Source of the DNA: a virus | Reading direction: 5' to 3' (one strand) | Length of the DNA: 64,000 nucleotides | IMG/VR virus record: IMGVR_UViG_3300033049_000066 | Coordinates: 62,001-126,000 of that record | Part shown: positions 1-64,000 of the stretch, one piece after another | Layout: every line of letters begins with the position of its first letter | How positions within the stretch are numbered: position 1 is the stretch's first letter | The notes under the pieces: generated by a model | What the model was told of the DNA's origin: nothing | The model's input: the letters and a program-made list of their open reading frames with translations, nothing else | Databases searched by the model: none | Made by a program: the position numbers and the translations under genes

Positions 1-1
1 A

Positions 2-121
2 GCAATGAAAACCACATTAACTTCAAATGTGAAAACTCGTATTAAAGACAAAACGCCGACAGATCCCCGAGTTGAGAAGTTTGTTGAAGCAAACCTCGAA
101 GCCGCTGGGTCGGAAAAGTAG
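2..121 (+). CDS. partial or very small hypothetical protein (3' end)
   Basis: The frame is open to the left edge and stops at the TAG at 119-121. An ATG at 5 would give a 38-residue, lysine- and threonine-rich peptide, but the region upstream is not visible, so this may equally be the tail of a longer gene. The stop directly abuts the next ATG at 122, as in coupled phage operons. Function not recognised. Confidence 0.45.
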   Translation, partial: AMKTTLTSNVKTRIKDKTPTDPRVEKFVEANLEAAGSEK

Positions 122-442
122 ATGCTCGAAAACCTGGAGCCAGCGATCCGCAACGCCCTAATGTTAATATTATCGGCAATATACGAAAGTGGACTTGTTG
201 AGGAAGTTGACCTTAGGGACGTGGTCCGCCTCTTTGGTGTTACTGACACTGGAAATGTCACCTCGAGATTCTCATTTAATGAGAGTGACTGGCTTGAGGC
301 ATATCGTGACTTTAACGAGCATCGCAAACTAAATGATAGTCAGATTGCAAGCATTGATCTGAGTGCGCTTCAAGATGAACTTAACCAATTTGATTTTGTT
401 TCTGAGCTAGAGTTTTGGGAGCCAGAAGGTAAGTCAAACTAA
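122..442 (+). CDS. hypothetical acidic phage protein
   Basis: This 106-residue acidic protein starts immediately after the preceding stop codon (TAGATG), which suggests translational coupling. The N-terminal half is predicted helical (LEPAIRNALMLILSAIYESG) and the C-terminal half is rich in Asp and Glu. There is no signal peptide, membrane segment or recognisable motif. It lies just upstream of structural genes and could be a small morphogenesis protein, but that is only context. Confidence 0.6.
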   Translation: MLENLEPAIRNALMLILSAIYESGLVEEVDLRDVVRLFGVTDTGNVTSRFSFNESDWLEAYRDFNEHRKLNDSQIASIDLSALQDELNQFDFVSELEFWEPEGKSN

Positions 443-468
443 AATAAAATCTACGCCGGTCGGCACAG

Positions 469-476
469 ACTAAATA
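469..476 (+). promoter_or_regulatory. possible late promoter (ACTAAATA)
   Basis: ACTAAATA resembles the T4 late promoter TATAAATA. It ends one base before the ATG at 478, closer than at the other sites in this window, so it may be a chance match. Confidence 0.3.
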
Positions 477-477
477 T

Positions 478-753
478 ATGGAACGAATTAAGAACGCATT
501 AATCAGAAGTTGGCAACACGATCACATTTCGTTTATGTGTGAAATGGTCGGAACGTTGTTTACAATTGCTGGTTCATTGCTGTTGGCATTAACTGCCAAC
601 GATCCAAACATGCTAGTTATATTTCCACTTTATGAAGTTGGTTCTGTAGCTCTTATGTACGCTTATTATCGCAGGCAAATGGTTTGGTCAATAATGTTAA
701 CTGGCTACTTCGTAGTTATTAATATCGTTGGGTTTATTATTGCGCTGCCGTAG
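478..753 (+). CDS. small membrane protein, three predicted TM helices
   Basis: 91 residues. Hydrophobic stretches at about 20-41, 45-63 and 70-90 are separated by short polar turns (TANDPN; YYRRQM), which suggests an inner-membrane protein with three helices. The N-terminus is basic (KNALIRSWQH). No enzymatic motif is visible. The gene sits between a small acidic gene and groES and ends with tandem stops TAG TAA. Holin-like or superinfection-exclusion roles are possible but not supported by any specific motif. Confidence 0.65.
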   Translation: MERIKNALIRSWQHDHISFMCEMVGTLFTIAGSLLLALTANDPNMLVIFPLYEVGSVALMYAYYRRQMVWSIMLTGYFVVINIVGFIIALP

Positions 754-774
754 TAAGAAATAACCGAGAAAAAT

Positions 775-1068
775 ATGACCACAATCTACCCATTACACGA
801 TAACGTTATCGTTCGTCGTGCCGAAGAACAAACTGAAACAGCTGGCGGTATCATTTTGCCAGGTGACACTACTGAAGAAAAACCGGCCGAGGGCAAGGTA
901 ATCGCAGTAGGCAAAGGCAAAACATTATCTAACGGCGAAGTTGACGCACTTGACGTGAAAGTTGGCGACCGGATAATTTTTGGTCAAAAAGCTGGAGAAG
1001 ACATTACCATCAACAGTGAAGAATTCCTTGTAATTATTGAAGATGAGATCATTGCTATTCTTAGATAA
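775..1068 (+). CDS. groES: GroES co-chaperonin
   Basis: At 97 residues this has the standard bacterial GroES length and layout. The opening strand is YPLHDNVIVRRAE. The mobile loop (TETAGGIILPG) carries the hydrophobic GroEL-binding tripeptide III. The core has GKVIAVGKGK and VKVGDRIIFG, and the C-terminus is EDEIIAILR. GroES caps GroEL in the cytoplasm; T4-type phages use their own cap (gp31) to fold capsid protein. This copy looks like bacterial GroES rather than gp31. A second, more phage-like GroES relative lies at 10596. It stands just before the fibre genes. Confidence 0.95.
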   Translation: MTTIYPLHDNVIVRRAEEQTETAGGIILPGDTTEEKPAEGKVIAVGKGKTLSNGEVDALDVKVGDRIIFGQKAGEDITINSEEFLVIIEDEIIAILR

Positions 1069-1090
1069 TTACCGATAGCTAAGCCAATGT

Positions 1091-1098
1091 GATAAATA
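1091..1098 (+). promoter_or_regulatory. late promoter (GATAAATA) for the fibre genes
   Basis: GATAAATA matches the T4 late promoter core. It stands 27 bases before the ATG at 1126, leaving room for the leader and the AGAGGA ribosome binding site. Confidence 0.6.
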
Positions 1099-1125
1099 TA
1101 CTGAACTAACAGAGGACAGTATATT

Positions 1126-1788
1126 ATGGCAAAACAAGAAATTAACATCGGCGCAGCAGCCAATGACGGAACAGGTGATCAACTCCGAACAGCATTCGAC
1201 AAGACAAATGACAATTTTGTTGAAGTTTATGGCGGCACCGCATCAATCGCACGTACAACAGTACCAGGCACACTTGTAGGCGCAGCTGGCGACATTGCTG
1301 GCATGATTGCCATTGACGCAACAAACATCTATGTATGTCACACAGATTATGATGGTTCAGCTACGATTTGGTCAACACTGACATTTGCTGAAGCGAATGA
1401 TTTAAGTGCAGCAGTTAACTGGATAGATGTGCCAGATGCAAATATTACAGAAACAGCCGTAGTTCAGCATCGAGCAGCAGTTCTAACAAAAGAAATAGTT
1501 GCTGAAGGATCAGCTGCTTATGCGCTAACACTATCAGACGCAGGCAAAATAATTCGCATGTCAAATGGCGGTGGTAATATTGTAACAATCCCAGCAAACG
1601 CGAGTGTCGCATTTCCAATTGGAACAGAAATTACAGTTATCCAAGAAGGTGCTGGAACAACTACAATTGCGATTACAACCGATACAGCAAACGCCAAGAA
1701 TTCACTAGCAATTTCACTTCAGTATGGTGTAGCAACATTAACTAAAGTTGATACGACTACATGGATAGTATCCGGCGACCTAACTTAA
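1126..1788 (+). CDS. virion structural / fibre-associated protein
   Basis: 220 residues. The N-terminus (INIGAAANDGTGDQLRTAF) is the short attachment module that opens many structural and fibre proteins of marine T4-like phages, where one asks for 'NFVEVY'-type helices next. The rest is Thr/Ala/Val-rich beta structure with no enzymatic motif. It is preceded by a late promoter and a good Shine-Dalgarno. It ends in tandem TAA TAA followed by GGT ATG, so the next structural gene lies in the same frame, two ochre codons and one sense codon downstream (see findings). Confidence 0.75.
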   Translation: MAKQEINIGAAANDGTGDQLRTAFDKTNDNFVEVYGGTASIARTTVPGTLVGAAGDIAGMIAIDATNIYVCHTDYDGSATIWSTLTFAEANDLSAAVNWIDVPDANITETAVVQHRAAVLTKEIVAEGSAAYALTLSDAGKIIRMSNGGGNIVTIPANASVAFPIGTEITVIQEGAGTTTIAITTDTANAKNSLAISLQYGVATLTKVDTTTWIVSGDLT

Positions 1789-1794
1789 TAAGGT

Positions 1795-4326
1795 ATGGGA
1801 GTATTAGCCCCGGTATGGATTTCCGAGGCCGGCAGTCTAGGCGTCGCACCAGAAGGAAAGTTTTACAGGATTCGACTTGAAGCCGAAGATCCTGACTTTC
1901 CGGGCGACCTCACTAAGGTAACATACTCACTAATCGCAGGTGCACTTCCGTCAGGAGTGCAAGTAAACACAAACGGTCTCATTGAAGGAATTCCTACTTC
2001 GGTAGCGGATGTCAAGGGCGTACCGACAGAGGTTGCTGAGGACATAACATCAAAATTTGCAATTCGCATAACTGATGATGATGGCAACATAGCCGACCGA
2101 ACATTTGAGATAACAATCACCGGGCAGGATAAACCTACATGGGTAACGCCTGCTGGTTCCATTGGGAGCTGGTTTGATGGTGAAGAACTGTCATTCCAGT
2201 TTGATGCTGCTGACGCTGATCCAGGCGACGAACTTACAATCTCGCTTATAACAGGCTTGCTACCGGCCGGCCTATCATTATCATCTACTGGATTGCTAAC
2301 TGGGGTCGTTACTCCAATTCCGTCCGGGAGTCAATTATTTACATTCACGTTACAACTGTCTGATGGCAAAGATGTTGTACTGCAAGTATTTGAAATGCTG
2401 ATATATGCGCAGAATACGTTAACCGCTGACAGCAGCATGTTAACTGCGGATACTGATACAATCACAGCAGACATCATTGCGACACGACCACCGTATATCG
2501 CAAACCACGTCCCAGACTTAGGTACATTTCGCCACGACAATTACTTTTCTTATAAATTTGATGGCACCGATTTAAATGGTGATACGCTTCAATACGTGCT
2601 TACATCAGGGGTATTGCCGTATGGACTGTCGCTAGATATCAACACTGGCTGGCTGTCGGGAATCCTGCCCGACATCGCGTTAACTGAACAAGATTACACA
2701 TTTGGCGTAGAAGTGTATAAGCTGCTAGTGCCAACTGTTAAATCTACAGAATACATTACCACCATGCACCTCATTGGGAATATCGACACTGAGATTGTGT
2801 GGGTATCGGACCCAGCACTTGGCACAGTCGACAACGGAGCGATAAGCACGTTGTCGGTAGAAGCCACGCACGCCACAGCCGACTTATTTTACAGCCTCAA
2901 AGGCGGCACGATTATATACGCACCGATTATCCCAGTACCGGACGCATCGCAAGGCAGTACGTTTCAAACCGCCGCAACAACCCTGCTCACTGCTGATTCG
3001 CTCGAAACCGTAAATGTCGCGGACATCACAGCAGACAGCTCCATCACCGCAGACGCGGCGAATGTGTTAGTTGCGTACGAGGCCGGCCCGTACAATAAGC
3101 TACCACAAGGCCTAGCACTTTTGCCAAGCGGAAACATTGCTGGACGAGTTAGCTTTAAAACGTTTAGCTTTGATTCTTGTACGACAACATTTGATTCTGA
3201 ATTTGACACTAGTCTGAATGTAGATCCAACGACGTTTGATTTAACTTACAGATTCACAGTTGAAGCACATTCCCCAGCAGTCGAGCCATATTTGATTTCT
3301 GTCACGAGAGAGTTTACAATAATAGTAAACGCAGAATCGTGTAGTCCGCATAATGAATTGTACTGCCGAGCATTGCCTCCGAGAGAAGACAGACTGTTCC
3401 TTGAAACATTCCTTGCAGATGAAACTATTATTCCAACCGAGACGTTATACAGAAGTGACGACCCTTATTTTGCGTCTGCCGGTGAGGTAATTTACACTCA
3501 CGCCTATGGGCTAACGCCATCTCTTATTACTAATTATGTAGCGGCATTAGAATTAAATCACTATAATAAAAATTTAGTACTTGGTGAAATTAAAACAGCT
3601 AGGGCACTAGATGAAAATGAAAATGTAGTGTATGAAGTAGTGTACAGTCAGATTGTCGACACTTATGTTAATGCCGCCGGTATTAGCCCGCCACTAGCAA
3701 TCGATATCAACTACCCAGCAATTGACGATGGTACGTTAGTAACTACGGTTTATCCAAATAGCTTAGCAAATATGCGTACTCGAGTAATAGACGAAATTGG
3801 ACAAACTTCAAAGTTATTGCCGAGGTGGATGCTGTCTAAACAAGAAGACGGTAACATATTAGGGTTTACTCCTGCTTGGATTATTGCGTATGCACAGCCA
3901 GGACAGGCAAGTTTATTGCAATACAAAATTCAAGAATCTATCGGAACCAAACTTAATTTAATTGATTTTGAAATTGATAGATACACTATAGATTCCAGCC
4001 TGTCTCTGAATTGGCAATATTTCACAGCTGACATGGATGAGATTACAGCTGACAACACCGTGCAACTTAACGCGCCAGGTCGATGGTTACCGGGCATACA
4101 AACAACATTTGATAGAACACAATCGACTGCTGACGACACATTACTTACAGCTGATGATGATCGTTACACAGCTGATGAGTTTATATTTACTGTGATTAAC
4201 GAAACAATATTTGATGGCGGTTCGTGCCGCTTCGTTTCACCAAGTGACACATTACTTGATAACTCGGATCTTGGAGACAGGTACGTAATGTTTCCAAAGA
4301 AAACAATAGTAAACAACAAACAATAA
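1795..4326 (+). CDS. large virion protein with cadherin/Ig-like repeats and Asp heptads
   Basis: 843 residues. Residues from about 20 to 320 hold three copies of a putative-Ig (He_PIG/cadherin-like) module, each with the signature LPSGVQVNTNGLIEG, LPAGLSLSSTGLLTG or LPYGLSLDINTGWLSG. Four patches (near residues 206, 395, 742 and 776) carry 'TAD' every seven residues. These modules are typical of extended tail or baseplate adhesins on the virion surface. Position, late expression and beta-rich composition support a tail fibre or baseplate-spike role. The exact structural position cannot be told. Tandem TAA TAA closes the gene. Confidence 0.8.
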   Translation: MGVLAPVWISEAGSLGVAPEGKFYRIRLEAEDPDFPGDLTKVTYSLIAGALPSGVQVNTNGLIEGIPTSVADVKGVPTEVAEDITSKFAIRITDDDGNIADRTFEITITGQDKPTWVTPAGSIGSWFDGEELSFQFDAADADPGDELTISLITGLLPAGLSLSSTGLLTGVVTPIPSGSQLFTFTLQLSDGKDVVLQVFEMLIYAQNTLTADSSMLTADTDTITADIIATRPPYIANHVPDLGTFRHDNYFSYKFDGTDLNGDTLQYVLTSGVLPYGLSLDINTGWLSGILPDIALTEQDYTFGVEVYKLLVPTVKSTEYITTMHLIGNIDTEIVWVSDPALGTVDNGAISTLSVEATHATADLFYSLKGGTIIYAPIIPVPDASQGSTFQTAATTLLTADSLETVNVADITADSSITADAANVLVAYEAGPYNKLPQGLALLPSGNIAGRVSFKTFSFDSCTTTFDSEFDTSLNVDPTTFDLTYRFTVEAHSPAVEPYLISVTREFTIIVNAESCSPHNELYCRALPPREDRLFLETFLADETIIPTETLYRSDDPYFASAGEVIYTHAYGLTPSLITNYVAALELNHYNKNLVLGEIKTARALDENENVVYEVVYSQIVDTYVNAAGISPPLAIDINYPAIDDGTLVTTVYPNSLANMRTRVIDEIGQTSKLLPRWMLSKQEDGNILGFTPAWIIAYAQPGQASLLQYKIQESIGTKLNLIDFEIDRYTIDSSLSLNWQYFTADMDEITADNTVQLNAPGRWLPGIQTTFDRTQSTADDTLLTADDDRYTADEFIFTVINETIFDGGSCRFVSPSDTLLDNSDLGDRYVMFPKKTIVNNKQ

Positions 4327-4332
4327 TAAATA
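4325..4332 (+). promoter_or_regulatory. late promoter (AATAAATA) for the 1186-aa fibre gene
   Basis: AATAAATA overlaps the tandem stop codons of the upstream gene and lies 22 bases before ATG 4355, with AAGGAA as ribosome binding site between them. Confidence 0.55.
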
Positions 4333-4354
4333 CAGCATAACAAGGAATTAACTA

Positions 4355-7300
4355 ATGGCATCAACAATTAATACATCAAACATTGATACAACATACCCGA
4401 TCGCTGGGCAAGACAACGACAGCCAGGGCTTTCGTGATAACTTCACGAATATTAACACTAATTTCGCATCTGCGAAGACTGAGATAGAAGACTTACAAGG
4501 TAAGGTCATTCTCAAGTCTGCACTGACCGGAACAACGTTAGATAATGACATGGCCGGCGCGCTAATAACAGCCGCGCAGATCCAGGGCTTCCGAGGCACA
4601 GTTAAAAACATCGCCTCAGTAGCAGCAGCCGCTGAAATCAACGTATCTGAAGGTCCGTATCAGCAAATCACGCCAACCGAAAGCACTACATTATCCTTTA
4701 CAAACTGGTCACCGAGCGGAACACATAGCGCGGTGCAAGTTGAAATTACAATAACTGACGTGTTGTTTACAGTTACCTTGCCAGGAACTGTAACCCTTGG
4801 CACAGATGGACTGCTGGGATTTGACGGCACTAAAATTACATTTGCGAGTCTCGGTACGTTTATCTTTGAATTCTCCACTGTAACTGCCGGTGGCACCATT
4901 GCAATAACTGACGTAACTAGAGGACGCTCACTCAACTTAGTCGACGATTTAACTCCCCAACTTGGCGGAAGCTTAGATGTTAACGGTAATTCAATTGTAT
5001 CAATTACTAATGGTGATATTATTATCGCGCCCGGTGGCACCGGTGACCTTATTCTTGATGGGCTTAGCTGGCCACAATCAGATGGCGGGATCGGCTATTT
5101 CTTACAAACTAATGGCTCGGGTCAACTTAGTTGGTCGGCATCCGCAGGAATCTCGAATATAATTGAAGATTCTAGTCCCCAGCTTGGTGGAACGTTAGAT
5201 GTTAACGGTAATTCAATTGTATCAATTACTAATGGTAATATTGCTATTACGCCAGATGGAATCGGCAGTATTGTTCTTGATGGACTTAACTGGCCACAAG
5301 CAGATGGAACAGCTTCTTATTTCTTACAAACAGATGGCTCGGGTCAACTTAGTTGGTCGGCCGCTGGTGGATTGCTAAATGTAGTTGAAGATTTAACACC
5401 TCAGCTTGGTGGAACGTTAGATGTTAACGGCTTTTCTATAATAACTACTGATGCAATCGAAGCCGCAGTTAGTCCGATCCTTATAACAGGCGGAAATGAA
5501 TCAGGCACCACCGGTCAATATGCAGGCCATGTAACATTGCAGGGTGGAAATGCCTCGCCCGGCACAGCCGGTAGCGTCAATCTATACGCTGGCAGCACCA
5601 CCAGCGGTTCATATTACGCCGGCAACGTTCGTGTATACGGGGGTGATGCGGCTAGTAACAAAGGTGGTGGCATCATTATAAAGAGCGGCGACGCCTTATC
5701 TGCTAATAGTAACTTCGACAGTGGCCTGATTTTTATAACCACACCTAGCCCAACTGCTGGCGGAAGCGGTGGTAACATTAATCTTACTACAGGCAATGGT
5801 AGCGGCCCATATGGCGACGGTGGCACCATTAATATCACAGCCGGTAACAGTGCCTTATATTTCGGCGGTGATGTTAACATCTCTGCTGGCTCTGGTGGCA
5901 CTGGGTACTTTGGAGGTCACGTTAACATCACCGCAGGTACCAGCAATGCCGGGTACGTAGGCGACATAGTATTAACTGCTGGCGCTGGTGGTGTAGCAGG
6001 TGAAGGTGCGGTAGAAATTAAAAATGCTAACTCTGCAATCTCAGGTCGAGTACACATTTACGAAAGTAGCGCAAATGGCACGAATAAAGTACAACTACTT
6101 GCCCCTGTCACATTAGCTGCCGACACGAATTTTGTATTCCCACCAACAGATGGTGCCAACGGTGAGGTACTGTCAACAGATGGTAGCGGTGTTACATCTT
6201 GGATTGCGGCCGGCGGGAGCAATAACTGGCTGACGGCAAACAATGGTTCAGATTTTTCAGTCGCACCGACTGCGGCGTTCCTTAATGCCATTACTATTGG
6301 CAATGGCGCATCTTCGGGATATAGAGATTCGATTGCCATCGGGACAAGCGCTAATGCATTAGGTAGAAGCGTATCAATTGGTGAGGGATCCAGTGGCACC
6401 GGATCGTATTGTGTGGCGATAGGTAAAGCAGCTCAAGCTAATTCGTCAACTACAACTGTAGTCGGGTATAACGCCGTTGCTAATGGGAATAGTGGTATAT
6501 CTTTAGGTCCAAATACTATCTCATCCGGTAGTAACTCTATTGTTATTGGTAATGGATCAAGTGCAGCACTTAATAATTCTATTGCTATTGGTAGCGATAC
6601 TGATGTTGTATTGGTGAATCAAACGGCAATTGGCTACCGGTGTGACGCAGGTGTAGTAACAACAGATGTTGCCTACTCAGTTAAGATTGGTGCAGGTAAT
6701 CCATTTGCGTCTACTGATAAAAACATGCTTCACTTATTCAGTAAGGGTAAACTTGAATTATATGGTGATGAAGCACAATATATATTACCTAATTATGCAA
6801 CTGGTTCAATTCCAGCTACTACCAATGAAGGTGGTGCTGTTTGGGATTCAACAACCAAAGAACTTAAGATATATAACGGAACTGCATTCACCGCTATCGG
6901 CGGTGGTGGAGCATCCAATAACTGGATAAGTGCGAACGTAGGCGTTGATTTTGCAACTGCGCCATCTTCTATTTCGACTAACTCAATTGTAATTGGTGAT
7001 AATGCCTTTGCTGGCAATGGTGTACTTGAAATCGAGGGTATTGCTATAGGTAAAGATGCAGGGGCTGGTCGTGCTTATAGTATCGCAATTGGATCAAATG
7101 CTGGACTGTTCACTGGCGCACCAACCACCAACTCAGCCAGTATCGCTATCGGGCAGAATGCACAAACTACCGGCGCATTTGATATTGTCGTTGGCCGAAA
7201 TTCTAGTTCAGAGGCAGGTAGCTCTAATGTAGCAATAGGTAACACCGCCCGAGCATACGGCACCGCCGTAGATAGTATTGTAATGGGGCGCGAATCGCTA

Positions 7301-7915
7301 AGTAACAAGTCAACACAAATTGCTATAGGTAGAGCTTGTAATGTAGCATCAGTTACAACAGATGTTGAATACTCAGTTAAGATTGGTGCAGGAACCCCAA
7401 CACTAGCTACTGATAAAAACATGCTTCACTTATTCAGTAAGGGCAAACTTGAATTATACGGAGATGAAGCACAATATATATTACCTGATTATGCAACTGG
7501 CAGCTTACCAGCAGGTGTTGAAGGCGGCATAGCTTATGACTCATCAACAAGTAGTGCGAAATTGTTTGATGGTACAAACTGGGGCGACATAGCCGGCAAT
7601 GATACTGCTGGCTCATATGGCACAACTGGGGCGATATCACTAAACACAGCAAATGATACTTACTTTTATCCAACTGCCACTACAACCGGCGTGATCACGT
7701 TTACATTTACTGGCGCGGCGATAAGTGGTAGAGTAACAACGTTTACTTTAGAAATGTTAGGTGCGGGCACCAATGCTCCGGTTTGGCCAGCAAGCGTTGA
7801 TTGGCCGGGTGGTACTGAACCAACTTGGACTGCGGGCGTTGACGTTGTAAGATTTACGACTAGAGATAACGGTACGACTTGGCTTGGTGTGCTTGACGGA
7901 ACAAATTTTTCATAA
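4355..7915 (+). CDS. tail fibre / adhesin with YadA-like head repeats
   Basis: 1186 residues. The N-terminus (YPIAGQDNDSQGFRDNF) is an attachment module common in phage fibres. Three tandem ~72-residue repeats then follow (PQLGG.LDVNG ... WPQ.DG ... LQT.GSGQLSWS; about 200-360), then Gly/Ser-rich beta repeats. Two blocks of left-handed beta-roll repeats like the YadA/trimeric autotransporter head come next (SIAIGTSANA, VAIGKAAQAN, IVIGNGSSAA; about 655-780 and 878-995). Each is followed by the same KIGAG/DKNMLHLFSKGKLEL cassette. The C-terminus is a beta-rich tip. A trimeric receptor-binding fibre is the best reading; the receptor is unknown. Confidence 0.85.
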   Translation: MASTINTSNIDTTYPIAGQDNDSQGFRDNFTNINTNFASAKTEIEDLQGKVILKSALTGTTLDNDMAGALITAAQIQGFRGTVKNIASVAAAAEINVSEGPYQQITPTESTTLSFTNWSPSGTHSAVQVEITITDVLFTVTLPGTVTLGTDGLLGFDGTKITFASLGTFIFEFSTVTAGGTIAITDVTRGRSLNLVDDLTPQLGGSLDVNGNSIVSITNGDIIIAPGGTGDLILDGLSWPQSDGGIGYFLQTNGSGQLSWSASAGISNIIEDSSPQLGGTLDVNGNSIVSITNGNIAITPDGIGSIVLDGLNWPQADGTASYFLQTDGSGQLSWSAAGGLLNVVEDLTPQLGGTLDVNGFSIITTDAIEAAVSPILITGGNESGTTGQYAGHVTLQGGNASPGTAGSVNLYAGSTTSGSYYAGNVRVYGGDAASNKGGGIIIKSGDALSANSNFDSGLIFITTPSPTAGGSGGNINLTTGNGSGPYGDGGTINITAGNSALYFGGDVNISAGSGGTGYFGGHVNITAGTSNAGYVGDIVLTAGAGGVAGEGAVEIKNANSAISGRVHIYESSANGTNKVQLLAPVTLAADTNFVFPPTDGANGEVLSTDGSGVTSWIAAGGSNNWLTANNGSDFSVAPTAAFLNAITIGNGASSGYRDSIAIGTSANALGRSVSIGEGSSGTGSYCVAIGKAAQANSSTTTVVGYNAVANGNSGISLGPNTISSGSNSIVIGNGSSAALNNSIAIGSDTDVVLVNQTAIGYRCDAGVVTTDVAYSVKIGAGNPFASTDKNMLHLFSKGKLELYGDEAQYILPNYATGSIPATTNEGGAVWDSTTKELKIYNGTAFTAIGGGGASNNWISANVGVDFATAPSSISTNSIVIGDNAFAGNGVLEIEGIAIGKDAGAGRAYSIAIGSNAGLFTGAPTTNSASIAIGQNAQTTGAFDIVVGRNSSSEAGSSNVAIGNTARAYGTAVDSIVMGRESLSNKSTQIAIGRACNVASVTTDVEYSVKIGAGTPTLATDKNMLHLFSKGKLELYGDEAQYILPDYATGSLPAGVEGGIAYDSSTSSAKLFDGTNWGDIAGNDTAGSYGTTGAISLNTANDTYFYPTATTTGVITFTFTGAAISGRVTTFTLEMLGAGTNAPVWPASVDWPGGTEPTWTAGVDVVRFTTRDNGTTWLGVLDGTNFS
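4950..5440 (+). repeat. three tandem ~220-bp coding repeats in the fibre gene
   Basis: The copies begin near 4960, 5178 and 5403. Each encodes PQLGG followed by LDVNG, and the first two are nearly identical over about 60 bases. Such repeats let fibres lengthen, shorten or exchange by recombination. Confidence 0.8.
6670..6815 (+). repeat. direct repeat in fibre gene, copy 1
   Basis: About 130 bases encoding YSVKIGAG through ILPNYATGS; copy 2 is at 7366-7505. The copies differ at a few third positions and in a short central segment, so this is a fairly recent internal duplication. Confidence 0.75.
7366..7505 (+). repeat. direct repeat in fibre gene, copy 2
   Basis: Second copy of the segment at 6670-6815, encoding the same DKNMLHLFSKGKLELYGDEA core. 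Each copy ends a YadA-like block. Confidence 0.75.
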
Positions 7916-7939
7916 CGTAAACTAAGATCACCAAAATAC

Positions 7940-7968
7940 TTGCATTTGTATTCTAGGTAGTGTATAAT
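7940..7968 (+). promoter_or_regulatory. sigma70-type promoter for the Fe-S carrier/mazG genes
   Basis: TTGCAT at 7940-7945 and TATAAT at 7963-7968 are separated by 17 bases. The start codon at 7996 follows with an AGG ribosome binding site. Confidence 0.75.
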
Positions 7969-7995
7969 ATAACTATTAACAAGCAGGTAACACTT

Positions 7996-8313
7996 ATGAG
8001 TCTAACATTAACAGAGAGTGCGGCTGAGCACATAAAAGCGTTCGGTGGCAAAGACAGAATTCGCCTCAGTGCGAAAACAGACGGGTGCGCAGGGTTAACT
8101 TATCATCTATCTATTATAAACCGGGTTGTCGAAGGCGATACCGTGTTTGAATCACGTGAGGTAGAGATTATTGTTGACGCTAAAAGCCTACCCTTCTTAG
8201 ACGGCACCGAAATTGATTATATAAGTGAAGGCGTCAATAAAATATTCGCATACAATAACCCACACGCCATCAACAATTGCGGTTGCGGCATGAGCTTTAC
8301 CACCGGAGAATAA
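7996..8313 (+). CDS. A-type iron-sulfur cluster carrier (IscA/ErpA/HesB family)
   Basis: 105 residues from ATG 7996; a longer reading from a GTG at 7960 would run through the -10 box. Family signature cysteines are present: DGCAGL near residue 30 and the C-terminal NCGCGMSF. A-type carriers bind Fe-S clusters and deliver them to apo-proteins. Possible clients in this window are the radical-SAM QueE (55611) and the endonuclease III-like protein (62581). A second, divergent family member lies on the other strand at 12977. It heads an apparent operon with mazG, whose start follows three bases after this stop. Confidence 0.9.
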   Translation: MSLTLTESAAEHIKAFGGKDRIRLSAKTDGCAGLTYHLSIINRVVEGDTVFESREVEIIVDAKSLPFLDGTEIDYISEGVNKIFAYNNPHAINNCGCGMSFTTGE

Positions 8314-8315
8314 AA

Positions 8316-8723
8316 TTGGATTTAAATGATTACGAAATGTTCGTGCAGAGTAAATTATCTGAGCCGAGCAAAAATTTCGAGACAATGATAGAAAGTCTTA
8401 CAACCTTGCAGAGCACCGGCGACAAGCTAGGTGTAAAAATCCCCGAGTTGCTTACAGCAGCCGTAGGTCTCACCGCCGAAGCTGGCGAATTCGATGAGAT
8501 CGTTAAGAAATTAATATTCCAAGGAAAACCACTTGACATAGCAAATACAATTCACTTAAAAAAAGAACTAGGTGATATATTTTTCTATACGATGGTCGCC
8601 TGCATAGCACTTGGCATCACAGCCGACGAAGTCATTGAAATGAACAAGGATAAGCTATCTGAACGGTTCAAGGAAGGATTCACTGTAAACGAATCAGAAA
8701 ATCGCGCTAAGGGCGACATCTAG
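8316..8723 (+). CDS. mazG: MazG-like nucleotide pyrophosphohydrolase
   Basis: 135 residues if translation starts at TTG 8316, which has GGAGA seven bases upstream; ATG 8337 is the alternative. The helical MazG core is clear: GLTAEAGEFDEIVKK supplies the first metal-binding acidic residues, and KKELGDIFFY supplies the second ExxxD. MazG enzymes hydrolyse NTPs/dNTPs or (p)ppGpp to the monophosphate. In aquatic phages they are thought to tune nucleotide pools or the host stringent response. Confidence 0.88.
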   Translation: MDLNDYEMFVQSKLSEPSKNFETMIESLTTLQSTGDKLGVKIPELLTAAVGLTAEAGEFDEIVKKLIFQGKPLDIANTIHLKKELGDIFFYTMVACIALGITADEVIEMNKDKLSERFKEGFTVNESENRAKGDI

Positions 8724-8736
8724 TATAATTACTAGT

Positions 8737-8976
8737 ATGGAACATCCAAATCTAGACGTAACGAAAATTAAATCTGATCTATCGCTTGAAGATATTCAGC
8801 AAAAAATCTTAGATCTTCGCCAGCGTATATCATTTGCGTACCAGATGAACAATCAGCCAATGCTACATCAACTTGAAATGATCCTTGCGGTTTACACACG
8901 TTCGCAAAATGAGATTCTTGAAGAAATGTACAAAAGTTCAGACCAAAACCTCGACGACCAAATTGATGTATCATAG
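8737..8976 (+). CDS. conserved small helical T4-like phage protein
   Basis: 79 residues, almost entirely helical, with the pattern LSLEDIQQKILDLRQRISFAYQ followed by MLHQLEMIL. Proteins with this pattern occur next to structural genes in T4-like phages of aquatic bacteria, but no function is established to my knowledge. It starts 13 bases after mazG and precedes a gene with a clean AGGAG ribosome binding site. Confidence 0.7.
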   Translation: MEHPNLDVTKIKSDLSLEDIQQKILDLRQRISFAYQMNNQPMLHQLEMILAVYTRSQNEILEEMYKSSDQNLDDQIDVS

Positions 8977-8985
8977 GAGAACTGC

Positions 8986-9660
8986 ATGGCGAGAATAAAA
9001 CATCATTATGAATTTATCTCAGGAATATCCATTGACGGCGAAGTATATTTTAACAAATACTCATTAATGATAGACTTGTATACACTTAGTGGAATCCCGG
9101 CTGATCAGAATGTAGCAATAGATCGCATGTCGTACTTTATACATAACACCGTCGCACGTAGTATTTTCATCAATGAGGCAGATACGAAAAACATAAAATT
9201 GTTAACGAAGGCTGGCCTGCCGGTGCTAACAGTACCCGAGCCGGGTGCGTTTGACCCAGTGGTACTGGCGGTAATTGTAACAAAACTGAACGCTATACTT
9301 GAAGATGTCCTCGTCATCACCACGGCAGAATTGATGAGTGAAATCAACGGTGCGATGACTCACGTCTGGGAGGTGATAGATCTCGAGGACGAAATTCACA
9401 GCATGGTGAATGGCGACGACGATACAAGATGGTGGTCATCCCCTGACCCACGCTTTGGTTCATACCCTGCCGGAATCGACGTAGATAAAATTGAGGAAAA
9501 GTCGCCATTTCCGTTGACATGGGAAATGCTCGACCTCGAGTGGGCTGGTGAATATGTAGACGAGACCGTGACGTACACTGCCGAGCCATCAACGAGCAAA
9601 TCAAGAAAAAAAGGCGTAATTATTAAAGCTAACTTTAACCGTGACACACCTAAGAAATGA
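8986..9660 (+). CDS. hypothetical protein
   Basis: 224 residues, with ATG preceded by AGGAGAACTGC. It is helical in the middle (VVLAVIVTKLNAILEDVLVI), followed by a Trp-rich segment (TRWWSSPDP) and a basic tail (TSKSRKKGVIIKANFN). No signal peptide or catalytic motif is recognised. The stop overlaps the next ATG (ATGA at 9657), so the two products are probably made together. Its place between small conserved genes of the T4-like backbone suggests an assembly or internal role, by context only. Confidence 0.65.
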   Translation: MARIKHHYEFISGISIDGEVYFNKYSLMIDLYTLSGIPADQNVAIDRMSYFIHNTVARSIFINEADTKNIKLLTKAGLPVLTVPEPGAFDPVVLAVIVTKLNAILEDVLVITTAELMSEINGAMTHVWEVIDLEDEIHSMVNGDDDTRWWSSPDPRFGSYPAGIDVDKIEEKSPFPLTWEMLDLEWAGEYVDETVTYTAEPSTSKSRKKGVIIKANFNRDTPKK

Positions 9661-10181
9661 AAACAGATAAGTTCGGTCAGATGATTTATAACGAAGATGA
9701 TGTATTTAATATCTTAATGCACGATGTCAATCCAAATAATCCCAATCATCAACCTGGGCCATTTATAGTTGATGGAAAGCTTACCGTCGTAGAAAAAACA
9801 AATGAAATTGCTGGTTACAATGTGCTTATTGCGCAAGTAGTCGATGATTTGTCTATTGAAGAATTTGACGCGAAAAATCACAAGGAGTGGTTTATGCCGG
9901 ACAGCTACAAAGAAATGGATATAGCAAAGCACGTATTATCACTATGTAAAACAGAACACGAGCTGCAACGATGTGGACAAGAATTATTGATGTATATGGA
10001 AAGGGATCTTTTTGACCTCTTACGGTACATGGTCTACTTAGTAGATACAATGGAATTAAATAATGTAACATGGGGTATTGGGCGCGGGTCAAGTGTCAGT
10101 TCATATGTATTGTACTTATTAAAAGTACATCGCGTAGACAGTATATTTTATAAACTTGACCCTAGTGAATTCCTGCGCTAA
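9657..10181 (+). CDS. orphan DnaE-like (DNA polymerase III alpha) fragment protein
   Basis: 174 residues. The C-terminal half resembles the start of the bacterial replicase DnaE polymerase domain. It has helices ending in LVDTMELNNV, then GIGRGSSVSSYVLYLL (compare the GPGRGSAAGSLVAY motif) and KLDPSEFLR (compare LLFERFLN). It stops just before the point where the PDFD catalytic aspartates would follow, so it cannot be a polymerase. The gene is intact, overlaps its upstream neighbour by ATGA, and looks maintained. It may bind DNA, clamp or host replisome, which is inference. Confidence 0.65.
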   Translation: MKTDKFGQMIYNEDDVFNILMHDVNPNNPNHQPGPFIVDGKLTVVEKTNEIAGYNVLIAQVVDDLSIEEFDAKNHKEWFMPDSYKEMDIAKHVLSLCKTEHELQRCGQELLMYMERDLFDLLRYMVYLVDTMELNNVTWGIGRGSSVSSYVLYLLKVHRVDSIFYKLDPSEFLR

Positions 10182-10184
10182 ATA
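10177..10184 (+). promoter_or_regulatory. late promoter (GCTAAATA)
   Basis: GCTAAATA overlaps the preceding stop codon and stands 26 bases before ATG 10211, with AGAGGAAG as ribosome binding site. Confidence 0.5.
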
Positions 10185-10210
10185 TATCTATATAACAAGA
10201 GGAAGAAAAC

Positions 10211-10585
10211 ATGGCAGGAAAACAGACATATAGGTCAGCAAATGGTCAGACAATTGACATGGAACGAATCATGTTAAAGAATGAAGGCGTGCGGGCAGTT
10301 GGGAACATGAGTGTCAATGCTCGTGGGGATGTAGTCGACAGCAATAATAAAACTATAGAGACACGCTCGGCACAAGTTAATAAGAATTATAGAAAACAAA
10401 CTGCAAACGTCGTAAAAGATACACCAATTAAGTCAAAGATAAATGTAGATAAAGTTGAAGAATCTATTACAGGGCTTGATGAGGTGCAAGAACCAGTTAA
10501 AGAACCAGTTAAAGAACCAGTTAAAGATACTACAAAAAAAGGCGGCCTAGCCGGCGCAATAGCGAAAGCATCCAAAAAGAAATGA
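10211..10585 (+). CDS. hypothetical basic protein with EPVK repeats
   Basis: 124 residues, polar and lysine-rich with few hydrophobic residues, and probably largely disordered. Near the C-terminus three perfect copies of EPVK arise from three perfect 12-base tandem repeats, then a Lys/Ala tail (AIAKASKKK). A late promoter and good ribosome binding site precede it. Small basic late proteins of this type are often packaged or scaffold-associated. Function is not recognised. Confidence 0.65.
   Translation: MAGKQTYRSANGQTIDMERIMLKNEGVRAVGNMSVNARGDVVDSNNKTIETRSAQVNKNYRKQTANVVKDTPIKSKINVDKVEESITGLDEVQEPVKEPVKEPVKDTTKKGGLAGAIAKASKKK
10489..10524 (+). repeat. three perfect 12-bp tandem repeats (AGAACCAGTTAA)
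   Basis: Three identical in-frame copies encode EPVK x3. The copy number is likely to vary by slippage. Confidence 0.9.
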
Positions 10586-10595
10586 GTGAGGAATC

Positions 10596-11018
10596 ATGGC
10601 AACAGTAGTAACATATAGAGCAAATAGCGTACACGCAATTAAAGACCACGTCTTAGTGAAGGGGATGGAATTTAACGAACGCATTACGCAAGGCGGAATC
10701 ATCATACCAGGCGACGACGGAAAGTCCTCAGGAATCAAACCACGATGGGCGGAAGTGATAGCCGTCGGCCCCAAGCAGAAAGATATAAAAGTGGGAGAGT
10801 GGGTGCTAGTGGACCACGGGCGATGGACACGAGGCATCACAATGGTGGTCGGCGGTGAAGATCTTGAGCTACGTCGAGTTGACGTTGACGATATACTTTT
10901 AGTCGATGACGAATCTCACAGCAATGAATCACAGTCCTCTGCGGTCATCGGAGATTCCAACATTCACAGAATTGAAGGGTCGATGCACAATCATGACGGT
11001 GGCGGCATACTTGATTGA
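10596..11018 (+). CDS. GroES-like co-chaperonin of the phage gp31 type
   Basis: 140 residues. The core is recognisable as a GroES beta-barrel: HAIKDHVLVKGMEF, a mobile loop with QGGIIIPGDDG (GroEL-binding III), RWAEVIAVGPKQ, and VGEWVLVDHGRW. After residue ~105 it carries a polar, His/Asp-rich extension absent from bacterial GroES. This matches the GroES-like proteins of T4-like aquatic phages, thought to replace the host cap for folding the major capsid protein. It is clearly different from the bacterial-type GroES at 775, so the phage has two caps. AGTGAGGA provides the ribosome binding site. Confidence 0.85.
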   Translation: MATVVTYRANSVHAIKDHVLVKGMEFNERITQGGIIIPGDDGKSSGIKPRWAEVIAVGPKQKDIKVGEWVLVDHGRWTRGITMVVGGEDLELRRVDVDDILLVDDESHSNESQSSAVIGDSNIHRIEGSMHNHDGGGILD

Positions 11019-11026
11019 GATAAATA
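11019..11026 (+). promoter_or_regulatory. late promoter (GATAAATA), near-leaderless
   Basis: GATAAATA begins right after the preceding stop and ends five bases before ATG 11032. The sequence ATAAATAACATTATGAA recurs exactly at 16369-16385. Confidence 0.55.
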
Positions 11027-11031
11027 ACATT

Positions 11032-11346
11032 ATGAAATCACTAAAACACATTATGGAAGACGTCATTGATGACGACATGCGCGACACCGATAAACGCCGA
11101 GCCCGTCTCAAAGCAGAAGTTGAAGCAGGCATGGTCCCCGGTATTTACAATGCCTCCAGCAACGCAGACCCAGTATACACAATGGGCGACTTAGAAGCAC
11201 TTGGGTGGATGAGTCAAACTTATACACACGATAGCAGCGGCGAAGTTGACGGATGGGAACGTGATTACTTCGGCCCCAAACCAGTTAAGATTCTCAACCG
11301 CGCTGGACGCTCACGTGTTCTCAACCCAGGCGATCTCCTAGATTAA
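11032..11346 (+). CDS. conserved hypothetical late protein with MKSLKHIMED leader
   Basis: 104 residues from ATG 11032; a longer in-frame reading from 10906 overlaps the groES-like gene and is less likely. The N-terminus (MKSLKHIMEDVIDDDM) resembles the short helical leaders of phage head-internal proteins. The middle contains YTMGDLEALGWMSQTY and the C-terminus KILNRAGRSRVLNPGDLLD. Expression from a late promoter supports a virion role. No catalytic motif was found. Confidence 0.65.
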   Translation: MKSLKHIMEDVIDDDMRDTDKRRARLKAEVEAGMVPGIYNASSNADPVYTMGDLEALGWMSQTYTHDSSGEVDGWERDYFGPKPVKILNRAGRSRVLNPGDLLD

Positions 11347-11364
11347 ATTACTTAGCCAGACTAC

Positions 11365-11394
11365 TTGACCTCCTCCCTGGACTTATGTTACAAT
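11365..11394 (+). promoter_or_regulatory. sigma70-type promoter for gene 44
   Basis: TTGACC at 11365-11370 and TACAAT at 11389-11394 have an 18-base spacer. The ribosome binding site TAGGAGAT precedes ATG 11414. Confidence 0.7.
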
Positions 11395-11413
11395 AAGCCA
11401 TAGGAGATTTTTA

Positions 11414-12346
11414 ATGGCAATAAAACAATTATGGACGGAATTATACCGGCCTAGCACAGTAGACGGATATGTTTTTCGAGACGACGCACAAAAAGTACAA
11501 ATTGAGAAGTGGATAGAAGAAAAATCAATTCCGCATCTTTTATTTAGCGGACCGGCCGGGACAGGGAAGACGTCACTTGCTAAGATTTTAATCAACGGCT
11601 GCGACGTTAACGAGTTTGACGTTAAGGAAATCAACGCAAGTAGAGACAACGGCGTAGATTACATTCGCGACACAATCGAAGGCTTCGTGCAGACAATGCC
11701 ATTTGGTGAATTTAAGGTGGTACTCTTAGATGAAGCAGATTATCTATCACCAAACGCACAAGCGGTACTTCGCGGCTTGATGGAAAAGTACGCACAATCA
11801 GCTCGCTTTATTTTAACGTGTAACTTTCCAAACAAAATTATCGGTGCCCTGCATTCACGCTGCCAGGGATTTCACATCAATAAAATTGACCCAACAGAAT
11901 TTACAGCACGGGTCGCAGAGGTTTGCATCGCCGAGGAAGTTGAATTCGACCTCGACACTTTAGACAGCTATGTAAAATCAACGTACCCGGACTTGCGAAA
12001 ATGTTTGAATCTTGTGCAAATGAATTCAACAACAGGCAAGCTAGACCAAGCTAACGTCAATGATACAGGCGGTGGAAGTGATGAGTGGAAACTCGCTGCG
12101 GTCGGACTGATGAAACAGCAGAAGTACACAAAGGCACGAGAAGTTATATGCGCAAGTATACGCCCAGAGGAGATTGAAGGCGTATACAGATGGATGTACG
12201 AGACACTTGAGCTATGGGGCGACACAGAAGAAAAACAAGATGCGGCGATACTAGTTATCCGCACCGGGTTAGTGAACCACACGCTAGTGGCCGACCCTGA
12301 AATAAACCTTGCTGCTTGCCTCATTGAATTAACACAACTAGATTAA
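11414..12346 (+). CDS. 44: clamp loader large subunit gp44 (AAA+)
   Basis: 310 residues (T4 gp44 is 319). It contains GPAGTGKTS (Walker A, residues 46-54), VVLLDEADYL (Walker B, about 103), the sensor-1 region LTCNFPNKI, and the SRC motif in LHSRCQGFHI, which supplies the arginine finger as in RFC/gp44 proteins. With gp62 it opens the sliding clamp gp45 (41499) and loads it on primer-template for gp43 (38679). The small subunit gp62 is not recognisable nearby. The gene ends with tandem TAA TAA followed by the next ribosome binding site. Confidence 0.95.
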   Translation: MAIKQLWTELYRPSTVDGYVFRDDAQKVQIEKWIEEKSIPHLLFSGPAGTGKTSLAKILINGCDVNEFDVKEINASRDNGVDYIRDTIEGFVQTMPFGEFKVVLLDEADYLSPNAQAVLRGLMEKYAQSARFILTCNFPNKIIGALHSRCQGFHINKIDPTEFTARVAEVCIAEEVEFDLDTLDSYVKSTYPDLRKCLNLVQMNSTTGKLDQANVNDTGGGSDEWKLAAVGLMKQQKYTKAREVICASIRPEEIEGVYRWMYETLELWGDTEEKQDAAILVIRTGLVNHTLVADPEINLAACLIELTQLD

Positions 12347-12358
12347 TAAGGAGAACAC

Positions 12359-12721
12359 ATGAGATATTTTATAGTATCGTACTACAAGCAACCAACCGGC
12401 AAGATTAATGAAGCAGTTAAACTTGACACAAAAGTTAGAATGAAAGACTTACAGCAATCATCCGTCATCCTGGACTACAAAACTCGCAAGGTCGTCAAGT
12501 CCAACTTTGAGGAAGAGCTCGGCAAAGACAGGCAGCACGACTTCGAGACCATCCACGATTTTTACAAAGGGCACTACACGCAACTAATTTCACAGCTCGA
12601 AGCGAAGTACGAGGTCCTTCAGCAAGCCCTAGACATGGCGAAAACTATTGTAGACGAAGAAAACATTGAGAAAGTGACAAAAACCTTGGAAAATGCTGCG
12701 AAGGACGAAGCAGGTGTTTAA
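12359..12721 (+). CDS. conserved T4-like hypothetical protein
   Basis: 120 residues. The N-terminus (MRYFIVSYYKQPTGKINEAV) and the segment LQQSSVILDYKTRKVVK are typical of a small protein family widely kept in T4-like aquatic phages. The C-terminal half is helical and charged. It directly follows gp44 with a strong AAGGAGA ribosome binding site. I do not see similarity to gp62 despite the position. Function unknown. Confidence 0.7.
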   Translation: MRYFIVSYYKQPTGKINEAVKLDTKVRMKDLQQSSVILDYKTRKVVKSNFEEELGKDRQHDFETIHDFYKGHYTQLISQLEAKYEVLQQALDMAKTIVDEENIEKVTKTLENAAKDEAGV

Positions 12722-12980
12722 TGGTCCGCTAGCGATGATGGCAGCATTTTGCGTGGTGAGCCTGCGGGCATTTCAGCAGCAAAATGTCATTCACGGATAT
12801 TATAAGTGGGCAGCCGCCACAAGTTATGCCCTGGCGTTTGCTGACATCGCCATCGTGCTGGCTGTGGTTCAAATTGGCTGGTCGGCTGTATTGTGGATTG
12901 GAAGCGGCGGCGCACTAGGCGTAACATTTGCGATGTTTATACATAAAAAGTACATATATAAAGAACGTGCATCAAATTAA
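12714..12980 (+). CDS. small membrane protein, three predicted TM helices
   Basis: 88 residues from GTG 12714, which has AAGGA eight bases upstream; ATG 12693 is an alternative. Hydrophobic segments fall near residues 7-20, 32-51 and 55-76, and a short basic tail (HKKYIYKERASN) should face the cytoplasm. Proteins of this layout follow gp44-region genes in other T4-like phages. It overlaps the upstream gene and ends with TAA TAA opposite the 3' end of the convergent Fe-S carrier gene, which it overlaps by four bases. Confidence 0.65.
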   Translation: MFNGPLAMMAAFCVVSLRAFQQQNVIHGYYKWAAATSYALAFADIAIVLAVVQIGWSAVLWIGSGGALGVTFAMFIHKKYIYKERASN

Positions 12981-13348
12981 TAATTACTACCACCAGCTGC
13001 GCTACAGCCACCGCAAGATCCGCCTTGTGCTGTATTTGAAAAAGCATTTTTAAATACAAAATGCGGATCGTTAGTTTTATCGTTGTAGTCGATTTGTACG
13101 CCACGCAAGAAACTTAGTGCCACGGCGTCGATATATAATAACAATCCATTTTGTTTAAGCACTGCATCGTACTCTGATGGCTTGTCAGAGAATGTCATTC
13201 CGTAAGTCATACCAGAACATCCACCTCCCGAAACAAAAATTCTTACACCGGTCTTATCATCTTCTTCTGCGATATATTGTACCAATGTTTCTGTAGCTAG
13301 ATCTGACACAATGACTTCGTCTGTTAATTTTGTTATAAATTTTGACAT
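12977..13348 (-). CDS. A-type iron-sulfur carrier (HesB/ErpA family), second copy
   Basis: 123 residues on the minus strand. GGGCSGMTYGMTF near residue 42 and the C-terminal SCGGC supply the three family cysteines, but the last pair is CGGC instead of the usual CGC. The C-terminal tail (SAAGGSNY) is extended. It probably carries Fe-S clusters like its relative at 7996, though the altered spacing may change cluster type. It is convergent with the upstream plus-strand operon and follows the secreted protein gene (13351) by two bases on the minus strand. Confidence 0.85.
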   Translation of the reverse strand: MSKFITKLTDEVIVSDLATETLVQYIAEEDDKTGVRIFVSGGGCSGMTYGMTFSDKPSEYDAVLKQNGLLLYIDAVALSFLRGVQIDYNDKTNDPHFVFKNAFSNTAQGGSCGGCSAAGGSNY

Positions 13349-13350
13349 TA

Positions 13351-14196
13351 CTAATCAATCACCGGTGGTTTTGGTAGTGCGGTTATCACTGCACTTGTAT
13401 CAGCTGAGATTGTAAAATTATCTATATAGAAATACGTGTTCTCATCGAATCCTGAATTCGACCAGCCAAAAATATACCCAGCGTCAAACCCTGTAATACC
13501 ATTGTCGGAATACCAATGCCCATTATGTATGTTGATTATCTTTGTAGTTATTCCGTTGCCGTTGGTCTTCCAGATTTCGTAAACACCGTCATTGTTTGCA
13601 CTGGTCGCATACTTCATGTGTATTTTCAAATGCATCCATTTGCCACGGTCCGCCCGTACAATGCCATTACTGGTTTGCCCGTTGCTACAAGTGCTACACC
13701 ACCAATTTACTGTATTCTTCTGACCATTTAATCCGTTCCGATGGTAGGCAATAAATCTACTGGTTCCATCACTATTTGCCCACAAATGTCCACCAAGTTT
13801 CGTAACAGTTTTATCACGATACTCACCTGTCCACATCCATACATAGGCTTTGTTGTTATCTGATCCAGGACCCTTGCGATGATAGTAATTTGATGGGACA
13901 TACAGATCATATTCGATCCACAACTCTCGATGCCTCGATGTTAGTTTAAACCGTTGTTCGGAAAAAGAGTCTTTGCCTATCGGTACCCCAGGGTAGCTAA
14001 ATTTCAGTGAGTATTTTCCACTTTTCGCCCTATCAGATGAGATGGATGATTTTACACCAGCCTGCCATCTAAATCCACTATTATTAACGAGTGAGCCAGA
14101 TTCAAAGCTAGTGGCATAAATTTCACCGGCTTGAACACTGCTAGCAAATATTAATAATAAAGCAGCAGTAAATTGTAATAATTTGTAAGTAAACAT
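13351..14196 (-). CDS. secreted polysaccharide lyase-like / lectin-fold protein
   Basis: 281 residues. A clear Sec signal peptide (about 1-23, cleavage after SSVQA) is followed by a beta-rich jelly-roll. Motifs such as FSYPGVPIGKD, LWIEYDLYVPSNYYHR, WMHLKIHMKYA and the final YFYIDNFTISAD resemble heparin-lyase-like and concanavalin-type carbohydrate-binding proteins. Catalytic residues cannot be assigned with confidence, so it may bind rather than cleave glycans. A signal peptide is unusual for phage proteins and implies export to periplasm or surface during infection. Two ATAAATA motifs on this strand precede it. Confidence 0.65.
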   Translation of the reverse strand: MFTYKLLQFTAALLLIFASSVQAGEIYATSFESGSLVNNSGFRWQAGVKSSISSDRAKSGKYSLKFSYPGVPIGKDSFSEQRFKLTSRHRELWIEYDLYVPSNYYHRKGPGSDNNKAYVWMWTGEYRDKTVTKLGGHLWANSDGTSRFIAYHRNGLNGQKNTVNWWCSTCSNGQTSNGIVRADRGKWMHLKIHMKYATSANNDGVYEIWKTNGNGITTKIINIHNGHWYSDNGITGFDAGYIFGWSNSGFDENTYFYIDNFTISADTSAVITALPKPPVID

Positions 14197-14230
14197 AATT
14201 TTATCCTAGTTGGGCAGTAATCTGCCATAG

Positions 14231-14238
14231 TATTTATG
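14231..14238 (-). promoter_or_regulatory. late promoter (CATAAATA, minus strand)
   Basis: CATAAATA on the minus strand, 34 bases before the start codon at 14196. A second CATAAATA lies at 14262-14269, over the stop of the phoH fragment. Confidence 0.55.
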
Positions 14239-14264
14239 CCGTTTTTGCTAGCTAATGAGGATAT

Positions 14265-14507
14265 TTATGCTATGTCTGCGTACATTCCTAGCACCGCGCC
14301 GATGATCTTGTGACGTTGTATGTCACAAGCGGTAAGCTCGCAGGTCGTGATCCCACCAACGGGGCTGTTGAGACGTTCGCACAGATCTATAAGCCCATTG
14401 TCTTTCTTACGTTTGTCAGTCTGTTCCACATCGCCAGTCACTACGATTTTACTACCCTCGCCTATGCGGGTGAGGAGCATTTTCATCTGACCGGGAGTAG
14501 CGTTCTG
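14265..14507 (-). pseudogene. phoH: phoH 3'-terminal fragment displaced by a homing endonuclease
   Basis: On the minus strand this encodes about 80 residues homologous to the C-terminal third of the intact PhoH at 15513 (MKMLLTRIGEGSKIVVTGD against MEMLLTRIGKGSKIVITGD). Homology runs upstream through QNATPGQ, the canonical PhoH sequence after the Walker B aspartate and glutamate, and stops at 14507 with an in-frame TAG just beyond. The fragment has no Walker A and cannot be an active ATPase. Translation from the internal ATG near 14486 is conceivable. The homing endonuclease's late promoter starts two bases away. Confidence 0.8.
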
Positions 14508-14508
14508 C

Positions 14509-14516
14509 TATAAATA
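14509..14516 (+). promoter_or_regulatory. perfect late promoter (TATAAATA) for the homing endonuclease
   Basis: Exact T4 late consensus TATAAATA, five bases before ATG 14522 and two bases from the end of phoH homology, so it probably arrived with the endonuclease gene. Confidence 0.7.
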
Positions 14517-14521
14517 AAAGT

Positions 14522-15535
14522 ATGGACATCTATAAACATTTATGCACGAAGCCTCATAATTCACACCATCTCAAGCGTTATTATCAATTTTTGATTGAAT
14601 GCAGAGAACACAATGTGACTATCATAACTAATAAAGAAGTACACCATATATGCCCTAAGGCATCTGATTTATTTCCGGAGTTTAGTAATCTAAATTTGTA
14701 TGACTGGAATAAAATTGAGTTAACCTATCGTCAACATTTAATCGCACATTGGATGCTCTGGAAAGCGTATGGTGGCTCACAAGCCTACGCATTCTATGCA
14801 ATGAACAATCAAGTGAGCAAACGAGATGGGTGTAGAGTATGTCATAGTAAAATATATGAACAGGCTAAACTTGATGCTAGTATTACAATATCAAATACAA
14901 ACAGAGGATTCGCAGTATATGTTGATTCTGAAGGGCACAAAATTCGGTGCAAAATTAATGATTACCGAGTTAAAAATGGAACGTTGACATCGACTAGCAA
15001 AGGCCGCCAGTATACAGCACGTAGTGAAGAATCAAGAGCCCGGACTAGTGCATCTCTTAAAGGTAAGACTTACGGGCCTATGCAGGTTAGGCATCGGATA
15101 TTACGAAGAAAAATAAAAGTCCAGAAAGAATTGTTTTTCGATCAAAAAGAATATAAGTTTGAAATGATAGATAACTTGTATATTAATGCAAATCATATAA
15201 AGGTATTTACAAACGGCAGGCAGGTGTGGAACACCGACGGTAAGTATCGGCGGGTTAGCATAAAATTACCAATTTCTCCTCCTGGATGGTCATTTATTAA
15301 TCCTAAAATAATAATCAAGGCATTGGATATTACCGACACTAACTTTACAAGTTATATTGAGTGTTTCGGGACCGATTTGCCAAGTAAATATCATACACTA
15401 AGTTTATGCAAAATAGGAAAAGTGATGTTATATTGCACAACATTAATGAAAAATATTTACATTGACAAGGACAGTATTGCTACATACGGAATTCCCAGTA
15501 ATTGTACTCTGCCTAATCGCTGTACATTGCGATAA
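14522..15535 (+). CDS. HNH homing endonuclease
   Basis: 337 residues. The HNH core is at about 40-80: EVHHICPKA (first His pair), the NLNLYDWNKIELT region and RQHLIAHWMLWKAYGG. A possible zinc pair follows (CRVCHS), then a NUMOD3-like DNA-binding patch (SEESRARTSASLKGK, about 177-192), and a C-terminal region of unknown fold. Such enzymes cut an intron- or insert-less allele and spread by repair. The gene lies between an intact phoH and a phoH fragment, both on the opposite strand, and its 3' end overlaps the 3' end of the intact phoH by 23 bases. Confidence 0.9.
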   Translation: MDIYKHLCTKPHNSHHLKRYYQFLIECREHNVTIITNKEVHHICPKASDLFPEFSNLNLYDWNKIELTYRQHLIAHWMLWKAYGGSQAYAFYAMNNQVSKRDGCRVCHSKIYEQAKLDASITISNTNRGFAVYVDSEGHKIRCKINDYRVKNGTLTSTSKGRQYTARSEESRARTSASLKGKTYGPMQVRHRILRRKIKVQKELFFDQKEYKFEMIDNLYINANHIKVFTNGRQVWNTDGKYRRVSIKLPISPPGWSFINPKIIIKALDITDTNFTSYIECFGTDLPSKYHTLSLCKIGKVMLYCTTLMKNIYIDKDSIATYGIPSNCTLPNRCTLR

Positions 15536-16244
15536 TACTATCAATTATTGGGTGCCTGCAAATATCCTTTCGTTCCAGCTGACACGCTGCAATTGCTTTA
15601 TTCGGGTGTTGTTTTAACCGAGCTAATAGATCGGTTAACCCGTTACCTTTTGTAAATTTCTTATCGACTTGCTCAAGATCTCCGGTTATTACGATTTTAC
15701 TTCCTTTGCCGATACGTGTTAGCAGCATCTCCATTTGATTAACTGATGTCGACTGAAACTCATCACCGATGATCCACGAGTGCTTGAAGGTACGACCCCT
15801 CATGAATGCTAGCGGAGCGATTTCCACGACCCCGGTCTCGAGCATTTTTGTAATTTCAAACGCGGAGTAATATTCGCGCATGACATCCAACAGGGGGCGC
15901 GTCCAGGGTGCCATCTTTTCTTCGAGTGTACCAGGTAAGAATCCGTGTTTTTCATCCTCAACGCCGACAGCTGGCCTAGTTAGCACGATACGTTCTATCT
16001 CACTTAGTCGTAATTTTTTAATCGCAGCTAGCATAGCAAGATAAGTCTTACCTGTGCCTGCCGGCCCATGCGCAATGACTATATCTTGCGTATCGTCTAG
16101 TAAGCCTATTATGTATTTTTCCTGGTTGAGCGATTTTGGAATTAGCTGAGTATCTCTAGCCTTGGTTTTTGCTTTTACAGCGTCATTGAAACTGACGACA
16201 CTGCGGGAATTCTTGTGTTGCATTTTCTTTCTAGGTTTTGCCAA
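15513..16244 (-). CDS. phoH: PhoH-like ATPase
   Basis: 243 residues on the minus strand, starting at TTG 16244 with GGAGA seven bases upstream; no in-frame ATG is nearby. Walker A is AHGPAGTGKTYLA (about 58-70). RPAVGVEDEKHGFLPG is the characteristic PhoH segment. The Walker B region reads IIGDEFQSTSVNQME where most relatives have DEAQNATPGQMK, a notable deviation at the position where the downstream fragment breaks. PhoH proteins are cytoplasmic P-loop ATPases common in aquatic phages; the function is unsettled (RNA or phosphate-stress roles proposed). Confidence 0.92.
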   Translation of the reverse strand: MAKPRKKMQHKNSRSVVSFNDAVKAKTKARDTQLIPKSLNQEKYIIGLLDDTQDIVIAHGPAGTGKTYLAMLAAIKKLRLSEIERIVLTRPAVGVEDEKHGFLPGTLEEKMAPWTRPLLDVMREYYSAFEITKMLETGVVEIAPLAFMRGRTFKHSWIIGDEFQSTSVNQMEMLLTRIGKGSKIVITGDLEQVDKKFTKGNGLTDLLARLKQHPNKAIAACQLERKDICRHPIIDSIIAMYSD

Positions 16245-16323
16245 TGAATATCTCCTGTGTTGTTAATTTATTTAACAATAAAACCACCACCGCAGTATGA
16301 GCACTTAAATGATGCTTTTCTAT

Positions 16324-16331
16324 GATAAATA
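16324..16331 (+). promoter_or_regulatory. possible late promoter (GATAAATA)
   Basis: GATAAATA in the divergent intergenic region, 49 bases before the start at 16381. A second, better placed motif follows at 16368. Confidence 0.35.
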
Positions 16332-16367
16332 TAGATGGTTCCATTAAATAGCAACCGCACATGAAGT

Positions 16368-16375
16368 CATAAATA
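16368..16375 (+). promoter_or_regulatory. late promoter (CATAAATA), near-leaderless
   Basis: CATAAATA ends five bases before ATG 16381. The 17 bases covering the motif and the start are identical to those at gene 11032. Confidence 0.55.
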
Positions 16376-16380
16376 ACATT

Positions 16381-16968
16381 ATGAATGACGAATTATTTAA
16401 ATCAGACACAGACTTTTGGGCAATCGCAGATACTATAAAAAATATTTATATGTCAGATGGCGCATTAACTACATTACTTGATTTTGAAGGGGTTTTAGAT
16501 GAGTGTGATATTTACGCATTTAAAAACTGGATACTAGGTGAATTAGTTGAGGGGCCGGAAATTAGCCGGTACTCAGTAGCATGTACTTTTATGTGGCCCG
16601 GTCATTTAATGCCAGATCCAAAAGGTGCAAAACGCTTGCTACCATTCGATTGCAAGGTTAAATTTAAAAAGACAAAAATGAAAGTACCGCGCAAGGTTGA
16701 AGATGAATCAGACTTCCGCCCAGGTATACACAAACCTATACTAGACGCTATGCCAATTTGGTTAGTTGAGATTACTATGCCAAAAGATTTAATTGCAGAT
16801 ATACGAAGCGGGAGTATCGAATTAGAGGGCCAAGAAATTGACCTTGAAGACTTAGACCTTGGTTATGAAGAAGATTTAGATCAAGCAGCAACTATCGATA
16901 ACAACGAAGAAGAGTTACAAGACGAAGCCCAAGAACAAGACGAAGCAGATGAAAATCCATTTGCGTAA
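16381..16968 (+). CDS. conserved T4-like hypothetical with acidic C-terminus
   Basis: 195 residues. It has a globular N-terminal part (WPGHLMPDPKGAKRLLPFDCKVKF) and the segment PIWLVEITMPKDLI, then a very acidic low-complexity tail (about 150-195). It forms a pair with the next gene (16984), an arrangement seen in T4-like phages of aquatic bacteria. Late expression suggests a role in virion assembly. No enzymatic motif is visible. Confidence 0.7.
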   Translation: MNDELFKSDTDFWAIADTIKNIYMSDGALTTLLDFEGVLDECDIYAFKNWILGELVEGPEISRYSVACTFMWPGHLMPDPKGAKRLLPFDCKVKFKKTKMKVPRKVEDESDFRPGIHKPILDAMPIWLVEITMPKDLIADIRSGSIELEGQEIDLEDLDLGYEEDLDQAATIDNNEEELQDEAQEQDEADENPFA

Positions 16969-16983
16969 TAGGCGATATGACAT

Positions 16984-17589
16984 ATGACTAAAAAATTAAA
17001 TGAAGGGTTGGAATATAAAGATATGGTGGATATGATTAAGCCTACAGTATACATTGATGAATTCACCAGCAAGGTTGGCGAAGATGATGCTTATGTTGTA
17101 CTGAGTTTTTATGTACACAATATTATTGTCGCAGAAGATCTAGTTAATTGGTTTGAAACTGGTTATACATTCATCGTAGATGCAGACCGCAGCCTAGGCG
17201 AAATTGAACCCAATCGTTACCTTGTTTTTGCGGAAATCCAGCGCAGAACCCAGCTTGTCGCTCAGCTTAAAGAGATGCTTGAAGATTTTAGCACACTAAC
17301 CGACCTAGAATTAGAGGATTGGGACATAAATTACGATGGAATTGACTACAAATTCGACGCCGACGTACTTGGCGAAGTCCTACTACTTAGCCCACAGTCT
17401 TACCGAGAAGTTCACGAAGTTGAGCTAAATGAAATGCGCATCGCAGCTGGGCTAAAACATAAAAACGTGTACAACAGCACCGACGCAGCAATCAATAATA
17501 TTCGCACAGCAGCAAACCTACCTACTAGGCAAAACCCAGTTACTGACGAAGATCTTAAACAAATGCAACGAAACGCACGAATTATCTAA
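16984..17589 (+). CDS. conserved T4-like hypothetical protein
   Basis: 201 residues. The pattern TVYIDEFTSKVGEDDAYVVL, DLVNWFETGYTFIVDADRSL and EPNRYLVFAEIQRR marks a family kept across T4-like aquatic phages, always near the acidic protein encoded just upstream. The C-terminal 50 residues are helical and polar. The ribosome binding site is weak (GGCGAT), so it may be coupled to its neighbour. Probably a virion assembly component; this is inferred from context. Confidence 0.72.
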   Translation: MTKKLNEGLEYKDMVDMIKPTVYIDEFTSKVGEDDAYVVLSFYVHNIIVAEDLVNWFETGYTFIVDADRSLGEIEPNRYLVFAEIQRRTQLVAQLKEMLEDFSTLTDLELEDWDINYDGIDYKFDADVLGEVLLLSPQSYREVHEVELNEMRIAAGLKHKNVYNSTDAAINNIRTAANLPTRQNPVTDEDLKQMQRNARII

Positions 17590-17613
17590 AAACATCTATT
17601 CTTCTTATCACAC

Positions 17614-17886
17614 GCTAACTCATTGATTTATATAAGGTTCTAGCATTTATTGAATCAGAGTAATATATTGGTAAGTTATTGATTTATATAAGAATACTGG
17701 TTCTTAGCGGCGTTTTTAAACGGCATTCACGTATCAGTACCAGTAAAACATAACAAAACAGCCCTAAAATAATCTAAAATAATTGCAAATAACCGCAAAT
17801 AGAGGTTGACCTTTGGCGCTAGTTGTCATATAATATATATAACAGTTAGGCAATGACGCTTTAACGCAACTTAAGAGATAAAGATT
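17614..17886 (+). repeat. repeated intergenic promoter cassette, copy A
   Basis: About 270 bases, near-identical to copies B (22866) and C (61473). The cassette has two ATTGATTTATATAAG boxes 56 bases apart (17622, 17678), a TACTGGT/ACCAGTA inverted repeat spanning about 51 bases with GCGGCGTTTTT inside, an AT-rich stretch, and a TTGACC-17-TATAAT promoter. Copies A and C also share the leader through GAGATAAAGATTATG. This region holds no ORF of note. Confidence 0.9.
17806..17834 (+). promoter_or_regulatory. sigma70-type promoter in cassette A
   Basis: TTGACC 17806-17811, 17-base spacer, TATAAT 17829-17834. It drives gene 17887 and probably the helicase-methyltransferase genes behind it. Confidence 0.8.
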
Positions 17887-18393
17887 ATGACTAAAATAGT
17901 AGACTATCGCATCACATCTTTCTTTAACCGTTATCATCAAAAGGTACTAAATAATCCGACATTGTACGTGTCGGGCGACTCAACCGTTAATGTCATACTA
18001 CCATCTGATTTGTTAGAGTATGCGAATGCAGCAGCTGGACATACTGGTTTTGGTTCTGGGGCAAGAGCTCGTGGTATTAGACAGCAGGTAAAAAATGCTA
18101 ACCTTGCCATTAAGGATATCTTCAATAGTATTGACAGTTTAATTACGTTTTTAGAATCTTCGGAATGCAACGCAGAAGCATATATTCAAGGGATAAAAGA
18201 AAAGCACCAAAGCGTTACTGTAAAAAATCAGTCGTTAGTTAGTGTTGACAATCGATCTGCCGATCAACATTTTAAATTGTTACATGCAAAGATTGATATT
18301 AACAGATTAGTGTTAAAATTCGGTTACGATGTAGTACTTGAGGCTCGAAAATTACTTACTATTAATGAATTTGAATTACGATTTGGAGTTTAG
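17887..18393 (+). CDS. hypothetical protein heading the helicase-methyltransferase operon
   Basis: 168 residues, not recognised. It has an Ala/Gly-rich stretch (EYANAAAGHTGFGSGARARG) and helical segments with no catalytic signature. It follows the strong promoter of cassette A, and the 1175-aa helicase-methyltransferase starts three bases after its stop, so the two should be co-expressed. A role as a partner or modulator of that enzyme is possible; nothing in the sequence proves it. Confidence 0.6.
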   Translation: MTKIVDYRITSFFNRYHQKVLNNPTLYVSGDSTVNVILPSDLLEYANAAAGHTGFGSGARARGIRQQVKNANLAIKDIFNSIDSLITFLESSECNAEAYIQGIKEKHQSVTVKNQSLVSVDNRSADQHFKLLHAKIDINRLVLKFGYDVVLEARKLLTINEFELRFGV

Positions 18394-18396
18394 ACA

Positions 18397-21300
18397 ATGT
18401 CGGTTAGGTATAAATTTAAGAGAATAATCTGGCTTTGTGATACAACAGATAAGAAACTTGCGACTGGTCAAGGTCTTCTTTACATGTGGCCTGATCCGAA
18501 TCCGTTAGTACCGCCGAAGTTCGGACTTATTAAGGCAAGTTCATATACTGGTGCAACGCCGGTCGAGGCATTCGAACGACGATATCCAAAATCATCCCAT
18601 AAAATTGATCAAGATAATATCGAACTTTTCGTGTATGAAATTGACGATAACAGGTTACACGATGATAAGATTAGAGCGGAGATCCACAAACGGTATATCC
18701 GTAACCCTGGGAGATTTCCGTTTGATGCTTATGATAAAGTTAATCATGTTGCACCGCAGGGTATTAATAACGAATCTTGCTTAGGTTATAATTACAATGA
18801 ACACAGCGGTGCCCTATTAGGATTAATCAAAGAATATTTCGGGATATTAGTAGTAGCAGACACGAGGGATCCGTGGATCCCTCGTGAAGCAGACCAAGAA
18901 AATACAGCAAAAGAAATCGCAAAAAAGTTAAAAACCAATGCACGGATTGCGTTAAACGGCCATACCGGATATGCGAAAATTATGATTACAATGGTCGCAA
19001 TACACCGGCATATATATCCATCAGATGGAGCATTTATTTTAGCAACTACGCCTGTAATTGACACGCTGTCGGGTATTATTTCGGATGCCACCGATTGGTA
19101 TTATGGTGGCAATCGGTGTAGACGAACTGTAGTCTATGACCGGGAGGCGCTAAATAATGGTAAAACCATTGCTGCAATGCGACAAGAAGCGGATAATGGC
19201 GACATAGTTTTCCTGAGCTTATCAGTTCAGGATATGCGATTTCAAGACAACGCATCATTGGTTATTGATGATAAAGAATTACGAGAAAAATACAAAGATT
19301 TAATTAGTGATGAGATTGAAATTGACCTATGGATAAGAGATGAAGCGCATTTTAACTATGCTGGCCTAGTAACCTCGAAGGTATTTGCTAGTTTGGATGA
19401 TCGGTGTCGATATATTATCGACACTAGCGCTAGCATTAACAAAATCGCTAACAATTACCACCCGGACTCAATAATAGACCGAGGCTTATTTTGGGCGCTT
19501 GCGCATGAAACAGAAAGGAAAACACCTCATATCCATATCGAGTCCCTTTCCGGAATGTGTTACGATACGCTAAGTCCCGACGTTCGTGAGGTATATAACG
19601 AAACCGAAGGATGGAGCCCATCAAAAATGACCGAACTTTTGCCGAACGGTCAGTTTAGAAGTTTAATCGCGATTAACTATATTTTAGAGAAACAGTATAT
19701 TTGCACCGATGAAAAGGAAGAAAATCCTTTGTCAATCATCAATGACATTGACTTACCGTATAAGTGTCGCCGCGTTGGCATGCATCTTTTTCCGGAGGGT
19801 GTCAACGGTACCCCTGCGAATATATACTTAAAAAAACTCGCAGATGATTTAAACGCAATGCCTCAATGGAGTCAGAAAGATGCATACGGGATAGCAAGGG
19901 CAATATTCATAACTCCTTATAATTTTAAAAAACATGCAGCAGCTCATACAAAGTCTAGCAACTCGTATCGCGATGTCATCGACTATCTCATGCAAACGTA
20001 TACTCATGTCGTTATTCTGACCCACAGGCGGTGGATCTTAGGTTCGAATATTCCGCCACTCGGACATGCAGTACAATGGGATAAAATTGTTGATCCATAC
20101 TGTCAAGAACAATTTGCCCCTGGAAGATTATTTAGAATCATGCCATGGAAAACTGCGATTAAGATATATGACCTGGCACCAGGCCACTATCTACAGAATT
20201 CAATATCGGAGATTGCGGCCAGCAGCAGTAAAATATTAAAGCAACCCGATGTTACGATCCTGTTACGTAATATTAGTTTTACAAGATATGAAAAAGGGAT
20301 CGGCATGAGATCTTGGACTCCGGAAGAGGTGTTTCGGCCATATAATAACATGCTTACTCGAAAATCCTTGTCGACGATTGGAGCCAGTATCTTAACAACA
20401 TTATCGTCCGTTGAGATTAATGCGTTGGCTTCGGCTTCATCTTCGTTAAAAAAGAACAAGGTGCTCGGAACAAACGAAAAAACTCAGCTTGTTGCTGAAA
20501 CCGGTACAGAGAAAGCTGCACCGAAGAACCAAAAAAGAAACAAGCAAGGCAAGGCGCCGGTTATGAATGACCGTAAAACATTAGATTTAATTAATAATAT
20601 ACTATTAGAAATCCCGTTTGTTGCTGTATCTACTAACATTTTGTTAATTGATGAAATATTAGATCATAGTATGATTCGGAGGATGTTTAATAGTATCATA
20701 GTTGACACTCTGCTAAATATCATAGCTAATAACCAAATTTTTAAACATGAATTACAGGATAAATTAACAGATATTCATTTAGCATTTGGGATATTGCCAT
20801 TTCTGGATATGCACGACGAGATATTTAAAAATACAACATTAAAAAAAGGTGAAGGCATTGTGTTTGTAAATTGCGAGGCCGCCGAATTTTTTGCAAATGA
20901 ATTTATTCGAGTATTTGCAATACCCAAACATACAACAGAAACAGTAGCAGTAGGAAACGCATTAAGTGGTAGTATACCGTTTTATTTGCAAAAACTGTTG
21001 CCTTGTGCTAATATAATATGTATTGAGAATAGTGATTACTATATTAGTCACTTAAAATCGTTGGGATTTACGTGTATAAAATACAACAACTTAAAGGAAA
21101 ACATGGTAAAAATTAAATACTGGGCCATTAACGCACCTTACCAAAAGGATGCGGGTGGTGTGAATGATAGCGGTAACAAACAGGGCAGCTATTGGTTTGC
21201 TTTCGTCGAAAAGATATTTGCGGTCGGACCCCCGGATGCGAAAATATTTAGTATCTCACCAAAGGCTATATTTGGAGCAGGCAATTATGGAAAATCAGCG

Positions 21301-21924
21301 TCAAAGGTAGCGAAAATATGCAATCATGGAAATTTTGTTCATATATGGCCGGACCTTGGGTCTCGGTTCCCTGGTGTAAGTATTCCAATTTGTGGATATG
21401 CAATAGATTTAGCAAAAACTACACCATATGCGACAGTTGATGGTTACGCTGACACCGATACGGTTATAATTAATAGCGATTACCCCGCCCCTTTTTATTT
21501 TTCTCCGGCTGCTGTTCGTATTATACAAAACTCATGGCAACAACACAAATCATTTGCGAATTTTGTAGAAAACTTGAACGCTAAGGACGACAATGTCGTC
21601 CTTAGAGTTAATGGTGGTCGTTTTAAACTCTGGAAGAAACTGTTTGTTGGGTTTGATCGAGATACCCAAAATAATCTTCAAGGAGCAGTAATCAACGATA
21701 ATGAACTCCCGGGGTATTTGTCAGCTAGTAAATGTAAACTATGGGAATATATCTTTAAAGTAATGGGTTGTGAAAAAGGTAATTCGGTTACTGGCGTATT
21801 CCAGCATTTACCAATAATGGACGATATGACCAGATCATATACTGATCAGGAATGGTTTTCTGCCTTTAACATCGATGAGCAAATGCAAAGAGAGATCGCA
21901 AAATTCCTACGTGAGGTCAAATGA
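18397..21924 (+). CDS. GIY-YIG-like / SF2 helicase / N6-adenine methyltransferase-like fusion
   Basis: 1175 residues in three parts. Residues 1-125 resemble T5orf172/GIY-YIG domains (FGLIKAS, VEAFERRYP, VYEIDDN, then HKRY). Residues about 170-640 are an SF2 helicase with an eroded Walker A (NGHTGYAKI instead of TGxGKT), an intact DEAH (WIRDEAHF) and a motif V/VI-like block (LTHRRWILGSNIPP, FAPGRLFR). Residues about 820-1175 resemble an adenine methyltransferase: motif I is degenerate (VGNALSGSIP), CIENSDYY is motif II-like and NAPYQ stands for NPPY. It resembles restriction or DarB-type antirestriction enzymes. Activity is uncertain. Confidence 0.7.
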   Translation: MSVRYKFKRIIWLCDTTDKKLATGQGLLYMWPDPNPLVPPKFGLIKASSYTGATPVEAFERRYPKSSHKIDQDNIELFVYEIDDNRLHDDKIRAEIHKRYIRNPGRFPFDAYDKVNHVAPQGINNESCLGYNYNEHSGALLGLIKEYFGILVVADTRDPWIPREADQENTAKEIAKKLKTNARIALNGHTGYAKIMITMVAIHRHIYPSDGAFILATTPVIDTLSGIISDATDWYYGGNRCRRTVVYDREALNNGKTIAAMRQEADNGDIVFLSLSVQDMRFQDNASLVIDDKELREKYKDLISDEIEIDLWIRDEAHFNYAGLVTSKVFASLDDRCRYIIDTSASINKIANNYHPDSIIDRGLFWALAHETERKTPHIHIESLSGMCYDTLSPDVREVYNETEGWSPSKMTELLPNGQFRSLIAINYILEKQYICTDEKEENPLSIINDIDLPYKCRRVGMHLFPEGVNGTPANIYLKKLADDLNAMPQWSQKDAYGIARAIFITPYNFKKHAAAHTKSSNSYRDVIDYLMQTYTHVVILTHRRWILGSNIPPLGHAVQWDKIVDPYCQEQFAPGRLFRIMPWKTAIKIYDLAPGHYLQNSISEIAASSSKILKQPDVTILLRNISFTRYEKGIGMRSWTPEEVFRPYNNMLTRKSLSTIGASILTTLSSVEINALASASSSLKKNKVLGTNEKTQLVAETGTEKAAPKNQKRNKQGKAPVMNDRKTLDLINNILLEIPFVAVSTNILLIDEILDHSMIRRMFNSIIVDTLLNIIANNQIFKHELQDKLTDIHLAFGILPFLDMHDEIFKNTTLKKGEGIVFVNCEAAEFFANEFIRVFAIPKHTTETVAVGNALSGSIPFYLQKLLPCANIICIENSDYYISHLKSLGFTCIKYNNLKENMVKIKYWAINAPYQKDAGGVNDSGNKQGSYWFAFVEKIFAVGPPDAKIFSISPKAIFGAGNYGKSASKVAKICNHGNFVHIWPDLGSRFPGVSIPICGYAIDLAKTTPYATVDGYADTDTVIINSDYPAPFYFSPAAVRIIQNSWQQHKSFANFVENLNAKDDNVVLRVNGGRFKLWKKLFVGFDRDTQNNLQGAVINDNELPGYLSASKCKLWEYIFKVMGCEKGNSVTGVFQHLPIMDDMTRSYTDQEWFSAFNIDEQMQREIAKFLREVK
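18861..18886. repeat. perfect 12-bp inverted repeat inside the helicase gene
   Basis: CACGAGGGATCC and its exact complement are separated by two bases. It lies in codons for TRDPWIPRE and is too long for a chance palindrome. Confidence 0.85.
21581..21605. repeat. perfect 12-bp inverted repeat inside the methyltransferase part
   Basis: CTAAGGACGACA, one central A, then the exact complement. It lies in codons for AKDDNVVLR in the same gene as the palindrome at 18861, with unrelated arm sequence. Confidence 0.85.
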
Positions 21925-22451
21925 TTGACAGCATTATTAAACATATTCGTGATCGACCGTATATGTCAGGAGTTAGTAGGGACAATGTTCGGGTGCGCTC
22001 AACGGCTGAAGTATTTACTAGAACAGATTTAGTTCTTGACTATATCAACTGGACTGATAAGAAATACCCCGATGCCTTTACAGATCCAAATAACAATTGG
22101 TGCGATAACTCAGCCGGCGATGGTCAATTATTGGGTGAGGTGCTAATCCGAAAAGTTGAACGAGCATTGGAGATAAGACAAATAACAAATTGCACAAAAG
22201 ACAGCATCGAAGGCTATGCAGCAATTTTTGAAAACGCTTTGCGTCATATATACGGTGTTGATAACCAACAATCTAATGTTGATTTATGTCGAGAGCGACT
22301 ACTATGTGGTCATGAAGAATTTAGGCACATTGTAGAAAATAATATAATCTGTGCCGACGCACTCGAATACGACTACAGCTTTGATGGGTCTTGGGAAAAG
22401 AAACAAGCCATGAATAAAAAGAAAGATGATCTATTTGATTTTGGTGACTAA
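21921..22451 (+). CDS. DNA methyltransferase N-terminal-type protein (motifs X and I)
   Basis: 176 residues overlapping the upstream gene by ATGA. RSTAEVFTRTDLVLDYI corresponds to motif X. WCDNSAGDGQLLGEVLIRK corresponds to the SAM-binding motif I of N6-adenine methyltransferases (usual form DPxxGxGxFL). IYGVDNQQSNVDLCRERLL is motif II. The protein ends before any NPPY motif. Since the upstream protein has NAPYQ but a poor motif I, the two might assemble into one methyltransferase. Either could also be an inactive relic. It ends in a DLFDFGD tail like that of the transglycosylase at 43008. Confidence 0.7.
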   Translation: MIDSIIKHIRDRPYMSGVSRDNVRVRSTAEVFTRTDLVLDYINWTDKKYPDAFTDPNNNWCDNSAGDGQLLGEVLIRKVERALEIRQITNCTKDSIEGYAAIFENALRHIYGVDNQQSNVDLCRERLLCGHEEFRHIVENNIICADALEYDYSFDGSWEKKQAMNKKKDDLFDFGD

Positions 22452-22452
22452 C

Positions 22453-22818
22453 ATGAAAACCACTGAGATTACAAATTATTTTAGGTCAGATTTATTCGAA
22501 ATGTCAAATTTTCAGCCTACAACGACAGGGCTGTCTAGTGGTACTAAGCTGTGGGTCCGAGAAGAGCCGTACGGATTATCACATAACAAATACAGAATTA
22601 AAATTAGCAATCCACAAAAAGGCTCAGCAGTGTTCGCAATCTGGGGTGATGAACCAATCCAAGTCGCTGGAGATTGGGAAGTCCAGGGCAAAGATTTAAA
22701 AGAATTAAACACGTTAGTTCAAAGCACGTACCTTGATATTCGAAAACACATCAACGGAGAAATTGATTCTGCCGAGCTTGGATATGCGTTTAAAAATACA
22801 ATACGACCATCAAAATAA
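22453..22818 (+). CDS. hypothetical protein
   Basis: 121 residues from ATG 22453; an upstream in-frame ATG at 22426 would overlap the methyltransferase gene by 26 bases. The sequence is mostly beta then helical (GTKLWVREEPYGLSHNKYR, SAVFAIWGDEP, DIRKHINGEIDSAEL). The C-terminal pattern resembles small phage proteins whose role is unknown. It is the last gene before promoter cassette B. Confidence 0.6.
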   Translation: MKTTEITNYFRSDLFEMSNFQPTTTGLSSGTKLWVREEPYGLSHNKYRIKISNPQKGSAVFAIWGDEPIQVAGDWEVQGKDLKELNTLVQSTYLDIRKHINGEIDSAELGYAFKNTIRPSK

Positions 22819-22865
22819 CACGAATTTAAATACTAACAAACAACGAGATCAGTGATCGCAGTAAT

Positions 22866-23065
22866 GCTAACTCATTGATTTATATAAGGTTCTAGCATTT
22901 ATTGAATCAGAGTAATATATTGGTAAGCTATTGATTTATATAAGAATACTGGTTCTTAGCGGCGTTTTTGGCCGGCATTCACGTATCAGTACCAGTAAAC
23001 ATATCAAAACCGCCCTAAAATAATCGCAATTAGAGGTTGACCTTTGGCGCTAAATGTCGTATAAT
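22866..23065 (+). repeat. repeated intergenic promoter cassette, copy B
   Basis: Same elements as copy A (ATTGATTTATATAAG boxes, TACTGGT/ACCAGTA arms), with GGCC replacing AAAC next to GCGGCGTTTTT and a shorter AT-rich spacer. The promoter follows at 23037, and the leader after it differs from copies A and C. Confidence 0.9.
23037..23065 (+). promoter_or_regulatory. sigma70-type promoter in cassette B
   Basis: TTGACC 23037-23042, 17 bases, TATAAT 23060-23065, ahead of gene 23104. Confidence 0.8.
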
Positions 23066-23103
23066 AGTTATACTATAAGCAATTAAGCAAAGGAAGAAAG
23101 ATC

Positions 23104-23481
23104 ATGAATACATTAAATATGAAGAATTTTAACAAATCACTTAAAATAGCAGCTGACCAGATGATTATGCGCAATTCAGCTATCGATTATGACGCTGATA
23201 CTGATCAGTCGGATCAGTATCAGACTGTAGCTAGTGTCTACATTGAGAAAGGATTGAGTAAAGATAATTTAAACGACTTACACATTTTTCGTGAAAAGAT
23301 GTATAAATTGCTTAAAAAGCGTTATAAAGTTAGCACAGACAGTATAACATCGTTTGCAGATCCAACAATAGCACTAAAAGCTAAAAAAGTGCCACAAAGA
23401 GCCCGAGTTATGCTGGGTATGATGGATATACTCATCGGTAAGCTAACACTAGCTGATGTACAGTTTGCTGAATTCGGTTAA
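23104..23481 (+). CDS. hypothetical early protein, paralogue of 23593
   Basis: 125 residues. It shares with the next gene a common plan: MKNFNKSLKIAADQM, IDYDADTD, a central KDNLNDLHIFREKM segment, then KKVPQRARVMLGMMDILIGKLT. The family is not recognised. Each copy has its own TTGACC-TATAAT promoter and the same GATCATG start context, which suggests early, dose-sensitive products such as host-takeover proteins. Confidence 0.65.
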   Translation: MNTLNMKNFNKSLKIAADQMIMRNSAIDYDADTDQSDQYQTVASVYIEKGLSKDNLNDLHIFREKMYKLLKKRYKVSTDSITSFADPTIALKAKKVPQRARVMLGMMDILIGKLTLADVQFAEFG

Positions 23482-23528
23482 ACTTAGCAAATAACCTCAT
23501 AATAATTAGCAATAAGGCCAATTAGCGG

Positions 23529-23557
23529 TTGACCTCTATAACTAAATGTCGTATAAT
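23529..23557 (+). promoter_or_regulatory. sigma70-type promoter for gene 23593
   Basis: TTGACC 23529-23534, 17 bases, TATAAT 23552-23557. The region is a short version of the repeated cassette that lacks the ATTGATTTATATAAG boxes. Confidence 0.8.
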
Positions 23558-23592
23558 AGTTACTATAAACAATTAAGCAATGGAAAAAGATC

Positions 23593-23967
23593 ATGGCTAA
23601 CCTCATAGTAAAGAACTTTGCAGAAACACTTAATCTCGCAGCAACTAGGATGATTTCAGTCGACCCGAGAGTTGACTACGGCGCAGATTCAGACGCGGAT
23701 GACCTCTACGGGGCAACAGTCCGGGCTTTCACAGATTCAGGTATTACTAAGGACGACCTTGAGAATTTACATACTGTAAAAGATGTCATTATGACAGCTC
23801 TCGCCAGCGCACATGAGGTCGACGCAAAACAGCTGGCCGCTAGTAGCAATAAACGAGATTTTTTAATATTTAAAAAAGTGCCTCAGACGGCACGGGTTAT
23901 GCTTGGTCTCATTGAGGTTATCATCTGTCAGGTGACAGTGGATTCTCATATGATTCAATTTGCATAA
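23593..23967 (+). CDS. hypothetical early protein, paralogue of 23104
   Basis: 124 residues. It aligns along its whole length with its upstream neighbour (VKNFAETLNLAATRM; VDYGADSDADDLYG; KKVPQTARVMLGLIEVIICQVT) at moderate identity, so this is an old tandem duplication that included the promoter. Mostly helical and acidic in the N-terminal half. Function not recognised. Confidence 0.65.
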   Translation: MANLIVKNFAETLNLAATRMISVDPRVDYGADSDADDLYGATVRAFTDSGITKDDLENLHTVKDVIMTALASAHEVDAKQLAASSNKRDFLIFKKVPQTARVMLGLIEVIICQVTVDSHMIQFA

Positions 23968-23995
23968 TCAATATTTTAACTACAAAGGAACCACC

Positions 23996-24193
23996 ATGAA
24001 ACGCACAGCAGAACACAGCGCAAAAATATCCAAGGCGTTAACCGGGCGCAAAATCTCAGCAGAGGCGAAACTTAATATGAGCCTAGCAAAGATGGGGCGA
24101 GCAAGAAAGCCATTTACAGCAGAACATCGTGCCAACATGCGACAAGCGCAGCAACGGCGCTGGGATCAGAAGCAAGCCCGAGAGGCGGTATAA
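23996..24193 (+). CDS. solo NUMOD3-type DNA-binding protein
   Basis: 65 residues from ATG 23996 with AAAGGA upstream. It consists almost wholly of NUMOD3-like repeats (HSAKISKALTGRKISAEAK, LNMSLAKMGR, FTAEHRANMRQAQQRRW), the DNA-binding module usually attached to HNH or GIY-YIG homing endonucleases. No nuclease domain follows. It may be the remnant of a homing endonuclease or a small domesticated DNA-binding regulator. The start and ribosome binding site look intact, which favours expression. Confidence 0.75.
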   Translation: MKRTAEHSAKISKALTGRKISAEAKLNMSLAKMGRARKPFTAEHRANMRQAQQRRWDQKQAREAV

Positions 24194-24194
24194 A

Positions 24195-24479
24195 ATGTCA
24201 CCGCATCAAAATTCAATAAAAACAATTTTAATTCGCTTTGTGATAATGCTAATTTTCGTCATGCTAATTTTCGTCGGCATAACGTATTTTGGGCTTACGA
24301 CATTAGTACCAATGGTGCATCTGCAAGTACTTGACAATCAACAACAGCAGCTAGATACAAAGATAAAAGACTTGGAGTTTGATATTAAATGCGTTGAAGC
24401 CGGCAATCAACATATAGTTGTTGGTGACACTCATCTTTGTATGACACCCGATTCGCTCATTGATCATTATAAATCTTAA
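24195..24479 (+). CDS. small membrane-anchored protein
   Basis: 94 residues from ATG 24195 (AGGCGG upstream). One strong transmembrane helix (about 10-36) contains a perfect MLIFV duplication, followed by a coiled-coil-like segment (LDNQQQQLDTKIKDLEFDI) and a C-terminal domain with two cysteines (KCVEAGNQH, HLCMTPDS), so the C-terminal part probably lies in the periplasm. Spanin-like or exclusion roles are possible; no specific motif is present. Confidence 0.65.
   Translation: MSPHQNSIKTILIRFVIMLIFVMLIFVGITYFGLTTLVPMVHLQVLDNQQQQLDTKIKDLEFDIKCVEAGNQHIVVGDTHLCMTPDSLIDHYKS
24246..24275 (+). repeat. perfect 15-bp tandem duplication (ATGCTAATTTTCGTC x2)
   Basis: In-frame duplication that doubles MLIFV within the transmembrane helix of gene 24195, so recent slippage has lengthened the helix. 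Confidence 0.9.
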
Positions 24480-24506
24480 CCGAACTAAAATTTGGAATTA
24501 TAACTT

Positions 24507-25280
24507 ATGTCAAATCCGTATAGTACACTTGGACTAACCTCGTCTGCCACTAGTGATGAAGTAAAACGTGCTTATAGAAAGCTGGCGATGAAATTCCACC
24601 CGGACCGCAATGACGGAAAGGATGCCAAGTTCAAGGAGATCAAGTCAGCGTACGATCAGATACAAAAAGGCCCGAGCCAAGACCCCGACGCGTGGTCGAC
24701 ATTTCGCAAGGAAGGTGGTTTTGCTGGAGCAGCCGGCCGGAGTTCAGTTTTTGATGATTTCTTCAATAATCGCAGACCGAACTACAAACCATCTACTGTA
24801 AATTTGTCAGCGCAAATACCATTCGCAGACGCTATATGCGGTAATCCTCAATTTTTAAAAATAAATGTCCATGGTAAATCAAAAACTGTTAAGGTTGAAA
24901 TACCTGCTGGGTTAACTCATGGTGAGAAGATAAAATACGCAAAGCTAGTCGATGGCATTGATGTTATCATTTCCTTTATAGTTGAGCCAACTCCTATGTG
25001 GGAATTGGACAAGCTAGATTTAATTCAAACACCAGATATAAGTATTTGGGATTTAATAACAGGCGGGGAGTTAGACGTTTCGTTAATTAATGGTAAAGTA
25101 ATACGCCTAAAGATTCCGGCCGGAACTCAACCTAACACCGTAATGCGGGTACAAGGAAAAGGAGTGCAATCACGTGTAACTAAAGTATTATACGGCGACA
25201 TGCTAGTTAAACTAAATGCCACGATACCAAAGGACATTCCAGCTGATCTTTTAAATATGATTAGGAAGGTCAACAGCTAA
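24507..25280 (+). CDS. DnaJ/CbpA-type co-chaperone
   Basis: 257 residues. The J domain (about 1-55) contains [19 protein letters not shown] and the HPD motif at 31-33, needed to stimulate Hsp70 (DnaK). A short Gly/Ser-containing linker follows ([15 protein letters not shown]). The two C-terminal substrate-binding beta domains ([24 protein letters not shown]-like) come next. There is no zinc-finger repeat, so it is a CbpA-like (type B) protein. It would direct host DnaK to phage substrates in the cytoplasm. ClpA and a deformylase-like protein follow. Confidence 0.92.
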
Positions 25281-25283
25281 ATA
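25276..25283 (+). promoter_or_regulatory. late promoter (GCTAAATA), near-leaderless
   Basis: GCTAAATA contains the dnaJ stop codon and ends five bases before ATG 25289. Confidence 0.45.
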
Positions 25284-25288
25284 TTTAC

Positions 25289-25669
25289 ATGCTACGAATA
25301 AAAACGAACCCTCTTAAGAAAATACCAGAACATGCAAAATTTGAAAATACAGAAGCACTTAGTCAAACAGGTATTGAAATGCTAATTGCACTAAACATGA
25401 CACAGAAAACGGTACTAACCGGACCGGAAGTTGGCATTGATTCTAAAATATTAGTAACAAAGGAACCACCACATTTCTTTTTCAATCCAATTCTTTCTGA
25501 GCCAAAAAACTTGCAATCTGAGGCGAAATCAAGTACAATAGCTATAACCTATACAAATTATTTAGGTGAAGTCTCCCAACATACACGAATAGATAGTGAC
25601 GGAAGTATTACAAAAGCAATCAATAATTTAAACAACGGCATAACACGTGCCAAACGAATACAGGAATAA
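25289..25669 (+). CDS. peptide deformylase-like pseudoenzyme
   Basis: 126 residues. The N-terminal half follows the deformylase plan: LRIKTNPLKKIPEHAKF, helix ALSQTGIEMLIALNM, then TVLTGPEVGIDSKILVT in place of GxGLAAxQVG, and HFFFNPILSE in place of the INP strand. The metal-binding motifs EGCLS and HExxH are not present, and the catalytic glutamine is a glutamate. It is therefore probably not a deformylase but a binding protein built on that fold, perhaps touching ribosome or ClpA functions. Weak similarity makes the family call tentative. Confidence 0.55.
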   Translation: MLRIKTNPLKKIPEHAKFENTEALSQTGIEMLIALNMTQKTVLTGPEVGIDSKILVTKEPPHFFFNPILSEPKNLQSEAKSSTIAITYTNYLGEVSQHTRIDSDGSITKAINNLNNGITRAKRIQE

Positions 25670-25672
25670 AAT

Positions 25673-27931
25673 ATGCAAATCAATCCAGAAATCGAGCAGA
25701 TAACCGACTACGCAATTGCTCTCGCAAAACGGCAGCATCAGGAATATGTATTAGTTGAACATTTGCTGGTCGCATTAATAAGTTACGAACCATTTTACAA
25801 TTGTTTAAAAGGTTACGGTGTTAATATCGACGCAATGGTGAATGACATTGAGCTGTACCTGCATAATTTACCGGCAGCTCCGAGCACTGTCGAAAAGCCA
25901 AAACGAACTAACAGCATAGAGCGAGTGTTCAACCGTGCTGTAACGCAGGTTATATTTAGTGGTCGGCGCTTTGTTACTACAATTGATTTATTCTTGGCGA
26001 TCTCGTCTGAGGCAAGCAGCCACGCATCATATTTTATTTTAAAATATGGCGTTGATGACAAGGAGGCGATCGCATCGTACTGGAATGATAACTACAGCGA
26101 TATCGGTGGGAAGATGAGCGATACGCAATCAGACGAGGTGCTTGAAGAACATTGCACAAACGTATCGGCCAAGGCAGCAGCAGGTGAGCTCGAGCCGCTT
26201 ATTGGGCGAGAGGCCGAAGTGAAGGACGCGATAGAAATCCTCGCTAAGAAATTTAAGTCCAATGTGCTGATGGTCGGGGAGCCAGGTGTAGGCAAAACCG
26301 TCATCTTAGAAGGGCTCGCACAGAAAATCAACGCCGACGAAGTGCCGACGTTCATGAAGGGACACACCGTCTGGGAGCTCAACATCGGTGACATGCTCGC
26401 TGGCAGCAAGTACCGAGGAGAATTTGAAGAGAAATTTAAGAAAGTGATCAAGGCCTTGGAAGCGTCGGGCAAGGGTATACTTTTTATCGACGAAGCTCAC
26501 ACTATGAAGGGTGCTGGCAGCGGCGCAGGATCATCGTTGGATTTCGCGAACATGCTGAAGCCGGTGATCACACGCGGCAAGATCAAGGTCGTCGCCTGCA
26601 CCACCTGGGACGAATACTACGAATCCTTCGAGAAAGATAAGGCATTGATGCGCAGATTTTACAAACTAATTGTCGACGAACCAGATCACGACACCACAGT
26701 GAAGATTTTAACGGGCGTGGCGAAACGTCTGTCAGCATATCACAATGTGAAAATCGACCCGAGTGCTATCGCGTCAACCGTGGACTTGAGTACTCGCTAC
26801 ATTCACGACAGATTCAACCCAGACAAATCAATCGACATCTTAGACGCGGCCTGCGCTAAGGAACGTGCGAGTGACAACCACGACACGCTAATTAAAACTG
26901 AACATATCATTCAGCAACTAAGCAAAGTCACCGGCGTACCTACAGAACGTCTAAGCAATGAAAAAAGCAAGACACTATTGACACTGCGTGGCAATATCGA
27001 CAGCAAATTATTCGGCCAAGAAGATGCGGTGGAAGAAGTACTTAATAAAATTTACATCAACTTTGGTGGATTAGCCGAAGAAAATAAACCAGTCGCAAGC
27101 TTCTTGTTTCTTGGGCCAACCGGCACAGGTAAAACCGAGCTAGCTAAGCTAATCAGTGAAAACTTAGACATGGAACTATTACGTTACGATATGTCCGAGT
27201 ACATGGAAAAACATACAGTGGCATCACTTATTGGTGCGCCACCGGGTTATGTCGGCTACGAAGAGTCAGGTGGTGGTGGCAAGCTAATCTCAGATATTAG
27301 CAAACATCCATTCTCTGTACTGTTACTTGACGAAGTTGAGAAAGCTCACCCTGACGTGTTCAACGTGCTGCTGCAGGTCCTGGACGAAGGTAAGATTACT
27401 AGTCGCAGCGGAAAATCAGTGTCACTGCGAAATACAATCGTCATCATGACGTCAAATCTTGGCGCAGCTGACAATGAGAAAAATAACATTGGTTTCACAG
27501 ACCTGGCCCGCAGCGGCGAAGAAGATAAAGCAGTTAAAGAATTCTTTAAACCTGAGTTCCGCAACAGACTTGACGGTATTGCTAAGTTCAAGAAACTTGA
27601 AGATATAAATGTGAAGAAAATTGTTGTCAAGTTCATAAACGAACTAAAAGTCAGCTTGAAATCTAAGGGGATTGCATTCAACGCAACAGAGGCGGCCATC
27701 AATCATATTGCTGATACTGGTTACGATTCAGCACTTGGAGCACGGCCAATTAAACGACAGATCTCAGATGTGTTTAAACAGCCACTAAGTAAACGAATAT
27801 TATTTGAAGAATTAAGCAATTGCACAATTACCGCAGATTATGTCGACGGAGAAATTGTATTTACTGACACATGCGTTCCGGTAATCCCAGAGCTAAATCC
27901 CGAACCACATATTTTAACCCAAGATATTTAA
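25673..27931 (+). CDS. clpA: ClpA-type AAA+ unfoldase
   Basis: 752 residues, the usual ClpA length. The N-domain (about 1-140) starts EIEQITDYAIALAKRQHQEYV. AAA1 has GEPGVGKT near 202 and FIDEAH. AAA2 has GPTGTGKTE near 481 and LLLDEVEKAHPDV. The ClpP-docking loop is preserved as IGF (residues 606-608, within NNIGFTDLA), where bacterial ClpA has IGL. That suggests it can dock host ClpP and redirect proteolysis. Codons are not unusual for the window. The stop is followed by a stem-loop. Confidence 0.93.
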   Translation: MQINPEIEQITDYAIALAKRQHQEYVLVEHLLVALISYEPFYNCLKGYGVNIDAMVNDIELYLHNLPAAPSTVEKPKRTNSIERVFNRAVTQVIFSGRRFVTTIDLFLAISSEASSHASYFILKYGVDDKEAIASYWNDNYSDIGGKMSDTQSDEVLEEHCTNVSAKAAAGELEPLIGREAEVKDAIEILAKKFKSNVLMVGEPGVGKTVILEGLAQKINADEVPTFMKGHTVWELNIGDMLAGSKYRGEFEEKFKKVIKALEASGKGILFIDEAHTMKGAGSGAGSSLDFANMLKPVITRGKIKVVACTTWDEYYESFEKDKALMRRFYKLIVDEPDHDTTVKILTGVAKRLSAYHNVKIDPSAIASTVDLSTRYIHDRFNPDKSIDILDAACAKERASDNHDTLIKTEHIIQQLSKVTGVPTERLSNEKSKTLLTLRGNIDSKLFGQEDAVEEVLNKIYINFGGLAEENKPVASFLFLGPTGTGKTELAKLISENLDMELLRYDMSEYMEKHTVASLIGAPPGYVGYEESGGGGKLISDISKHPFSVLLLDEVEKAHPDVFNVLLQVLDEGKITSRSGKSVSLRNTIVIMTSNLGAADNEKNNIGFTDLARSGEEDKAVKEFFKPEFRNRLDGIAKFKKLEDINVKKIVVKFINELKVSLKSKGIAFNATEAAINHIADTGYDSALGARPIKRQISDVFKQPLSKRILFEELSNCTITADYVDGEIVFTDTCVPVIPELNPEPHILTQDI

Positions 27932-27938
27932 TTGAAGG

Positions 27939-27968
27939 TTGCTAGCGTCGCAGATTCGGCGCTAGCAA
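27939..27968 (+). terminator. stem-loop after clpA
   Basis: Perfect 9-bp inverted repeat TTGCTAGCG / CGCTAGCAA with a 12-base loop, eight bases after the clpA stop. No T-tract follows, so it may be a weak terminator or an mRNA 3'-end stabiliser. Confidence 0.55.
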
Positions 27969-27994
27969 GTTACTCGATGTTTGATTTACAATAG

Positions 27995-28002
27995 CATAAA
28001 TA
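27995..28002 (+). promoter_or_regulatory. late promoter (CATAAATA), near-leaderless
   Basis: CATAAATA ends five bases before ATG 28008. Confidence 0.6.
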
Positions 28003-28007
28003 GTAAT

Positions 28008-28379
28008 ATGAAAACCTCATCAATTAATTTAATTCCGTACACCGCATTTGGTTCCGCCACAGGAAACTATGATCCGCTAGTCAACAGTGGAGATTTTAGC
28101 GGTGACCCCGGCAAGGCCGCAGCATATTATTCCAAGGACAAGAGCGTACAGACTGCCTCTTGGTACCTCATTGGATTCATCGGCGTCATCACCATCGAAG
28201 CTACACTTGAGAGCGATGGTACTACAGCAACATATTTTCCAATTCGTGTTATAGGCGATGGAGTAAATGCGTTAACTGAAAATGACTTCGAAAATTTAGA
28301 AGGTAATTATACTTGGCTTAGGGCTACTGTAACGCAGTTCACAGCTGGACAGATACAAAAAGTATCAATTGGGTACTAA
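28008..28379 (+). CDS. putative small virion protein
   Basis: 123 residues from ATG 28008, beta-rich and Thr/Gly/Ser-rich (YDPLVNSGDFSGDPGKAA, FIGVITIEATLESDG, GNYTWLRATVTQFTAGQIQ). The composition is like phage decoration or tail accessory proteins. Its own late promoter sits five bases before the ATG. No family is recognised with certainty. Confidence 0.65.
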   Translation: MKTSSINLIPYTAFGSATGNYDPLVNSGDFSGDPGKAAAYYSKDKSVQTASWYLIGFIGVITIEATLESDGTTATYFPIRVIGDGVNALTENDFENLEGNYTWLRATVTQFTAGQIQKVSIGY

Positions 28380-28389
28380 AAGGTAATCT

Positions 28390-29046
28390 ATGAAAACAAT
28401 AGTCGTTTACGGTGGAAGATTTCAGCCACCGCATTTAGGACATAAGGGGTCGTATGATTGGCTTGTAAATGAATTCCCAAATGCTGATGTATACATGTCA
28501 TCGGCAGAAAAAGCCCCCGGTCCAAAAGATCCATTTATGTGGTCGGAGAAGAAACGTCTAGCAGTCGCAATGGGTGTTCCACCTAGCAAATTTATTAAAA
28601 TTAAAAATGCGTACGTTGAAGAATTGATTCGCAGTGTCATCCCTTACAATCCAAAAACTACGGTATTAATTATCGCACTAAGCCAGAAAGATGGTGATCG
28701 TTTAGTTAGCAAAAACGTTGACGATGAAGGATACGCAATTAAAAAGAATGGTGACCGCGCACCGATACAGTGGTTACCTAAGAACCCAGAGCCTGTAGTC
28801 AACGGCCACTTTTACGTCGTTGCAACCCCCACCGTCACTTTCAAGGTTGCCGGCAAAAACATCACCGGCGCAACAGAAATCCGTGATATGTATACAAACG
28901 GGGATGAGAAAACACGAGATCGCATTTTAAAAGATTTATACGGTGAGGTCAAGCCAGCGGTAAGAAAGCTATTTGATCGTAGACTTGGTGCGATACAAAC
29001 TGAAGATGTCCTTAGAGAATTTATAGAATTCGTTAACAAATTTTAA
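28390..29046 (+). CDS. NMNAT/cytidylyltransferase-like nucleotidyltransferase
   Basis: 218 residues. The HxGH superfamily signature GGRFQPPHLGH occupies residues 8-18, and the C-terminal ITGATEIRDMY matches the ISSTxxR motif that contacts the nucleotide phosphates. Members adenylylate or cytidylylate phosphorylated substrates; the nearest cellular type is nicotinamide-mononucleotide adenylyltransferase, which makes NAD. Substrate specificity cannot be told from sequence. T4-like aquatic phages often carry such genes near head-internal proteins, as here. It might restore NAD during infection (inference). Confidence 0.85.
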   Translation: MKTIVVYGGRFQPPHLGHKGSYDWLVNEFPNADVYMSSAEKAPGPKDPFMWSEKKRLAVAMGVPPSKFIKIKNAYVEELIRSVIPYNPKTTVLIIALSQKDGDRLVSKNVDDEGYAIKKNGDRAPIQWLPKNPEPVVNGHFYVVATPTVTFKVAGKNITGATEIRDMYTNGDEKTRDRILKDLYGEVKPAVRKLFDRRLGAIQTEDVLREFIEFVNKF

Positions 29047-29065
29047 AAACATCAGAACTCAATGG

Positions 29066-29073
29066 CATAAATA
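29066..29073 (+). promoter_or_regulatory. late promoter (CATAAATA), near-leaderless
   Basis: CATAAATA ends six bases before ATG 29080 and heads the operon of the 1705-aa protein. Confidence 0.6.
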
Positions 29074-29079
29074 CTGCTA

Positions 29080-32000
29080 ATGAATATCACAGAGCTCGAC
29101 AATTATAAGCTTGCGAAAGCAATTGATTTTAACACTGATTTAAACCCACAGATTTTCGTCAACGACAAAATGCGGCCGGTAGTGCGTGAGAAATTGATGG
29201 AGATAGCAGATCATTTTCGTGAATTCTTAGGCGTACAAAATATTGCCTTAGTAGATATAGAAGTTAGCGGATCCAATGCTGCTTACAGCTACACTCCGCA
29301 TAGCGACATTGACTTACACCTAATCGTAGATTTTACGCAACTTCCAGACAGTGATGTTTACAGAGAGCTATTCGACGCGAAAAAATATCAATATAACAAT
29401 CACCACGATATAAAAATTAAAGGGTACGAAGTTGAATTGTACGTCCAAGACGCAGCACAAAAACATCATTCCCTCGGCAGCTACAGCGTTCTGAATGACA
29501 AGTGGAATAAAATTCCAACAAAGCAACGCGCAAATCTCGACGACGACGCCACACTTTTAAAATATGAAAAATTAAAGGACCTTGCCATCCGCGCCTTGGC
29601 AGCCGATGACAACGAGTACTTAAATAAAGTGCTTGACGTAGTGAAGAAATACAGACAGGCTGGGCTTGATCAGCACGGTGAGTTCGGCCCTGAGAATTTA
29701 GCATTTAAAATGCTTCGCACTGATGGCTACTTTGCTAAGCTATGGACGAAGAAACGCAATCACGTAGATACCGAGCTTAGCCTAGAAACCGCTGTAGAAG
29801 AGCCGGACACCTTAGCCCAAGAATTGATGGCAGAATTTGTCAGCGGCGTATCACCTCAACAAACAGAAAGTATGATCAAGCGCATGTTCAAAGCTCGCTC
29901 AGGTCTGTTTGAAGATTTTGATTACACCTACATTCAAGACAGTGCCGCCAAGCTAGTGACCTTTGAAGCATCGTACGCAGGCAACCTCGGTGCCATGGAA
30001 GTTATGCAATTTTATCGTGACGCCCCAACCGATCACGTGGACCTACTAACGAGACTTATTGCCGCTGACAAAACTAAAGAAGCATGGCAGCTTATACAAA
30101 AAGTAACCGGCACCCAGTTACAAGGACAAGAGTTCAACGAAAGCGAAGCTAAATTTATCGCTGGCATGCGGTCAACCTTTGGTGCTGCCCTAGATGACAC
30201 TAGCGATACAGCCATAATTGAAGCATGGGACGTATCTAACCAGACGCCGGTGCCATCACCAGGCTACAATAAAATTATCGCTATGAGCACGACAGTACTA
30301 GAAGACGGTACTAGATGTACCGATATGGGGCTTGTAGCAAATTTCCTGGTTGCTGAAGCTAGTAGGAATAATCCGAAGGTCTTAGAGTCAAACACAGAAG
30401 AGACAATCACTAATATCGTACAAGAATTATTTAATTCAATGTCCGGGGTGACTCCGGTAGTTGGCAATTCATACGCAATTTTACAAATAATCGCACTAGC
30501 CTCAGGAGAGTCGATAATATTAAATGGGTCACGGACTCCACTTACGATAACAGAAGTAAATCAAAAAGATACCTATGTTGAGTACGTGTTTAAGACACAT
30601 GACGGTATTGTGCGCAAATTCCCAGACGAGTTGCATCTTGGAGCTCGTGTTGACAAAACATTCCTCTTTGAAACACGTGAACAATTAGGATCGATGGAAT
30701 CATTTTTAAGACTTAAAATGTCAAACTGGGCCATTACTGATCGGTTCTTAACTGAGGTAAGTACTGGCATCTGCGAAGACCCCATGACATGGATCCAAGA
30801 CGACGACCAAGATTTTATTAACCCGGTGCCAATTATTACCGACACCGAAGTATTTAACTTCATGGATGAAATAGACAGAACAGCCTATGAGATGTTCCCT
30901 GAGAATAAAGGTTTATCAGGCTCGGCATACGGCATGGCAATGAAAAAAGCTCGGGCAAAAATAGGAACAGTTGAGCAAGTGCCGATGCAGCAAATTGTTT
31001 CAACAGAAAAATATTTAAAGACAAGTCAACTTGCCGCAATTTTAAATGGCAAAGCAAAATCATCAAGTGACTATCCTATATTATATAAGCAAGGTAACAC
31101 ATATATCGCAGGTGATGGCAACCACCGCATTGCGGCACAGTTTATTAAACAACAACCTACAATTAAAGCCTTGGTCCTAGACGGCGCAAAAATACTGGAT
31201 GAAAATTTCATCGTCAATGAACAAGACATCGACTTAGTGGAAGAGATCCGGGCAGAATTTGAAGTACATAAAAATATCAAAGAGAATTTCATTGTCAACG
31301 AACAAGGTCGCATTGTTAAAGGATCGAATACAACAGATGACGTTGGCGTAGACGAAATTAAAATCCAAGCTAAAAAGATGGGCTTCAACGTATCAATTGA
31401 TGGCGTACCTGAAATTCCAAAGAACGGTGTACCTAAGATAATTAATTATACTGCTAAGATAGAAAACGCACATGCATCCGCATTGCGAGAGTTTCTAAAT
31501 AGTAATCAGTCATTGCTTGAATCACAAGACGATTTTAAATCAGTAAGAGAATTTACAAATTCGTACAAAACTAGTCCAATTATCGGTGAGAAATATGTGT
31601 ACACATCATTGATGATTACTCCGGCGATGGGATTTATAAACCTTGCACATACCGAAGAGGCAGAGTTAATTAAAATCAAAGCTGGTTATGTTTATTTTCG
31701 ATTAGCTAGCGGCAAGATTGCACAATATCCAAAAAACGACTCCGATTTAAATTCATCACTACAGCAAATATTATTTTTTAAAACCCTGACCGAGTTTGAT
31801 CAGTTTAAGGCCGCACTTATTTTAAAATTCGGACAATGGCGTATAACCCACAAGTTACTTGAAGATGCAGAACCTAAAATATTCAAATCAGCCGCGGTAC
31901 GCGAGATGAAGTGGGAAGACTCTGCTCACATTGAGTACATGGATGATCGCCTTGCTTGGGTCGAATCACAAATTGTCGAAGGCGTTACGTTGTTTGATTC

Positions 32001-34197
32001 AAACAGCAACGCTAATACTGATTATTTTTTAAATATCAATAGTGACGCTCCAGTAATAAACAAAAAATTTATACTAGCCTTCCAAGCTCTTGTTAATAAT
32101 AGAATAATTATTAGCGAAGTACATACCGGTAGATTAATCGACTTTAATGACACCGAGTATAAAATTAAACTTGACAGTGGCAAAATTCTAACGTACCCGG
32201 ATTGTAGCAGCTCTAAAAAGATGCTTACTAAATCATTCTTGTTTGACTCCAATGACAAATATAATAAGTTCCGTACAATAATCCAACTTAAATTTAAAAA
32301 GACACTGCCGCAGATTAGTCTCGCAGCGAGTAGCATACAGCAAGACAACTTAACTGAATCGTTTCTTACAGAACTCAACATGGCCCCGGGTAATTTACAG
32401 AAGGCCGTAAATAAAATACTAAGTTCCGCTGATCCGCACGTTGGTGTTGAGTTTGAAGTAATTATGCCCGCCGACGCTGAGATGAATCCGGAAATCAACC
32501 TCCGCACAACACGGCAAGATATCTTAGATTTCTTTACGTACGACGACGAAGAATCATTTGAGAACTTTAATGATGTTTACCAAGAATGGCTACAAGAACA
32601 AGAGTCGGCGTGGTCCGAACAAAAAACAAATGAAATACTAAATGATCCGACTGAGGAGTACGACGACAAGCGTGAGTTCATGGTTGACTATACCCTGAGC
32701 GACAATGCCACCTCGCAGCTAAAAAGTATTTACAAAAAGTTAAAAATTAAAGACGACTTAGAAATTACAGATGAAATTGCGGAGTCTGTGCTTGACATGG
32801 CAGAACTCGCATATAAAGATTACGGATCCGCAGATAACTGGCCGACATCGGACGGTATGAGTCCGTACGTATTATTGTATCATGAAATATTCGTTGTTGA
32901 TAAAGAAGACGCTACAGAAAAGTTTAAAGAGATGGCCACTGAGGAATTTTATTCTACCGAAATGCTAGTAGACGAAGATGAGTACTCCATTGGTGCGTGG
33001 CTTCAGTCACTTCAGATATCAAGTATGGGTGACCTATATAGAGAGTTTGATTACGACTTAACGTGGACAGGTGGTACTAACGTTAGTGCCAATTTTGATG
33101 AAGAAATCGCCTATCAAATAGCAGATGAGCTAGGAAATCTTATTGGTGAGGACGTAACAGTTGCTGGTGAAGATAGCGACGATAGCGACAACGCGCCGGA
33201 CACGAGCGTGAACTGGGTTATTACAAATGACTCGTCAATTCGACCTAATAACGATGATGATTCTGCTCTTGAAATTATTACGCCAGTAATGGATTATTCT
33301 ACCGGGATAAAAACACTCAATAAGGTCTTTGATTTTCTAAGTGAGAAAAATGCTTACGCAAATGACTCTACAGGCCTGCACATTAATGTAAGTCTAGGAA
33401 ATATAGATCACACAAAATTAAATTACACTAAATTAATCGTTATGCTCGGCGATTCACATATATTAAAACAGTACAATAGAGAATTCAACGAATACGCTGT
33501 AGACGCATTGACTAATTTAAGTACGATGCTAGATGCAAAGCAAGGATACGATCAAGATAAGAAAGCTAAAGCCGTGTCCTTTGCAAATATGATGGGCAAA
33601 ATGAAAAGTGATTTTAACAATGCTGTAGCAAGCTCATTTGACAAAATTGATTTCGGCAAGTACAATTCAATCGGGCTCAAAGATAATTATATTGAATTTA
33701 GATCCGGCGGCGGCGCTAATTATCTTGACGACTTTGGAGATATTGTCGGAATGATTAACCGGTTCGTTGTAGCGTACGCAGTAGCAGCTGACCCAGACGC
33801 ATATAAGAATGAGTACGGTAAGAAATTATATAAACTTGCTACAAATGTCGGTCTAAGTCCGGCCTCACCTACAGCAATGCAATTATTTGCGAAATTTAGT
33901 TCCGGCATGATGACAAAGGAAGAGCTTATCCGGCAGGTTAAGATGTCAAAGACCATCTCAGACGAGCCGGTGGACACTGGTGATCGTTTAAGAACTGCGA
34001 AGAGCACCGCGACTGAAGCATTCATAGAAATTTCTGACAAGTGGGATCTATCAGCCGTCGAGACAGACAGACTGTGGAACAACGCGATTGCTATCGAGCT
34101 CGAGAGACTAGCAGATTTAAGAAATTATCTCAGGCCACCACGAGCTGCAAAAGCAGCATACACCAATTTAATGAACGATAAAGGATACTATGAATGA
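29080..34197 (+). CDS. 1705-aa multidomain (polyvalent-type) protein: NTase, ParB-like, amidoligase-like
   Basis: Domains in order: residues 1-235, a MNT/Pol-beta-type nucleotidyltransferase (SGSNAAYSYTPHSDIDLHL, the two Asp near 75-77; GYEVELYVQD). About 630-710, a ParB/sulfiredoxin-like domain (SSDYPILYKQGNTYIAGDG, then NHRIAA). Three degenerate ~100-residue repeats (about 459-556, 832-927, 989-1084) share VVGNSY/IIGEKY, a YPxx turn and K.FLF/ILFFK. About 1115-1560, an amidoligase-like ATP-grasp domain (VGVEFEV, TGLHINVS, YIEFRSGGG). Such multi-enzyme proteins can be carried in virions and injected. Late promoter and neighbours support packaging. Confidence 0.8.
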   Translation: MNITELDNYKLAKAIDFNTDLNPQIFVNDKMRPVVREKLMEIADHFREFLGVQNIALVDIEVSGSNAAYSYTPHSDIDLHLIVDFTQLPDSDVYRELFDAKKYQYNNHHDIKIKGYEVELYVQDAAQKHHSLGSYSVLNDKWNKIPTKQRANLDDDATLLKYEKLKDLAIRALAADDNEYLNKVLDVVKKYRQAGLDQHGEFGPENLAFKMLRTDGYFAKLWTKKRNHVDTELSLETAVEEPDTLAQELMAEFVSGVSPQQTESMIKRMFKARSGLFEDFDYTYIQDSAAKLVTFEASYAGNLGAMEVMQFYRDAPTDHVDLLTRLIAADKTKEAWQLIQKVTGTQLQGQEFNESEAKFIAGMRSTFGAALDDTSDTAIIEAWDVSNQTPVPSPGYNKIIAMSTTVLEDGTRCTDMGLVANFLVAEASRNNPKVLESNTEETITNIVQELFNSMSGVTPVVGNSYAILQIIALASGESIILNGSRTPLTITEVNQKDTYVEYVFKTHDGIVRKFPDELHLGARVDKTFLFETREQLGSMESFLRLKMSNWAITDRFLTEVSTGICEDPMTWIQDDDQDFINPVPIITDTEVFNFMDEIDRTAYEMFPENKGLSGSAYGMAMKKARAKIGTVEQVPMQQIVSTEKYLKTSQLAAILNGKAKSSSDYPILYKQGNTYIAGDGNHRIAAQFIKQQPTIKALVLDGAKILDENFIVNEQDIDLVEEIRAEFEVHKNIKENFIVNEQGRIVKGSNTTDDVGVDEIKIQAKKMGFNVSIDGVPEIPKNGVPKIINYTAKIENAHASALREFLNSNQSLLESQDDFKSVREFTNSYKTSPIIGEKYVYTSLMITPAMGFINLAHTEEAELIKIKAGYVYFRLASGKIAQYPKNDSDLNSSLQQILFFKTLTEFDQFKAALILKFGQWRITHKLLEDAEPKIFKSAAVREMKWEDSAHIEYMDDRLAWVESQIVEGVTLFDSNSNANTDYFLNINSDAPVINKKFILAFQALVNNRIIISEVHTGRLIDFNDTEYKIKLDSGKILTYPDCSSSKKMLTKSFLFDSNDKYNKFRTIIQLKFKKTLPQISLAASSIQQDNLTESFLTELNMAPGNLQKAVNKILSSADPHVGVEFEVIMPADAEMNPEINLRTTRQDILDFFTYDDEESFENFNDVYQEWLQEQESAWSEQKTNEILNDPTEEYDDKREFMVDYTLSDNATSQLKSIYKKLKIKDDLEITDEIAESVLDMAELAYKDYGSADNWPTSDGMSPYVLLYHEIFVVDKEDATEKFKEMATEEFYSTEMLVDEDEYSIGAWLQSLQISSMGDLYREFDYDLTWTGGTNVSANFDEEIAYQIADELGNLIGEDVTVAGEDSDDSDNAPDTSVNWVITNDSSIRPNNDDDSALEIITPVMDYSTGIKTLNKVFDFLSEKNAYANDSTGLHINVSLGNIDHTKLNYTKLIVMLGDSHILKQYNREFNEYAVDALTNLSTMLDAKQGYDQDKKAKAVSFANMMGKMKSDFNNAVASSFDKIDFGKYNSIGLKDNYIEFRSGGGANYLDDFGDIVGMINRFVVAYAVAADPDAYKNEYGKKLYKLATNVGLSPASPTAMQLFAKFSSGMMTKEELIRQVKMSKTISDEPVDTGDRLRTAKSTATEAFIEISDKWDLSAVETDRLWNNAIAIELERLADLRNYLRPPRAAKAAYTNLMNDKGYYE

Positions 34198-34790
34198 AAC
34201 CGCAAGAATTTATAACAGAAGCCCGAAGCGATAGTATTATATTGATTGACTTTCAGCCAGCGTATCAAAGCGAGGATTTCGGCTATGACGATGCCATCGA
34301 CCAGGCTGTTAACTACATTAATAAAAAACAGCCATCCGTGACTGCTTTTTATAACGGACAGGATGTAGGCATTGAGGATACTCCCTCAGAGGTTCTTTGG
34401 CATTACATGGAACATGGACTAAACGAAGATCTCGGACATTTATTTACGTTCAAAGAGAAGTCATACGCTTGGTTAAGATCATGGATAGACGAAGGGGTTG
34501 ACGAAGCATTGATTATTAAAGTTATTCGGTACTTGGTTATGAATGACATGAATGATAGTCGAAGCATAGAAGATGAAGACTGGTTAAAACTAGTTGGTGA
34601 AGATTTTGACTTCTACGAAGATAGAGAGATGGGAATTTTTATACCTGAGATTAATATTGCTACATTACAAACACTAAACAAATCACTACTTGGTGGAGGT
34701 GGTCAACATGAATGCCTTAAGGAAATGCAGGTGCTAATGAATGCGTTTAATATTAAATATAAATTAGTACAAGAATGGATTTACGGTTAA
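34194..34790 (+). CDS. putative injected internal head protein with capsid-targeting leader
   Basis: 198 residues, overlapping the previous gene by ATGA. The first ten residues, MKPQEFITEA, match the T4 capsid-targeting sequence of internal proteins (MKTYQEFIAE followed by A) and contain the I-x-E/A cleavage site of the T4 gp21 prohead protease. By analogy the protein should enter the prohead, lose the leader after Glu9, and be injected with DNA. The mature part begins ARSDSIILIDFQPAYQSEDF and is acidic and mainly helical; its action in the host is unknown. Confidence 0.75.
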   Translation: MKPQEFITEARSDSIILIDFQPAYQSEDFGYDDAIDQAVNYINKKQPSVTAFYNGQDVGIEDTPSEVLWHYMEHGLNEDLGHLFTFKEKSYAWLRSWIDEGVDEALIIKVIRYLVMNDMNDSRSIEDEDWLKLVGEDFDFYEDREMGIFIPEINIATLQTLNKSLLGGGGQHECLKEMQVLMNAFNIKYKLVQEWIYG

Positions 34791-34841
34791 CATCCTGGGC
34801 GTAACGCACCCGCTGATTTAAAAGCGAAAACAACGACTTAC

Positions 34842-34849
34842 CATAAATA
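34842..34849 (+). promoter_or_regulatory. late promoter (CATAAATA)
   Basis: CATAAATA 20 bases before ATG 34870, opening a new late transcription unit. Confidence 0.6.
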
Positions 34850-34869
34850 GTATTAAATGGAAACTCATT

Positions 34870-35040
34870 ATGAAAGTAAATGAAATTATAAAAGAAACAA
34901 CAACCGCTGGTGGTATTGCTACAGTAGTGGGTGGCATCGCGCCAGCAATCACTCGTAATGCCTCAATTTACGGTAATGATAAGCCCAAAAAGAAGAAAAA
35001 GAAATCCGGCAAATATGCCAACAGCCCAGGTAACGAATAA
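34870..35040 (+). CDS. small late protein with Gly/Ala centre and poly-Lys tail
   Basis: 56 residues: a leader-like N-terminus (MKVNEIIKETTTAGG), a hydrophobic Gly/Ala/Val middle (IATVVGGIAPAI), a lysine run (KPKKKKKKSGKYANS) and the last codon overlapping the next ATG (TAATG). Similar small proteins with TTTAGxIATV cores occur in T4-like aquatic phages. The leader and strong positive charge suggest a DNA-binding head-internal peptide. Confidence 0.65.
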   Translation: MKVNEIIKETTTAGGIATVVGGIAPAITRNASIYGNDKPKKKKKKSGKYANSPGNE

Positions 35041-36011
35041 TGAATGACATGAACAGTATATTAAAGAATTTTAACAGCGCTGGCTCGGACCAGTCCAAAG
35101 AAGGCACACCGAGTGAGCAAGGAGCAATGCAATCATTGCTTGAAGGACTCGATTCAGCACAGCAAAGTGTAAATCAAATGCCAGGGACACATACGATGGC
35201 AAAGAGTACAGACACAGCGCATCCAGCAGAAAAATTCCTAGTAGGCGGCGAGCACGACAAAGAAACTAATTTAGCAGAAGTAACTCCAGATGAAGTAGCA
35301 GCGATATGGAAAGAAGTATTTCCGCATAGCTCAGTACAAATTAACAAATTACAAAACGGCGCAGCTTTTAAATTTCGACTAGCAGCTGGCCCAAGTGAAG
35401 TATCCGGTGGTATAATGGACAATGATCCATTAAATTACATGGTAATGTTACGTGGTAAAGAATGGAAGGAAAATTTAACGTCACTAACTGTTGCTCCGGA
35501 AGAAGGTTCGCATATGGCTTTTGGAAGTGTTAAGCTTCGTAAAAAGACAGCTAAAAATATTACTACTGATTTAATCCGCAACCGTTTTAACCAAATAAAA
35601 GACTTCATTACTGCTAATGCGTCAAAGTTGCACCAAATTGATTTTGACATCAATGAGAAATTAGGAACTACAGTTACAGAATCAGATACATACGAAGATA
35701 CTATTGCAAAACGCAACCCAGTCAACAATGTCCATAAAAAACAATCGTTTAAAGATATTTTCCGATCAATGGAAGAAACAGAAGAAGACCTAGCAACCCG
35801 ATTTAAGAAAGAGTTGCATGACGAACTAGATGAAACAGCGAAAGACCCCGAACTTAGAACTACTGGAAGTATGAGCGGGATGCTAGATGATATAAAACGT
35901 CTTATTCGACAAGGCAAGACAGTCCAGGTAACTGCCAGGGGCTTGCCAACTGACAGATATAGACTCGGTGCAATTGTATCTTATTCATTGTCACATGAAG
36001 AAACTAAATAA
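35040..36011 (+). CDS. hypothetical late protein, probably head-internal
   Basis: 323 residues, starting in the TAATG overlap. The N-terminal 60 residues are polar, Gln/Ser-rich and likely disordered. A globular alpha/beta part follows (ATPDEVAAIWKEVFPHSS-like, NYMVMLRGKEWKENL), then a helical acidic segment (SMEETEEDLATRFKKELHDE) and a basic C-terminus (LIRQGKTVQVTARGLPTDRYR). No known catalytic motif. It lies between two proteins with leader-like N-termini in a late operon. Confidence 0.6.
   Translation: MNDMNSILKNFNSAGSDQSKEGTPSEQGAMQSLLEGLDSAQQSVNQMPGTHTMAKSTDTAHPAEKFLVGGEHDKETNLAEVTPDEVAAIWKEVFPHSSVQINKLQNGAAFKFRLAAGPSEVSGGIMDNDPLNYMVMLRGKEWKENLTSLTVAPEEGSHMAFGSVKLRKKTAKNITTDLIRNRFNQIKDFITANASKLHQIDFDINEKLGTTVTESDTYEDTIAKRNPVNNVHKKQSFKDIFRSMEETEEDLATRFKKELHDELDETAKDPELRTTGSMSGMLDDIKRLIRQGKTVQVTARGLPTDRYRLGAIVSYSLSHEETK
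36003..36010 (+). promoter_or_regulatory. possible late promoter (ACTAAATA)
   Basis: ACTAAATA over the preceding stop codon, 20 bases before ATG 36031. It could be a chance match to Thr-Lys-stop codons. Confidence 0.35.
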
Positions 36012-36030
36012 CTAAACAAAGGAAAGTAAA

Positions 36031-37635
36031 ATGAAATTACACGAAATGTTCAACGGTGACGTCAAAGAAAACAAAGAAGCCGACGTTAAGCCAACGTACC
36101 TACAAGATGAAATCCTCGAACGTTTAAAGGCGTCAGGTGGTAGCGTGTACACAGGTAACGCAAGATTGGTAAAAGACGGCGTTACAGCGATCCTAGCAAT
36201 CAACGGTCAACGCAGATTCGCAATCTTCCCAGATGGCACGTACAAAGCAAGTAAAAAATTCATTGACTTTCAACGTGATGGTTGGGAATTAGAAATTGCT
36301 AACTTTGAAAGCGTAGAAGAAGCCAAAGGAAAAAGTCCAAAGTCTGATATTCGTGTAGACAATGCCGGTAACAAGAAATGGTACAAAGATGGTGAATTAC
36401 ACAGAGAAGACGGACCAGCAATTGAGTTCGCGGATGGTGACCGGTGGTGGTACAAGAACGGTAAACAGCACCGAGATGATGGGCCAGCTGTTGAACAGGT
36501 AAATTCCACAAAGGGCTGGTACATAAATGGTAAGTTACACAGAGAAGATGGCCCAGCAATTGAATACGAAAATGGTGATCAATATTGGTACATAAATGGC
36601 AAATTACATAGAGAAGATGGCCCGGCTGTTGAACGTGCGGATGGCAGTAAAGAGTGGTACTTAAATGGCGTAAAACAAGAACCTAACGTTTCAGAAGAAA
36701 GAGAAGTGCGCACTGGCGTAGAAGAAGCCAAAGGAAAAAGTCCAAAGTCTGATATTCGTGTAGACAAAGATGGTAACAAAAGATGGTACGTAAATGGCGT
36801 ATTACATCGAGAAGATGGCCCTGCTATTGAACTCGCAGTTGGCTCCAAATTTTGGTTCATAAATGGCAAAAGACACAGAGAAGATGGCCCTGCTATTGAA
36901 CTCGCGAATGGCGACCGCCATTGGTACAAAAACGGCAAAAGACACAGAGATGATGGGCCGGCTATTGAGTACGCGGAAGGTGACCGCCATTGGTACATAA
37001 ATGGTGAAAGACACAAAGAAGATGGGCCAGCTGCAGAACAAGCAAATGGCTCCAAATTTTGGTTCGTACATGGCAAAAAACACAGAGAAGATGGCCCTGC
37101 TATTGAACTCGCAGATGGTGAAAAACAGTGGTTCATAAATGACAAAAAACACAGAGAAGATGGGCCAGCCGTTATACAAAAAGCCGGCTCCAAATTTTGG
37201 TACATAAATGGCGTAAAACAAGAACGTAACGTCTCTGAAGAAATAGTTCCTTACACTAAAAATGGTGATACCGATCAAGGCGAATATATTGATGATGAAA
37301 CTGGTCAAATATATGACCAAAATGAAATTGAGACAGTACACGGCAAGAATCGAGAAAAACAACACCACGCTATTAATAACTCAAATCGATCCGAAGATGA
37401 TTACGTGGCCGAGCCTGAAGTTACTCCGAAAAATCCCTTAGCCGTTAGCATGTTTGGCGATATCGCAGCAGGTGGTGGTGATCCAATTGATCATTTAATG
37501 ACCTCACATAACATGACGATGGATCAGGTTGATGCACTAGCACGTGAGCAAGGGTATACTGATGCTTATGAATGGGCAGAAAGTTTTATTGAAATGGAAT
37601 CAATTCTTAGGAACGCAGGTATTCAAAAATCATGA
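36031..37635 (+). CDS. MORN-like repeat protein, late
   Basis: 534 residues. After a ~110-residue N-terminal domain (MKLHEMFNGDV leader), two blocks of tandem ~22-residue repeats follow (about 115-213 and 251-390). The consensus is WYxNGKxHREDGPAxExAxG, which resembles MORN-type/YwqK-like beta-hairpin repeats. Each block is introduced by VEEAKGKSPKSDIRVD and closed by NGVKQEPNVSEE or a variant. The C-terminal 140 residues are different (DHLMTSHNMTMDQVDALAR). MORN-like repeats bind lipids or proteins or form scaffolds. A virion-delivered effector or structural filler are both possible. Confidence 0.75.
   Translation: MKLHEMFNGDVKENKEADVKPTYLQDEILERLKASGGSVYTGNARLVKDGVTAILAINGQRRFAIFPDGTYKASKKFIDFQRDGWELEIANFESVEEAKGKSPKSDIRVDNAGNKKWYKDGELHREDGPAIEFADGDRWWYKNGKQHRDDGPAVEQVNSTKGWYINGKLHREDGPAIEYENGDQYWYINGKLHREDGPAVERADGSKEWYLNGVKQEPNVSEEREVRTGVEEAKGKSPKSDIRVDKDGNKRWYVNGVLHREDGPAIELAVGSKFWFINGKRHREDGPAIELANGDRHWYKNGKRHRDDGPAIEYAEGDRHWYINGERHKEDGPAAEQANGSKFWFVHGKKHREDGPAIELADGEKQWFINDKKHREDGPAVIQKAGSKFWYINGVKQERNVSEEIVPYTKNGDTDQGEYIDDETGQIYDQNEIETVHGKNREKQHHAINNSNRSEDDYVAEPEVTPKNPLAVSMFGDIAAGGGDPIDHLMTSHNMTMDQVDALAREQGYTDAYEWAESFIEMESILRNAGIQKS
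36370..37245 (+). repeat. tandem 66-bp coding repeats (MORN-like), two blocks
   Basis: About eleven copies of a 66-base unit, many identical over 20 or more bases, in two blocks separated by a repeated VEEAKGKSPKSDIRVD segment (36310 and 36720). Whole-block duplication plus unit-level expansion is apparent. Confidence 0.9.
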
Positions 37636-38186
37636 AAATTTCTGAACTAGAAAAAAATGATGCAGTAACAAAAGATAAAACACTTGAAGCATCGCTCGCA
37701 CTATGCGAAGGTATTATATCAATGTTAACCGGACGTATATCCAAAGCAACACGGAACTTTTTAAAAACACAAGGTGGTAATATTGACCGAGCAATTAGAG
37801 TTGCAAGAGGTATGCTAAGTGGCATCGGTCGCAACAGTAATTGGGATAATATTGTACTTGAGCTGTCTGGCTTGAAGACAGGCAGATTGCACGAAGCAGA
37901 ATACGAAGGTGGCATTGATTTTGAGGCACAACCAGACTACGCAAATGTTAAGGGCGTGAATCTCGACAATCCAAGATCCCACATTGATTCAGTAGCAGCA
38001 AATAAAAAGCAAGCAGCAAAATTAAATAAGGCGTGGGTAAGACTCGTTGGAAATTTAAGCAAGCTGAACGCAATGGATCCTAAGTCTGCACAGACGTTGA
38101 AGATGAATTTACGTAGCTTAGCACATACCGCAAAAGAAAATAATTTCAACTTAGTTCCATCCCCGGAACAAGTATTTGGCGACTAA
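37632..38186 (+). CDS. hypothetical late protein
   Basis: 184 residues overlapping the previous stop by ATGA. The N-terminus (MKISELEKNDAV) again resembles a head-targeting leader. The body is helical and basic (ISKATRNFLKTQGGNIDRAIRVARGMLSGIG; NKKQAAKLNKAWVRLVGNLSKL). No motif is recognised. It is the last gene of the late unit and is followed by a strong terminator. Confidence 0.62.
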   Translation: MKISELEKNDAVTKDKTLEASLALCEGIISMLTGRISKATRNFLKTQGGNIDRAIRVARGMLSGIGRNSNWDNIVLELSGLKTGRLHEAEYEGGIDFEAQPDYANVKGVNLDNPRSHIDSVAANKKQAAKLNKAWVRLVGNLSKLNAMDPKSAQTLKMNLRSLAHTAKENNFNLVPSPEQVFGD

Positions 38187-38203
38187 TTAATTTCTCCGAA
38201 CTA

Positions 38204-38237
38204 CAAAAATAGGCCCAATTAGGGTCTATTTTTTTGC
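38204..38237 (+). terminator. rho-independent terminator
   Basis: AAATAGGCCC / GGGTCTATTT stem (one G-T pair) with a five-base loop and a run of seven T, separating the late head-protein unit from the dsbA-polymerase unit. Confidence 0.85.
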
Positions 38238-38245
38238 CAAAGGCA

Positions 38246-38274
38246 TTGACCTTTAGCGTGTACTATTGTATAAT
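38246..38274 (+). promoter_or_regulatory. sigma70-type promoter for dsbA and gene 43
   Basis: TTGACC 38246-38251, 17 bases, TATAAT 38269-38274; AAAGGAG precedes ATG 38300. Confidence 0.85.
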
Positions 38275-38299
38275 AGCACAACAAAGGAGAATAACAATA

Positions 38300-38563
38300 A
38301 TGTCAGATAACAAAATATTCAATCAAGAAGAAAAAGCTAAATTAAAACACCTCATGTCAGAAGGCATGTCTGTACTATCGGAAATTGAAGCACTAAGCGG
38401 TGGCCTGGCTGATACAGCTAAAGCAATTGCAGAAGAAATGGATATCAAACCAGGAGTGCTAAAGAAAGCAATTAAAACGGCTTATAAATCTTCGTTCACA
38501 CAAACCACAACGGACTACGAGTTACTGGAAAATATTTTAGAAACTGTAGGTCGTACTGAGTAG
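38300..38563 (+). CDS. dsbA: double-stranded DNA-binding protein DsbA-like
   Basis: 87 residues from ATG 38300; a longer frame from 38234 runs through the promoter. The helical protein has LKHLMSEGMSVLSEIEALSGGL followed by AIAEEMDIKPGVLKKAIKTAYKS, the pattern of DsbA-like proteins of T4-like aquatic phages (T4 DsbA is 89 aa). In T4, DsbA binds dsDNA and favours late transcription. It shares a promoter with the polymerase gene here, an early/middle-type promoter. Confidence 0.8.
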   Translation: MSDNKIFNQEEKAKLKHLMSEGMSVLSEIEALSGGLADTAKAIAEEMDIKPGVLKKAIKTAYKSSFTQTTTDYELLENILETVGRTE

Positions 38564-38682
38564 TGTCGGTACCAGCCGAAGGCAAGCTGAAAGGTGGCAA
38601 TGGCGCTGTAAAGAAACAAAAAACTTCACAGCGGCCAACGCAGCCACCTGCTCCGGGTAAATCAAAAGGTGCTACACTATGA
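38563..38682 (+). CDS. very small basic protein between dsbA and polymerase
   Basis: 39 residues from GTG 38563, which overlaps the dsbA stop by one base; its TGA overlaps the polymerase ATG (ATGA). The sequence is Lys/Pro/Gln-rich (KLKGGNGAVKKQKTSQRPTQ) and probably disordered. The two exact junction overlaps suggest it is translated and couples polymerase translation. No strong ribosome binding site is visible. Confidence 0.5.
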   Translation: MSVPAEGKLKGGNGAVKKQKTSQRPTQPPAPGKSKGATL

Positions 38683-41435
38683 GCTTTGTAGATGCGATAT
38701 ACGTTAAAGATAAAGATCTCGTACGAGTCGTAGAGCGTGTAAATGGCAAGCGAATCTTTGTTGACTATCCCGCGGAGTACACATTTTATTATGAGGATCC
38801 TCGAGGCAAGTACAAAACTGTCTATGATAAAAATGTCAGCAAATTTACAACGAAATCAGCGAACGAATATCAGAAAGAAAAGAGAATGCACAGCGGCACA
38901 ACCTTGTACGAAAGCGATTTCTTGCCCGTGGCGCGCTGTCTTGAGCGCAATTACAGTGGTGCTGAGATTCCTGATTTACAAACCGCATTTTTCGACATTG
39001 AGGTTGACTTTGATAAAGTCAAGGGATTTAGTCCGACCTCGGACCCTTTCAACAAAGTTACAGCAATTTCAACGTACTTGAACTGGAATAATACTCGCCT
39101 CACGCAAGTGGTCGCACCACTACACATGTCACCGCAAGAAGCTCAAGAAATATGTTCGCACTTCACAAACGTCGTTCTGTACACTGATGAAAAAGAGATG
39201 CTCAAAGATTTCCTTGATATTATCGACGATGCTGATGTGCTTAGCGGTTGGAACAGTGAAGGGTACGATATTCCGTACATGGTAAATCGCATTACACGTG
39301 AGCTATCTAAGAATGACACCCGGCGGTTCTGCTTGTGGGATAAATTTCCAAAGAAACGTATCTTTGAACGATTTGGTGCTGAGCAAATGACGTATGATTT
39401 AATAGGCCGAGTTCATATGGACTATATGCAATTATACAGAAAATACACTTACATCGAAATGCCGTCGTACAGCTTGGATTCAATTGCTGAGCACGAGCTA
39501 GGCGAAACTAAAGTTGCGTACGAAGGCTCGCTTGACAAGTTGTACAACAAGGATTTCAGAAAGTTTATTGAGTACAATATCCAAGATACAATGCTATTAC
39601 ACAAGTTAGATTTGAAATTAAAATTTATTGATTTGGCGAATTCCGTGGCACATGAAAACACAGTTCTTATCCCGAGGACCATGGGCGCGGTTGCTGTTAC
39701 AGAACAAGCGATTATCAACGAGGCGCACATGCAGGGATTCATTGTGTCGGACAAGGTGCGACACGCTGATGATGATAACACGCAGGCAGCAGGTGCGTAC
39801 GTAGCATATCCTAAGAAAGGTTTACACAAGTGGGTGGGGTCGGTTGACATCAACAGTCTGTACCCGTCAGCAATTCAAGCTTGTAACATGGCGCCTGAGA
39901 CAATTGTCGGGCAGCTACGACCGATAGAAACCGACAAGTACATTGAAGAAAAGATGGCAGATAAGCTTGTAACAAATGCTAAGGGCAAGACCAGGTCCAA
40001 GAAGGGAACCTCGTTTGCTATGGCGTGGGAAGGACTATTTGGATCGCTTGAATACACTGCGGTAATGGAACGACGAGAGGATGTGCAGGTCACCATTGAC
40101 TGGGAACCCAAGACCTCCGGTGATTTGTCTACGTTTGCTAAATTAGCCGGGGACTCGACATTGTCAGCCAAGGACGCCAACGACCTGATCTTCAACAGCG
40201 GGCAACCGTGGGTAGTATCTGCTAACGGCACGATCTTCTCACTTGAAACTGCTGGCATCATTCCCGGCCTTTTGAAACGCTGGTATTCGGAGAGACAGGA
40301 AATGCAGGCAAAGCTAAAACAAGCTATTGCTGCTGGGAATAAAGACGATATTGCGTACTGGGACAAGAGGCAGCTCGTGAAAAAAATTAACTTGAACTCC
40401 CTGTATGGTGCGATTTTAAATCAACATTGTAGATTCTTTGACAAACGCATTGGTCAGTCTACGACCCTTACAGGACGAGCCATTGCGCAGCACATGGATG
40501 CTCATCTCAACCAATGCCTCACCGGCGAATACGACCATGCCGGACAATGTATTATATATGGTGACACAGACTCAGCCTATTTTACAGCATGGCCTGTAGT
40601 AGAAAAATCCGTCAAAGATGGTACGCAGGAATGGGATAGAAGTATTGCGATCGCGTTATACGATAGCTTAGCAGATGAGTGTAATACAAGCTTTCCGCTC
40701 TTTATGAGCAGGGCATTTAACTGCCCGACAGAGTACGGAAAGTTAATTAAATGTGGCCGAGAAGTTGTAGCATCCAACGGATTATTTATTACAAAGAAAC
40801 GCTATGCGTTGATGGTAATTGATAATGAAGGAAAGCAACTTGATGTAGACGGCAAGCCAGGGAAAGTCAAAGCGATGGGGCTTGACTTAAAACGTTCAGA
40901 CACCATGCCGATAGTACAAGAATTCTTAAAAACTATTCTTGATTCAACGCTAAACGAGCTCGGCAAAGAAAAAGTAATTGAACAGATTCTTGCGTTCAAG
41001 ACAGAGTTCAAGGCGCTACCAAGCTGGGAGAAAGGTTCTCCCAAGCGCATTAATAATTTAACAATGTACACAGCAAAGGAGCTAAATGGCAGAGCAACGG
41101 GCGAAAAAGCCACCCTGCCCGGGCATGTACGTGCTGGATTTAATTATAATAATCTTCGTGACCTGCACAACGATAATTTTACCATGGCGCTAACTGATGG
41201 CGACAAAGCAATTATATGTAAATTAAAAGACAATGCGATGAATATAACTAGCGTAGCAAGACCAACAGATGAAAAGCAGATACCTCAATGGTTTAAAGAT
41301 TTACCATTTGACGATGAGTTAATGCAAGCAATGGCAATAGATCAAAAAGTTGATAACTTGCTAGGTGTGCTGGACTGGGATCTTGCTGCTCATACAGACA
41401 CAACGAGCACATTCGGAAAACTATTTGAATTTTAG
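38679..41435 (+). CDS. 43: family B DNA polymerase gp43
   Basis: 918 residues (T4 gp43 is 898). Exonuclease motifs are FFDIEVDF (Exo I, about 104), LSGWNSEGYDIPYM (Exo II) and YNIQDTMLLHKLD (Exo III). Polymerase motifs are DINSLYPSAI (A, about 391), KINLNSLYGA (B) and YGDTDSAYF (C, about 626). The C-terminus ends FGKLFEF, a short hydrophobic tail like the clamp-binding tail of T4 gp43. It replicates the genome with gp44/62 and gp45. All catalytic aspartates are present. Confidence 0.98.
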   Translation: MSFVDAIYVKDKDLVRVVERVNGKRIFVDYPAEYTFYYEDPRGKYKTVYDKNVSKFTTKSANEYQKEKRMHSGTTLYESDFLPVARCLERNYSGAEIPDLQTAFFDIEVDFDKVKGFSPTSDPFNKVTAISTYLNWNNTRLTQVVAPLHMSPQEAQEICSHFTNVVLYTDEKEMLKDFLDIIDDADVLSGWNSEGYDIPYMVNRITRELSKNDTRRFCLWDKFPKKRIFERFGAEQMTYDLIGRVHMDYMQLYRKYTYIEMPSYSLDSIAEHELGETKVAYEGSLDKLYNKDFRKFIEYNIQDTMLLHKLDLKLKFIDLANSVAHENTVLIPRTMGAVAVTEQAIINEAHMQGFIVSDKVRHADDDNTQAAGAYVAYPKKGLHKWVGSVDINSLYPSAIQACNMAPETIVGQLRPIETDKYIEEKMADKLVTNAKGKTRSKKGTSFAMAWEGLFGSLEYTAVMERREDVQVTIDWEPKTSGDLSTFAKLAGDSTLSAKDANDLIFNSGQPWVVSANGTIFSLETAGIIPGLLKRWYSERQEMQAKLKQAIAAGNKDDIAYWDKRQLVKKINLNSLYGAILNQHCRFFDKRIGQSTTLTGRAIAQHMDAHLNQCLTGEYDHAGQCIIYGDTDSAYFTAWPVVEKSVKDGTQEWDRSIAIALYDSLADECNTSFPLFMSRAFNCPTEYGKLIKCGREVVASNGLFITKKRYALMVIDNEGKQLDVDGKPGKVKAMGLDLKRSDTMPIVQEFLKTILDSTLNELGKEKVIEQILAFKTEFKALPSWEKGSPKRINNLTMYTAKELNGRATGEKATLPGHVRAGFNYNNLRDLHNDNFTMALTDGDKAIICKLKDNAMNITSVARPTDEKQIPQWFKDLPFDDELMQAMAIDQKVDNLLGVLDWDLAAHTDTTSTFGKLFEF

Positions 41436-41447
41436 TTGCCGAAAAAC

Positions 41448-41476
41448 TTGATTAAAAGTACAAGATCAAGTATAAT
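41448..41476 (+). promoter_or_regulatory. sigma70-type promoter for gene 45
   Basis: TTGATT 41448-41453, 17 bases, TATAAT 41471-41476, with AGAGGA before ATG 41499. Confidence 0.75.
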
Positions 41477-41498
41477 ATATTATATAGAGGAATAATAA

Positions 41499-42221
41499 AT
41501 GATTGATAATTTAAAAGATTTAATAGCACATACACACGATCTTGGCTGCATAGATTTAGTTAAGATAATCGGTACTGATACCGAAACTACTGTTGAAGGT
41601 AAAGCTGAAGACCGTAGTGTAGTAATTCAAGCAAAATTCAATACTCCAATTACTGAGTTTAAGGGCACCTTTGGCATGCCGAATATGTCAACGCTTAAAA
41701 CTATCCTAGGCATTGAGGAGTACTCGGCAGATGCAAAGATTACAATTAAGCACGATGCCGTGAAAGGTCCAGTAAGCTTAAACTTTCTTAATAAGGTTGG
41801 TGACTTTACTAATGATTACCGCTTTATGACAAAAGAACTAATTGAAGACCAGCTTAAAACAGTTAAATTTAAAGGTGTTACGTGGCACGTGGAACTTGAA
41901 CCAAGCATGTCAAGCATCCAACGCTTGAAGTTCCAAGCACTAGCAAACCCAACCGAAACGACCTTCCTTGCTAAAACAGAAGGGACAGACTTAATATTTT
42001 ACTTCGGCGACCACAGCACTCATGCAGGCAACTTTATCTTTGCTAGCGGCATTACTGGCAGCTTATCACATGCTTGGCATTGGCCAATTGCGCATGTAAT
42101 TAACATCCTTAGCTTGCCTGGCGATAAAGTACTTCGATTCAGCAATGATGGCGCGGCACAGATTATTGTCGATAGTGGCATAGCTGAATACACTTATATC
42201 TTACCGGCACAAGCTAAGTAG
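41499..42221 (+). CDS. 45: sliding clamp gp45
   Basis: 240 residues (T4 gp45 is 228). It starts LKDLIAHTHDLGCIDLVKI, has the central KGTFGMPNMSTLKTILGIEEY strand-loop and ends GIAEYTYILPAQAK. The two-domain subunit forms a trimeric ring that tethers gp43 to DNA. In T4 it also activates late promoters with gp33/gp55, which fits the ATAAATA promoters of this window. It has its own promoter and is followed by three small coiled-coil genes. Confidence 0.95.
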   Translation: MIDNLKDLIAHTHDLGCIDLVKIIGTDTETTVEGKAEDRSVVIQAKFNTPITEFKGTFGMPNMSTLKTILGIEEYSADAKITIKHDAVKGPVSLNFLNKVGDFTNDYRFMTKELIEDQLKTVKFKGVTWHVELEPSMSSIQRLKFQALANPTETTFLAKTEGTDLIFYFGDHSTHAGNFIFASGITGSLSHAWHWPIAHVINILSLPGDKVLRFSNDGAAQIIVDSGIAEYTYILPAQAK

Positions 42222-42243
42222 CTAAAATGCTAAAATGCTAAAA
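42221..42243 (+). repeat. 8-bp tandem repeat (GCTAAAAT) over the start of gene 42235
   Basis: Two exact copies and a partial third create two candidate ATGs (42227, stopped after four codons, and 42235). Slippage here could change translation initiation. Confidence 0.8.
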
Positions 42244-42513
42244 ATTATAGCCGGGCCATTGATTGATGTTATCACCGCCCAGGGGTGGGATTCATCAGGG
42301 CAACCCGAGCTTCAGGTTACAGTGGCTGCGAATGGTCAACTTGAATCGATGCTGCAAGAAATTAAAACGCTTCGCATTCAAGTTGACCAAATGTTAGCAA
42401 AATCACGTCGGGATGACGAGCTGTGCGCGAGGCATCCGGGATTACAAGATTTACGTAACCAGTACTTATTGGTTTATAAATTAGTAGAGGAAGAACATGG
42501 CGAAAAACTTTAG
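42235..42513 (+). CDS. small coiled-coil protein, C-terminal 'PaLxDxxxxY' family
   Basis: 92 residues. A short beta N-terminus (IIAGPLIDVITAQGWDSSG) precedes a helical region and the C-terminal module CARHPGLQDLRNQYLLVYKLVEE. The same C-terminal module ends the next two proteins and four others in the window, so it is a mobile helical tag or interaction domain. It overlaps the next gene by 17 bases. Function unknown. Confidence 0.65.
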   Translation: MLKIIAGPLIDVITAQGWDSSGQPELQVTVAANGQLESMLQEIKTLRIQVDQMLAKSRRDDELCARHPGLQDLRNQYLLVYKLVEEEHGEKL

Positions 42514-42682
42514 AGAAGAAAACTACGGTAAATCATACACAAGTGTAATCGATGGACTTGAGAAACGTATTACGATCTTAGAACAGCAATTATCATGGGA
42601 CCGAAGCCTTAGAGAAAAGAACCCAGTCTTACAAGATCTTTACGAGAAGTACATCGCAACGCTATTGTTGGTAAAAAAATGA
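42497..42682 (+). CDS. small coiled-coil protein, same family
   Basis: 61 residues, nearly all helix: VIDGLEKRITILEQQLSWD, then REKNPVLQDLYEKYIATLLLV. It overlaps both neighbours, so the three genes are translationally coupled behind the clamp gene. Function unknown. Confidence 0.65.
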   Translation: MAKNFREENYGKSYTSVIDGLEKRITILEQQLSWDRSLREKNPVLQDLYEKYIATLLLVKK

Positions 42683-42900
42683 ACGATTTACGAGACTGCC
42701 TGGATCTTCAATATAATCAAGATGGTGACCAAATTGACAATCGGAATCAAATTATCCAATCATTACGGTCGCACATTGAAGGCACAGAAAGGGATATGCG
42801 TATTGAAAAAGAGAAACGAGAAAGATCACCTGCATTGAAAGCCGCATGGGAACAGTACCACGTACTATTGAGGTTAACTGATGAAACCAAATCAAAGTAA
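42679..42900 (+). CDS. small coiled-coil protein, same family
   Basis: 73 residues, charged helix (QIIQSLRSHIEGTERDMRIE) with the C-terminal module RERSPALKAAWEQYHVLLRL. It starts in an ATGA overlap with the upstream gene. Third member of the tandem set behind gp45. Function unknown. Confidence 0.65.
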   Translation: MNDLRDCLDLQYNQDGDQIDNRNQIIQSLRSHIEGTERDMRIEKEKRERSPALKAAWEQYHVLLRLTDETKSK

Positions 42901-43007
42901 ATGAGCTAACGGCTACACGATTAAATAAGAATTAATGTTTCAAAATACTAGCTATAAATCATTGTATATGTTATAATAGTACCAGCACGAATAGAATGGA
43001 AAAGTAA

Positions 43008-44600
43008 ATGAAAGATAAAATAAATTATAACCTAACCGATAAACAAGATGATTACGCCTTGTTCTTACCGGCAATTTCGTCATTTTATTCGACGTACATT
43101 GGCAAGCAGCAAACCGATCCGAATTATGTACCGGCGAGTAGGATGCCCGCCGGTATTCCAGATATGGAAATGATGAACTTCTTTAATAACCAAAAAGGAC
43201 TATTTAAATATCGTTGGGGCTTATACAGCGCAGGACATGCCAACTTAGATTTAACTAAAGAAGTGCCCAAGGAAGATATGATCCGCAAACGCAGCAGTGA
43301 CACTCTATTACTAGCTGACTCAGGCGGGTTTCAAATTGCGAAGGGTGTTTGGGAAGGTGAGTGGAATAACCCAAACTGTCCAAAAGCTGAAAAGTACAGA
43401 AGTACCGTGCTAAAGTGGTTATGTAGTATTAGTGATTACAGCATGACACTTGATATACCAACCTGGACGTTTACAAATCCTGAGTCGGCGAAAAAATCCG
43501 GCATTTACAGCTATGAAGATGCTGTGAGTGCTACACGGTACAATCACGAATACTTCATGAAGAATAGCACAGGTGATGCTAAATTCTTAAATGTTATGCA
43601 GGGTGGTAATCACACTGAGGCAGAAGCGTGGTACGAAGAAATGAAAGAGTTTAGTGATCCTACTAAACACGAGAAGTATTTTAGAGGCTGGGCGATGGGT
43701 GGTGCTAACATGGCCGACCCACACCTCGCCATTAAAAGAGTAGTAACATTGATACATGATGGCTTACTTGAAGAAGGCAAACAAGACTGGATGCATTTCT
43801 TAGGAACAAGTAAACTAGAATGGGCAGTGCTATTGACCGCTCTACAACGAGCAGTTCGAAGAACCCATAACAAAAACTTTACGATTAGTTTTGATTGTGC
43901 AAGTCCTTTTTTAGCTACTGCCAATGGACAGATATACCATGAGACCGTTACCCCGGACTATAGAAACTTAACTAATAACAATAAAAGCGGTAAATGGTCA
44001 TATCGGATGAGTCCCACTGCTGACAACAAACAATACGCGAATGATACTCGCATGTTCAGCCGTGGGACAGTTGCAGATGGAATACATGATATTTTTGAAG
44101 ATAGCCCCATAAGCGAGCATCTAACAATGAAAGATATATGTATATACGCACCTGGTGACCTAAACAAGATCGGCAAGGAAGGCCGAACTTCTTGGGATAG
44201 TTTCTCTTATGCACTAATGATGGGCCATAATGTTTGGCATCATATCAACAGTGTACAAGAAGCAAACCGCCAATACGATAATGGTTGTCTGCCTAAGATG
44301 TTAGTCGACGAGAAAACTGGTGTCACAATAACAAATATAATAGACGCCGTTTTCTCTACAAATATATTTGAAGAGCGACTGGAAATACTTGAAGTGTATT
44401 CTAAGTTCTTCATGGGTATCAGCGGTGCCCGAGGCATGGGCGGAAAGAAGGCAATCAATGCTGCCGCGAAATTTGACGCGATGTTTGATTTAGACATGAC
44501 ACAATCAGAATTGCTGGAAGAAGCGCATTTAATTATGCACCCAGTTAAAGCACCTACTAAAATAGCAGATGATACCAATCTGTTTGATTTTGGAGAATAA
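43008..44600 (+). CDS. dpdA: 7-deazaguanine DNA transglycosylase DpdA-like
   Basis: 530 residues of the tRNA-guanine transglycosylase superfamily. The general-base motif is LLADSGGFQ (Asp104) and the nucleophile motif ISFDCASP (Asp296, compare FDCV in TGT). MGGANMADP and FLGTSKLEW line the TIM barrel. The CxCxxC zinc site of tRNA TGT is not seen, as in phage DpdA enzymes. DpdA swaps guanine in DNA for a 7-deazaguanine and so protects phage DNA from restriction. FolE, QueD and QueE in this window supply precursors. It ends in an acidic DLFDFGE tail. Upstream only a good -10 (TATAAT 42972) is visible. Confidence 0.88.
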   Translation: MKDKINYNLTDKQDDYALFLPAISSFYSTYIGKQQTDPNYVPASRMPAGIPDMEMMNFFNNQKGLFKYRWGLYSAGHANLDLTKEVPKEDMIRKRSSDTLLLADSGGFQIAKGVWEGEWNNPNCPKAEKYRSTVLKWLCSISDYSMTLDIPTWTFTNPESAKKSGIYSYEDAVSATRYNHEYFMKNSTGDAKFLNVMQGGNHTEAEAWYEEMKEFSDPTKHEKYFRGWAMGGANMADPHLAIKRVVTLIHDGLLEEGKQDWMHFLGTSKLEWAVLLTALQRAVRRTHNKNFTISFDCASPFLATANGQIYHETVTPDYRNLTNNNKSGKWSYRMSPTADNKQYANDTRMFSRGTVADGIHDIFEDSPISEHLTMKDICIYAPGDLNKIGKEGRTSWDSFSYALMMGHNVWHHINSVQEANRQYDNGCLPKMLVDEKTGVTITNIIDAVFSTNIFEERLEILEVYSKFFMGISGARGMGGKKAINAAAKFDAMFDLDMTQSELLEEAHLIMHPVKAPTKIADDTNLFDFGE

Positions 44601-44601
44601 G

Positions 44602-44883
44602 ATGATAACAAATGTAAATGATCTAGTGGAATTTATGGAAGCTGAATCAATTGCATGGGCCCGTGATGAGAATGATACTAAAACAGATTCAGGGACCGGC
44701 GCCGGAATAAAAAGACAATGGGAAAACAGAGATACGTTTCCGTGTCCGATATATTACTTAGCAGGTAAAGAAATAGCTAGCGACCCGACTAAATCTGATG
44801 GCGAGCGGCGGATAATACTTGAGGTTAATATTGCATGGTTTGACGAAGATGGAAATGTAACAGATAAGCCTAATGGAACCTGA
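44602..44883 (+). CDS. hypothetical protein in the deazaguanine cluster
   Basis: 93 residues from ATG 44602 with GGAGA upstream, two bases after the dpdA stop. Helical and acidic at the start (VNDLVEFMEAESIAWARDEN), then FPCPIYYLAGKEIA and EVNIAWFDEDGNVTDKPNG. No family recognised. Tight coupling to dpdA suggests a related role. Confidence 0.6.
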   Translation: MITNVNDLVEFMEAESIAWARDENDTKTDSGTGAGIKRQWENRDTFPCPIYYLAGKEIASDPTKSDGERRIILEVNIAWFDEDGNVTDKPNGT

Positions 44884-45085
44884 GGTTGACAAAATAAAAC
44901 GTGATGTGCTATCCGAAGCCGGCATCGCCTGGCATATTTTAAAATATCAAGCAGCGCCGAAAATGCGACTTGAAATGAGATGTTGTCACGATCCGGCTCG
45001 TAAACTTGGCGAACAGAATTATGTAGATTATATAGTAACTAACAAGCACAATGATGACATAAATTGGGATGAGAAATATGAATAG
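44873..45085 (+). CDS. hypothetical small protein in the deazaguanine cluster
   Basis: 70 residues overlapping both neighbours. Contains LEMRCCHDPARKLGEQNYVDY. Two adjacent cysteines are the only notable residues. Function not recognised. Confidence 0.55.
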   Translation: MEPEVDKIKRDVLSEAGIAWHILKYQAAPKMRLEMRCCHDPARKLGEQNYVDYIVTNKHNDDINWDEKYE

Positions 45086-45602
45086 AGAATATGAAAATCA
45101 AGATCATAACGAAGACACAAACTTTTTCGTAGGGTACGAGGTCGAACATACGCCCGCACATAAGTTGAAAACCTTGTTTGTAGTTGGCATTCAGCCCCTC
45201 AGAGAAATATTGTCTAGAGCAAACGCGCTCGGATGTGTTGCAGTATATTTTGGAGCGAATATGAGTTTTAACGCTGCGACAAATGATGAGATTACTGAGT
45301 GGGTTAAGATGATAGATGCTGTGCTAATGCATCCGGATGATTTTTGGTGTACGCTCGACTTTGACGTTCGCTATAGTGAAGACATCGTACAGACAGTGTT
45401 AGTTGATAAGCCTAACTTTATTCCGATGATTAGTGTTAAGATCCCGTATGCCGGGCAAATGGGTTATAACGCAACAGTTAAAATTGATGACAAAGATTTT
45501 GAAGCAAGTAACCCAGGGGTGTGGTGTCATAAGTTACACAGTTTAATGGATCCGGACAAATACACCAACTGGAAAAAATACAAAGAAGATAAAATCATTT
45601 AA
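45078..45602 (+). CDS. conserved T4-like hypothetical protein
   Basis: 174 residues from ATG 45078 (GGATGAG upstream); ATG 45069 is also in frame. Strongly patterned segments FFVGYEVEHTPAHKLKTLFV, VAVYFGANMSF, WCTLDFDVRY and SNPGVWCHKLHSL belong to a family kept across T4-like phages of aquatic bacteria, frequently near deazaguanine genes. The conserved Trp, Cys and His could form an active site. Function unknown. Confidence 0.72.
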   Translation: MNREYENQDHNEDTNFFVGYEVEHTPAHKLKTLFVVGIQPLREILSRANALGCVAVYFGANMSFNAATNDEITEWVKMIDAVLMHPDDFWCTLDFDVRYSEDIVQTVLVDKPNFIPMISVKIPYAGQMGYNATVKIDDKDFEASNPGVWCHKLHSLMDPDKYTNWKKYKEDKII

Positions 45603-45612
45603 GGATAATATT

Positions 45613-45819
45613 ATGAGCAACATTGAAACAACAGAAGACACTAGTGAAATTTTAGAAACTCGGATTAAAATACCAATGCCAGCAAAAGAAGGCGAGTCAA
45701 TCCAGTACGTAGATCTAAAGTTTACGCGACCAAATGCCGACCATAATACACTTTGGACGTGCTGGGCAACAAACGAGTTTATTGCTGAAGCACTAGAAAT
45801 ATTCAACAACATTGCCTAA
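45613..45819 (+). CDS. hypothetical small protein
   Basis: 68 residues, acidic N-terminus (ETTEDTSEILETR), then IPMPAKEGESIQYVDLKF and LWTCWATNEFIAEALEIF. It has an AAGGAT ribosome binding site and lies between two conserved genes. Function unknown. Confidence 0.55.
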   Translation: MSNIETTEDTSEILETRIKIPMPAKEGESIQYVDLKFTRPNADHNTLWTCWATNEFIAEALEIFNNIA

Positions 45820-45823
45820 ATAG

Positions 45824-45852
45824 TTGACAATCCCTACTAACTACTATAAAAT
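45824..45852 (+). promoter_or_regulatory. sigma70-type promoter for gene 45859
   Basis: TTGACA 45824-45829, 17 bases, TAAAAT 45847-45852. The ATG lies only seven bases after the -10, so this mRNA would be leaderless or nearly so. Confidence 0.6.
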
Positions 45853-45858
45853 ATAACT

Positions 45859-46290
45859 ATGAGAGACAGCATTAATATTGATGATCAACTTGCTAGCAGC
45901 CGGCGTAACAAAATTGTACAACGTACGGCTAACGCAGGAAAATCTATATGGGTTCGCTTCCAGCGTGAAGGCATCCATTGTTACCCAGCAGCAGCTACGG
46001 ATCCAAATTTAGCAGATGTTGCTTTCCTTGCTCACCCGCACCGCCACATTTTTCACTTTGAAGTACAGATAGCTGTTGTACACGATGATCGTGACATTGA
46101 ATTTATACAGTTTAAACGATGGCTTGAAAGTATGTTTGACGACAAGATTTTGCAATTAGACGAAAAATCATGTGAGATGATCTCCAATGATATGTTCGCT
46201 ATGATTGCAGAAAAATATCCCAACCGGGAGGTTATCATTAGCGTGAGCGAAGATGCCGAGAATGGATCATTGATCCATTATACATTATAA
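45859..46290 (+). CDS. QueD-like T-fold protein (second copy)
   Basis: 143 residues. HPHRHIFHFEVQIAVVHDDR supplies the His-x-x-His-type metal ligands, IEFIQFKRWLESMF matches the DF..LK helix of QueD, and a C-terminal VSEDAENGSLIHY matches the glutamate-bearing last strand. I read it as a divergent 6-carboxytetrahydropterin-synthase (T-fold) relative, distinct from the canonical QueD at 53700. It could process a pterin or 7-deazaguanine intermediate. The family is common in aquatic T4-like phages. Enzymatic activity is inferred. Confidence 0.6.
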   Translation: MRDSINIDDQLASSRRNKIVQRTANAGKSIWVRFQREGIHCYPAAATDPNLADVAFLAHPHRHIFHFEVQIAVVHDDRDIEFIQFKRWLESMFDDKILQLDEKSCEMISNDMFAMIAEKYPNREVIISVSEDAENGSLIHYTL

Positions 46291-46316
46291 TTTTTTAACT
46301 ACACAAGGAGCCTGCA

Positions 46317-46592
46317 ATGGCCTATAATAAGAAAAAGAAAAACCCACGTACCGAGCAAGTTTGGAAAGACCTTGACACCTACCGCGCATTTTGCGTGAGT
46401 CATGGTTATCGGTTTAACGAAAAGGACTTGTATAATATGCGTACATATCCTTTCCAGCAGTTTAACAAGTTCCGTAATGGAAAGAACTGTAAGAATCAAT
46501 GGGACTTTGATTTAAATCGATTCCACAGCAAGCCGGTTTATAAAGGTAAAGGTGGTGGATATAAAGGTAAAAAGCCTTTTGTGAACCGATAA
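46317..46592 (+). CDS. small basic protein
   Basis: 91 residues, highly basic at both ends (AYNKKKKNPRTEQ; KGKGGGYKGKKPFVNR), with an aromatic centre (YRAFCVSHGYRFNEKDLYN). It has AAGGAG before the ATG and the glycosyltransferase starts 12 bases after. The charge suggests nucleic-acid binding. Function unknown. Confidence 0.65.
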   Translation: MAYNKKKKNPRTEQVWKDLDTYRAFCVSHGYRFNEKDLYNMRTYPFQQFNKFRNGKNCKNQWDFDLNRFHSKPVYKGKGGGYKGKKPFVNR

Positions 46593-46603
46593 GGAGATAT
46601 AAC

Positions 46604-47779
46604 ATGCGAAAACTAATTTATTGCGGTTTGGAAAGTTACGAAGGTCGCTACACTCTACAGTTACAAGACTGGAGTGAACGCGCCTTTAAGAAGCGTGGTA
46701 TCGACTACATTGTGGTGCCTGGACAGGAAATAGATAATACTAAATCCATCCAGGTCGGGCAGGTGCTTGATGCTCACGGGCGGTCATTCTTTAGTATGTC
46801 GCAGATGATGAATCTCGTACAGATGATGCGCAGTGGTGAGGTCACAGGAGAGGATTGTATTTTCTTTGAAGATATGTTCACTCCTGGCATTGAGTCACTG
46901 GGCTATATCATGAATCAGATCCCTGAGGTTGATAGGCCACAAATTTATGTACGTTGCCTAGCACAGCGAGTAGACCCCGATGATTTTGTTCATGTATGGG
47001 GCATGGACTGGATGTCAACGTATGAAAAAATGGTTAACGAATTGCCCAACGTACATGTACTTGCAACTAATGAAGAAATGATTGCTAACATGAAAATAGT
47101 TGGGTGGTCGGCACCACTGTATAACATTAGCGGACTAGCATTTGGCAAAGAAGAAGTACAGGAACGGGTTGGTGAAATTAGACCGTTTAACAAAAGAACA
47201 AACCGTGTAGTATTTGGCGCCAGATGGGACCAGGAAAAACAGCCCGATTTCTTTATGGATTTAGCTGAGCTGTACCATGACACCAGCATAGACCCAGCAA
47301 TCTTTACAATATGCCAAGGTGGGCCACTCCGTAGCAACAATCAAAAGTATATTGACCGGGCACGAAAATTACAAGAAGAAGGCAAACTTGAAATACTTGA
47401 AAATTTAAAGAAAAATGAGTACTACGAGGTCTTGAATGATAGCAGGGTGTTATTTAATTGTGCTTTGCAGGATTGGGTTAGTAACACAGTATCGGAAGCT
47501 GATACCTGTGGTGCGAACGTGTTGTATCCTGCGTACAGATCGTTTCCAGAAACATTTGCTAACGACGCATCACGGTTATACGTGCCGTGGAGCATGGACG
47601 ATGCCTATGAAAAATTAAGTCAGTTGTTAAACGCACCGAGCCCGAACATGGGCAAGATAAGTGATTGGACAAATGGTACTATTGATCGGTGTATTGATAT
47701 TATGGAAGGTAACGGTGAAGAATGGCTACGTGATGATATGCGTTACCGAGATCACATTGTTGATAGAAAATATAAATGA
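46604..47779 (+). CDS. glycosyltransferase-like protein (GT-B type)
   Basis: 391 residues with a GT-B two-lobe layout. The N-terminal lobe has YCGLESYEGRYTLQLQDW, LDAHGRSFFSM and DCIFFEDMFTPGIESL. The C-terminal lobe has VVFGARWDQEKQPDFFMDL, QGGPLRSNN and SRVLFNCALQDWVSNTVSEA, which contains the sugar-nucleotide site. Proteins of this type occur in T4-like aquatic phages and may glycosylate modified DNA bases, host surface or virion. GalE nearby could supply UDP-sugar. GDEKY ribosome binding site AAGGAGA is strong. Confidence 0.78.
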   Translation: MRKLIYCGLESYEGRYTLQLQDWSERAFKKRGIDYIVVPGQEIDNTKSIQVGQVLDAHGRSFFSMSQMMNLVQMMRSGEVTGEDCIFFEDMFTPGIESLGYIMNQIPEVDRPQIYVRCLAQRVDPDDFVHVWGMDWMSTYEKMVNELPNVHVLATNEEMIANMKIVGWSAPLYNISGLAFGKEEVQERVGEIRPFNKRTNRVVFGARWDQEKQPDFFMDLAELYHDTSIDPAIFTICQGGPLRSNNQKYIDRARKLQEEGKLEILENLKKNEYYEVLNDSRVLFNCALQDWVSNTVSEADTCGANVLYPAYRSFPETFANDASRLYVPWSMDDAYEKLSQLLNAPSPNMGKISDWTNGTIDRCIDIMEGNGEEWLRDDMRYRDHIVDRKYK

Positions 47780-48045
47780 TTGATCCAGATCTTACTCATT
47801 ATGGCGTATTCTTACAGGAGATACACTCTATTAGAGATACGCCTGATGAGTTATCAGCAACCACTACCATTACCATAAAAAGCACGGCGACTGCCACTAA
47901 TGTTAATGCAGAGCAATTGATACGTGACCTCGCTTTGATGAGCGCGGTGCGCGGAACTGCTGATCCAGCAGTAAAAGACGCGTTTGAAAAATTATTAACA
48001 ATAATGGCACTTACACAATCTACTAGCACAAGGCCACAATTTTAA
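47776..48045 (+). CDS. small protein with C-terminal 'dPAvkdaf' helical module
   Basis: 89 residues, starting in an ATGA overlap with the glycosyltransferase. A beta-rich middle (SATTTITIKSTATATNVNAE) resembles part of gene 48049, followed by the module GTADPAVKDAFEKLLTIMAL. First of three adjacent paralogues. Function unknown. Confidence 0.62.
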   Translation: MIDPDLTHYGVFLQEIHSIRDTPDELSATTTITIKSTATATNVNAEQLIRDLALMSAVRGTADPAVKDAFEKLLTIMALTQSTSTRPQF

Positions 48046-48048
48046 AAT

Positions 48049-48330
48049 ATGAAAGACGTGAATGGCAAGTCGTTAAAACGTGAGCACTATATGCTCTTAA
48101 AGGACTTAGGAATAGAGATTGTTATGTACGACTTAAGAACGTATATCGAAAAAAATCAACACCATTACGGATTTGAAGTGCATGGATCTTTAACGACCGG
48201 TGTTGATTTTGACGAGATACTCGCCCTGTTAAGACTTATGAAATCAGCCACGAATACGTCGAATCCAGCTATCGTCGACGCACTTGATCGATTAAGACTA
48301 GTTATTGGAATAACAGATGGACATAACTGA
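48049..48330 (+). CDS. small protein, same helical-module family
   Basis: 93 residues. DLGIEIVMYDLRTYIEKN and GFEVHGSLTTGVDFDEILAL precede the module TSNPAIVDALDRLRLVIGI. It is intact, overlaps the next gene, and is a clear paralogue of both neighbours at its C-terminus. Confidence 0.62.
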   Translation: MKDVNGKSLKREHYMLLKDLGIEIVMYDLRTYIEKNQHHYGFEVHGSLTTGVDFDEILALLRLMKSATNTSNPAIVDALDRLRLVIGITDGHN

Positions 48331-48574
48331 ACAAGAATTGTTTAAGAAGCTTGGAATTATTATTACCGGACTCCGATATGAGCATACTGGCATGCGAACT
48401 AAAAACGCCATGCTACTTAGATCTGGAACTTTTCTAATAGAAGATGAAAAGTTCGCTGAAAGTTGCAAACTAATCGAACTCATTGACGAAATTCATAAGT
48501 CAGCAAATCCAGCAATAAAGGAACAGCTTAATCACTTAATTACACTAATCGAATTAACAAAGGAAGAAAAATGA
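48317..48574 (+). CDS. small protein, same helical-module family
   Basis: 85 residues. ELFKKLGIIITGLRYEHTGM is followed by SCKLIELIDEIHKSANPAIK and EQLNHLITLIELT. It overlaps dCMP deaminase by ATGA. Third adjacent paralogue. Function unknown. Confidence 0.62.
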   Translation: MDITEQELFKKLGIIITGLRYEHTGMRTKNAMLLRSGTFLIEDEKFAESCKLIELIDEIHKSANPAIKEQLNHLITLIELTKEEK

Positions 48575-49017
48575 ATAAATGGGATAAGCGATTCCTAGAT
48601 ATGGCGAAGTTGGTCTCAACTTGGTCGAAGGATCCGAGTACGCAAGTCGGTGCGGTAATTGTGCGGCCGGACAAAAGCGTAGCATCAGTTGGGTTCAACG
48701 GGTTCCCTATTGGCATGCCGGACAACGAAAAATTATACAATGATCGTGAGGAAAAGTACAGCAGAATTATTCATGCTGAGATGAATGCGTTAAACTTTTC
48801 GCAAGATGCTTCGCTTGCTGGTTATACATTATACTCATATCCATTTTTATCCTGTAACAGATGTTACCCACAAATTGTACAAGCCGGCATTACACGGATT
48901 GTGGCGCCAATATGCCCGGTGGCACTAGAAGAACGCTGGGGAGATGCATTTGCAAAAGTACGCGGTTACGCAACCGAGCACATAGGAATTACCGTAGATG
49001 AGGTCGACTATGAGTGA
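48571..49017 (+). CDS. deoxycytidylate (dCMP) deaminase
   Basis: 148 residues. Zinc-site motifs are complete: IIHAEMNAL (HAE) and SCNRCYPQIV (the CxxC of PCxxC, with Ser replacing Pro). QVGAVIVRP and GFNGFPIGM match the dCMP deaminase family (ComEB/T4 Cd). It converts dCMP to dUMP for dTTP synthesis. A longer C-terminal part compared with cytidine deaminases fits. It is cotranscribed with the small paralogues and galE. Confidence 0.92.
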   Translation: MNKWDKRFLDMAKLVSTWSKDPSTQVGAVIVRPDKSVASVGFNGFPIGMPDNEKLYNDREEKYSRIIHAEMNALNFSQDASLAGYTLYSYPFLSCNRCYPQIVQAGITRIVAPICPVALEERWGDAFAKVRGYATEHIGITVDEVDYE

Positions 49018-49222
49018 ATATCAGGCTATTGCTGCGGTTTTGTGCTCAGACATAGATATACTAGCGACCGTAGCAGAAATGGATTCATGGTCAAAGGATG
49101 ACCTTAAAGAACTAATATTTCGGTTAAAAAAGCAAAAGGATTTGCTCATAACGGATGACAAGCACCGAAAAATGCGTTATAATGCTATGCAAGCATTATT
49201 TAATACAGGACAGAACACATGA
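49010..49222 (+). CDS. hypothetical small protein
   Basis: 70 residues from ATG 49010, overlapping the deaminase by eight bases. Helical: YQAIAAVLCSDIDILATVAE then LKELIFRLKKQKDLLI. It overlaps galE by ATGA. A TATAAT within the gene (49178) could serve galE. Function unknown. Confidence 0.55.
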   Translation: MSEYQAIAAVLCSDIDILATVAEMDSWSKDDLKELIFRLKKQKDLLITDDKHRKMRYNAMQALFNTGQNT

Positions 49223-50202
49223 ATTTACGAGGACGGAAAATTTTAGTAACGGGCGGACGTGGCTACATTGGTAGCCACACAGCAAAGACGTTGATCGCTG
49301 CCGACGCAGAAGTTTTTATTATTGACAAAAGATATGTATCTAAGAACAAAGTAAAAGGTACGACACTTTATGGCATGGGTGACTACGACGACCCTGAGAT
49401 ACTTAATAATTTACGAGAGAAAGGTGTAGATGGAGTTGTGCATTGTGCTGGCACAAGCCTTGTCGGGCCTAGTGTTGACAATCCTAGCGAATATTATAAT
49501 AACAACGTAATAAGAACTATTCGTATGTTGGATCACTTGAAGGAATGGGATACACCACCATTTGTTGTATTCAGTAGCAGTGCCGCAGTATACGGAGAGC
49601 CATCCGAAGTACCAATCTTAGAAACCGCCGAGTTACGGGCGAAGTCACCATACGGTAATTCAAAACTAATGATTGAGCGTGTACTGCAGGATTACGAAAC
49701 TGCTTACGGTATTAGAAGTTGGTGTTTTCGATATTTCAATGCGGTAGGCGCAGCTATGCCAACATCAAACCTTGGGCCAGAGGAAGGTGATACGCATATA
49801 ATTCCTCGGATATTTGACGCGTATTACAATAACAAACCATTTAAATTATACGGTACCGGCTACAACACACCTGACGGTACTTGCATCCGCGATTATGTAC
49901 ACGTAGAGGACATTGCCACCGCGCATATGACAGCGTGTCATTATTTAGCCTCCGGAAATCAATCTAAGATTTATAATTTAGGTACCGGCACCGGATATAG
50001 CAACTCCGAAATACTTACAGCATTTACTAATATAATTGGCCCCGTTGATATACGAATTGAAGGACAACGCACCGGTGATCCAGATCAGCTCATAGCAAGC
50101 TCAAGTAAATTTACCGCCGACACTAAATGGCTTCCGCAGTTTAGTGACGTTACCACGATTTTAACCTCATACAGAGACTATTATGAAAAAAGAAATAACT
50201 GA
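49219..50202 (+). CDS. galE: UDP-glucose 4-epimerase-like (GalE) SDR enzyme
   Basis: 327 residues. Rossmann motif VTGGRGYIGSHT at residues 9-20, active-site SSSAAVYG with YGNSK (YxxxK), and RDYVHVEDIA typical of GalE. It interconverts UDP-glucose and UDP-galactose (or N-acetyl forms) with bound NAD. It overlaps the next gene, a DegT-like protein, a pairing typical of nucleotide-sugar pathways. It could feed the glycosyltransferase at 46604. Confidence 0.92.
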   Translation: MNLRGRKILVTGGRGYIGSHTAKTLIAADAEVFIIDKRYVSKNKVKGTTLYGMGDYDDPEILNNLREKGVDGVVHCAGTSLVGPSVDNPSEYYNNNVIRTIRMLDHLKEWDTPPFVVFSSSAAVYGEPSEVPILETAELRAKSPYGNSKLMIERVLQDYETAYGIRSWCFRYFNAVGAAMPTSNLGPEEGDTHIIPRIFDAYYNNKPFKLYGTGYNTPDGTCIRDYVHVEDIATAHMTACHYLASGNQSKIYNLGTGTGYSNSEILTAFTNIIGPVDIRIEGQRTGDPDQLIASSSKFTADTKWLPQFSDVTTILTSYRDYYEKRNN

Positions 50203-50818
50203 TTACGCTAACCCTTTTGACGCCAACGATGAATTTGAAAAAGTATTAGGTGAGTTCACCGGTGCGAAAGGGGTCATTGCTACTGACAGTTGTACACATG
50301 CGGTTGAGCTTGGGCTACGTTGGTCAATGCCTAAAATGTACGCAACGATACCGCCGCACGTACATCACACCATCCCAATGACATTGAAAAAGCTTGGCAT
50401 TGAATACATGTTTTCTGAGGATGACTGGGAGAATGAACACAGAATACAAGGCTCCACCGTGTACACTTCAGCCAAGCATCTGTCTAAGGATATGTTCCAG
50501 ACAGAAAATCCAAACCAGCTGAAAATATTGTGCGTATCATTTGCTGACGATGCCGCACTAGCGATCGGCCATGGTGGCGCAATATTAACAAACGACAAGA
50601 AAGCTTATAACTGGCTTAAACTAGCAGCGTACGACGGCAGGGATCGTCAGGCTATTGACTTGTCAAAAGATAGTGACACTACAGATGGTTATCATTACGG
50701 CATGCGGCCATCGGATGCGTTAATTGGACTTGAGAAATTAGCAAACGGAGAAATTCTTGATCTTAGAGATCGGTATAAAGATTATTCCAATATGCAGGAG
50801 GTTTTGCTAAATAAGTAG
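50183..50818 (+). CDS. truncated DegT/DnrJ/EryC1-like protein lacking the PLP lysine
   Basis: 211 residues against about 370 for full aminotransferases. GAKGVIATDSCTHAVELGL matches the PLP-phosphate segment, and AIGHGGAILTNDKKAYNWLK with AAYDGRDR match the region after the active site. The usual SFxxxKxLxxGxGG motif reads SFADDAALAIGHGG, so the PLP-binding lysine is gone and the C-terminal domain is short. It is probably not a transaminase; it may bind GalE or sugar nucleotides. Similar short versions exist in T4-like phages. Confidence 0.75.
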   Translation: MKKEITDYANPFDANDEFEKVLGEFTGAKGVIATDSCTHAVELGLRWSMPKMYATIPPHVHHTIPMTLKKLGIEYMFSEDDWENEHRIQGSTVYTSAKHLSKDMFQTENPNQLKILCVSFADDAALAIGHGGAILTNDKKAYNWLKLAAYDGRDRQAIDLSKDSDTTDGYHYGMRPSDALIGLEKLANGEILDLRDRYKDYSNMQEVLLNK

Positions 50819-50822
50819 GTAA

Positions 50823-51044
50823 TTGCACAAAGGTGATTACCCAGGCAATGCCTCGTTACACATAAACGTTAGATGTGATGGAAAGAGAATGAACTTAACA
50901 ATACCAATGAGCTTAACGAAAATCTCATATCACAATTTGGACATAACCGTGTCCAATAATCTAACACTAAATCAAACAGGCACCTCAGAGGTCTTTGGCG
51001 AAACTAATACGTACATTGACAAATCTGAGTACAATATTGATTGA
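50823..51044 (+). CDS. hypothetical beta-rich protein
   Basis: 73 residues if translation starts at TTG 50823; ATG 50889, with GGAAAG upstream, would give 51 residues. The sequence is Asn/Thr/Ser-rich beta (LHINVRCDGKRMNLTIPMSL; DITVSNNLTLNQTG). The stop overlaps the folE operator and promoter. Function unknown. Confidence 0.45.
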   Translation: MHKGDYPGNASLHINVRCDGKRMNLTIPMSLTKISYHNLDITVSNNLTLNQTGTSEVFGETNTYIDKSEYNID

Positions 51045-51058
51045 CATAATATGTCAAT
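51040..51058. promoter_or_regulatory. palindromic operator candidate over the folE promoter
   Basis: ATTGACATA, one base, then its exact complement TATGTCAAT. The left arm contains the -35 hexamer of the folE promoter, so a bound dimer would block RNA polymerase. Confidence 0.6.
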
Positions 51059-51070
51059 CTCTGCTATACT
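51041..51070 (+). promoter_or_regulatory. sigma70-type promoter for folE
   Basis: TTGACA 51041-51046, 18 bases, TATACT 51065-51070; CAGGAG precedes ATG 51124. Confidence 0.8.
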
Positions 51071-51123
51071 ATTAGTAGAAAAGTTACTAGCAGAAGCTAA
51101 CTAGCACATAAACAGGAGTACAA

Positions 51124-51807
51124 ATGAGTTTCAATAAAATAAAAACAAATCCAGAGCTGGGGCACGAAATTGCTAAGCATCTTGAAAAAATAGGTGTACA
51201 AACACCAATGAAAGACAACGGTCTAGATCGGACAACAAAAATTGATATTATTACACAAAAAATGACCGATATTATGACAACGTTAGGGCTTGATCTAACC
51301 GATGACAGCTTAATGGATACACCAAAACGTGTGGCAAAAATGTACGTTAACGAAATATTTTGGGGGCTAGATGCAGACGCATTTCCAAAATGTACCGCGG
51401 TAGAAAACAAAATGAATTACGATGCTATGGTTGTAGAACGTAACATTAATGTTCAGTCAAATTGCGAACATCACTTTGTTGTAATTGATGGTTTCGCAAC
51501 CGTCGCGTACATTCCGGGAAAAACTGTAATTGGTCTTAGTAAGATTAATCGTGTAGTTGAATACTTCGCGAAGCGACCACAAATACAAGAACGACTAACG
51601 GCGCAAATTTATTATGCACTAGCGTATATACTAAACACAGAAGATGTTGGTGTTATTATTGACGCCCAGCATTTTTGTGTAAAATCAAGGGGCGTCGAAG
51701 ATGTAGGTAGTAGCACCGTCACTAGTAAATTAGGTGGCGCATTTAAAAACGATCCAGCAACTAGAGCTGAATTCCTTGCAATTTTTAACAACAACGGTAA
51801 TCATTAA
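51124..51807 (+). CDS. folE: GTP cyclohydrolase I
   Basis: 227 residues. DTPKRVAKMYVNEIFWG, then the zinc/active-site motif SNCEHHFVVIDG, VIGLSKINRVVEYFAKRPQ, QERLTAQI and AQHFCVKSRGV are all as in FolE. It makes 7,8-dihydroneopterin triphosphate from GTP, the first step toward 7-deazaguanines (and folate). The N-terminal 60 residues are longer than in the minimal enzyme. It is followed two bases later by a small gene. Transcription starts at an apparently repressible promoter. Confidence 0.95.
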   Translation: MSFNKIKTNPELGHEIAKHLEKIGVQTPMKDNGLDRTTKIDIITQKMTDIMTTLGLDLTDDSLMDTPKRVAKMYVNEIFWGLDADAFPKCTAVENKMNYDAMVVERNINVQSNCEHHFVVIDGFATVAYIPGKTVIGLSKINRVVEYFAKRPQIQERLTAQIYYALAYILNTEDVGVIIDAQHFCVKSRGVEDVGSSTVTSKLGGAFKNDPATRAEFLAIFNNNGNH

Positions 51808-51809
51808 TT

Positions 51810-52142
51810 ATGATATTTTTTAAAAAACTATTAGCTAGGTGGGCGGCGGAAGGAACGCAAGCATACGAATACAACGGAGAACCGTTGTATACCTCGGCGA
51901 CATCCGCAGCTAATGCTAAGCGGCCATACAACGGTGAATCACGTGGAGAGGAATTTAAGAATCCAATGAACATTACATTGTACAACGCAATGGGCGGGCG
52001 AATTATTAAATTTCATAGTTACAATCGCAAGTTGGAGCAATCGCAAGAAACCACGTACATCGTTCCGAGTGATGAAGATTTTGAAAGTGCGCTAGGACAG
52101 TTTATTACGATTGAAGCAATGAAGCACACTAACAATGAGTAA
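51810..52142 (+). CDS. hypothetical protein
   Basis: 110 residues. The basic, aromatic N-terminus (MIFFKKLLARWAAEG) may associate with membrane. The rest includes YNGEPLYTSATSAANAKRPY and ITLYNAMGGRIIKFHSYNRK, then an acidic end. It starts two bases after folE and overlaps the next gene. Not recognised. Confidence 0.58.
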   Translation: MIFFKKLLARWAAEGTQAYEYNGEPLYTSATSAANAKRPYNGESRGEEFKNPMNITLYNAMGGRIIKFHSYNRKLEQSQETTYIVPSDEDFESALGQFITIEAMKHTNNE

Positions 52143-52464
52143 TTCATCTGACTTACATAATTTATATAATTTACCGGATGATCAATTTTTATGGCCGACG
52201 GGCAAGCCGGTTGTGGGCAGCACCGTACAGGTTACTACACAGAACGGGACTATCCCCGTCTACGATCGTGGGCTAGTTGTCAAAGATGCAGACGGAAACG
52301 ACGTTGATGTTGGTGAGTTTATAACCTCGGTCAATAAACGTTTATGTATAATACAACCAAGTCTTGAAGCGCACGAGAAATATCCGGCGTTGAAGGATGC
52401 GTATGATCAATATAAAATGTTAGAAAAATTGCTAATGGAAGGTGATAATGCTAACAAAGATTAA
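52135..52464 (+). CDS. small protein ending in the 'PALkDaydqY' helical module
   Basis: 109 residues. The N-terminal part (QFLWPTGKPVVGSTVQVTTQ, VYDRGLVVKDADGNDVDVG) is beta-rich. The C-terminal helix HEKYPALKDAYDQYKMLEKL is the same module found in genes 42235-42900 and 47776-48574. It overlaps both neighbours. Function unknown. Confidence 0.62.
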   Translation: MSNSSDLHNLYNLPDDQFLWPTGKPVVGSTVQVTTQNGTIPVYDRGLVVKDADGNDVDVGEFITSVNKRLCIIQPSLEAHEKYPALKDAYDQYKMLEKLLMEGDNANKD

Positions 52465-52657
52465 AATTTTCGTGCAATGTAAATTGTTCGGCCTGCACGA
52501 TTGGACCTGTGCTAGAGAACAAGGCATTCCCGCCACCCAGGATCAGATCTCCGGCGGAGTTCAAGGTTTTACTAATTATGCGAAACTGTATTGTAAGGAT
52601 TGCGGTACGATTAGCAGGCTGTCACAAAGACAGATTGATGATGTCTTTAAACGTTAA
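52448..52657 (+). CDS. small protein with possible zinc-binding cysteines
   Basis: 69 residues from ATG 52448 (GGAAGG upstream). IFVQCKLFGLHDWTC and KLYCKDCG provide four cysteines in two pairs, a zinc-ribbon-like arrangement. The C-terminus is charged (SQRQIDDVFKR). Its TAA stop lies one base before the tRNA, so the tRNA may be processed from this transcript. Confidence 0.6.
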   Translation: MLTKIKIFVQCKLFGLHDWTCAREQGIPATQDQISGGVQGFTNYAKLYCKDCGTISRLSQRQIDDVFKR

Positions 52658-52658
52658 A

Positions 52659-52732
52659 GTCTGCGTAGCTAAGAGGCCTAGCAAGGGATTTTAAATCTCT
52701 GCACGTGGGTTCGACCCCCACCGCAGGCACCA
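52659..52732 (+). tRNA. tRNA with anticodon UUA (putative ochre suppressor), CCA encoded
   Basis: 74 bases forming a full class I cloverleaf: acceptor 52659-52665 with 52722-52728 (7 bp, one G-U), D stem GCTA/TAGC, anticodon stem AGGGA/TCTCT with loop TTTTAAA, 4-base variable region, perfect T stem GTGGG/CCCAC with loop TTCGACC, discriminator A and CCA at 52730-52732. The five-bp anticodon stem places UUA at 34-36, which reads UAA. It lacks the long variable arm of tRNA-Leu. Shifting the loop to read UUU (Lys) or UAA (Leu) breaks two stem pairs. Confidence 0.85.
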
Positions 52733-52779
52733 AATATTATACTAACATTAATCACTCATTAATCACTTCAGGAACTACA

Positions 52780-53484
52780 ATGAATCAAGATATTAAAGAA
52801 CAATTTTTGCGTGATACTAAAAATCACACCATGGAGGTCCTGCACGAAGATGGACTGTATCGTCACCTAAGATTTACAAAAGGTGGCTCACAGTGCTATC
52901 GCTTCGACATCCATACCTGGCCTGGATTTTTATGTATTTGTCAAGACATGGGAACTTACGTTTTTAGTCGCACACCCGACATGTTTGATTTCTTCCGGCT
53001 GAAGGACAATGACTGGAGCAAAAAGCATATTATCAACACGGGGTACTGGGCAGAAAAGTTACAAGCGGTAGATCGTGACTCGGCGCGAGGTGATGGTAGC
53101 GGCGCGACGGAATTCTCGCAAGAAAAATTTGCCGAGCACGTAAAGGAAGAATATGACAATTTCTGCGAAGGGCTAGCGGACCATGATGAAGACGAACTTA
53201 CAGAAGCGTTTGACGATGACCGCTCGATGAAATCACAGCTTGCGGAATTGTGGGAATGTCTTGAATCGGAGGTGATTGCGCAGTCTTACGATGGGCAACT
53301 TAGAGCGTATGATGCGGCGATGGGATTTGAGTGGCAAGACGATAACGGCAACCTCGCGTTCGACATGCATGACTTTTGGGATCATAACTGCACGGAATAT
53401 ACATTTCACTTTATTTGGTTGCTACACGCAATCGTGTACGGAATTGGGGAATACGATAAACTGAATTTAGTAAATGATACCTAA
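52780..53484 (+). CDS. conserved phage hypothetical protein
   Basis: 234 residues from ATG 52780; an upstream in-frame start would lie inside the tRNA. LYRHLRFTKGGSQCYRFDI, then TWPGFLCICQDMGTYVFSR and MFDFFR are the hallmarks of a family present in many tailed phages, never characterised to my knowledge. The C-terminal part is acidic with FHFIWLLHAIVYGIGEYDKL. It overlaps the next gene by 11 bases. Confidence 0.72.
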   Translation: MNQDIKEQFLRDTKNHTMEVLHEDGLYRHLRFTKGGSQCYRFDIHTWPGFLCICQDMGTYVFSRTPDMFDFFRLKDNDWSKKHIINTGYWAEKLQAVDRDSARGDGSGATEFSQEKFAEHVKEEYDNFCEGLADHDEDELTEAFDDDRSMKSQLAELWECLESEVIAQSYDGQLRAYDAAMGFEWQDDNGNLAFDMHDFWDHNCTEYTFHFIWLLHAIVYGIGEYDKLNLVNDT

Positions 53485-53656
53485 TTCCAAATTTTCAAAT
53501 TATGAAGTATTCGTACAAGAGGTAATAATTAAATTCATTACCGAATGCGATGATCCAACTGAAATACGATGTATTGCTGAATTTTACAGAGTTGATTTAG
53601 ATCAATTTAAGATTGATCATTATGAAGAAATACTATTTGCGTTATTGAAGAAATGA
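53474..53656 (+). CDS. hypothetical small protein
   Basis: 60 residues, helical and acidic (VFVQEVIIKFITECDDPTEI; YEEILFALLKK). It starts inside the end of the preceding gene. The stop region overlaps the queD promoter. Function unknown. Confidence 0.55.
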   Translation: MIPNSKFSNYEVFVQEVIIKFITECDDPTEIRCIAEFYRVDLDQFKIDHYEEILFALLKK

Positions 53657-53665
53657 TGTTATAAT
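53637..53665 (+). promoter_or_regulatory. sigma70-type promoter for queD
   Basis: TTGCGT 53637-53642, 17 bases, TATAAT 53660-53665; TTAGGAG precedes ATG 53700. Confidence 0.6.
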
Positions 53666-53699
53666 ACAGTATGCGTAAACAAATTATTAGGAGTATTAT

Positions 53700-54293
53700 A
53701 TGAAGTGGACAATAGATAAAAGTTTTGACTGGTGCTATGGTCACCGCGTACATAATCAGTCGTTGAATGCAGATTTCACCGGCGCGGACGGTGCCTGCCT
53801 CGCATGTAGACATTTACACGGTCATCAAGGACAGCTTAAGGTTATGCTAGAGGGCGATGAACTAATCCGTGGAATGGTCACGGATTTTAAACATCTGGGC
53901 TGGATGAAAACGTTCATAGACGATGTCTTAGATCATAAGTTCATCATGGACATCAATGATCCTCTGTTACCACACGAGGTACCGGATTACTACGGAAATG
54001 CGATTGCGACTAGCGACAGTCACATTGCAGCAGGCGGGCTGCTGCTGAGTAGATGTACAGAATATCCCGAGGGGTACTGGACGCCACGCTTAGATTTGCT
54101 ACCATCCGACACGATACAGGCCGTCCGTGAAAAATATGAAGGCATTATATTCGTTGATTTCGTACCGACCTCAGAGAACTTGGCAGCGTGGTTGCTTGGC
54201 ATAGCACAGAAAAAGATGAAGGAACTAGATGTTAAGGTGGTAGCCGTAGAATTTTGGGAGACCCCAAAGAGCCATTGCAGGGTGGAAATATAA
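53700..54293 (+). CDS. queD: 6-carboxytetrahydropterin synthase QueD
   Basis: 197 residues. Zinc ligands and catalytic residues are visible: GHRVHNQ, CLACRHLHGHQGQLKV (catalytic Cys, then HxH), MVTDFKHLGWM, VLDHKFIMDIND (catalytic Asp-His) and a final VEFWETPKSHCRV. QueD turns FolE product into 6-carboxytetrahydropterin, the second step of 7-deazaguanine synthesis. A ~25-residue insertion before LDH and an insert after (DSHIAAGG) make it longer than bacterial QueD. Confidence 0.92.
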   Translation: MKWTIDKSFDWCYGHRVHNQSLNADFTGADGACLACRHLHGHQGQLKVMLEGDELIRGMVTDFKHLGWMKTFIDDVLDHKFIMDINDPLLPHEVPDYYGNAIATSDSHIAAGGLLLSRCTEYPEGYWTPRLDLLPSDTIQAVREKYEGIIFVDFVPTSENLAAWLLGIAQKKMKELDVKVVAVEFWETPKSHCRVEI

Positions 54294-54303
54294 TCCATAT
54301 CAG

Positions 54304-54311
54304 ACTAAATA
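54304..54311 (+). promoter_or_regulatory. late promoter (ACTAAATA)
   Basis: ACTAAATA 17 bases before ATG 54329, with TAGGAGAG between; it would express the two membrane/secreted genes late. Confidence 0.5.
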
Positions 54312-54328
54312 CTTGATAGGAGAGTATA

Positions 54329-54688
54329 ATGTTTGATCGTTACACGAAAAATTTCAGAGAAAAACCATTTGCGACTATAAGCGGTACTGTCGCATTTGCG
54401 GTCGGCGTAGTTGGATTAATTACAGCTGGCAATCAAGCTGCGGAACATGTTGGTGAATACTTTGTTTCGGCGGCAGAATTAGAGATCGCCAAGACAGAAG
54501 TGATCAGCGTTATACGCAAGGAAGCAATTATAACAAGAAATGTAATTGTTGGAGAAATTTTAGTGCGAAAGTCTGAATTGCAACGTGAACTTGAAGATAC
54601 AAAAGATGCCGGGCGTATCAGCTCAATCTTAGAAGATATCACGGTGCTGAACCACCGACTAAATAAGATAAGAGGAATAGATGAATGA
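54329..54688 (+). CDS. membrane protein with coiled-coil tail
   Basis: 119 residues. One transmembrane helix (about 17-37: ATISGTVAFAVGVVGLITAG) is followed by a long charged coiled coil (about 48-115). The positive N-terminus suggests the N-terminus stays in the cytoplasm and the coiled coil extends into the periplasm. The next gene, a secreted protein, overlaps by ATGA. The pair looks like an inner-membrane/periplasm two-component set such as spanins, but the second protein lacks a lipobox. Confidence 0.65.
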   Translation: MFDRYTKNFREKPFATISGTVAFAVGVVGLITAGNQAAEHVGEYFVSAAELEIAKTEVISVIRKEAIITRNVIVGEILVRKSELQRELEDTKDAGRISSILEDITVLNHRLNKIRGIDE

Positions 54689-54960
54689 AGTACATTATAC
54701 TCGCAACATTATTATTTATTAGCGCAGCCCAAGCTGGCGGTTATAAAAATCAATCTATTCAGCAAGAGCTTCGGAGTACTCCTGAAATGTCAGCTCGATG
54801 CAACGCAAATATTAATTACTTCGAGCGAAAAGTTTTTAAGTACAGCACAAAAGTTCATATTGGAACCGGAGAAAAAATAAAACTCCGGTACTACAGAGAT
54901 GAACTAGAATCATGGATAGATTACTGCGTCAATGATGCGGCAGATCCAGACTTTCAATAA
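54685..54960 (+). CDS. secreted periplasmic small protein
   Basis: 91 residues. Sec signal peptide MKYIILATLLFISAAQA (cleavage before GGYKN). The mature part has two cysteines (SARCNANINYF and WIDYCVND) that could form a disulfide. No lipobox or enzymatic motif. It overlaps the membrane protein gene before it, so they may act together in lysis or superinfection exclusion. Confidence 0.65.
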   Translation: MKYIILATLLFISAAQAGGYKNQSIQQELRSTPEMSARCNANINYFERKVFKYSTKVHIGTGEKIKLRYYRDELESWIDYCVNDAADPDFQ

Positions 54961-55052
54961 ATTAACTATAGTCCACAAAGAATATCCACAGTAACAACTA
55001 CTTAGAATGAATTATTAACATTCATTACGGCTCATTGATTTAAAAATAGAGG

Positions 55053-55081
55053 TTGACAGAACTAATATAATATCGTATAAT
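55053..55081 (+). promoter_or_regulatory. consensus sigma70 promoter for the phosphoribosyltransferase-queE unit
   Basis: Perfect TTGACA 55053-55058 and TATAAT 55076-55081 with 17 bases between. Just upstream, CTCATTGATTTA is a relic of the repeated promoter cassette. Confidence 0.88.
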
Positions 55082-55102
55082 ATAACCATAGGAGAATTTT
55101 TA

Positions 55103-55624
55103 ATGAATAAAACTTATTTAAATTACAATGACGTGGAAGCGCATTGTCTAGAAATCGCACAAAATATTTCGCGTGACGATTGGCACCCGGATTATATCAT
55201 CGGCTTGACCCGTGGTGGGCTGCTACCGGCAACGCTGCTAAGTCATCGACTAAACGTGCCGATGTCCTCACTGGATGTAAGTTTGCGTGATGGCGGCATG
55301 GAATCGTGTAGTAATTGCTGGATGGCCGAAGACGCGTTCAATGGAAAAAATTTACTAATTGTCGACGATATAAATGATACAGGTGCGACACTACAGTGGA
55401 TTGTAGATGACTGGATGTCGAGCAATTTGCCCAACGATCCCAAATGGGGGACGATTTTTGGTGACAACGCTCGCTTCGCCACTATTGTAAATAATGCCGG
55501 TAGTGATTTTAAAAACGTTTCCTACAGTGGGCTACAAATTAATAAAGATGAAGATGATTCCTGGATTGTTTTTCCGTGGGAGGAGTGGCAGCCAGCAATA
55601 GGAGAGAAAGATGGCGAAGATTAA
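55103..55624 (+). CDS. phosphoribosyltransferase (Gpt/Hpt-like)
   Basis: 173 residues. The PRPP-binding motif is LLIVDDINDTGAT (about 89-101). The flexible loop and N-terminal GLTRGGLLPATLLSHRL match xanthine-guanine phosphoribosyltransferases. It would convert a purine base plus PRPP to a nucleotide in the cytoplasm. It is directly upstream of and overlapping queE, so it may handle a 7-deazaguanine or guanine base. Substrate is not determinable from sequence. Confidence 0.85.
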   Translation: MNKTYLNYNDVEAHCLEIAQNISRDDWHPDYIIGLTRGGLLPATLLSHRLNVPMSSLDVSLRDGGMESCSNCWMAEDAFNGKNLLIVDDINDTGATLQWIVDDWMSSNLPNDPKWGTIFGDNARFATIVNNAGSDFKNVSYSGLQINKDEDDSWIVFPWEEWQPAIGEKDGED

Positions 55625-56489
55625 AGTAGCAGAGGTGTTTCATAGCCTCCAGGGTGAAGGATTACACACCGGCATACCGTCAGTTTTCGTAAGGACATTC
55701 GGATGCAATTTTCAATGTGCTGGATTTGGTATGCCGCCAGGTAAGAAAACAACTGAGCCGGATGAAATTGCTGCGAACTTTTTAAAAGAAAACCCAAGCA
55801 CGACATATACTGGCCTTCCACTTGCTTTGACTGGGTGTGACAGCTATGCAAGCTGGCACCCAAAGTTTAAATCACTTAGCCCGGTACAGGCAGTTACAGA
55901 AATTGTCACCAGGATGGAAGATACACGCAAAGAAGATAGTGGCATGCGGTACAACAACGGCAGTACGCATCTTGTCATAACTGGTGGTGAACCGCTACTG
56001 GGTTGGCAGAGAGCATATCCTGAATTATTTGATGAGGTAGCCAACAAAGGCTATCGTCACATAACCTTTGAGACCAACGGAACACAGAAAATCACAGATA
56101 AATTTGCAGATTATTTACTGCTGCGACAGATTAAAAAAACAAAGGATGAGAACACAATCACGTTCAGTGTTAGTCCCAAGTTGTCGTGCTCCGGCGAACT
56201 ACAAGAAGAAGCACTACGGCCTGAAATTGTAGCAAGCTATCAAAAATTTGGTACAGTGTACTTAAAATTTGTAGTCGCAAGCAATGATGACATGGCTGAT
56301 GTTGTAACTTTTGTAAATGCCTATAAGGAAGCTGGTTGGGATGGTGAAGTTTATCTTATGCCATGCGGTGGCGACACTGAATTATATAATTTAAATGCCC
56401 CTGAGGTCGCCAAGCTTGCGATGACATACGGCATGAGATACAGCGCACGGCTACAGGTTGACCTTTGGAAAAATGCCCACGGCACCTAA
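55611..56489 (+). CDS. queE: 7-carboxy-7-deazaguanine synthase QueE-like (radical SAM)
   Basis: 292 residues. VAEVFHSLQGEGLHTGIPSV is the QueE opening. The radical-SAM cysteines are C32 and C36 (FGCNFQCAGFG), but the third Cys expected at C39 is Phe, and the next cysteine is C76 in LTGCDSYASW. GGEPLLGW is the SAM-binding GGE motif. It converts 6-carboxytetrahydropterin to 7-carboxy-7-deazaguanine. This C-x3-C-x39-C spacing matches a phage variant of QueE. It lies in one unit with the phosphoribosyltransferase; QueC is not seen in the window. Confidence 0.88.
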   Translation: MAKIKVAEVFHSLQGEGLHTGIPSVFVRTFGCNFQCAGFGMPPGKKTTEPDEIAANFLKENPSTTYTGLPLALTGCDSYASWHPKFKSLSPVQAVTEIVTRMEDTRKEDSGMRYNNGSTHLVITGGEPLLGWQRAYPELFDEVANKGYRHITFETNGTQKITDKFADYLLLRQIKKTKDENTITFSVSPKLSCSGELQEEALRPEIVASYQKFGTVYLKFVVASNDDMADVVTFVNAYKEAGWDGEVYLMPCGGDTELYNLNAPEVAKLAMTYGMRYSARLQVDLWKNAHGT

Positions 56490-56707
56490 TAAAAACTTAC
56501 TACGGTGATGTTGATCTTAGAGGGGCTGAGTGGCAAGTGACACGCGCCAGGATTCCGCACAAATGTATTTTTACAGGCAGGTGGATTCTCCCAGGAGAGT
56601 TGGCAATGCGGTGTTTCCGCTATCCTGAGAGGTATGTTTTAGAAAGCCAGGTTTGCTGGGCCTCTACGGCTGAATATGTAATGCAACGACTAAGAGGAAA
56701 TGTTTAA
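56465..56707 (+). CDS. small W/C-rich protein, first of five tandem paralogues
   Basis: 80 residues if the TTG at 56465, inside the end of queE, is used; no in-frame ATG is suitably placed, so the start is uncertain. Core pattern: WQVTRARIPHKCIFTGRWIL, then the end MQRLRGN. The next four genes share W...P.KC...S...I.P.. followed by W......Y...KLKGN. Function unknown; the cysteines may bind zinc. Confidence 0.6.
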   Translation: MEKCPRHLIKTYYGDVDLRGAEWQVTRARIPHKCIFTGRWILPGELAMRCFRYPERYVLESQVCWASTAEYVMQRLRGNV

Positions 56708-56951
56708 CATGAATTGCACAGAAGACATAGCCAACGTTGTAATAAGTACAAACATATTAGCCGAGCCGAACATCACTATACAAAAGTGCCGCGTCTACAG
56801 GAAGGCTGAATGCAGTATTACAGGCGCAAAGATACCGAGATTCACTAGGGCATATAAGAAAACCACCACAATTTATATTTACGGTGATCCAATTTACTAC
56901 AGTGAATGGCTCTCAGCAAAAGGCCATACTTTCTACAACCTAACAAAATGA
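56700..56951 (+). CDS. small tandem paralogue 2
   Basis: 83 residues (start at ATG 56700, or ATG 56709 with AGAGG upstream). ITIQKCRVYRKAECSITGAK resembles the KC...S..I core of its neighbours, and YYSEWLSAKGHTFYNLT the C-terminal part. It is the most divergent member, lacking the KLKGN tail. Overlaps both neighbours. Confidence 0.6.
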   Translation: MFNMNCTEDIANVVISTNILAEPNITIQKCRVYRKAECSITGAKIPRFTRAYKKTTTIYIYGDPIYYSEWLSAKGHTFYNLTK

Positions 56952-57184
56952 TTTTGCCAGATCACATAACCAACGAGACTATACGCAGGATGAATTCGTA
57001 TGTATGGAACCGTACATTATCTATATGGCCTCGCCGTTGCAAATTATCTAAGGAATACATACCGATGTTTTCCTATGCTTATCACGGTACGCGCACGATC
57101 CTCGGGCCCGGTACCCCAGTGTACTACACGCGCTGGCTGTCAGTAGATTCGTACTTAATTCAAAAATTAAAAGGTAATCTTTGA
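56948..57184 (+). CDS. small tandem paralogue 3
   Basis: 78 residues, starting in an ATGA overlap. LSIWPRRCKLSKEYIPMFSY, then YYTRWLSVDSYLIQKLKGN. Good agreement with the family consensus. Function unknown. Confidence 0.65.
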   Translation: MILPDHITNETIRRMNSYVWNRTLSIWPRRCKLSKEYIPMFSYAYHGTRTILGPGTPVYYTRWLSVDSYLIQKLKGNL

Positions 57185-57402
57185 TGAGTCAAAAACAATG
57201 CCGCCGACTGTCGAATTACCATTGGGAGATAACCTTATTGTTTTGGCCTCGAAAATGCATGGCATCGCGTAAATGGATTCTCCCATTTACGTATGCGGTT
57301 AAAGGAACATGCACATTACAAGGTATGTGCTCAAAGATACGTATAGTTCATTGGGTAGACCCCAATGCATTTTTAATTCAAAAATTAAAAGGAAATATAT
57401 GA
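57184..57402 (+). CDS. small tandem paralogue 4
   Basis: 72 residues from ATG 57184 (a TTG one codon earlier is also in frame). LLFWPRKCMASRKWILPFTY, then HWVDPNAFLIQKLKGN. Closest to paralogue 3. Confidence 0.65.
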   Translation: MSQKQCRRLSNYHWEITLLFWPRKCMASRKWILPFTYAVKGTCTLQGMCSKIRIVHWVDPNAFLIQKLKGNI

Positions 57403-57665
57403 TGAAAAAACGACCAAAATTATGGGATGAATACGACGCAGAGGATGCACGTACTATGCCTGTACCCAACGGGCAGTGGAAATTAAAACGTACGTGGAAA
57501 TTACAAAAGTGTAAGGTAACTAGCGTGTTAATTCTTCCAAGCACTATGGCGTGGTGTAAGAGATTTCGCAACGCACAAAATGGCCTGCGACTGCCTGATG
57601 TTTGGGTAACGGAAGAGGCATATCTATTTGAAAAATTAAAAGGCTCAAAAAGATTGACAGACTAG
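57399..57665 (+). CDS. small tandem paralogue 5
   Basis: 88 residues from ATG 57399, overlapping the previous stop, with AAAAGG upstream. TWKLQKCKVTSVLILPSTMA, then VWVTEEAYLFEKLKGSK. It has a longer polar N-terminus than the others. A consensus promoter for the next gene starts within its last codons. Confidence 0.65.
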   Translation: MMKKRPKLWDEYDAEDARTMPVPNGQWKLKRTWKLQKCKVTSVLILPSTMAWCKRFRNAQNGLRLPDVWVTEEAYLFEKLKGSKRLTD

Positions 57666-57682
57666 TAGAAAAAGTTTATACT
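57654..57682 (+). promoter_or_regulatory. sigma70-type promoter for gene 57747
   Basis: TTGACA 57654-57659, 17 bases, TATACT 57677-57682; AAAGGAAT before ATG 57747. Confidence 0.8.
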
Positions 57683-57746
57683 ATATAGATAATAATTCGC
57701 TACGGTGAGAACCTTGTAACGAAGATGAACTAAAGGAATTATATAA

Positions 57747-58151
57747 ATGTTTAAAACAATAAAAGCAGCATGGCGCGTATGGCGTAGAAAAGATATTAAC
57801 GGCATCATTAAAGTTAAGAAACGCACAACAAAAGAAATTGCCGAGCATTTAGCAATGATGCAGCGACAGAAGGATGCAGCCACTGATCGTGATGAGCCGT
57901 GGGTCGGTATGCTCGACATGGACGTCGACTACAACAATTTAAACGCTGGCAGTTTTAATCTTGACTGGAATGACAAATTCATCGCGCAGCTAGCACGGGC
58001 TGGCTATGTTGGTGCGGTTGATGCAGATCTAATTGACCAATGGTTTACGGATGTTTGCAGAAACGTGGTACTAGAAACATACGAACAAGTCCAAGCAGAT
58101 CCGATAAATAGGGCAAAAGACTTGGGCAACGGCCGTCGGTCATACAAATAA
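57747..58151 (+). CDS. conserved T4-like hypothetical protein
   Basis: 134 residues. DEPWVGMLDMDVDYNNLNAG, then FNLDWNDKFIAQLARAGYVG and DQWFTDVCRNVVLETYEQV are the recognisable core of a family kept across T4-like aquatic phages. The N-terminus is basic (KAAWRVWRRK). Function unknown. Confidence 0.72.
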   Translation: MFKTIKAAWRVWRRKDINGIIKVKKRTTKEIAEHLAMMQRQKDAATDRDEPWVGMLDMDVDYNNLNAGSFNLDWNDKFIAQLARAGYVGAVDADLIDQWFTDVCRNVVLETYEQVQADPINRAKDLGNGRRSYK

Positions 58152-58161
58152 AGGAGCAACC

Positions 58162-58551
58162 ATGTCCCGAAAACTAACTATGTCGTGTCGATCATTTTAT
58201 GATTTAAAGAACAAAATCGATGCAATAAAAGGGGTTCGCACAGTTACAAACTCATCCCTAAGAGAAGCAAAAGCTCTAGTTGAAGGTATTACACCTGGAC
58301 ACAGCGAAACATTGCACGTCACCCACAAATTACTCGGTCACGATTTTTCAGAGGGGGTGCGATTAATTAAAGCTAGTGGATTAACTGTACAAGTTAGTCG
58401 TATTGAACCAGCTGACGAGATTGTTCGAGGTGATATAGCAGACCAGATACGACAGATAATAACGTTCGCGACAATGGCGGCGCAATACGACATTAGCAAA
58501 TCATTGCTAGATGTTTTGGAAACACACTGCACGGTACATATAGAAGAATAA
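58162..58551 (+). CDS. hypothetical protein with L7/L12 C-terminal-like motif
   Basis: 129 residues. IKGVRTVTNSSLREAKALVE resembles the GLGLKEAKDLVE helix-turn of ribosomal protein L7/L12 C-terminal domains, a fold that also occurs in phage proteins. A second similar stretch follows (FSEGVRLIKASGLTVQV). The C-terminus (ITFATMAAQYDISKSLLDVL) is helical. It might mimic L7/L12 contacts with translation factors; this is tentative. AAGGAG precedes the ATG. Confidence 0.55.
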   Translation: MSRKLTMSCRSFYDLKNKIDAIKGVRTVTNSSLREAKALVEGITPGHSETLHVTHKLLGHDFSEGVRLIKASGLTVQVSRIEPADEIVRGDIADQIRQIITFATMAAQYDISKSLLDVLETHCTVHIEE

Positions 58552-58563
58552 ACGGAGAAAATA

Positions 58564-58920
58564 ATGGATGAAAACGTACGATTTGAAAAAACTGAATGGG
58601 CAGATGACGAGGCGGCAATAGCTAATAGTCAAGCTGCTAATTTAGAGAAGAAACATGCCCGTGGCACCTCACATCGCGATGTGAACACGAAGGAAGTTAG
58701 TGATGGTAGCTCAGCGGACTATTACATCCTCCCGGCTGGTGCTAAGCAGCTTCAAGATTTAATTAGTCATCGCAACATGAATTCGCAAATTGGGGAAATC
58801 TTTAGAGAAAGTTATCGTTACGGTCTAGCAGCACATTGCGATCAAATGCGTGGCGCGAAGAAAATACAATTTTACATAAAGGCGGAAATTGCGCGCCTTG
58901 AGAAACTAGGATTACAATGA
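58564..58920 (+). CDS. DUF3310-type protein
   Basis: 118 residues. The C-terminal 65 residues match the DUF3310 (SaV-like) pattern: YYILPAGAKQLQDLISHRN, IGEIFRESYRYG and IQFYIKAEIARLEKLG. The N-terminal half is polar with many Ala and Asp. DUF3310 proteins are common in phages and sometimes called nucleotide-kinase-like without firm evidence. It overlaps RNase H by ATGA. Confidence 0.8.
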   Translation: MDENVRFEKTEWADDEAAIANSQAANLEKKHARGTSHRDVNTKEVSDGSSADYYILPAGAKQLQDLISHRNMNSQIGEIFRESYRYGLAAHCDQMRGAKKIQFYIKAEIARLEKLGLQ

Positions 58921-59987
58921 AATATTTAATAGTCGACACAATGAATTTATTCTTCCGGGCACGGCATGTTGTACACCGCGGCGCCGACCTCTCAGAAAAG
59001 CTCGGGCTAAGCATGCACATGATGATCGCTGCTGCGAACAAGCTCGCGAGGCGTGAAGGCATTGACCACGTTGTCTTCGCCTTAGAGGGTGGTAACAACT
59101 GGCGTAAGGATGTGTATCCGCCGTACAAGAAACAGCGAGCAGACGCACGACAGAAGCGCACAGAGGCCGAGGTTGAGGAAGATACACTGTACTTTGAGGT
59201 GTACAATCAATTCGTTGAATATCTAAATGAAAAAACAAACGCTTCCGTTATCGCGGTCCCGGGCATCGAAGGCGATGATGTTATCGCAAGATTTATCGCC
59301 CTGCATCCGGATGACGAACACATGATTCTAAGTAGTGATACAGACTTTTATCAGCTTATTAATGAAAGGATACACATGTACAATGGCATAACGAAAGAGC
59401 TAATTACCGATAAGGGTAACTTTGACGACAACAACAAACCTATTATGGATAAGAAAACCCAACAGTTCAAGCACATTGGCGATCCTGAATGGTTATTGTT
59501 TGAAAAGTGTATACGTGGTGATAAGTCCGACAATATCTTTAGTGCGTATCCGGGCGTAAGAAAGAAAGGCACAAAAAATAAAACTGGGTTGATTGAAGCA
59601 TTTGCCGATAAAGATAAGAAGGGTTTTAACTGGAATAATTTAATGTTACAACGATGGACTGATCACCTCGGCGAGGAACACAGGGTACTTGACGATTACG
59701 AGCGCAATTGTAAATTGATTGATTTGTCGCGTCAACCACAGGACATCATCAACAAGGTGGATGAAGCAATCATCAACGCATTATTAATAAATAGCACAAC
59801 TCCAATATTACCAAGGGACGTAGCATTTCAGTTTATGAAATTCTGCGGTGTACACGACTTAGTCAGATTATCCGAGCACCCCGAATCTGTTGTTAAGTGG
59901 ATGGCAAAAGCATACGATGGACACATTGTAAATTTATCAGGAATAGACGAATGGAAGACATACAAAAAATTAGGGCAAAGTCAGTAA
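58917..59987 (+). CDS. rnh: 5'-3' exonuclease / RNase H (T4 Rnh-like, FEN family)
   Basis: 356 residues (T4 RNase H is 305). PIN/FEN acidic motifs: LIVDTMNLFFRA at the N-terminus, VFALEGGNNWRKDVYPPYKK, GIEGDDVIARF, LSSDTDFYQL and EKCIRGDKSDNI with the H3TH-type segment next (AYPGVRKKGTKNKTGLIEAF). It removes RNA primers and flaps during lagging-strand synthesis. Metal-binding aspartates are all present. The 3' end overlaps the next gene by 37 bases. Confidence 0.93.
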   Translation: MKYLIVDTMNLFFRARHVVHRGADLSEKLGLSMHMMIAAANKLARREGIDHVVFALEGGNNWRKDVYPPYKKQRADARQKRTEAEVEEDTLYFEVYNQFVEYLNEKTNASVIAVPGIEGDDVIARFIALHPDDEHMILSSDTDFYQLINERIHMYNGITKELITDKGNFDDNNKPIMDKKTQQFKHIGDPEWLLFEKCIRGDKSDNIFSAYPGVRKKGTKNKTGLIEAFADKDKKGFNWNNLMLQRWTDHLGEEHRVLDDYERNCKLIDLSRQPQDIINKVDEAIINALLINSTTPILPRDVAFQFMKFCGVHDLVRLSEHPESVVKWMAKAYDGHIVNLSGIDEWKTYKKLGQSQ

Positions 59988-60424
59988 TAAAAAACAAGTT
60001 CTGGATCCTTCAACAAAACAATGTTAAGGTAGGACAGGCTAAACGAACCAACAAAAATATTGAAATTCGCATATACGGTTCTCCAGTTGGCAGGTACGCA
60101 AATTTTGCTGAGATGAAAAAGTCTGGCTTGTTTGAATTTACAGAACTGCCAAAGGCGGACGCTACCCCTAGCGAAGATGTACACGGGTACCCTATCGCGG
60201 GGATTGCGTACAACGCGGTATGGAATGTAAAATATAAACTGCCGTTGTATACGCAATCCTCGGACAGCAAATCATGGTTCGCTGCCGGCTATTATAAAGT
60301 TAATATAAATGGGATCTGGATAGTTCAATTATGCCCAAAACTTATATCATTGCAACGAAACACATACGAAGGACCATTCCGGACAAGCCCTGGGCTCAAT
60401 CAGTACAACGAGATATTTGAATGA
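59951..60424 (+). CDS. conserved T4-like hypothetical protein
   Basis: 157 residues from ATG 59951; the in-frame ATG at 59897 lies deeper inside RNase H. AKSVIKNKFWILQQNNVKVG, then HGYPIAGIAYNAVWNVKYKL, then SWFAAGYYKVN and CPKLISLQRNTYEGPF are strongly patterned and typical of a family in T4-like aquatic phages. Many Tyr and Lys suggest nucleic-acid contact. Function unknown. Confidence 0.7.
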   Translation: MEDIQKIRAKSVIKNKFWILQQNNVKVGQAKRTNKNIEIRIYGSPVGRYANFAEMKKSGLFEFTELPKADATPSEDVHGYPIAGIAYNAVWNVKYKLPLYTQSSDSKSWFAAGYYKVNINGIWIVQLCPKLISLQRNTYEGPFRTSPGLNQYNEIFE

Positions 60425-60588
60425 GTGACGATGAGCTATTAGTACTAATAAAATACGGCACCAAGGGTACTGCTATATTTCAGTGGTGGGGCAGAACCCC
60501 CACCACTGAAGACCAATGGGAACTCGCAATAGTAAAGCATTGGCAGTACGTAGCACATCTAACACGTCAAGGGAGAACAAAGGAATGA
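60421..60588 (+). CDS. small hypothetical protein
   Basis: 55 residues starting in an ATGA overlap and ending in an ATGA overlap with the next gene. It is acidic then basic (MSDDELLVLIKYGTKGTA; WQYVAHLTRQGRTKE). The middle (QWWGRTPTTEDQW) is encoded by a perfect 13-bp hairpin. Exact overlaps at both ends support translation. Confidence 0.6.
   Translation: MSDDELLVLIKYGTKGTAIFQWWGRTPTTEDQWELAIVKHWQYVAHLTRQGRTKE
60479..60510 (+). other. perfect 13-bp GC-rich hairpin inside gene 60421
   Basis: TTCAGTGGTGGGG, six-base loop CAGAAC, then the exact complement. No T-run follows, so it is not a classical terminator. It could control ribosomes or RNase processing between RNase H and downstream genes. 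Confidence 0.85.
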
Positions 60589-60806
60589 GCGGATTACATA
60601 TTTCACGATTTATTGATAAGATAAAGATGTTTGAGGCGAAAAACGCAAAAACATTCACTATGTCAATTCGCGACGCGAAAGATCTACATGCTGATATAAC
60701 AAAACTGCTAATTGGACTCCAGGTATTACAAGCTGTAAAACCTAAGGTTGAACCCGACGAAGTGCAACAGATTGAAATATCTGGTGGTGGCTTTATTGAT
60801 AAATAA
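60585..60806 (+). CDS. small helical phage protein
   Basis: 73 residues from ATG 60585 (AAAGGA upstream). FTMSIRDAKDLHADITKLLI is the conserved core, seen in many T4-like aquatic phages, followed by an acidic segment and GGGFIDK. Function unknown. The stop lies inside an 18-bp palindrome. Confidence 0.66.
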   Translation: MSGLHISRFIDKIKMFEAKNAKTFTMSIRDAKDLHADITKLLIGLQVLQAVKPKVEPDEVQQIEISGGGFIDK

Positions 60807-60820
60807 TGTACGTACATTAT
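60803..60820. promoter_or_regulatory. perfect 18-bp palindrome, operator candidate
   Basis: ATAATGTAC directly joined to GTACATTAT, covering the stop codon of gene 60585 and lying 22 bases before ATG 60842. The size and lack of spacer suit a dimeric repressor; a hairpin would be poor because there is no loop. Confidence 0.55.
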
Positions 60821-60841
60821 ATACCCACAGAGGAATCAATA

Positions 60842-61129
60842 ATGGCAAGACCGAAACCTAAAATTATAGCTGAGGTAACAAACAAAGCAACATACAAAAC
60901 CGACCAAATACTAGCAAGTGATGGAGTATGGGCGGTTTATTTCCAAAACCGGGCAATTAACATAAAGACGCAAAATATGCTAGTTCAGTACCCCGGCCCC
61001 AAGTATAAGAAAGTATCCTTTAGCAACAAAGGTCACGCAATTAACCTAGCTAAGAAGCTCAATCGACAATTTAAATCCGACGAGTTCACAGTTATGTTTT
61101 TATCCGAGGGCGAGCAGGTTTATCCGTAA
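60842..61129 (+). CDS. conserved T4-like hypothetical protein
   Basis: 95 residues from ATG 60842 (AGAGGA upstream; an earlier ATG at 60806 lies in the palindrome). YKTDQILASDGVWAVYFQ, then LVQYPGPKYKKVSFSNKGHA and NLAKKLNRQFK mark a family kept in aquatic T4-like phages. Basic overall. Function unknown; shares its last base with the next ATG (TAATG). Confidence 0.7.
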   Translation: MARPKPKIIAEVTNKATYKTDQILASDGVWAVYFQNRAINIKTQNMLVQYPGPKYKKVSFSNKGHAINLAKKLNRQFKSDEFTVMFLSEGEQVYP

Positions 61130-61470
61130 TGGATAAACGTACCATCACTGAAGAAGTTTTAAAGGAGATAGATTCTCAGTACGATTTAGAATCAGCGCTA
61201 AAATCTTGGTGGTGGTTCAGCTACAGCAACGTCAATTCTGTCAGATTAACAAAAGCCGGTCATGCCGCAATTAATCAGGTTATGAAACCTTTTGTCTTTG
61301 ATTGTACGCTAAACAACACTGGCACCGGCATAAAGCAACTAATTAAGCTAGGCACTCCATTCTATGCTGATTTTCAAAATCAGCAAATCACTATATATAG
61401 TGCAAAATTAGCAACAATGATAAAAATATATCCGAGCTTTAATAGATACATTGAAATAATAAACAAATAA
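61129..61470 (+). CDS. hypothetical protein
   Basis: 113 residues. The most striking stretch is ALKSWWWFSYSNVNSVRLTK with three adjacent Trp. AAINQVMKPFVFDCTLNNTG and YADFQNQQITIYSAKLATMI follow. Probably a small alpha/beta domain. Its gene precedes cassette C. Not recognised. Confidence 0.62.
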   Translation: MDKRTITEEVLKEIDSQYDLESALKSWWWFSYSNVNSVRLTKAGHAAINQVMKPFVFDCTLNNTGTGIKQLIKLGTPFYADFQNQQITIYSAKLATMIKIYPSFNRYIEIINK

Positions 61471-61472
61471 TG

Positions 61473-61743
61473 TAAGTCATTGATTTATATAAGGTTCTAG
61501 CATTTATTAAATCAGAGTAATATATTGGTAAGTTATTGATTTATATAAGAATACTGGTTTTTAGCGGCGTTTTTGGCCGGCATTCACGTAGCAGTACCAG
61601 CAAAACATAACAAAAGAGCCCTTAAATAATCTAAAATAATCTTAAATATCTGCAATTAGAGGTTGACCTTTAGAGTTAGATGTCATATAATGTATATAAC
61701 AGTTAGGCAATGACGCTTTAACGCAAATTAAGAGATAAAGATT
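61473..61743 (+). repeat. repeated intergenic promoter cassette, copy C
   Basis: Third copy, about 44 kb from copy A and with the same leader as A through AAGATTATG. It keeps both ATTGATTTATATAAG boxes; the inverted repeat is slightly altered (ACTGGTTT, ACCAGCA). Confidence 0.9.
61663..61691 (+). promoter_or_regulatory. sigma70-type promoter in cassette C
   Basis: TTGACC 61663-61668, 17 bases, TATAAT 61686-61691, ahead of gene 61744. Confidence 0.8.
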
Positions 61744-62151
61744 ATGCCAAAGATTACAAAATTAACTCGCGCAAACATTAACACACTTCGCAACGACATG
61801 GATGCTGCACTAGCATCAGTTCTTAAAACCCATGGTCTTACTGCCGATTTAGGTCGCATGACTTTCTCAGATAGCGAAGTTCGCTGTAAATTAACAGTTA
61901 TTGTTGGTACAGGTAGTATAGAATCAGTTGCTACTATTAATCTTGCTGACGAACGTAAATTTAAGCAGTACGCAAGCAAATTTGGCTTAACTGGCTCAGA
62001 ATTTGGCAAGTCCTTTAAGGTACGTGGCAAAACATTCACTATTGTTCGCATTAATCCAAAAGCAAAAGTTGGCGGTTACCCAATTATCGCTAAAAACGCA
62101 AATGGCACATCTTATAAGTTTCCAGCATCATCAGCTATAGAGGCAGTATAA
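61744..62151 (+). CDS. conserved phage hypothetical protein
   Basis: 135 residues. ITKLTRANINTLRNDMDAAL, then KFGLTGSEFGKSFKVRGKTF and IVRINPKAKVGGYPIIAKN with YKFPASSAIEAV match a widespread phage family of unknown role. Basic. Driven by the strong promoter of cassette C, so likely abundant early. It directly precedes a Lys/Ala-rich protein and the glycosylase. Confidence 0.72.
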   Translation: MPKITKLTRANINTLRNDMDAALASVLKTHGLTADLGRMTFSDSEVRCKLTVIVGTGSIESVATINLADERKFKQYASKFGLTGSEFGKSFKVRGKTFTIVRINPKAKVGGYPIIAKNANGTSYKFPASSAIEAV

Positions 62152-62152
62152 C

Positions 62153-62581
62153 ATGAAAGCGTACACTACACTTATCGCAAACGCCCTTTATTGTAACGAG
62201 GAACGTGCTATTAACGTCGAGCGTTATATAAACGAAGGTAATATGATAAATTGGGCAGACGCAAGCGCCCAACTAATAAACACGATCGCTCGTGCTGTAA
62301 ATGAAAAACTAATACGTGAGGTGGTCGCTCGCCCAGCAAGGAAAACAGCAACCACTTCGGCGCCATCGGCTGCGAGGAAGGCTAAAGCCGCGCCGAAAGC
62401 CGCTAAGAAAGCGACAAAAACAGGCACGAAAATCGCACACGCTATGATAATTTACAAAGAAATGTTCGTAGATGGTACGCAGTGTAGTCGTCAGGACGTG
62501 ATTAGCGCACTAACAAACAGCATGGGCATTTCGCGCCAGCAAGCTGCTGGCTATTACCAGACCTGCAAGAAGAGAGTATAA
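62153..62581 (+). CDS. Lys/Ala-rich protein with histone H1-like linker
   Basis: 142 residues. The N-terminal 55 residues are helical. Residues about 60-95 form a Lys/Ala/Pro-rich low-complexity segment (ARKAKAAPKAAKKATKTGTK) like histone-H1 tails. The C-terminus (CSRQDVISALTNSMGISRQQ, then AAGYYQTCKK) resembles a helix-turn-helix unit. DNA binding is likely. The stop overlaps the next ATG (TAATG). Confidence 0.65.
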   Translation: MKAYTTLIANALYCNEERAINVERYINEGNMINWADASAQLINTIARAVNEKLIREVVARPARKTATTSAPSAARKAKAAPKAAKKATKTGTKIAHAMIIYKEMFVDGTQCSRQDVISALTNSMGISRQQAAGYYQTCKKRV

Positions 62582-63408
62582 TGTTAAATAAAACAATAGC
62601 AAAAACGCTTACAGCACGTTACACTCTGCCTAATCGTACATTTGGACTTGGTACTAGCAAGGCAACCAGCAACGAGTGTCGCTTCCGCAGGTTAGTCACG
62701 AACATAATCGTTGGTGGCTCACTCGAGGAAAATGCACTAGCCGCCCAAGGAGATATATTTGAAAAATACAATGATTGCGAAGCGATTGCCGATGCAAGGC
62801 TTGGCATACTCACAGCAATTTTACAAGCAAATGGTATAAGATTTGCGAAGCGTAAGGCAGAGTACCTTATACAAACTGCTATAAACATTATGCATCAGCA
62901 CAAGGGACAAGTTCCGGACACTCGAGCGGCACTAGAGCGATTCCGTGGCGTTGGTCGACATGTTGCTAGCATCGTCTTAGCACTTGGATTTGGTCAAAAT
63001 CACTTCGCGGTTGATTTGCATGTAAAGCGGGTTGCGTATCGGTTAGGATTGGTGGGCAAAAAAGACTCAGAACGTGTAATTGAGAAGAAGCTTACCGAAG
63101 GGGTTGCTCCTGAGGATTGGGCAAAATACTCACGCGCATTTGTTGACTTCGGTAAAGAATTTTGTACAAAGACTCCAAATTGTAACAAATGCTTTCTGAA
63201 AAAGAAATGCGAAAAAGTCCAAGAACCCATTGCTACCGCTAAGAGTTCGGCGCAAGCAGTTAAAATTGGTGATGGCGTTTATAAAATTGTAGCAGGCAGT
63301 TCAGCAATTCCGTACAATGTTACAGTTAAACAAGGTGCAGTCTCGTGTAATTGCAAAGGCTACAGATTCCGTAGAACCTGCTCGCATCTTGCAGAAATTT
63401 CGCAATAA
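62581..63408 (+). CDS. endonuclease III-like HhH-GPD protein fused to a SWIM zinc finger
   Basis: 275 residues. Residues about 20-210 are HhH-GPD: FRRLVTNIIVGGS, FRGVGRHVASIVLALGFGQ (hairpin), AVDLHVKRV with the catalytic Asp, and the Fe-S site FCTKTPNCNKCFLKKKC (C-x5-C-x2-C-x5-C). The lysine of bifunctional Nth (GVGRK) is His here, so it may be a monofunctional glycosylase or a binding protein. Residues about 240-275 add a SWIM finger (SCNCKGYRFRRTCSHL). The fusion is unusual. A similar SWIM tail ends the next protein. Confidence 0.82.
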   Translation: MLNKTIAKTLTARYTLPNRTFGLGTSKATSNECRFRRLVTNIIVGGSLEENALAAQGDIFEKYNDCEAIADARLGILTAILQANGIRFAKRKAEYLIQTAINIMHQHKGQVPDTRAALERFRGVGRHVASIVLALGFGQNHFAVDLHVKRVAYRLGLVGKKDSERVIEKKLTEGVAPEDWAKYSRAFVDFGKEFCTKTPNCNKCFLKKKCEKVQEPIATAKSSAQAVKIGDGVYKIVAGSSAIPYNVTVKQGAVSCNCKGYRFRRTCSHLAEISQ

Positions 63409-63412
63409 TAGG

Positions 63413-63441
63413 TTGACACATAACACAAGTTCGTCTATAAT
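63413..63441 (+). promoter_or_regulatory. consensus sigma70 promoter
   Basis: Perfect TTGACA 63413-63418 and TATAAT 63436-63441, 17-base spacer, ahead of gene 63471. Confidence 0.88.
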
Positions 63442-63470
63442 ACTATTATACAATACAGGATACAAGCACA

Positions 63471-63869
63471 ATGTCAACACCTAATCCAGAAATTGGGACA
63501 GTGATCACGCTTACAACTCGGTATTCGAACGAATACATGTTTGCGGATTCACAGTACAATGACACTACCTACGAAAATGTAACTGTATTGAGCCCAGAAC
63601 CATGGATGAAATCAGATCAAATAAAGATATCAAGTTGTACTGATCGGATGCCGTTCCGGGTTATTGCTATGAAAAATATTCATTCAATAGACAATACAGT
63701 AATTGAGTCATTTGTTTCCAGCATTAGAGAAATTCTAGTACAGGGTTCAAAAGATAATCAGTACACGGTTGTCGTAGATAACAGCATAGCAATATCATGT
63801 ACATGCCCAGGATACACATTCCGAGGTAAGTGTAAACATTTAACCGCAGCTGAACTAGAAGTAGCATGA
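63471..63869 (+). CDS. SWIM zinc-finger protein
   Basis: 132 residues. The last 40 residues (QYTVVVDNSIAISCTCPGY, then TFRGKCKHL) match the SWIM pattern CxC...CxH and closely resemble the tail of the preceding glycosylase-like protein. The N-terminal 85 residues are beta-rich and unrecognised. SWIM fingers bind DNA or proteins. It has its own consensus promoter, suggesting early synthesis. Confidence 0.7.
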   Translation: MSTPNPEIGTVITLTTRYSNEYMFADSQYNDTTYENVTVLSPEPWMKSDQIKISSCTDRMPFRVIAMKNIHSIDNTVIESFVSSIREILVQGSKDNQYTVVVDNSIAISCTCPGYTFRGKCKHLTAAELEVA

Positions 63870-64000
63870 ATTCAGAGATTATCACAAAATGCAAGACTTT
63901 AGAAGCTCAAGTAATTATGTGTACCTTAAAAGGATTGAACACGAAAGCCATGTTATTACGCGGCATAATACAAGCTATTAAATATACACCCAAGAACGCA
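63866..64000 (+). CDS. hypothetical protein, 5' part (runs off the window)
   Basis: Starts in an ATGA overlap with the SWIM gene and remains open for 45 codons to the right edge. The visible part is helical (NSEIITKCKTLEAQVIMCTL). Not recognised. Confidence 0.5.
   Translation, partial: MNSEIITKCKTLEAQVIMCTLKGLNTKAMLLRGIIQAIKYTPKNA

Follow-up and report, generated by a model that had tools for sequence, protein, structure and literature searches.

A tRNA gene in a jumbo-phage record has the anticodon UUA, and we interpret it as a nonsense-suppressor tRNA gene akin to a phage lineage of tRNAs that carry the anticodon CUA. The wobble base would most simply have changed from C34 to U34. We give this reading a probability of roughly 0.55. 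We favor it because the gene fits a complete cloverleaf, because stop anticodons are found at this site in two related phages, and because the tRNA resembles CUA tRNAs even if the anticodon loop is masked. (Throughout, "the window" is the stretch of 64,000 nucleotides that we analyzed, which is bases 62001-126000 of a virus record of 293,278 bases, or G000.)

The tRNA gene lies at 52659..52732 on the + strand. ARAGORN reports a class I tRNA whose full length is 74 nt, with the anticodon TTA at gene position 33 (52691..52693, +); the anticodon can also be read directly from the sequence. The 3' CCA is encoded (52730..52732, +) and is visible both in the sequence and in the cloverleaf drawing. 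The gene matches the whole of the Rfam model RF00005 (51.1 bits, E = 4.8e-8; the gathering score is 29). The stems have 7 (acceptor), 4 (D), 5 (anticodon), and 5 (T) base pairs, the anticodon loop is UUUUAAA, and the variable region is 4 nt. An earlier, sequence-only reading of this DNA had described a complete cloverleaf with an ochre anticodon (UUA) in positions 34-36, and both points hold. It had also called the anticodon stem (AGGGA/TCTCT) perfect; the stem is complete, but one of its pairs is G-U, so the pairs are not all Watson-Crick. Overall, the gene has two of the features of a nonsense suppressor, a complete cloverleaf and an anticodon complementary to a stop codon. The UUA anticodon is expected to pair with UAA and, through wobble, with UAG.

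The short variable region also means that this is not a tRNA-Leu, as had been proposed from the sequence. Both this region and the UUA anticodon exclude tRNA-Leu(UAA), which has a long variable arm and the anticodon UAA; a separate Leu(UAA) tRNA is present in the phage's main tRNA array. The anticodon is a stop-reading one and belongs to neither Leu nor Lys. If the tRNA is folded free-standing, then a structure other than the cloverleaf has the lowest energy (-26.8 vs. -23.6 kcal/mol for the cloverleaf), partly because the UUU and AAA of the loop can pair with each other. This is unremarkable in a tRNA that lacks modifications, yet it leaves room for poor function. We assigned the cloverleaf because of the match to the covariance model and because of covariation with the CUA relatives (see below). 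A scan for promoters and terminators found nothing beyond chance.

G000 is a jumbo-phage record of about 293 kb with the standard code. The DNA polymerase that it encodes shares 41-46% identity with the enzymes of jumbo phages (Phosso, 121Q, RaK2, and GAP32, for example). Upstream of the tRNA are FolE (GTP cyclohydrolase I; 51124..51807, +; PF01227, E = 2.1e-61) and an ORF that translates to 69 amino acids (52448..52657, +), with 1 nt between its stop codon and the tRNA. Downstream are a phrog_4657 protein (52780..53484, +; PHROGs E = 1.7e-54) and a QueD-like 6-pyruvoyl-tetrahydropterin synthase (53700..54293, +; PF01242, E = 1.1e-24). The genes for FolE, the tRNA, phrog_4657, and the QueD-like and QueE-like proteins are all on the same strand, and the tRNA lies inside this FolE, QueD, and QueE cluster (51124-56489). 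The cluster suggests the synthesis of 7-deazaguanine for the modification of DNA or tRNA.

The sequence-only reading had described this as the only tRNA, which is correct for the window but not for the phage: ARAGORN identified 25 more in a separate array (G000:142.9-158.3 kb), 28-44 kb from the window tRNA. None of these 25 has a stop anticodon. (Two of them, Gln(UUG) tRNAs at L009:1466-1551 and 4714-4797, combine a class I anticodon with long, class II-like variable arms. In the array of the relative G001 (L216, L217), the same long arms are found in tRNAs for Glu, Thr, Lys, Ile(UAU), Ile(GAU), Met, Gln, and Asn, and the annotation of phage XacN1 gives tRNA sizes similar to those of the long-armed class I tRNAs of G000 and G001.)

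G001 (IMG/VR 3300032254_000001; 344,483 bases) is the closest syntenic relative, and it has a CUA (amber) tRNA at the same site (L105:8114-8187). We found it with FolE as the bait: relatives were taken from the best 80 FolE loci with up to 6 kb of fetched flank, and just one of these 80 closest loci, L105 of G001, has a tRNA near FolE. As in the window, the tRNA sits between FolE and phrog_4657/QueD, and an ORF resembling the 69-aa ORF also lies downstream of FolE. Between the window and L105, the proteins are 77% (FolE), 65% (phrog_4657), 72% (QueD), and 61% (an upstream epimerase) identical. The two tRNAs are alike in neighborhood, in size, and in having a stop anticodon, and they are about 75% identical. 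The G001 tRNA differs in its anticodon (CUA, which reads UAG only) and in its discriminator base (G73 instead of A73). So UUA is not kept in the single syntenic relative, but neither does that relative have a sense anticodon, which favors the sequence-only reading of a stop-reading tRNA. The site is predicted to hold a stop-reading tRNA in both phages, for UAA and UAG in G000 and for UAG in G001.

Other searches did not add to this pair. An exact-sequence scan for the window tRNA gave no match outside its own record, and a pattern search of viral contigs with phrog_4657 as the bait found no relatives. In a DNA-polymerase search, none of the 80 loci that we kept has a tRNA within reach; the four that are most similar (81-85% identical) come from contigs too short to extend to the tRNA site. 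As a separate observation, G001 encodes a protein with an RF-1 domain (G001:54566-54817; PF00472, E = 6.6e-18). At about 145 amino acids, it is similar in size to ArfB, a ribosome-rescue factor, and it is absent from G000.

Similarity to CUA tRNAs extends beyond G001. When we compared both tRNAs to those of named phages with BLAST, Salmonella phage Arash and Stenotrophomonas phages DLP_3 and Summit were among the best, and ARAGORN gives the anticodon CUA for all three tRNAs. (In GenBank, the Arash tRNA (OQ632216; L244:1499-1573) is labeled as Phe and the DLP_3 tRNA (MT110073; L367:2496-2569) as Glu.) These tRNAs are like the window's in the D-arm, in overall sequence, and in having a stop anticodon; they differ in that the anticodon is CUA, and they are from other phage groups with other gene neighborhoods. 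A pattern scan that allowed C or U at position 34 matched 31 contigs, all with CUA. In an anticodon-blind scan for the D-arm, 118 viral contigs among the matches listed have a called tRNA; 31 of these are CUA, the rest are sense tRNAs, and none is UUA. None of the 28 cellular contigs with the same D-arm has a stop anticodon. The D-arm motif itself was rejected as a marker of suppressors, as phage tRNAs of many anticodons share it.

The anticodon-blind scan then served as a control, with 110 distinct tRNAs that are matched in the D-arm. In this matched, listed set, the five nearest to the window tRNA are all CUA if the anticodon loop is masked. The mean identity to the window tRNA is 0.70 for CUA tRNAs and 0.62 for the others (p = 4.6e-10, which is inflated by near copies). 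With the anticodon masked, the five nearest among 1,267 tRNAs are again CUA, in a set that our searches had enriched in CUA tRNAs. In a tree built without the loop, the window tRNA lies beside the Arash-type and G001 CUA tRNAs with low support (61, from few columns), and CUA tRNAs overall do not form a single clade in this tree. The nearest sense tRNAs are Lys for the G001 and DLP_3 tRNAs and a mix of Gln, Thr, and Lys for the window tRNA. UUA tRNAs do exist elsewhere in IMG/VR, but they are scarce, while CUA tRNAs are common: a generic scan for UUA gave at least 119 stretches, with at least 5 ARAGORN UUA tRNAs in at least 4 contigs. One Arash-like phage contig has both a UUA and a CUA tRNA (L393:5566-5644 and 8778-8852); its UUA tRNA is unlike the window's.

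Conservation of the cloverleaf by compensatory changes can be seen in an alignment (A1) of 15 stop-anticodon tRNAs. Across these sequences, the cloverleaf is paired in 94.6% of cells, vs. 35-40% for slid structures, and 11 of its 21 pairs have two-sided changes. The covariation score is 0.46, vs. 0.18 in shuffles, and no shuffle reached the observed score. Also, A36-A37-A38, the usual MiaA motif, is invariant across the 15 tRNAs. The compensatory changes and the invariant motif speak for a working tRNA, in an alignment whose rows other than the window's are all CUA relatives. (In 12 of the 15 tRNAs, a C-A or A-C mismatch at 31-39, A1 columns 30 and 38, leaves an anticodon stem of 4 bp; in the window, G001, and DLP_3 tRNAs, this pair is A-U.)

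The most serious alternative is that the gene is decaying or hardly used: a former amber suppressor could have drifted to UUA, be a poor substrate for charging or for the ribosome, and have no present effect. Stop codon usage is consistent with this. Among 265 predicted genes in G000 (from a home-made gene finder that was run on 20-kb pieces), the terminators are TAA 172 times, TAG 47 times, and TGA 46 times, so neither TAA nor TAG is depleted. UAA ends 65% of the genes, and it is indeed the stop codon of most genes, as the sequence-only reading had it; UAG ends 18%. Furthermore, the share of TAG is higher in G000 than in G001 (47/265 vs. 37/364, p = 0.006), and UUA tRNAs are scarce relative to CUA tRNAs. 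On the other hand, decay usually breaks stems, and here the four stems are intact, the differences from the relative are compensatory, and the CCA is encoded. Overall, we consider an idle or decaying gene to be unlikely, although it deserves to be taken seriously.

Terminator use also bears on the CUA line. Near CUA tRNAs in other phages, TAG is a rarer terminator (8/209) than near D-arm-matched sense tRNAs (66/556; p = 5e-4, but the contigs are related and not independent, and the sense tRNAs are those among the matches listed). This hints that the CUA line is active. The pattern would fit a CUA tRNA that decodes UAG and a UUA form that does so less; a caveat is that the contigs are related and that the orthologue-matched comparison of TAG in G000 and G001 (21 vs. 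10, p = 0.07) is not significant.

The sequence-only reading had suggested regulated read-through late in infection, which would affect particular phage genes. Such a use of suppressor tRNAs has been proposed for recoded phages (PMC10879173, PMC10746230). But we have several pieces of evidence against it. First, UAA and UAG end genes at ordinary rates, and we found no genes in G000 that are broken in frame by TAA or TAG. Second, a tblastn comparison of G000 to G001 gave no convincing homology past UAA or UAG, although short or unconserved targets could be missed. The exceptions were tail-fiber-like paralogues that lie side by side. Third, second in-frame stops within six codons are not more common after TAA or TAG than after TGA. 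Fourth, the in-frame cases that we inspected are separate adjacent genes; most of them have a start of their own, and a Shine-Dalgarno sequence can be seen for many. Fifth, we did not find a release-factor domain in G000, or a synthetase of the Glu/Gln or Lys type, which are the synthetase types that we searched for. A published search in phage XacN1 likewise found no target (PMC5852040). Late read-through of particular genes thus seems improbable. (We also rejected the TAG at L012:2622 as a candidate for read-through: the large in-frame stretch that follows it is a neighboring paralogue, which has a Shine-Dalgarno sequence and an ATG of its own. The tail-fiber-like genes are in tandem at L012:1911-10700, or G000:41911-50700, and the three C-termini that we read are KWRG, KWRG, and KWRI.)

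Another idea is that phage tRNAs, including this one, defend against host immunity that cleaves tRNAs, either by replacing the cut host tRNAs or by distracting from them. The phage does have about 25 other tRNAs, and altered anticodon loops of phage tRNAs have been proposed to resist anticodon nucleases (PMC10264068). However, a UUA tRNA is normally absent from hosts, so replacement leaves the stop anticodon unexplained, and we think that defense is quite improbable as the explanation. An assembly or sequencing error that turned CUA into UUA is less probable still. The two anticodons differ only at base 52691, and the record is a consensus from a metagenome, but the window tRNA has many differences from the G001 tRNA, mostly as pairs in the stems, plus loop position 32, and there is no sign of a local error. 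Finally, genome-wide reassignment of UAA or UAG to an amino acid, which the presence of the tRNA alone might suggest, is refuted by stop usage: table 11 leaves long genes unbroken, TAA serves as the main terminator, and the TAG at L012:2622 follows a KWRG end that is shared with a paralogue. A published survey of 10,754 jumbo phages found none that recodes TAA (PMC13037316).

If the gene is a suppressor related to the CUA line, then a change from C34 to U34 in an amber suppressor would yield UUA; we infer this direction of change. The tRNA would probably be transcribed together with its neighbors and charged by a host synthetase, with Lys or Gln as our best guesses for the amino acid. Some UAA and UAG codons would then be given an amino acid, at low efficiency and in competition with the host's RF1 and RF2. 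Because the standard code is kept, suppression would have to be weak enough to tolerate, or else to matter only at certain sites or times. A stronger version is that this is an active natural ochre suppressor, derived from an amber suppressor by the wobble switch, which causes low-level and widespread C-terminal extensions of phage and host proteins. We hold this version only tentatively. Several observations count against our preferred explanation: there is no footprint in G000, the one syntenic relative lacks UUA, and the loop UUUUAAA can pair with itself.

The two phages bear on the question of why several standard-code jumbo phages keep stop-reading tRNAs that have no known target. G000 and G001 are a clean comparison, with one locus that has CUA in one phage and UUA in the other. 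Since UAA is the main terminator in G000, an active suppressor should be most costly there, and its cost should be simplest to quantify. UAG is used less near CUA tRNAs and more in the phage with UUA, which is only a hint, though a testable one, that the anticodon shapes the choice of terminator.

Ochre suppressors with the UUA anticodon are familiar from E. coli, where supB, supC, supG, and supL read UAA and UAG, generally weakly. The window tRNA has the same anticodon, but the E. coli suppressors are laboratory mutants of the host's Gln, Tyr, or Lys tRNA genes. Our literature search, with its incomplete coverage, found no published UUA tRNA from a phage. In recoded phages (codes 15 and 4), Sup-CTA or Sup-TCA tRNAs are frequent (PMC11210395). 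Like G000, these phages encode a tRNA with a stop anticodon, but their genes are broken by in-frame TAG or TGA, and G000 has no such genes. Close parallels are standard-code jumbo phages with no identified target: XacN1 has two CUA tRNAs (PMC5852040), RsoM2USA has a CUA tRNA (PMC8504454), and Atu_ph07 has a UCA tRNA (PMC6102473). Each combines one or two stop-reading tRNAs with a large set of tRNAs and the standard code, as in G000, but they read UAG or UGA and not UAA. Also, the two CUA copies of XacN1 are within its tRNA-rich terminal repeat, unlike the window tRNA. CUA and UCA tRNAs are thus already on record from jumbo phages that keep the standard code, and the tRNA that we describe is an ochre variant of this familiar type.
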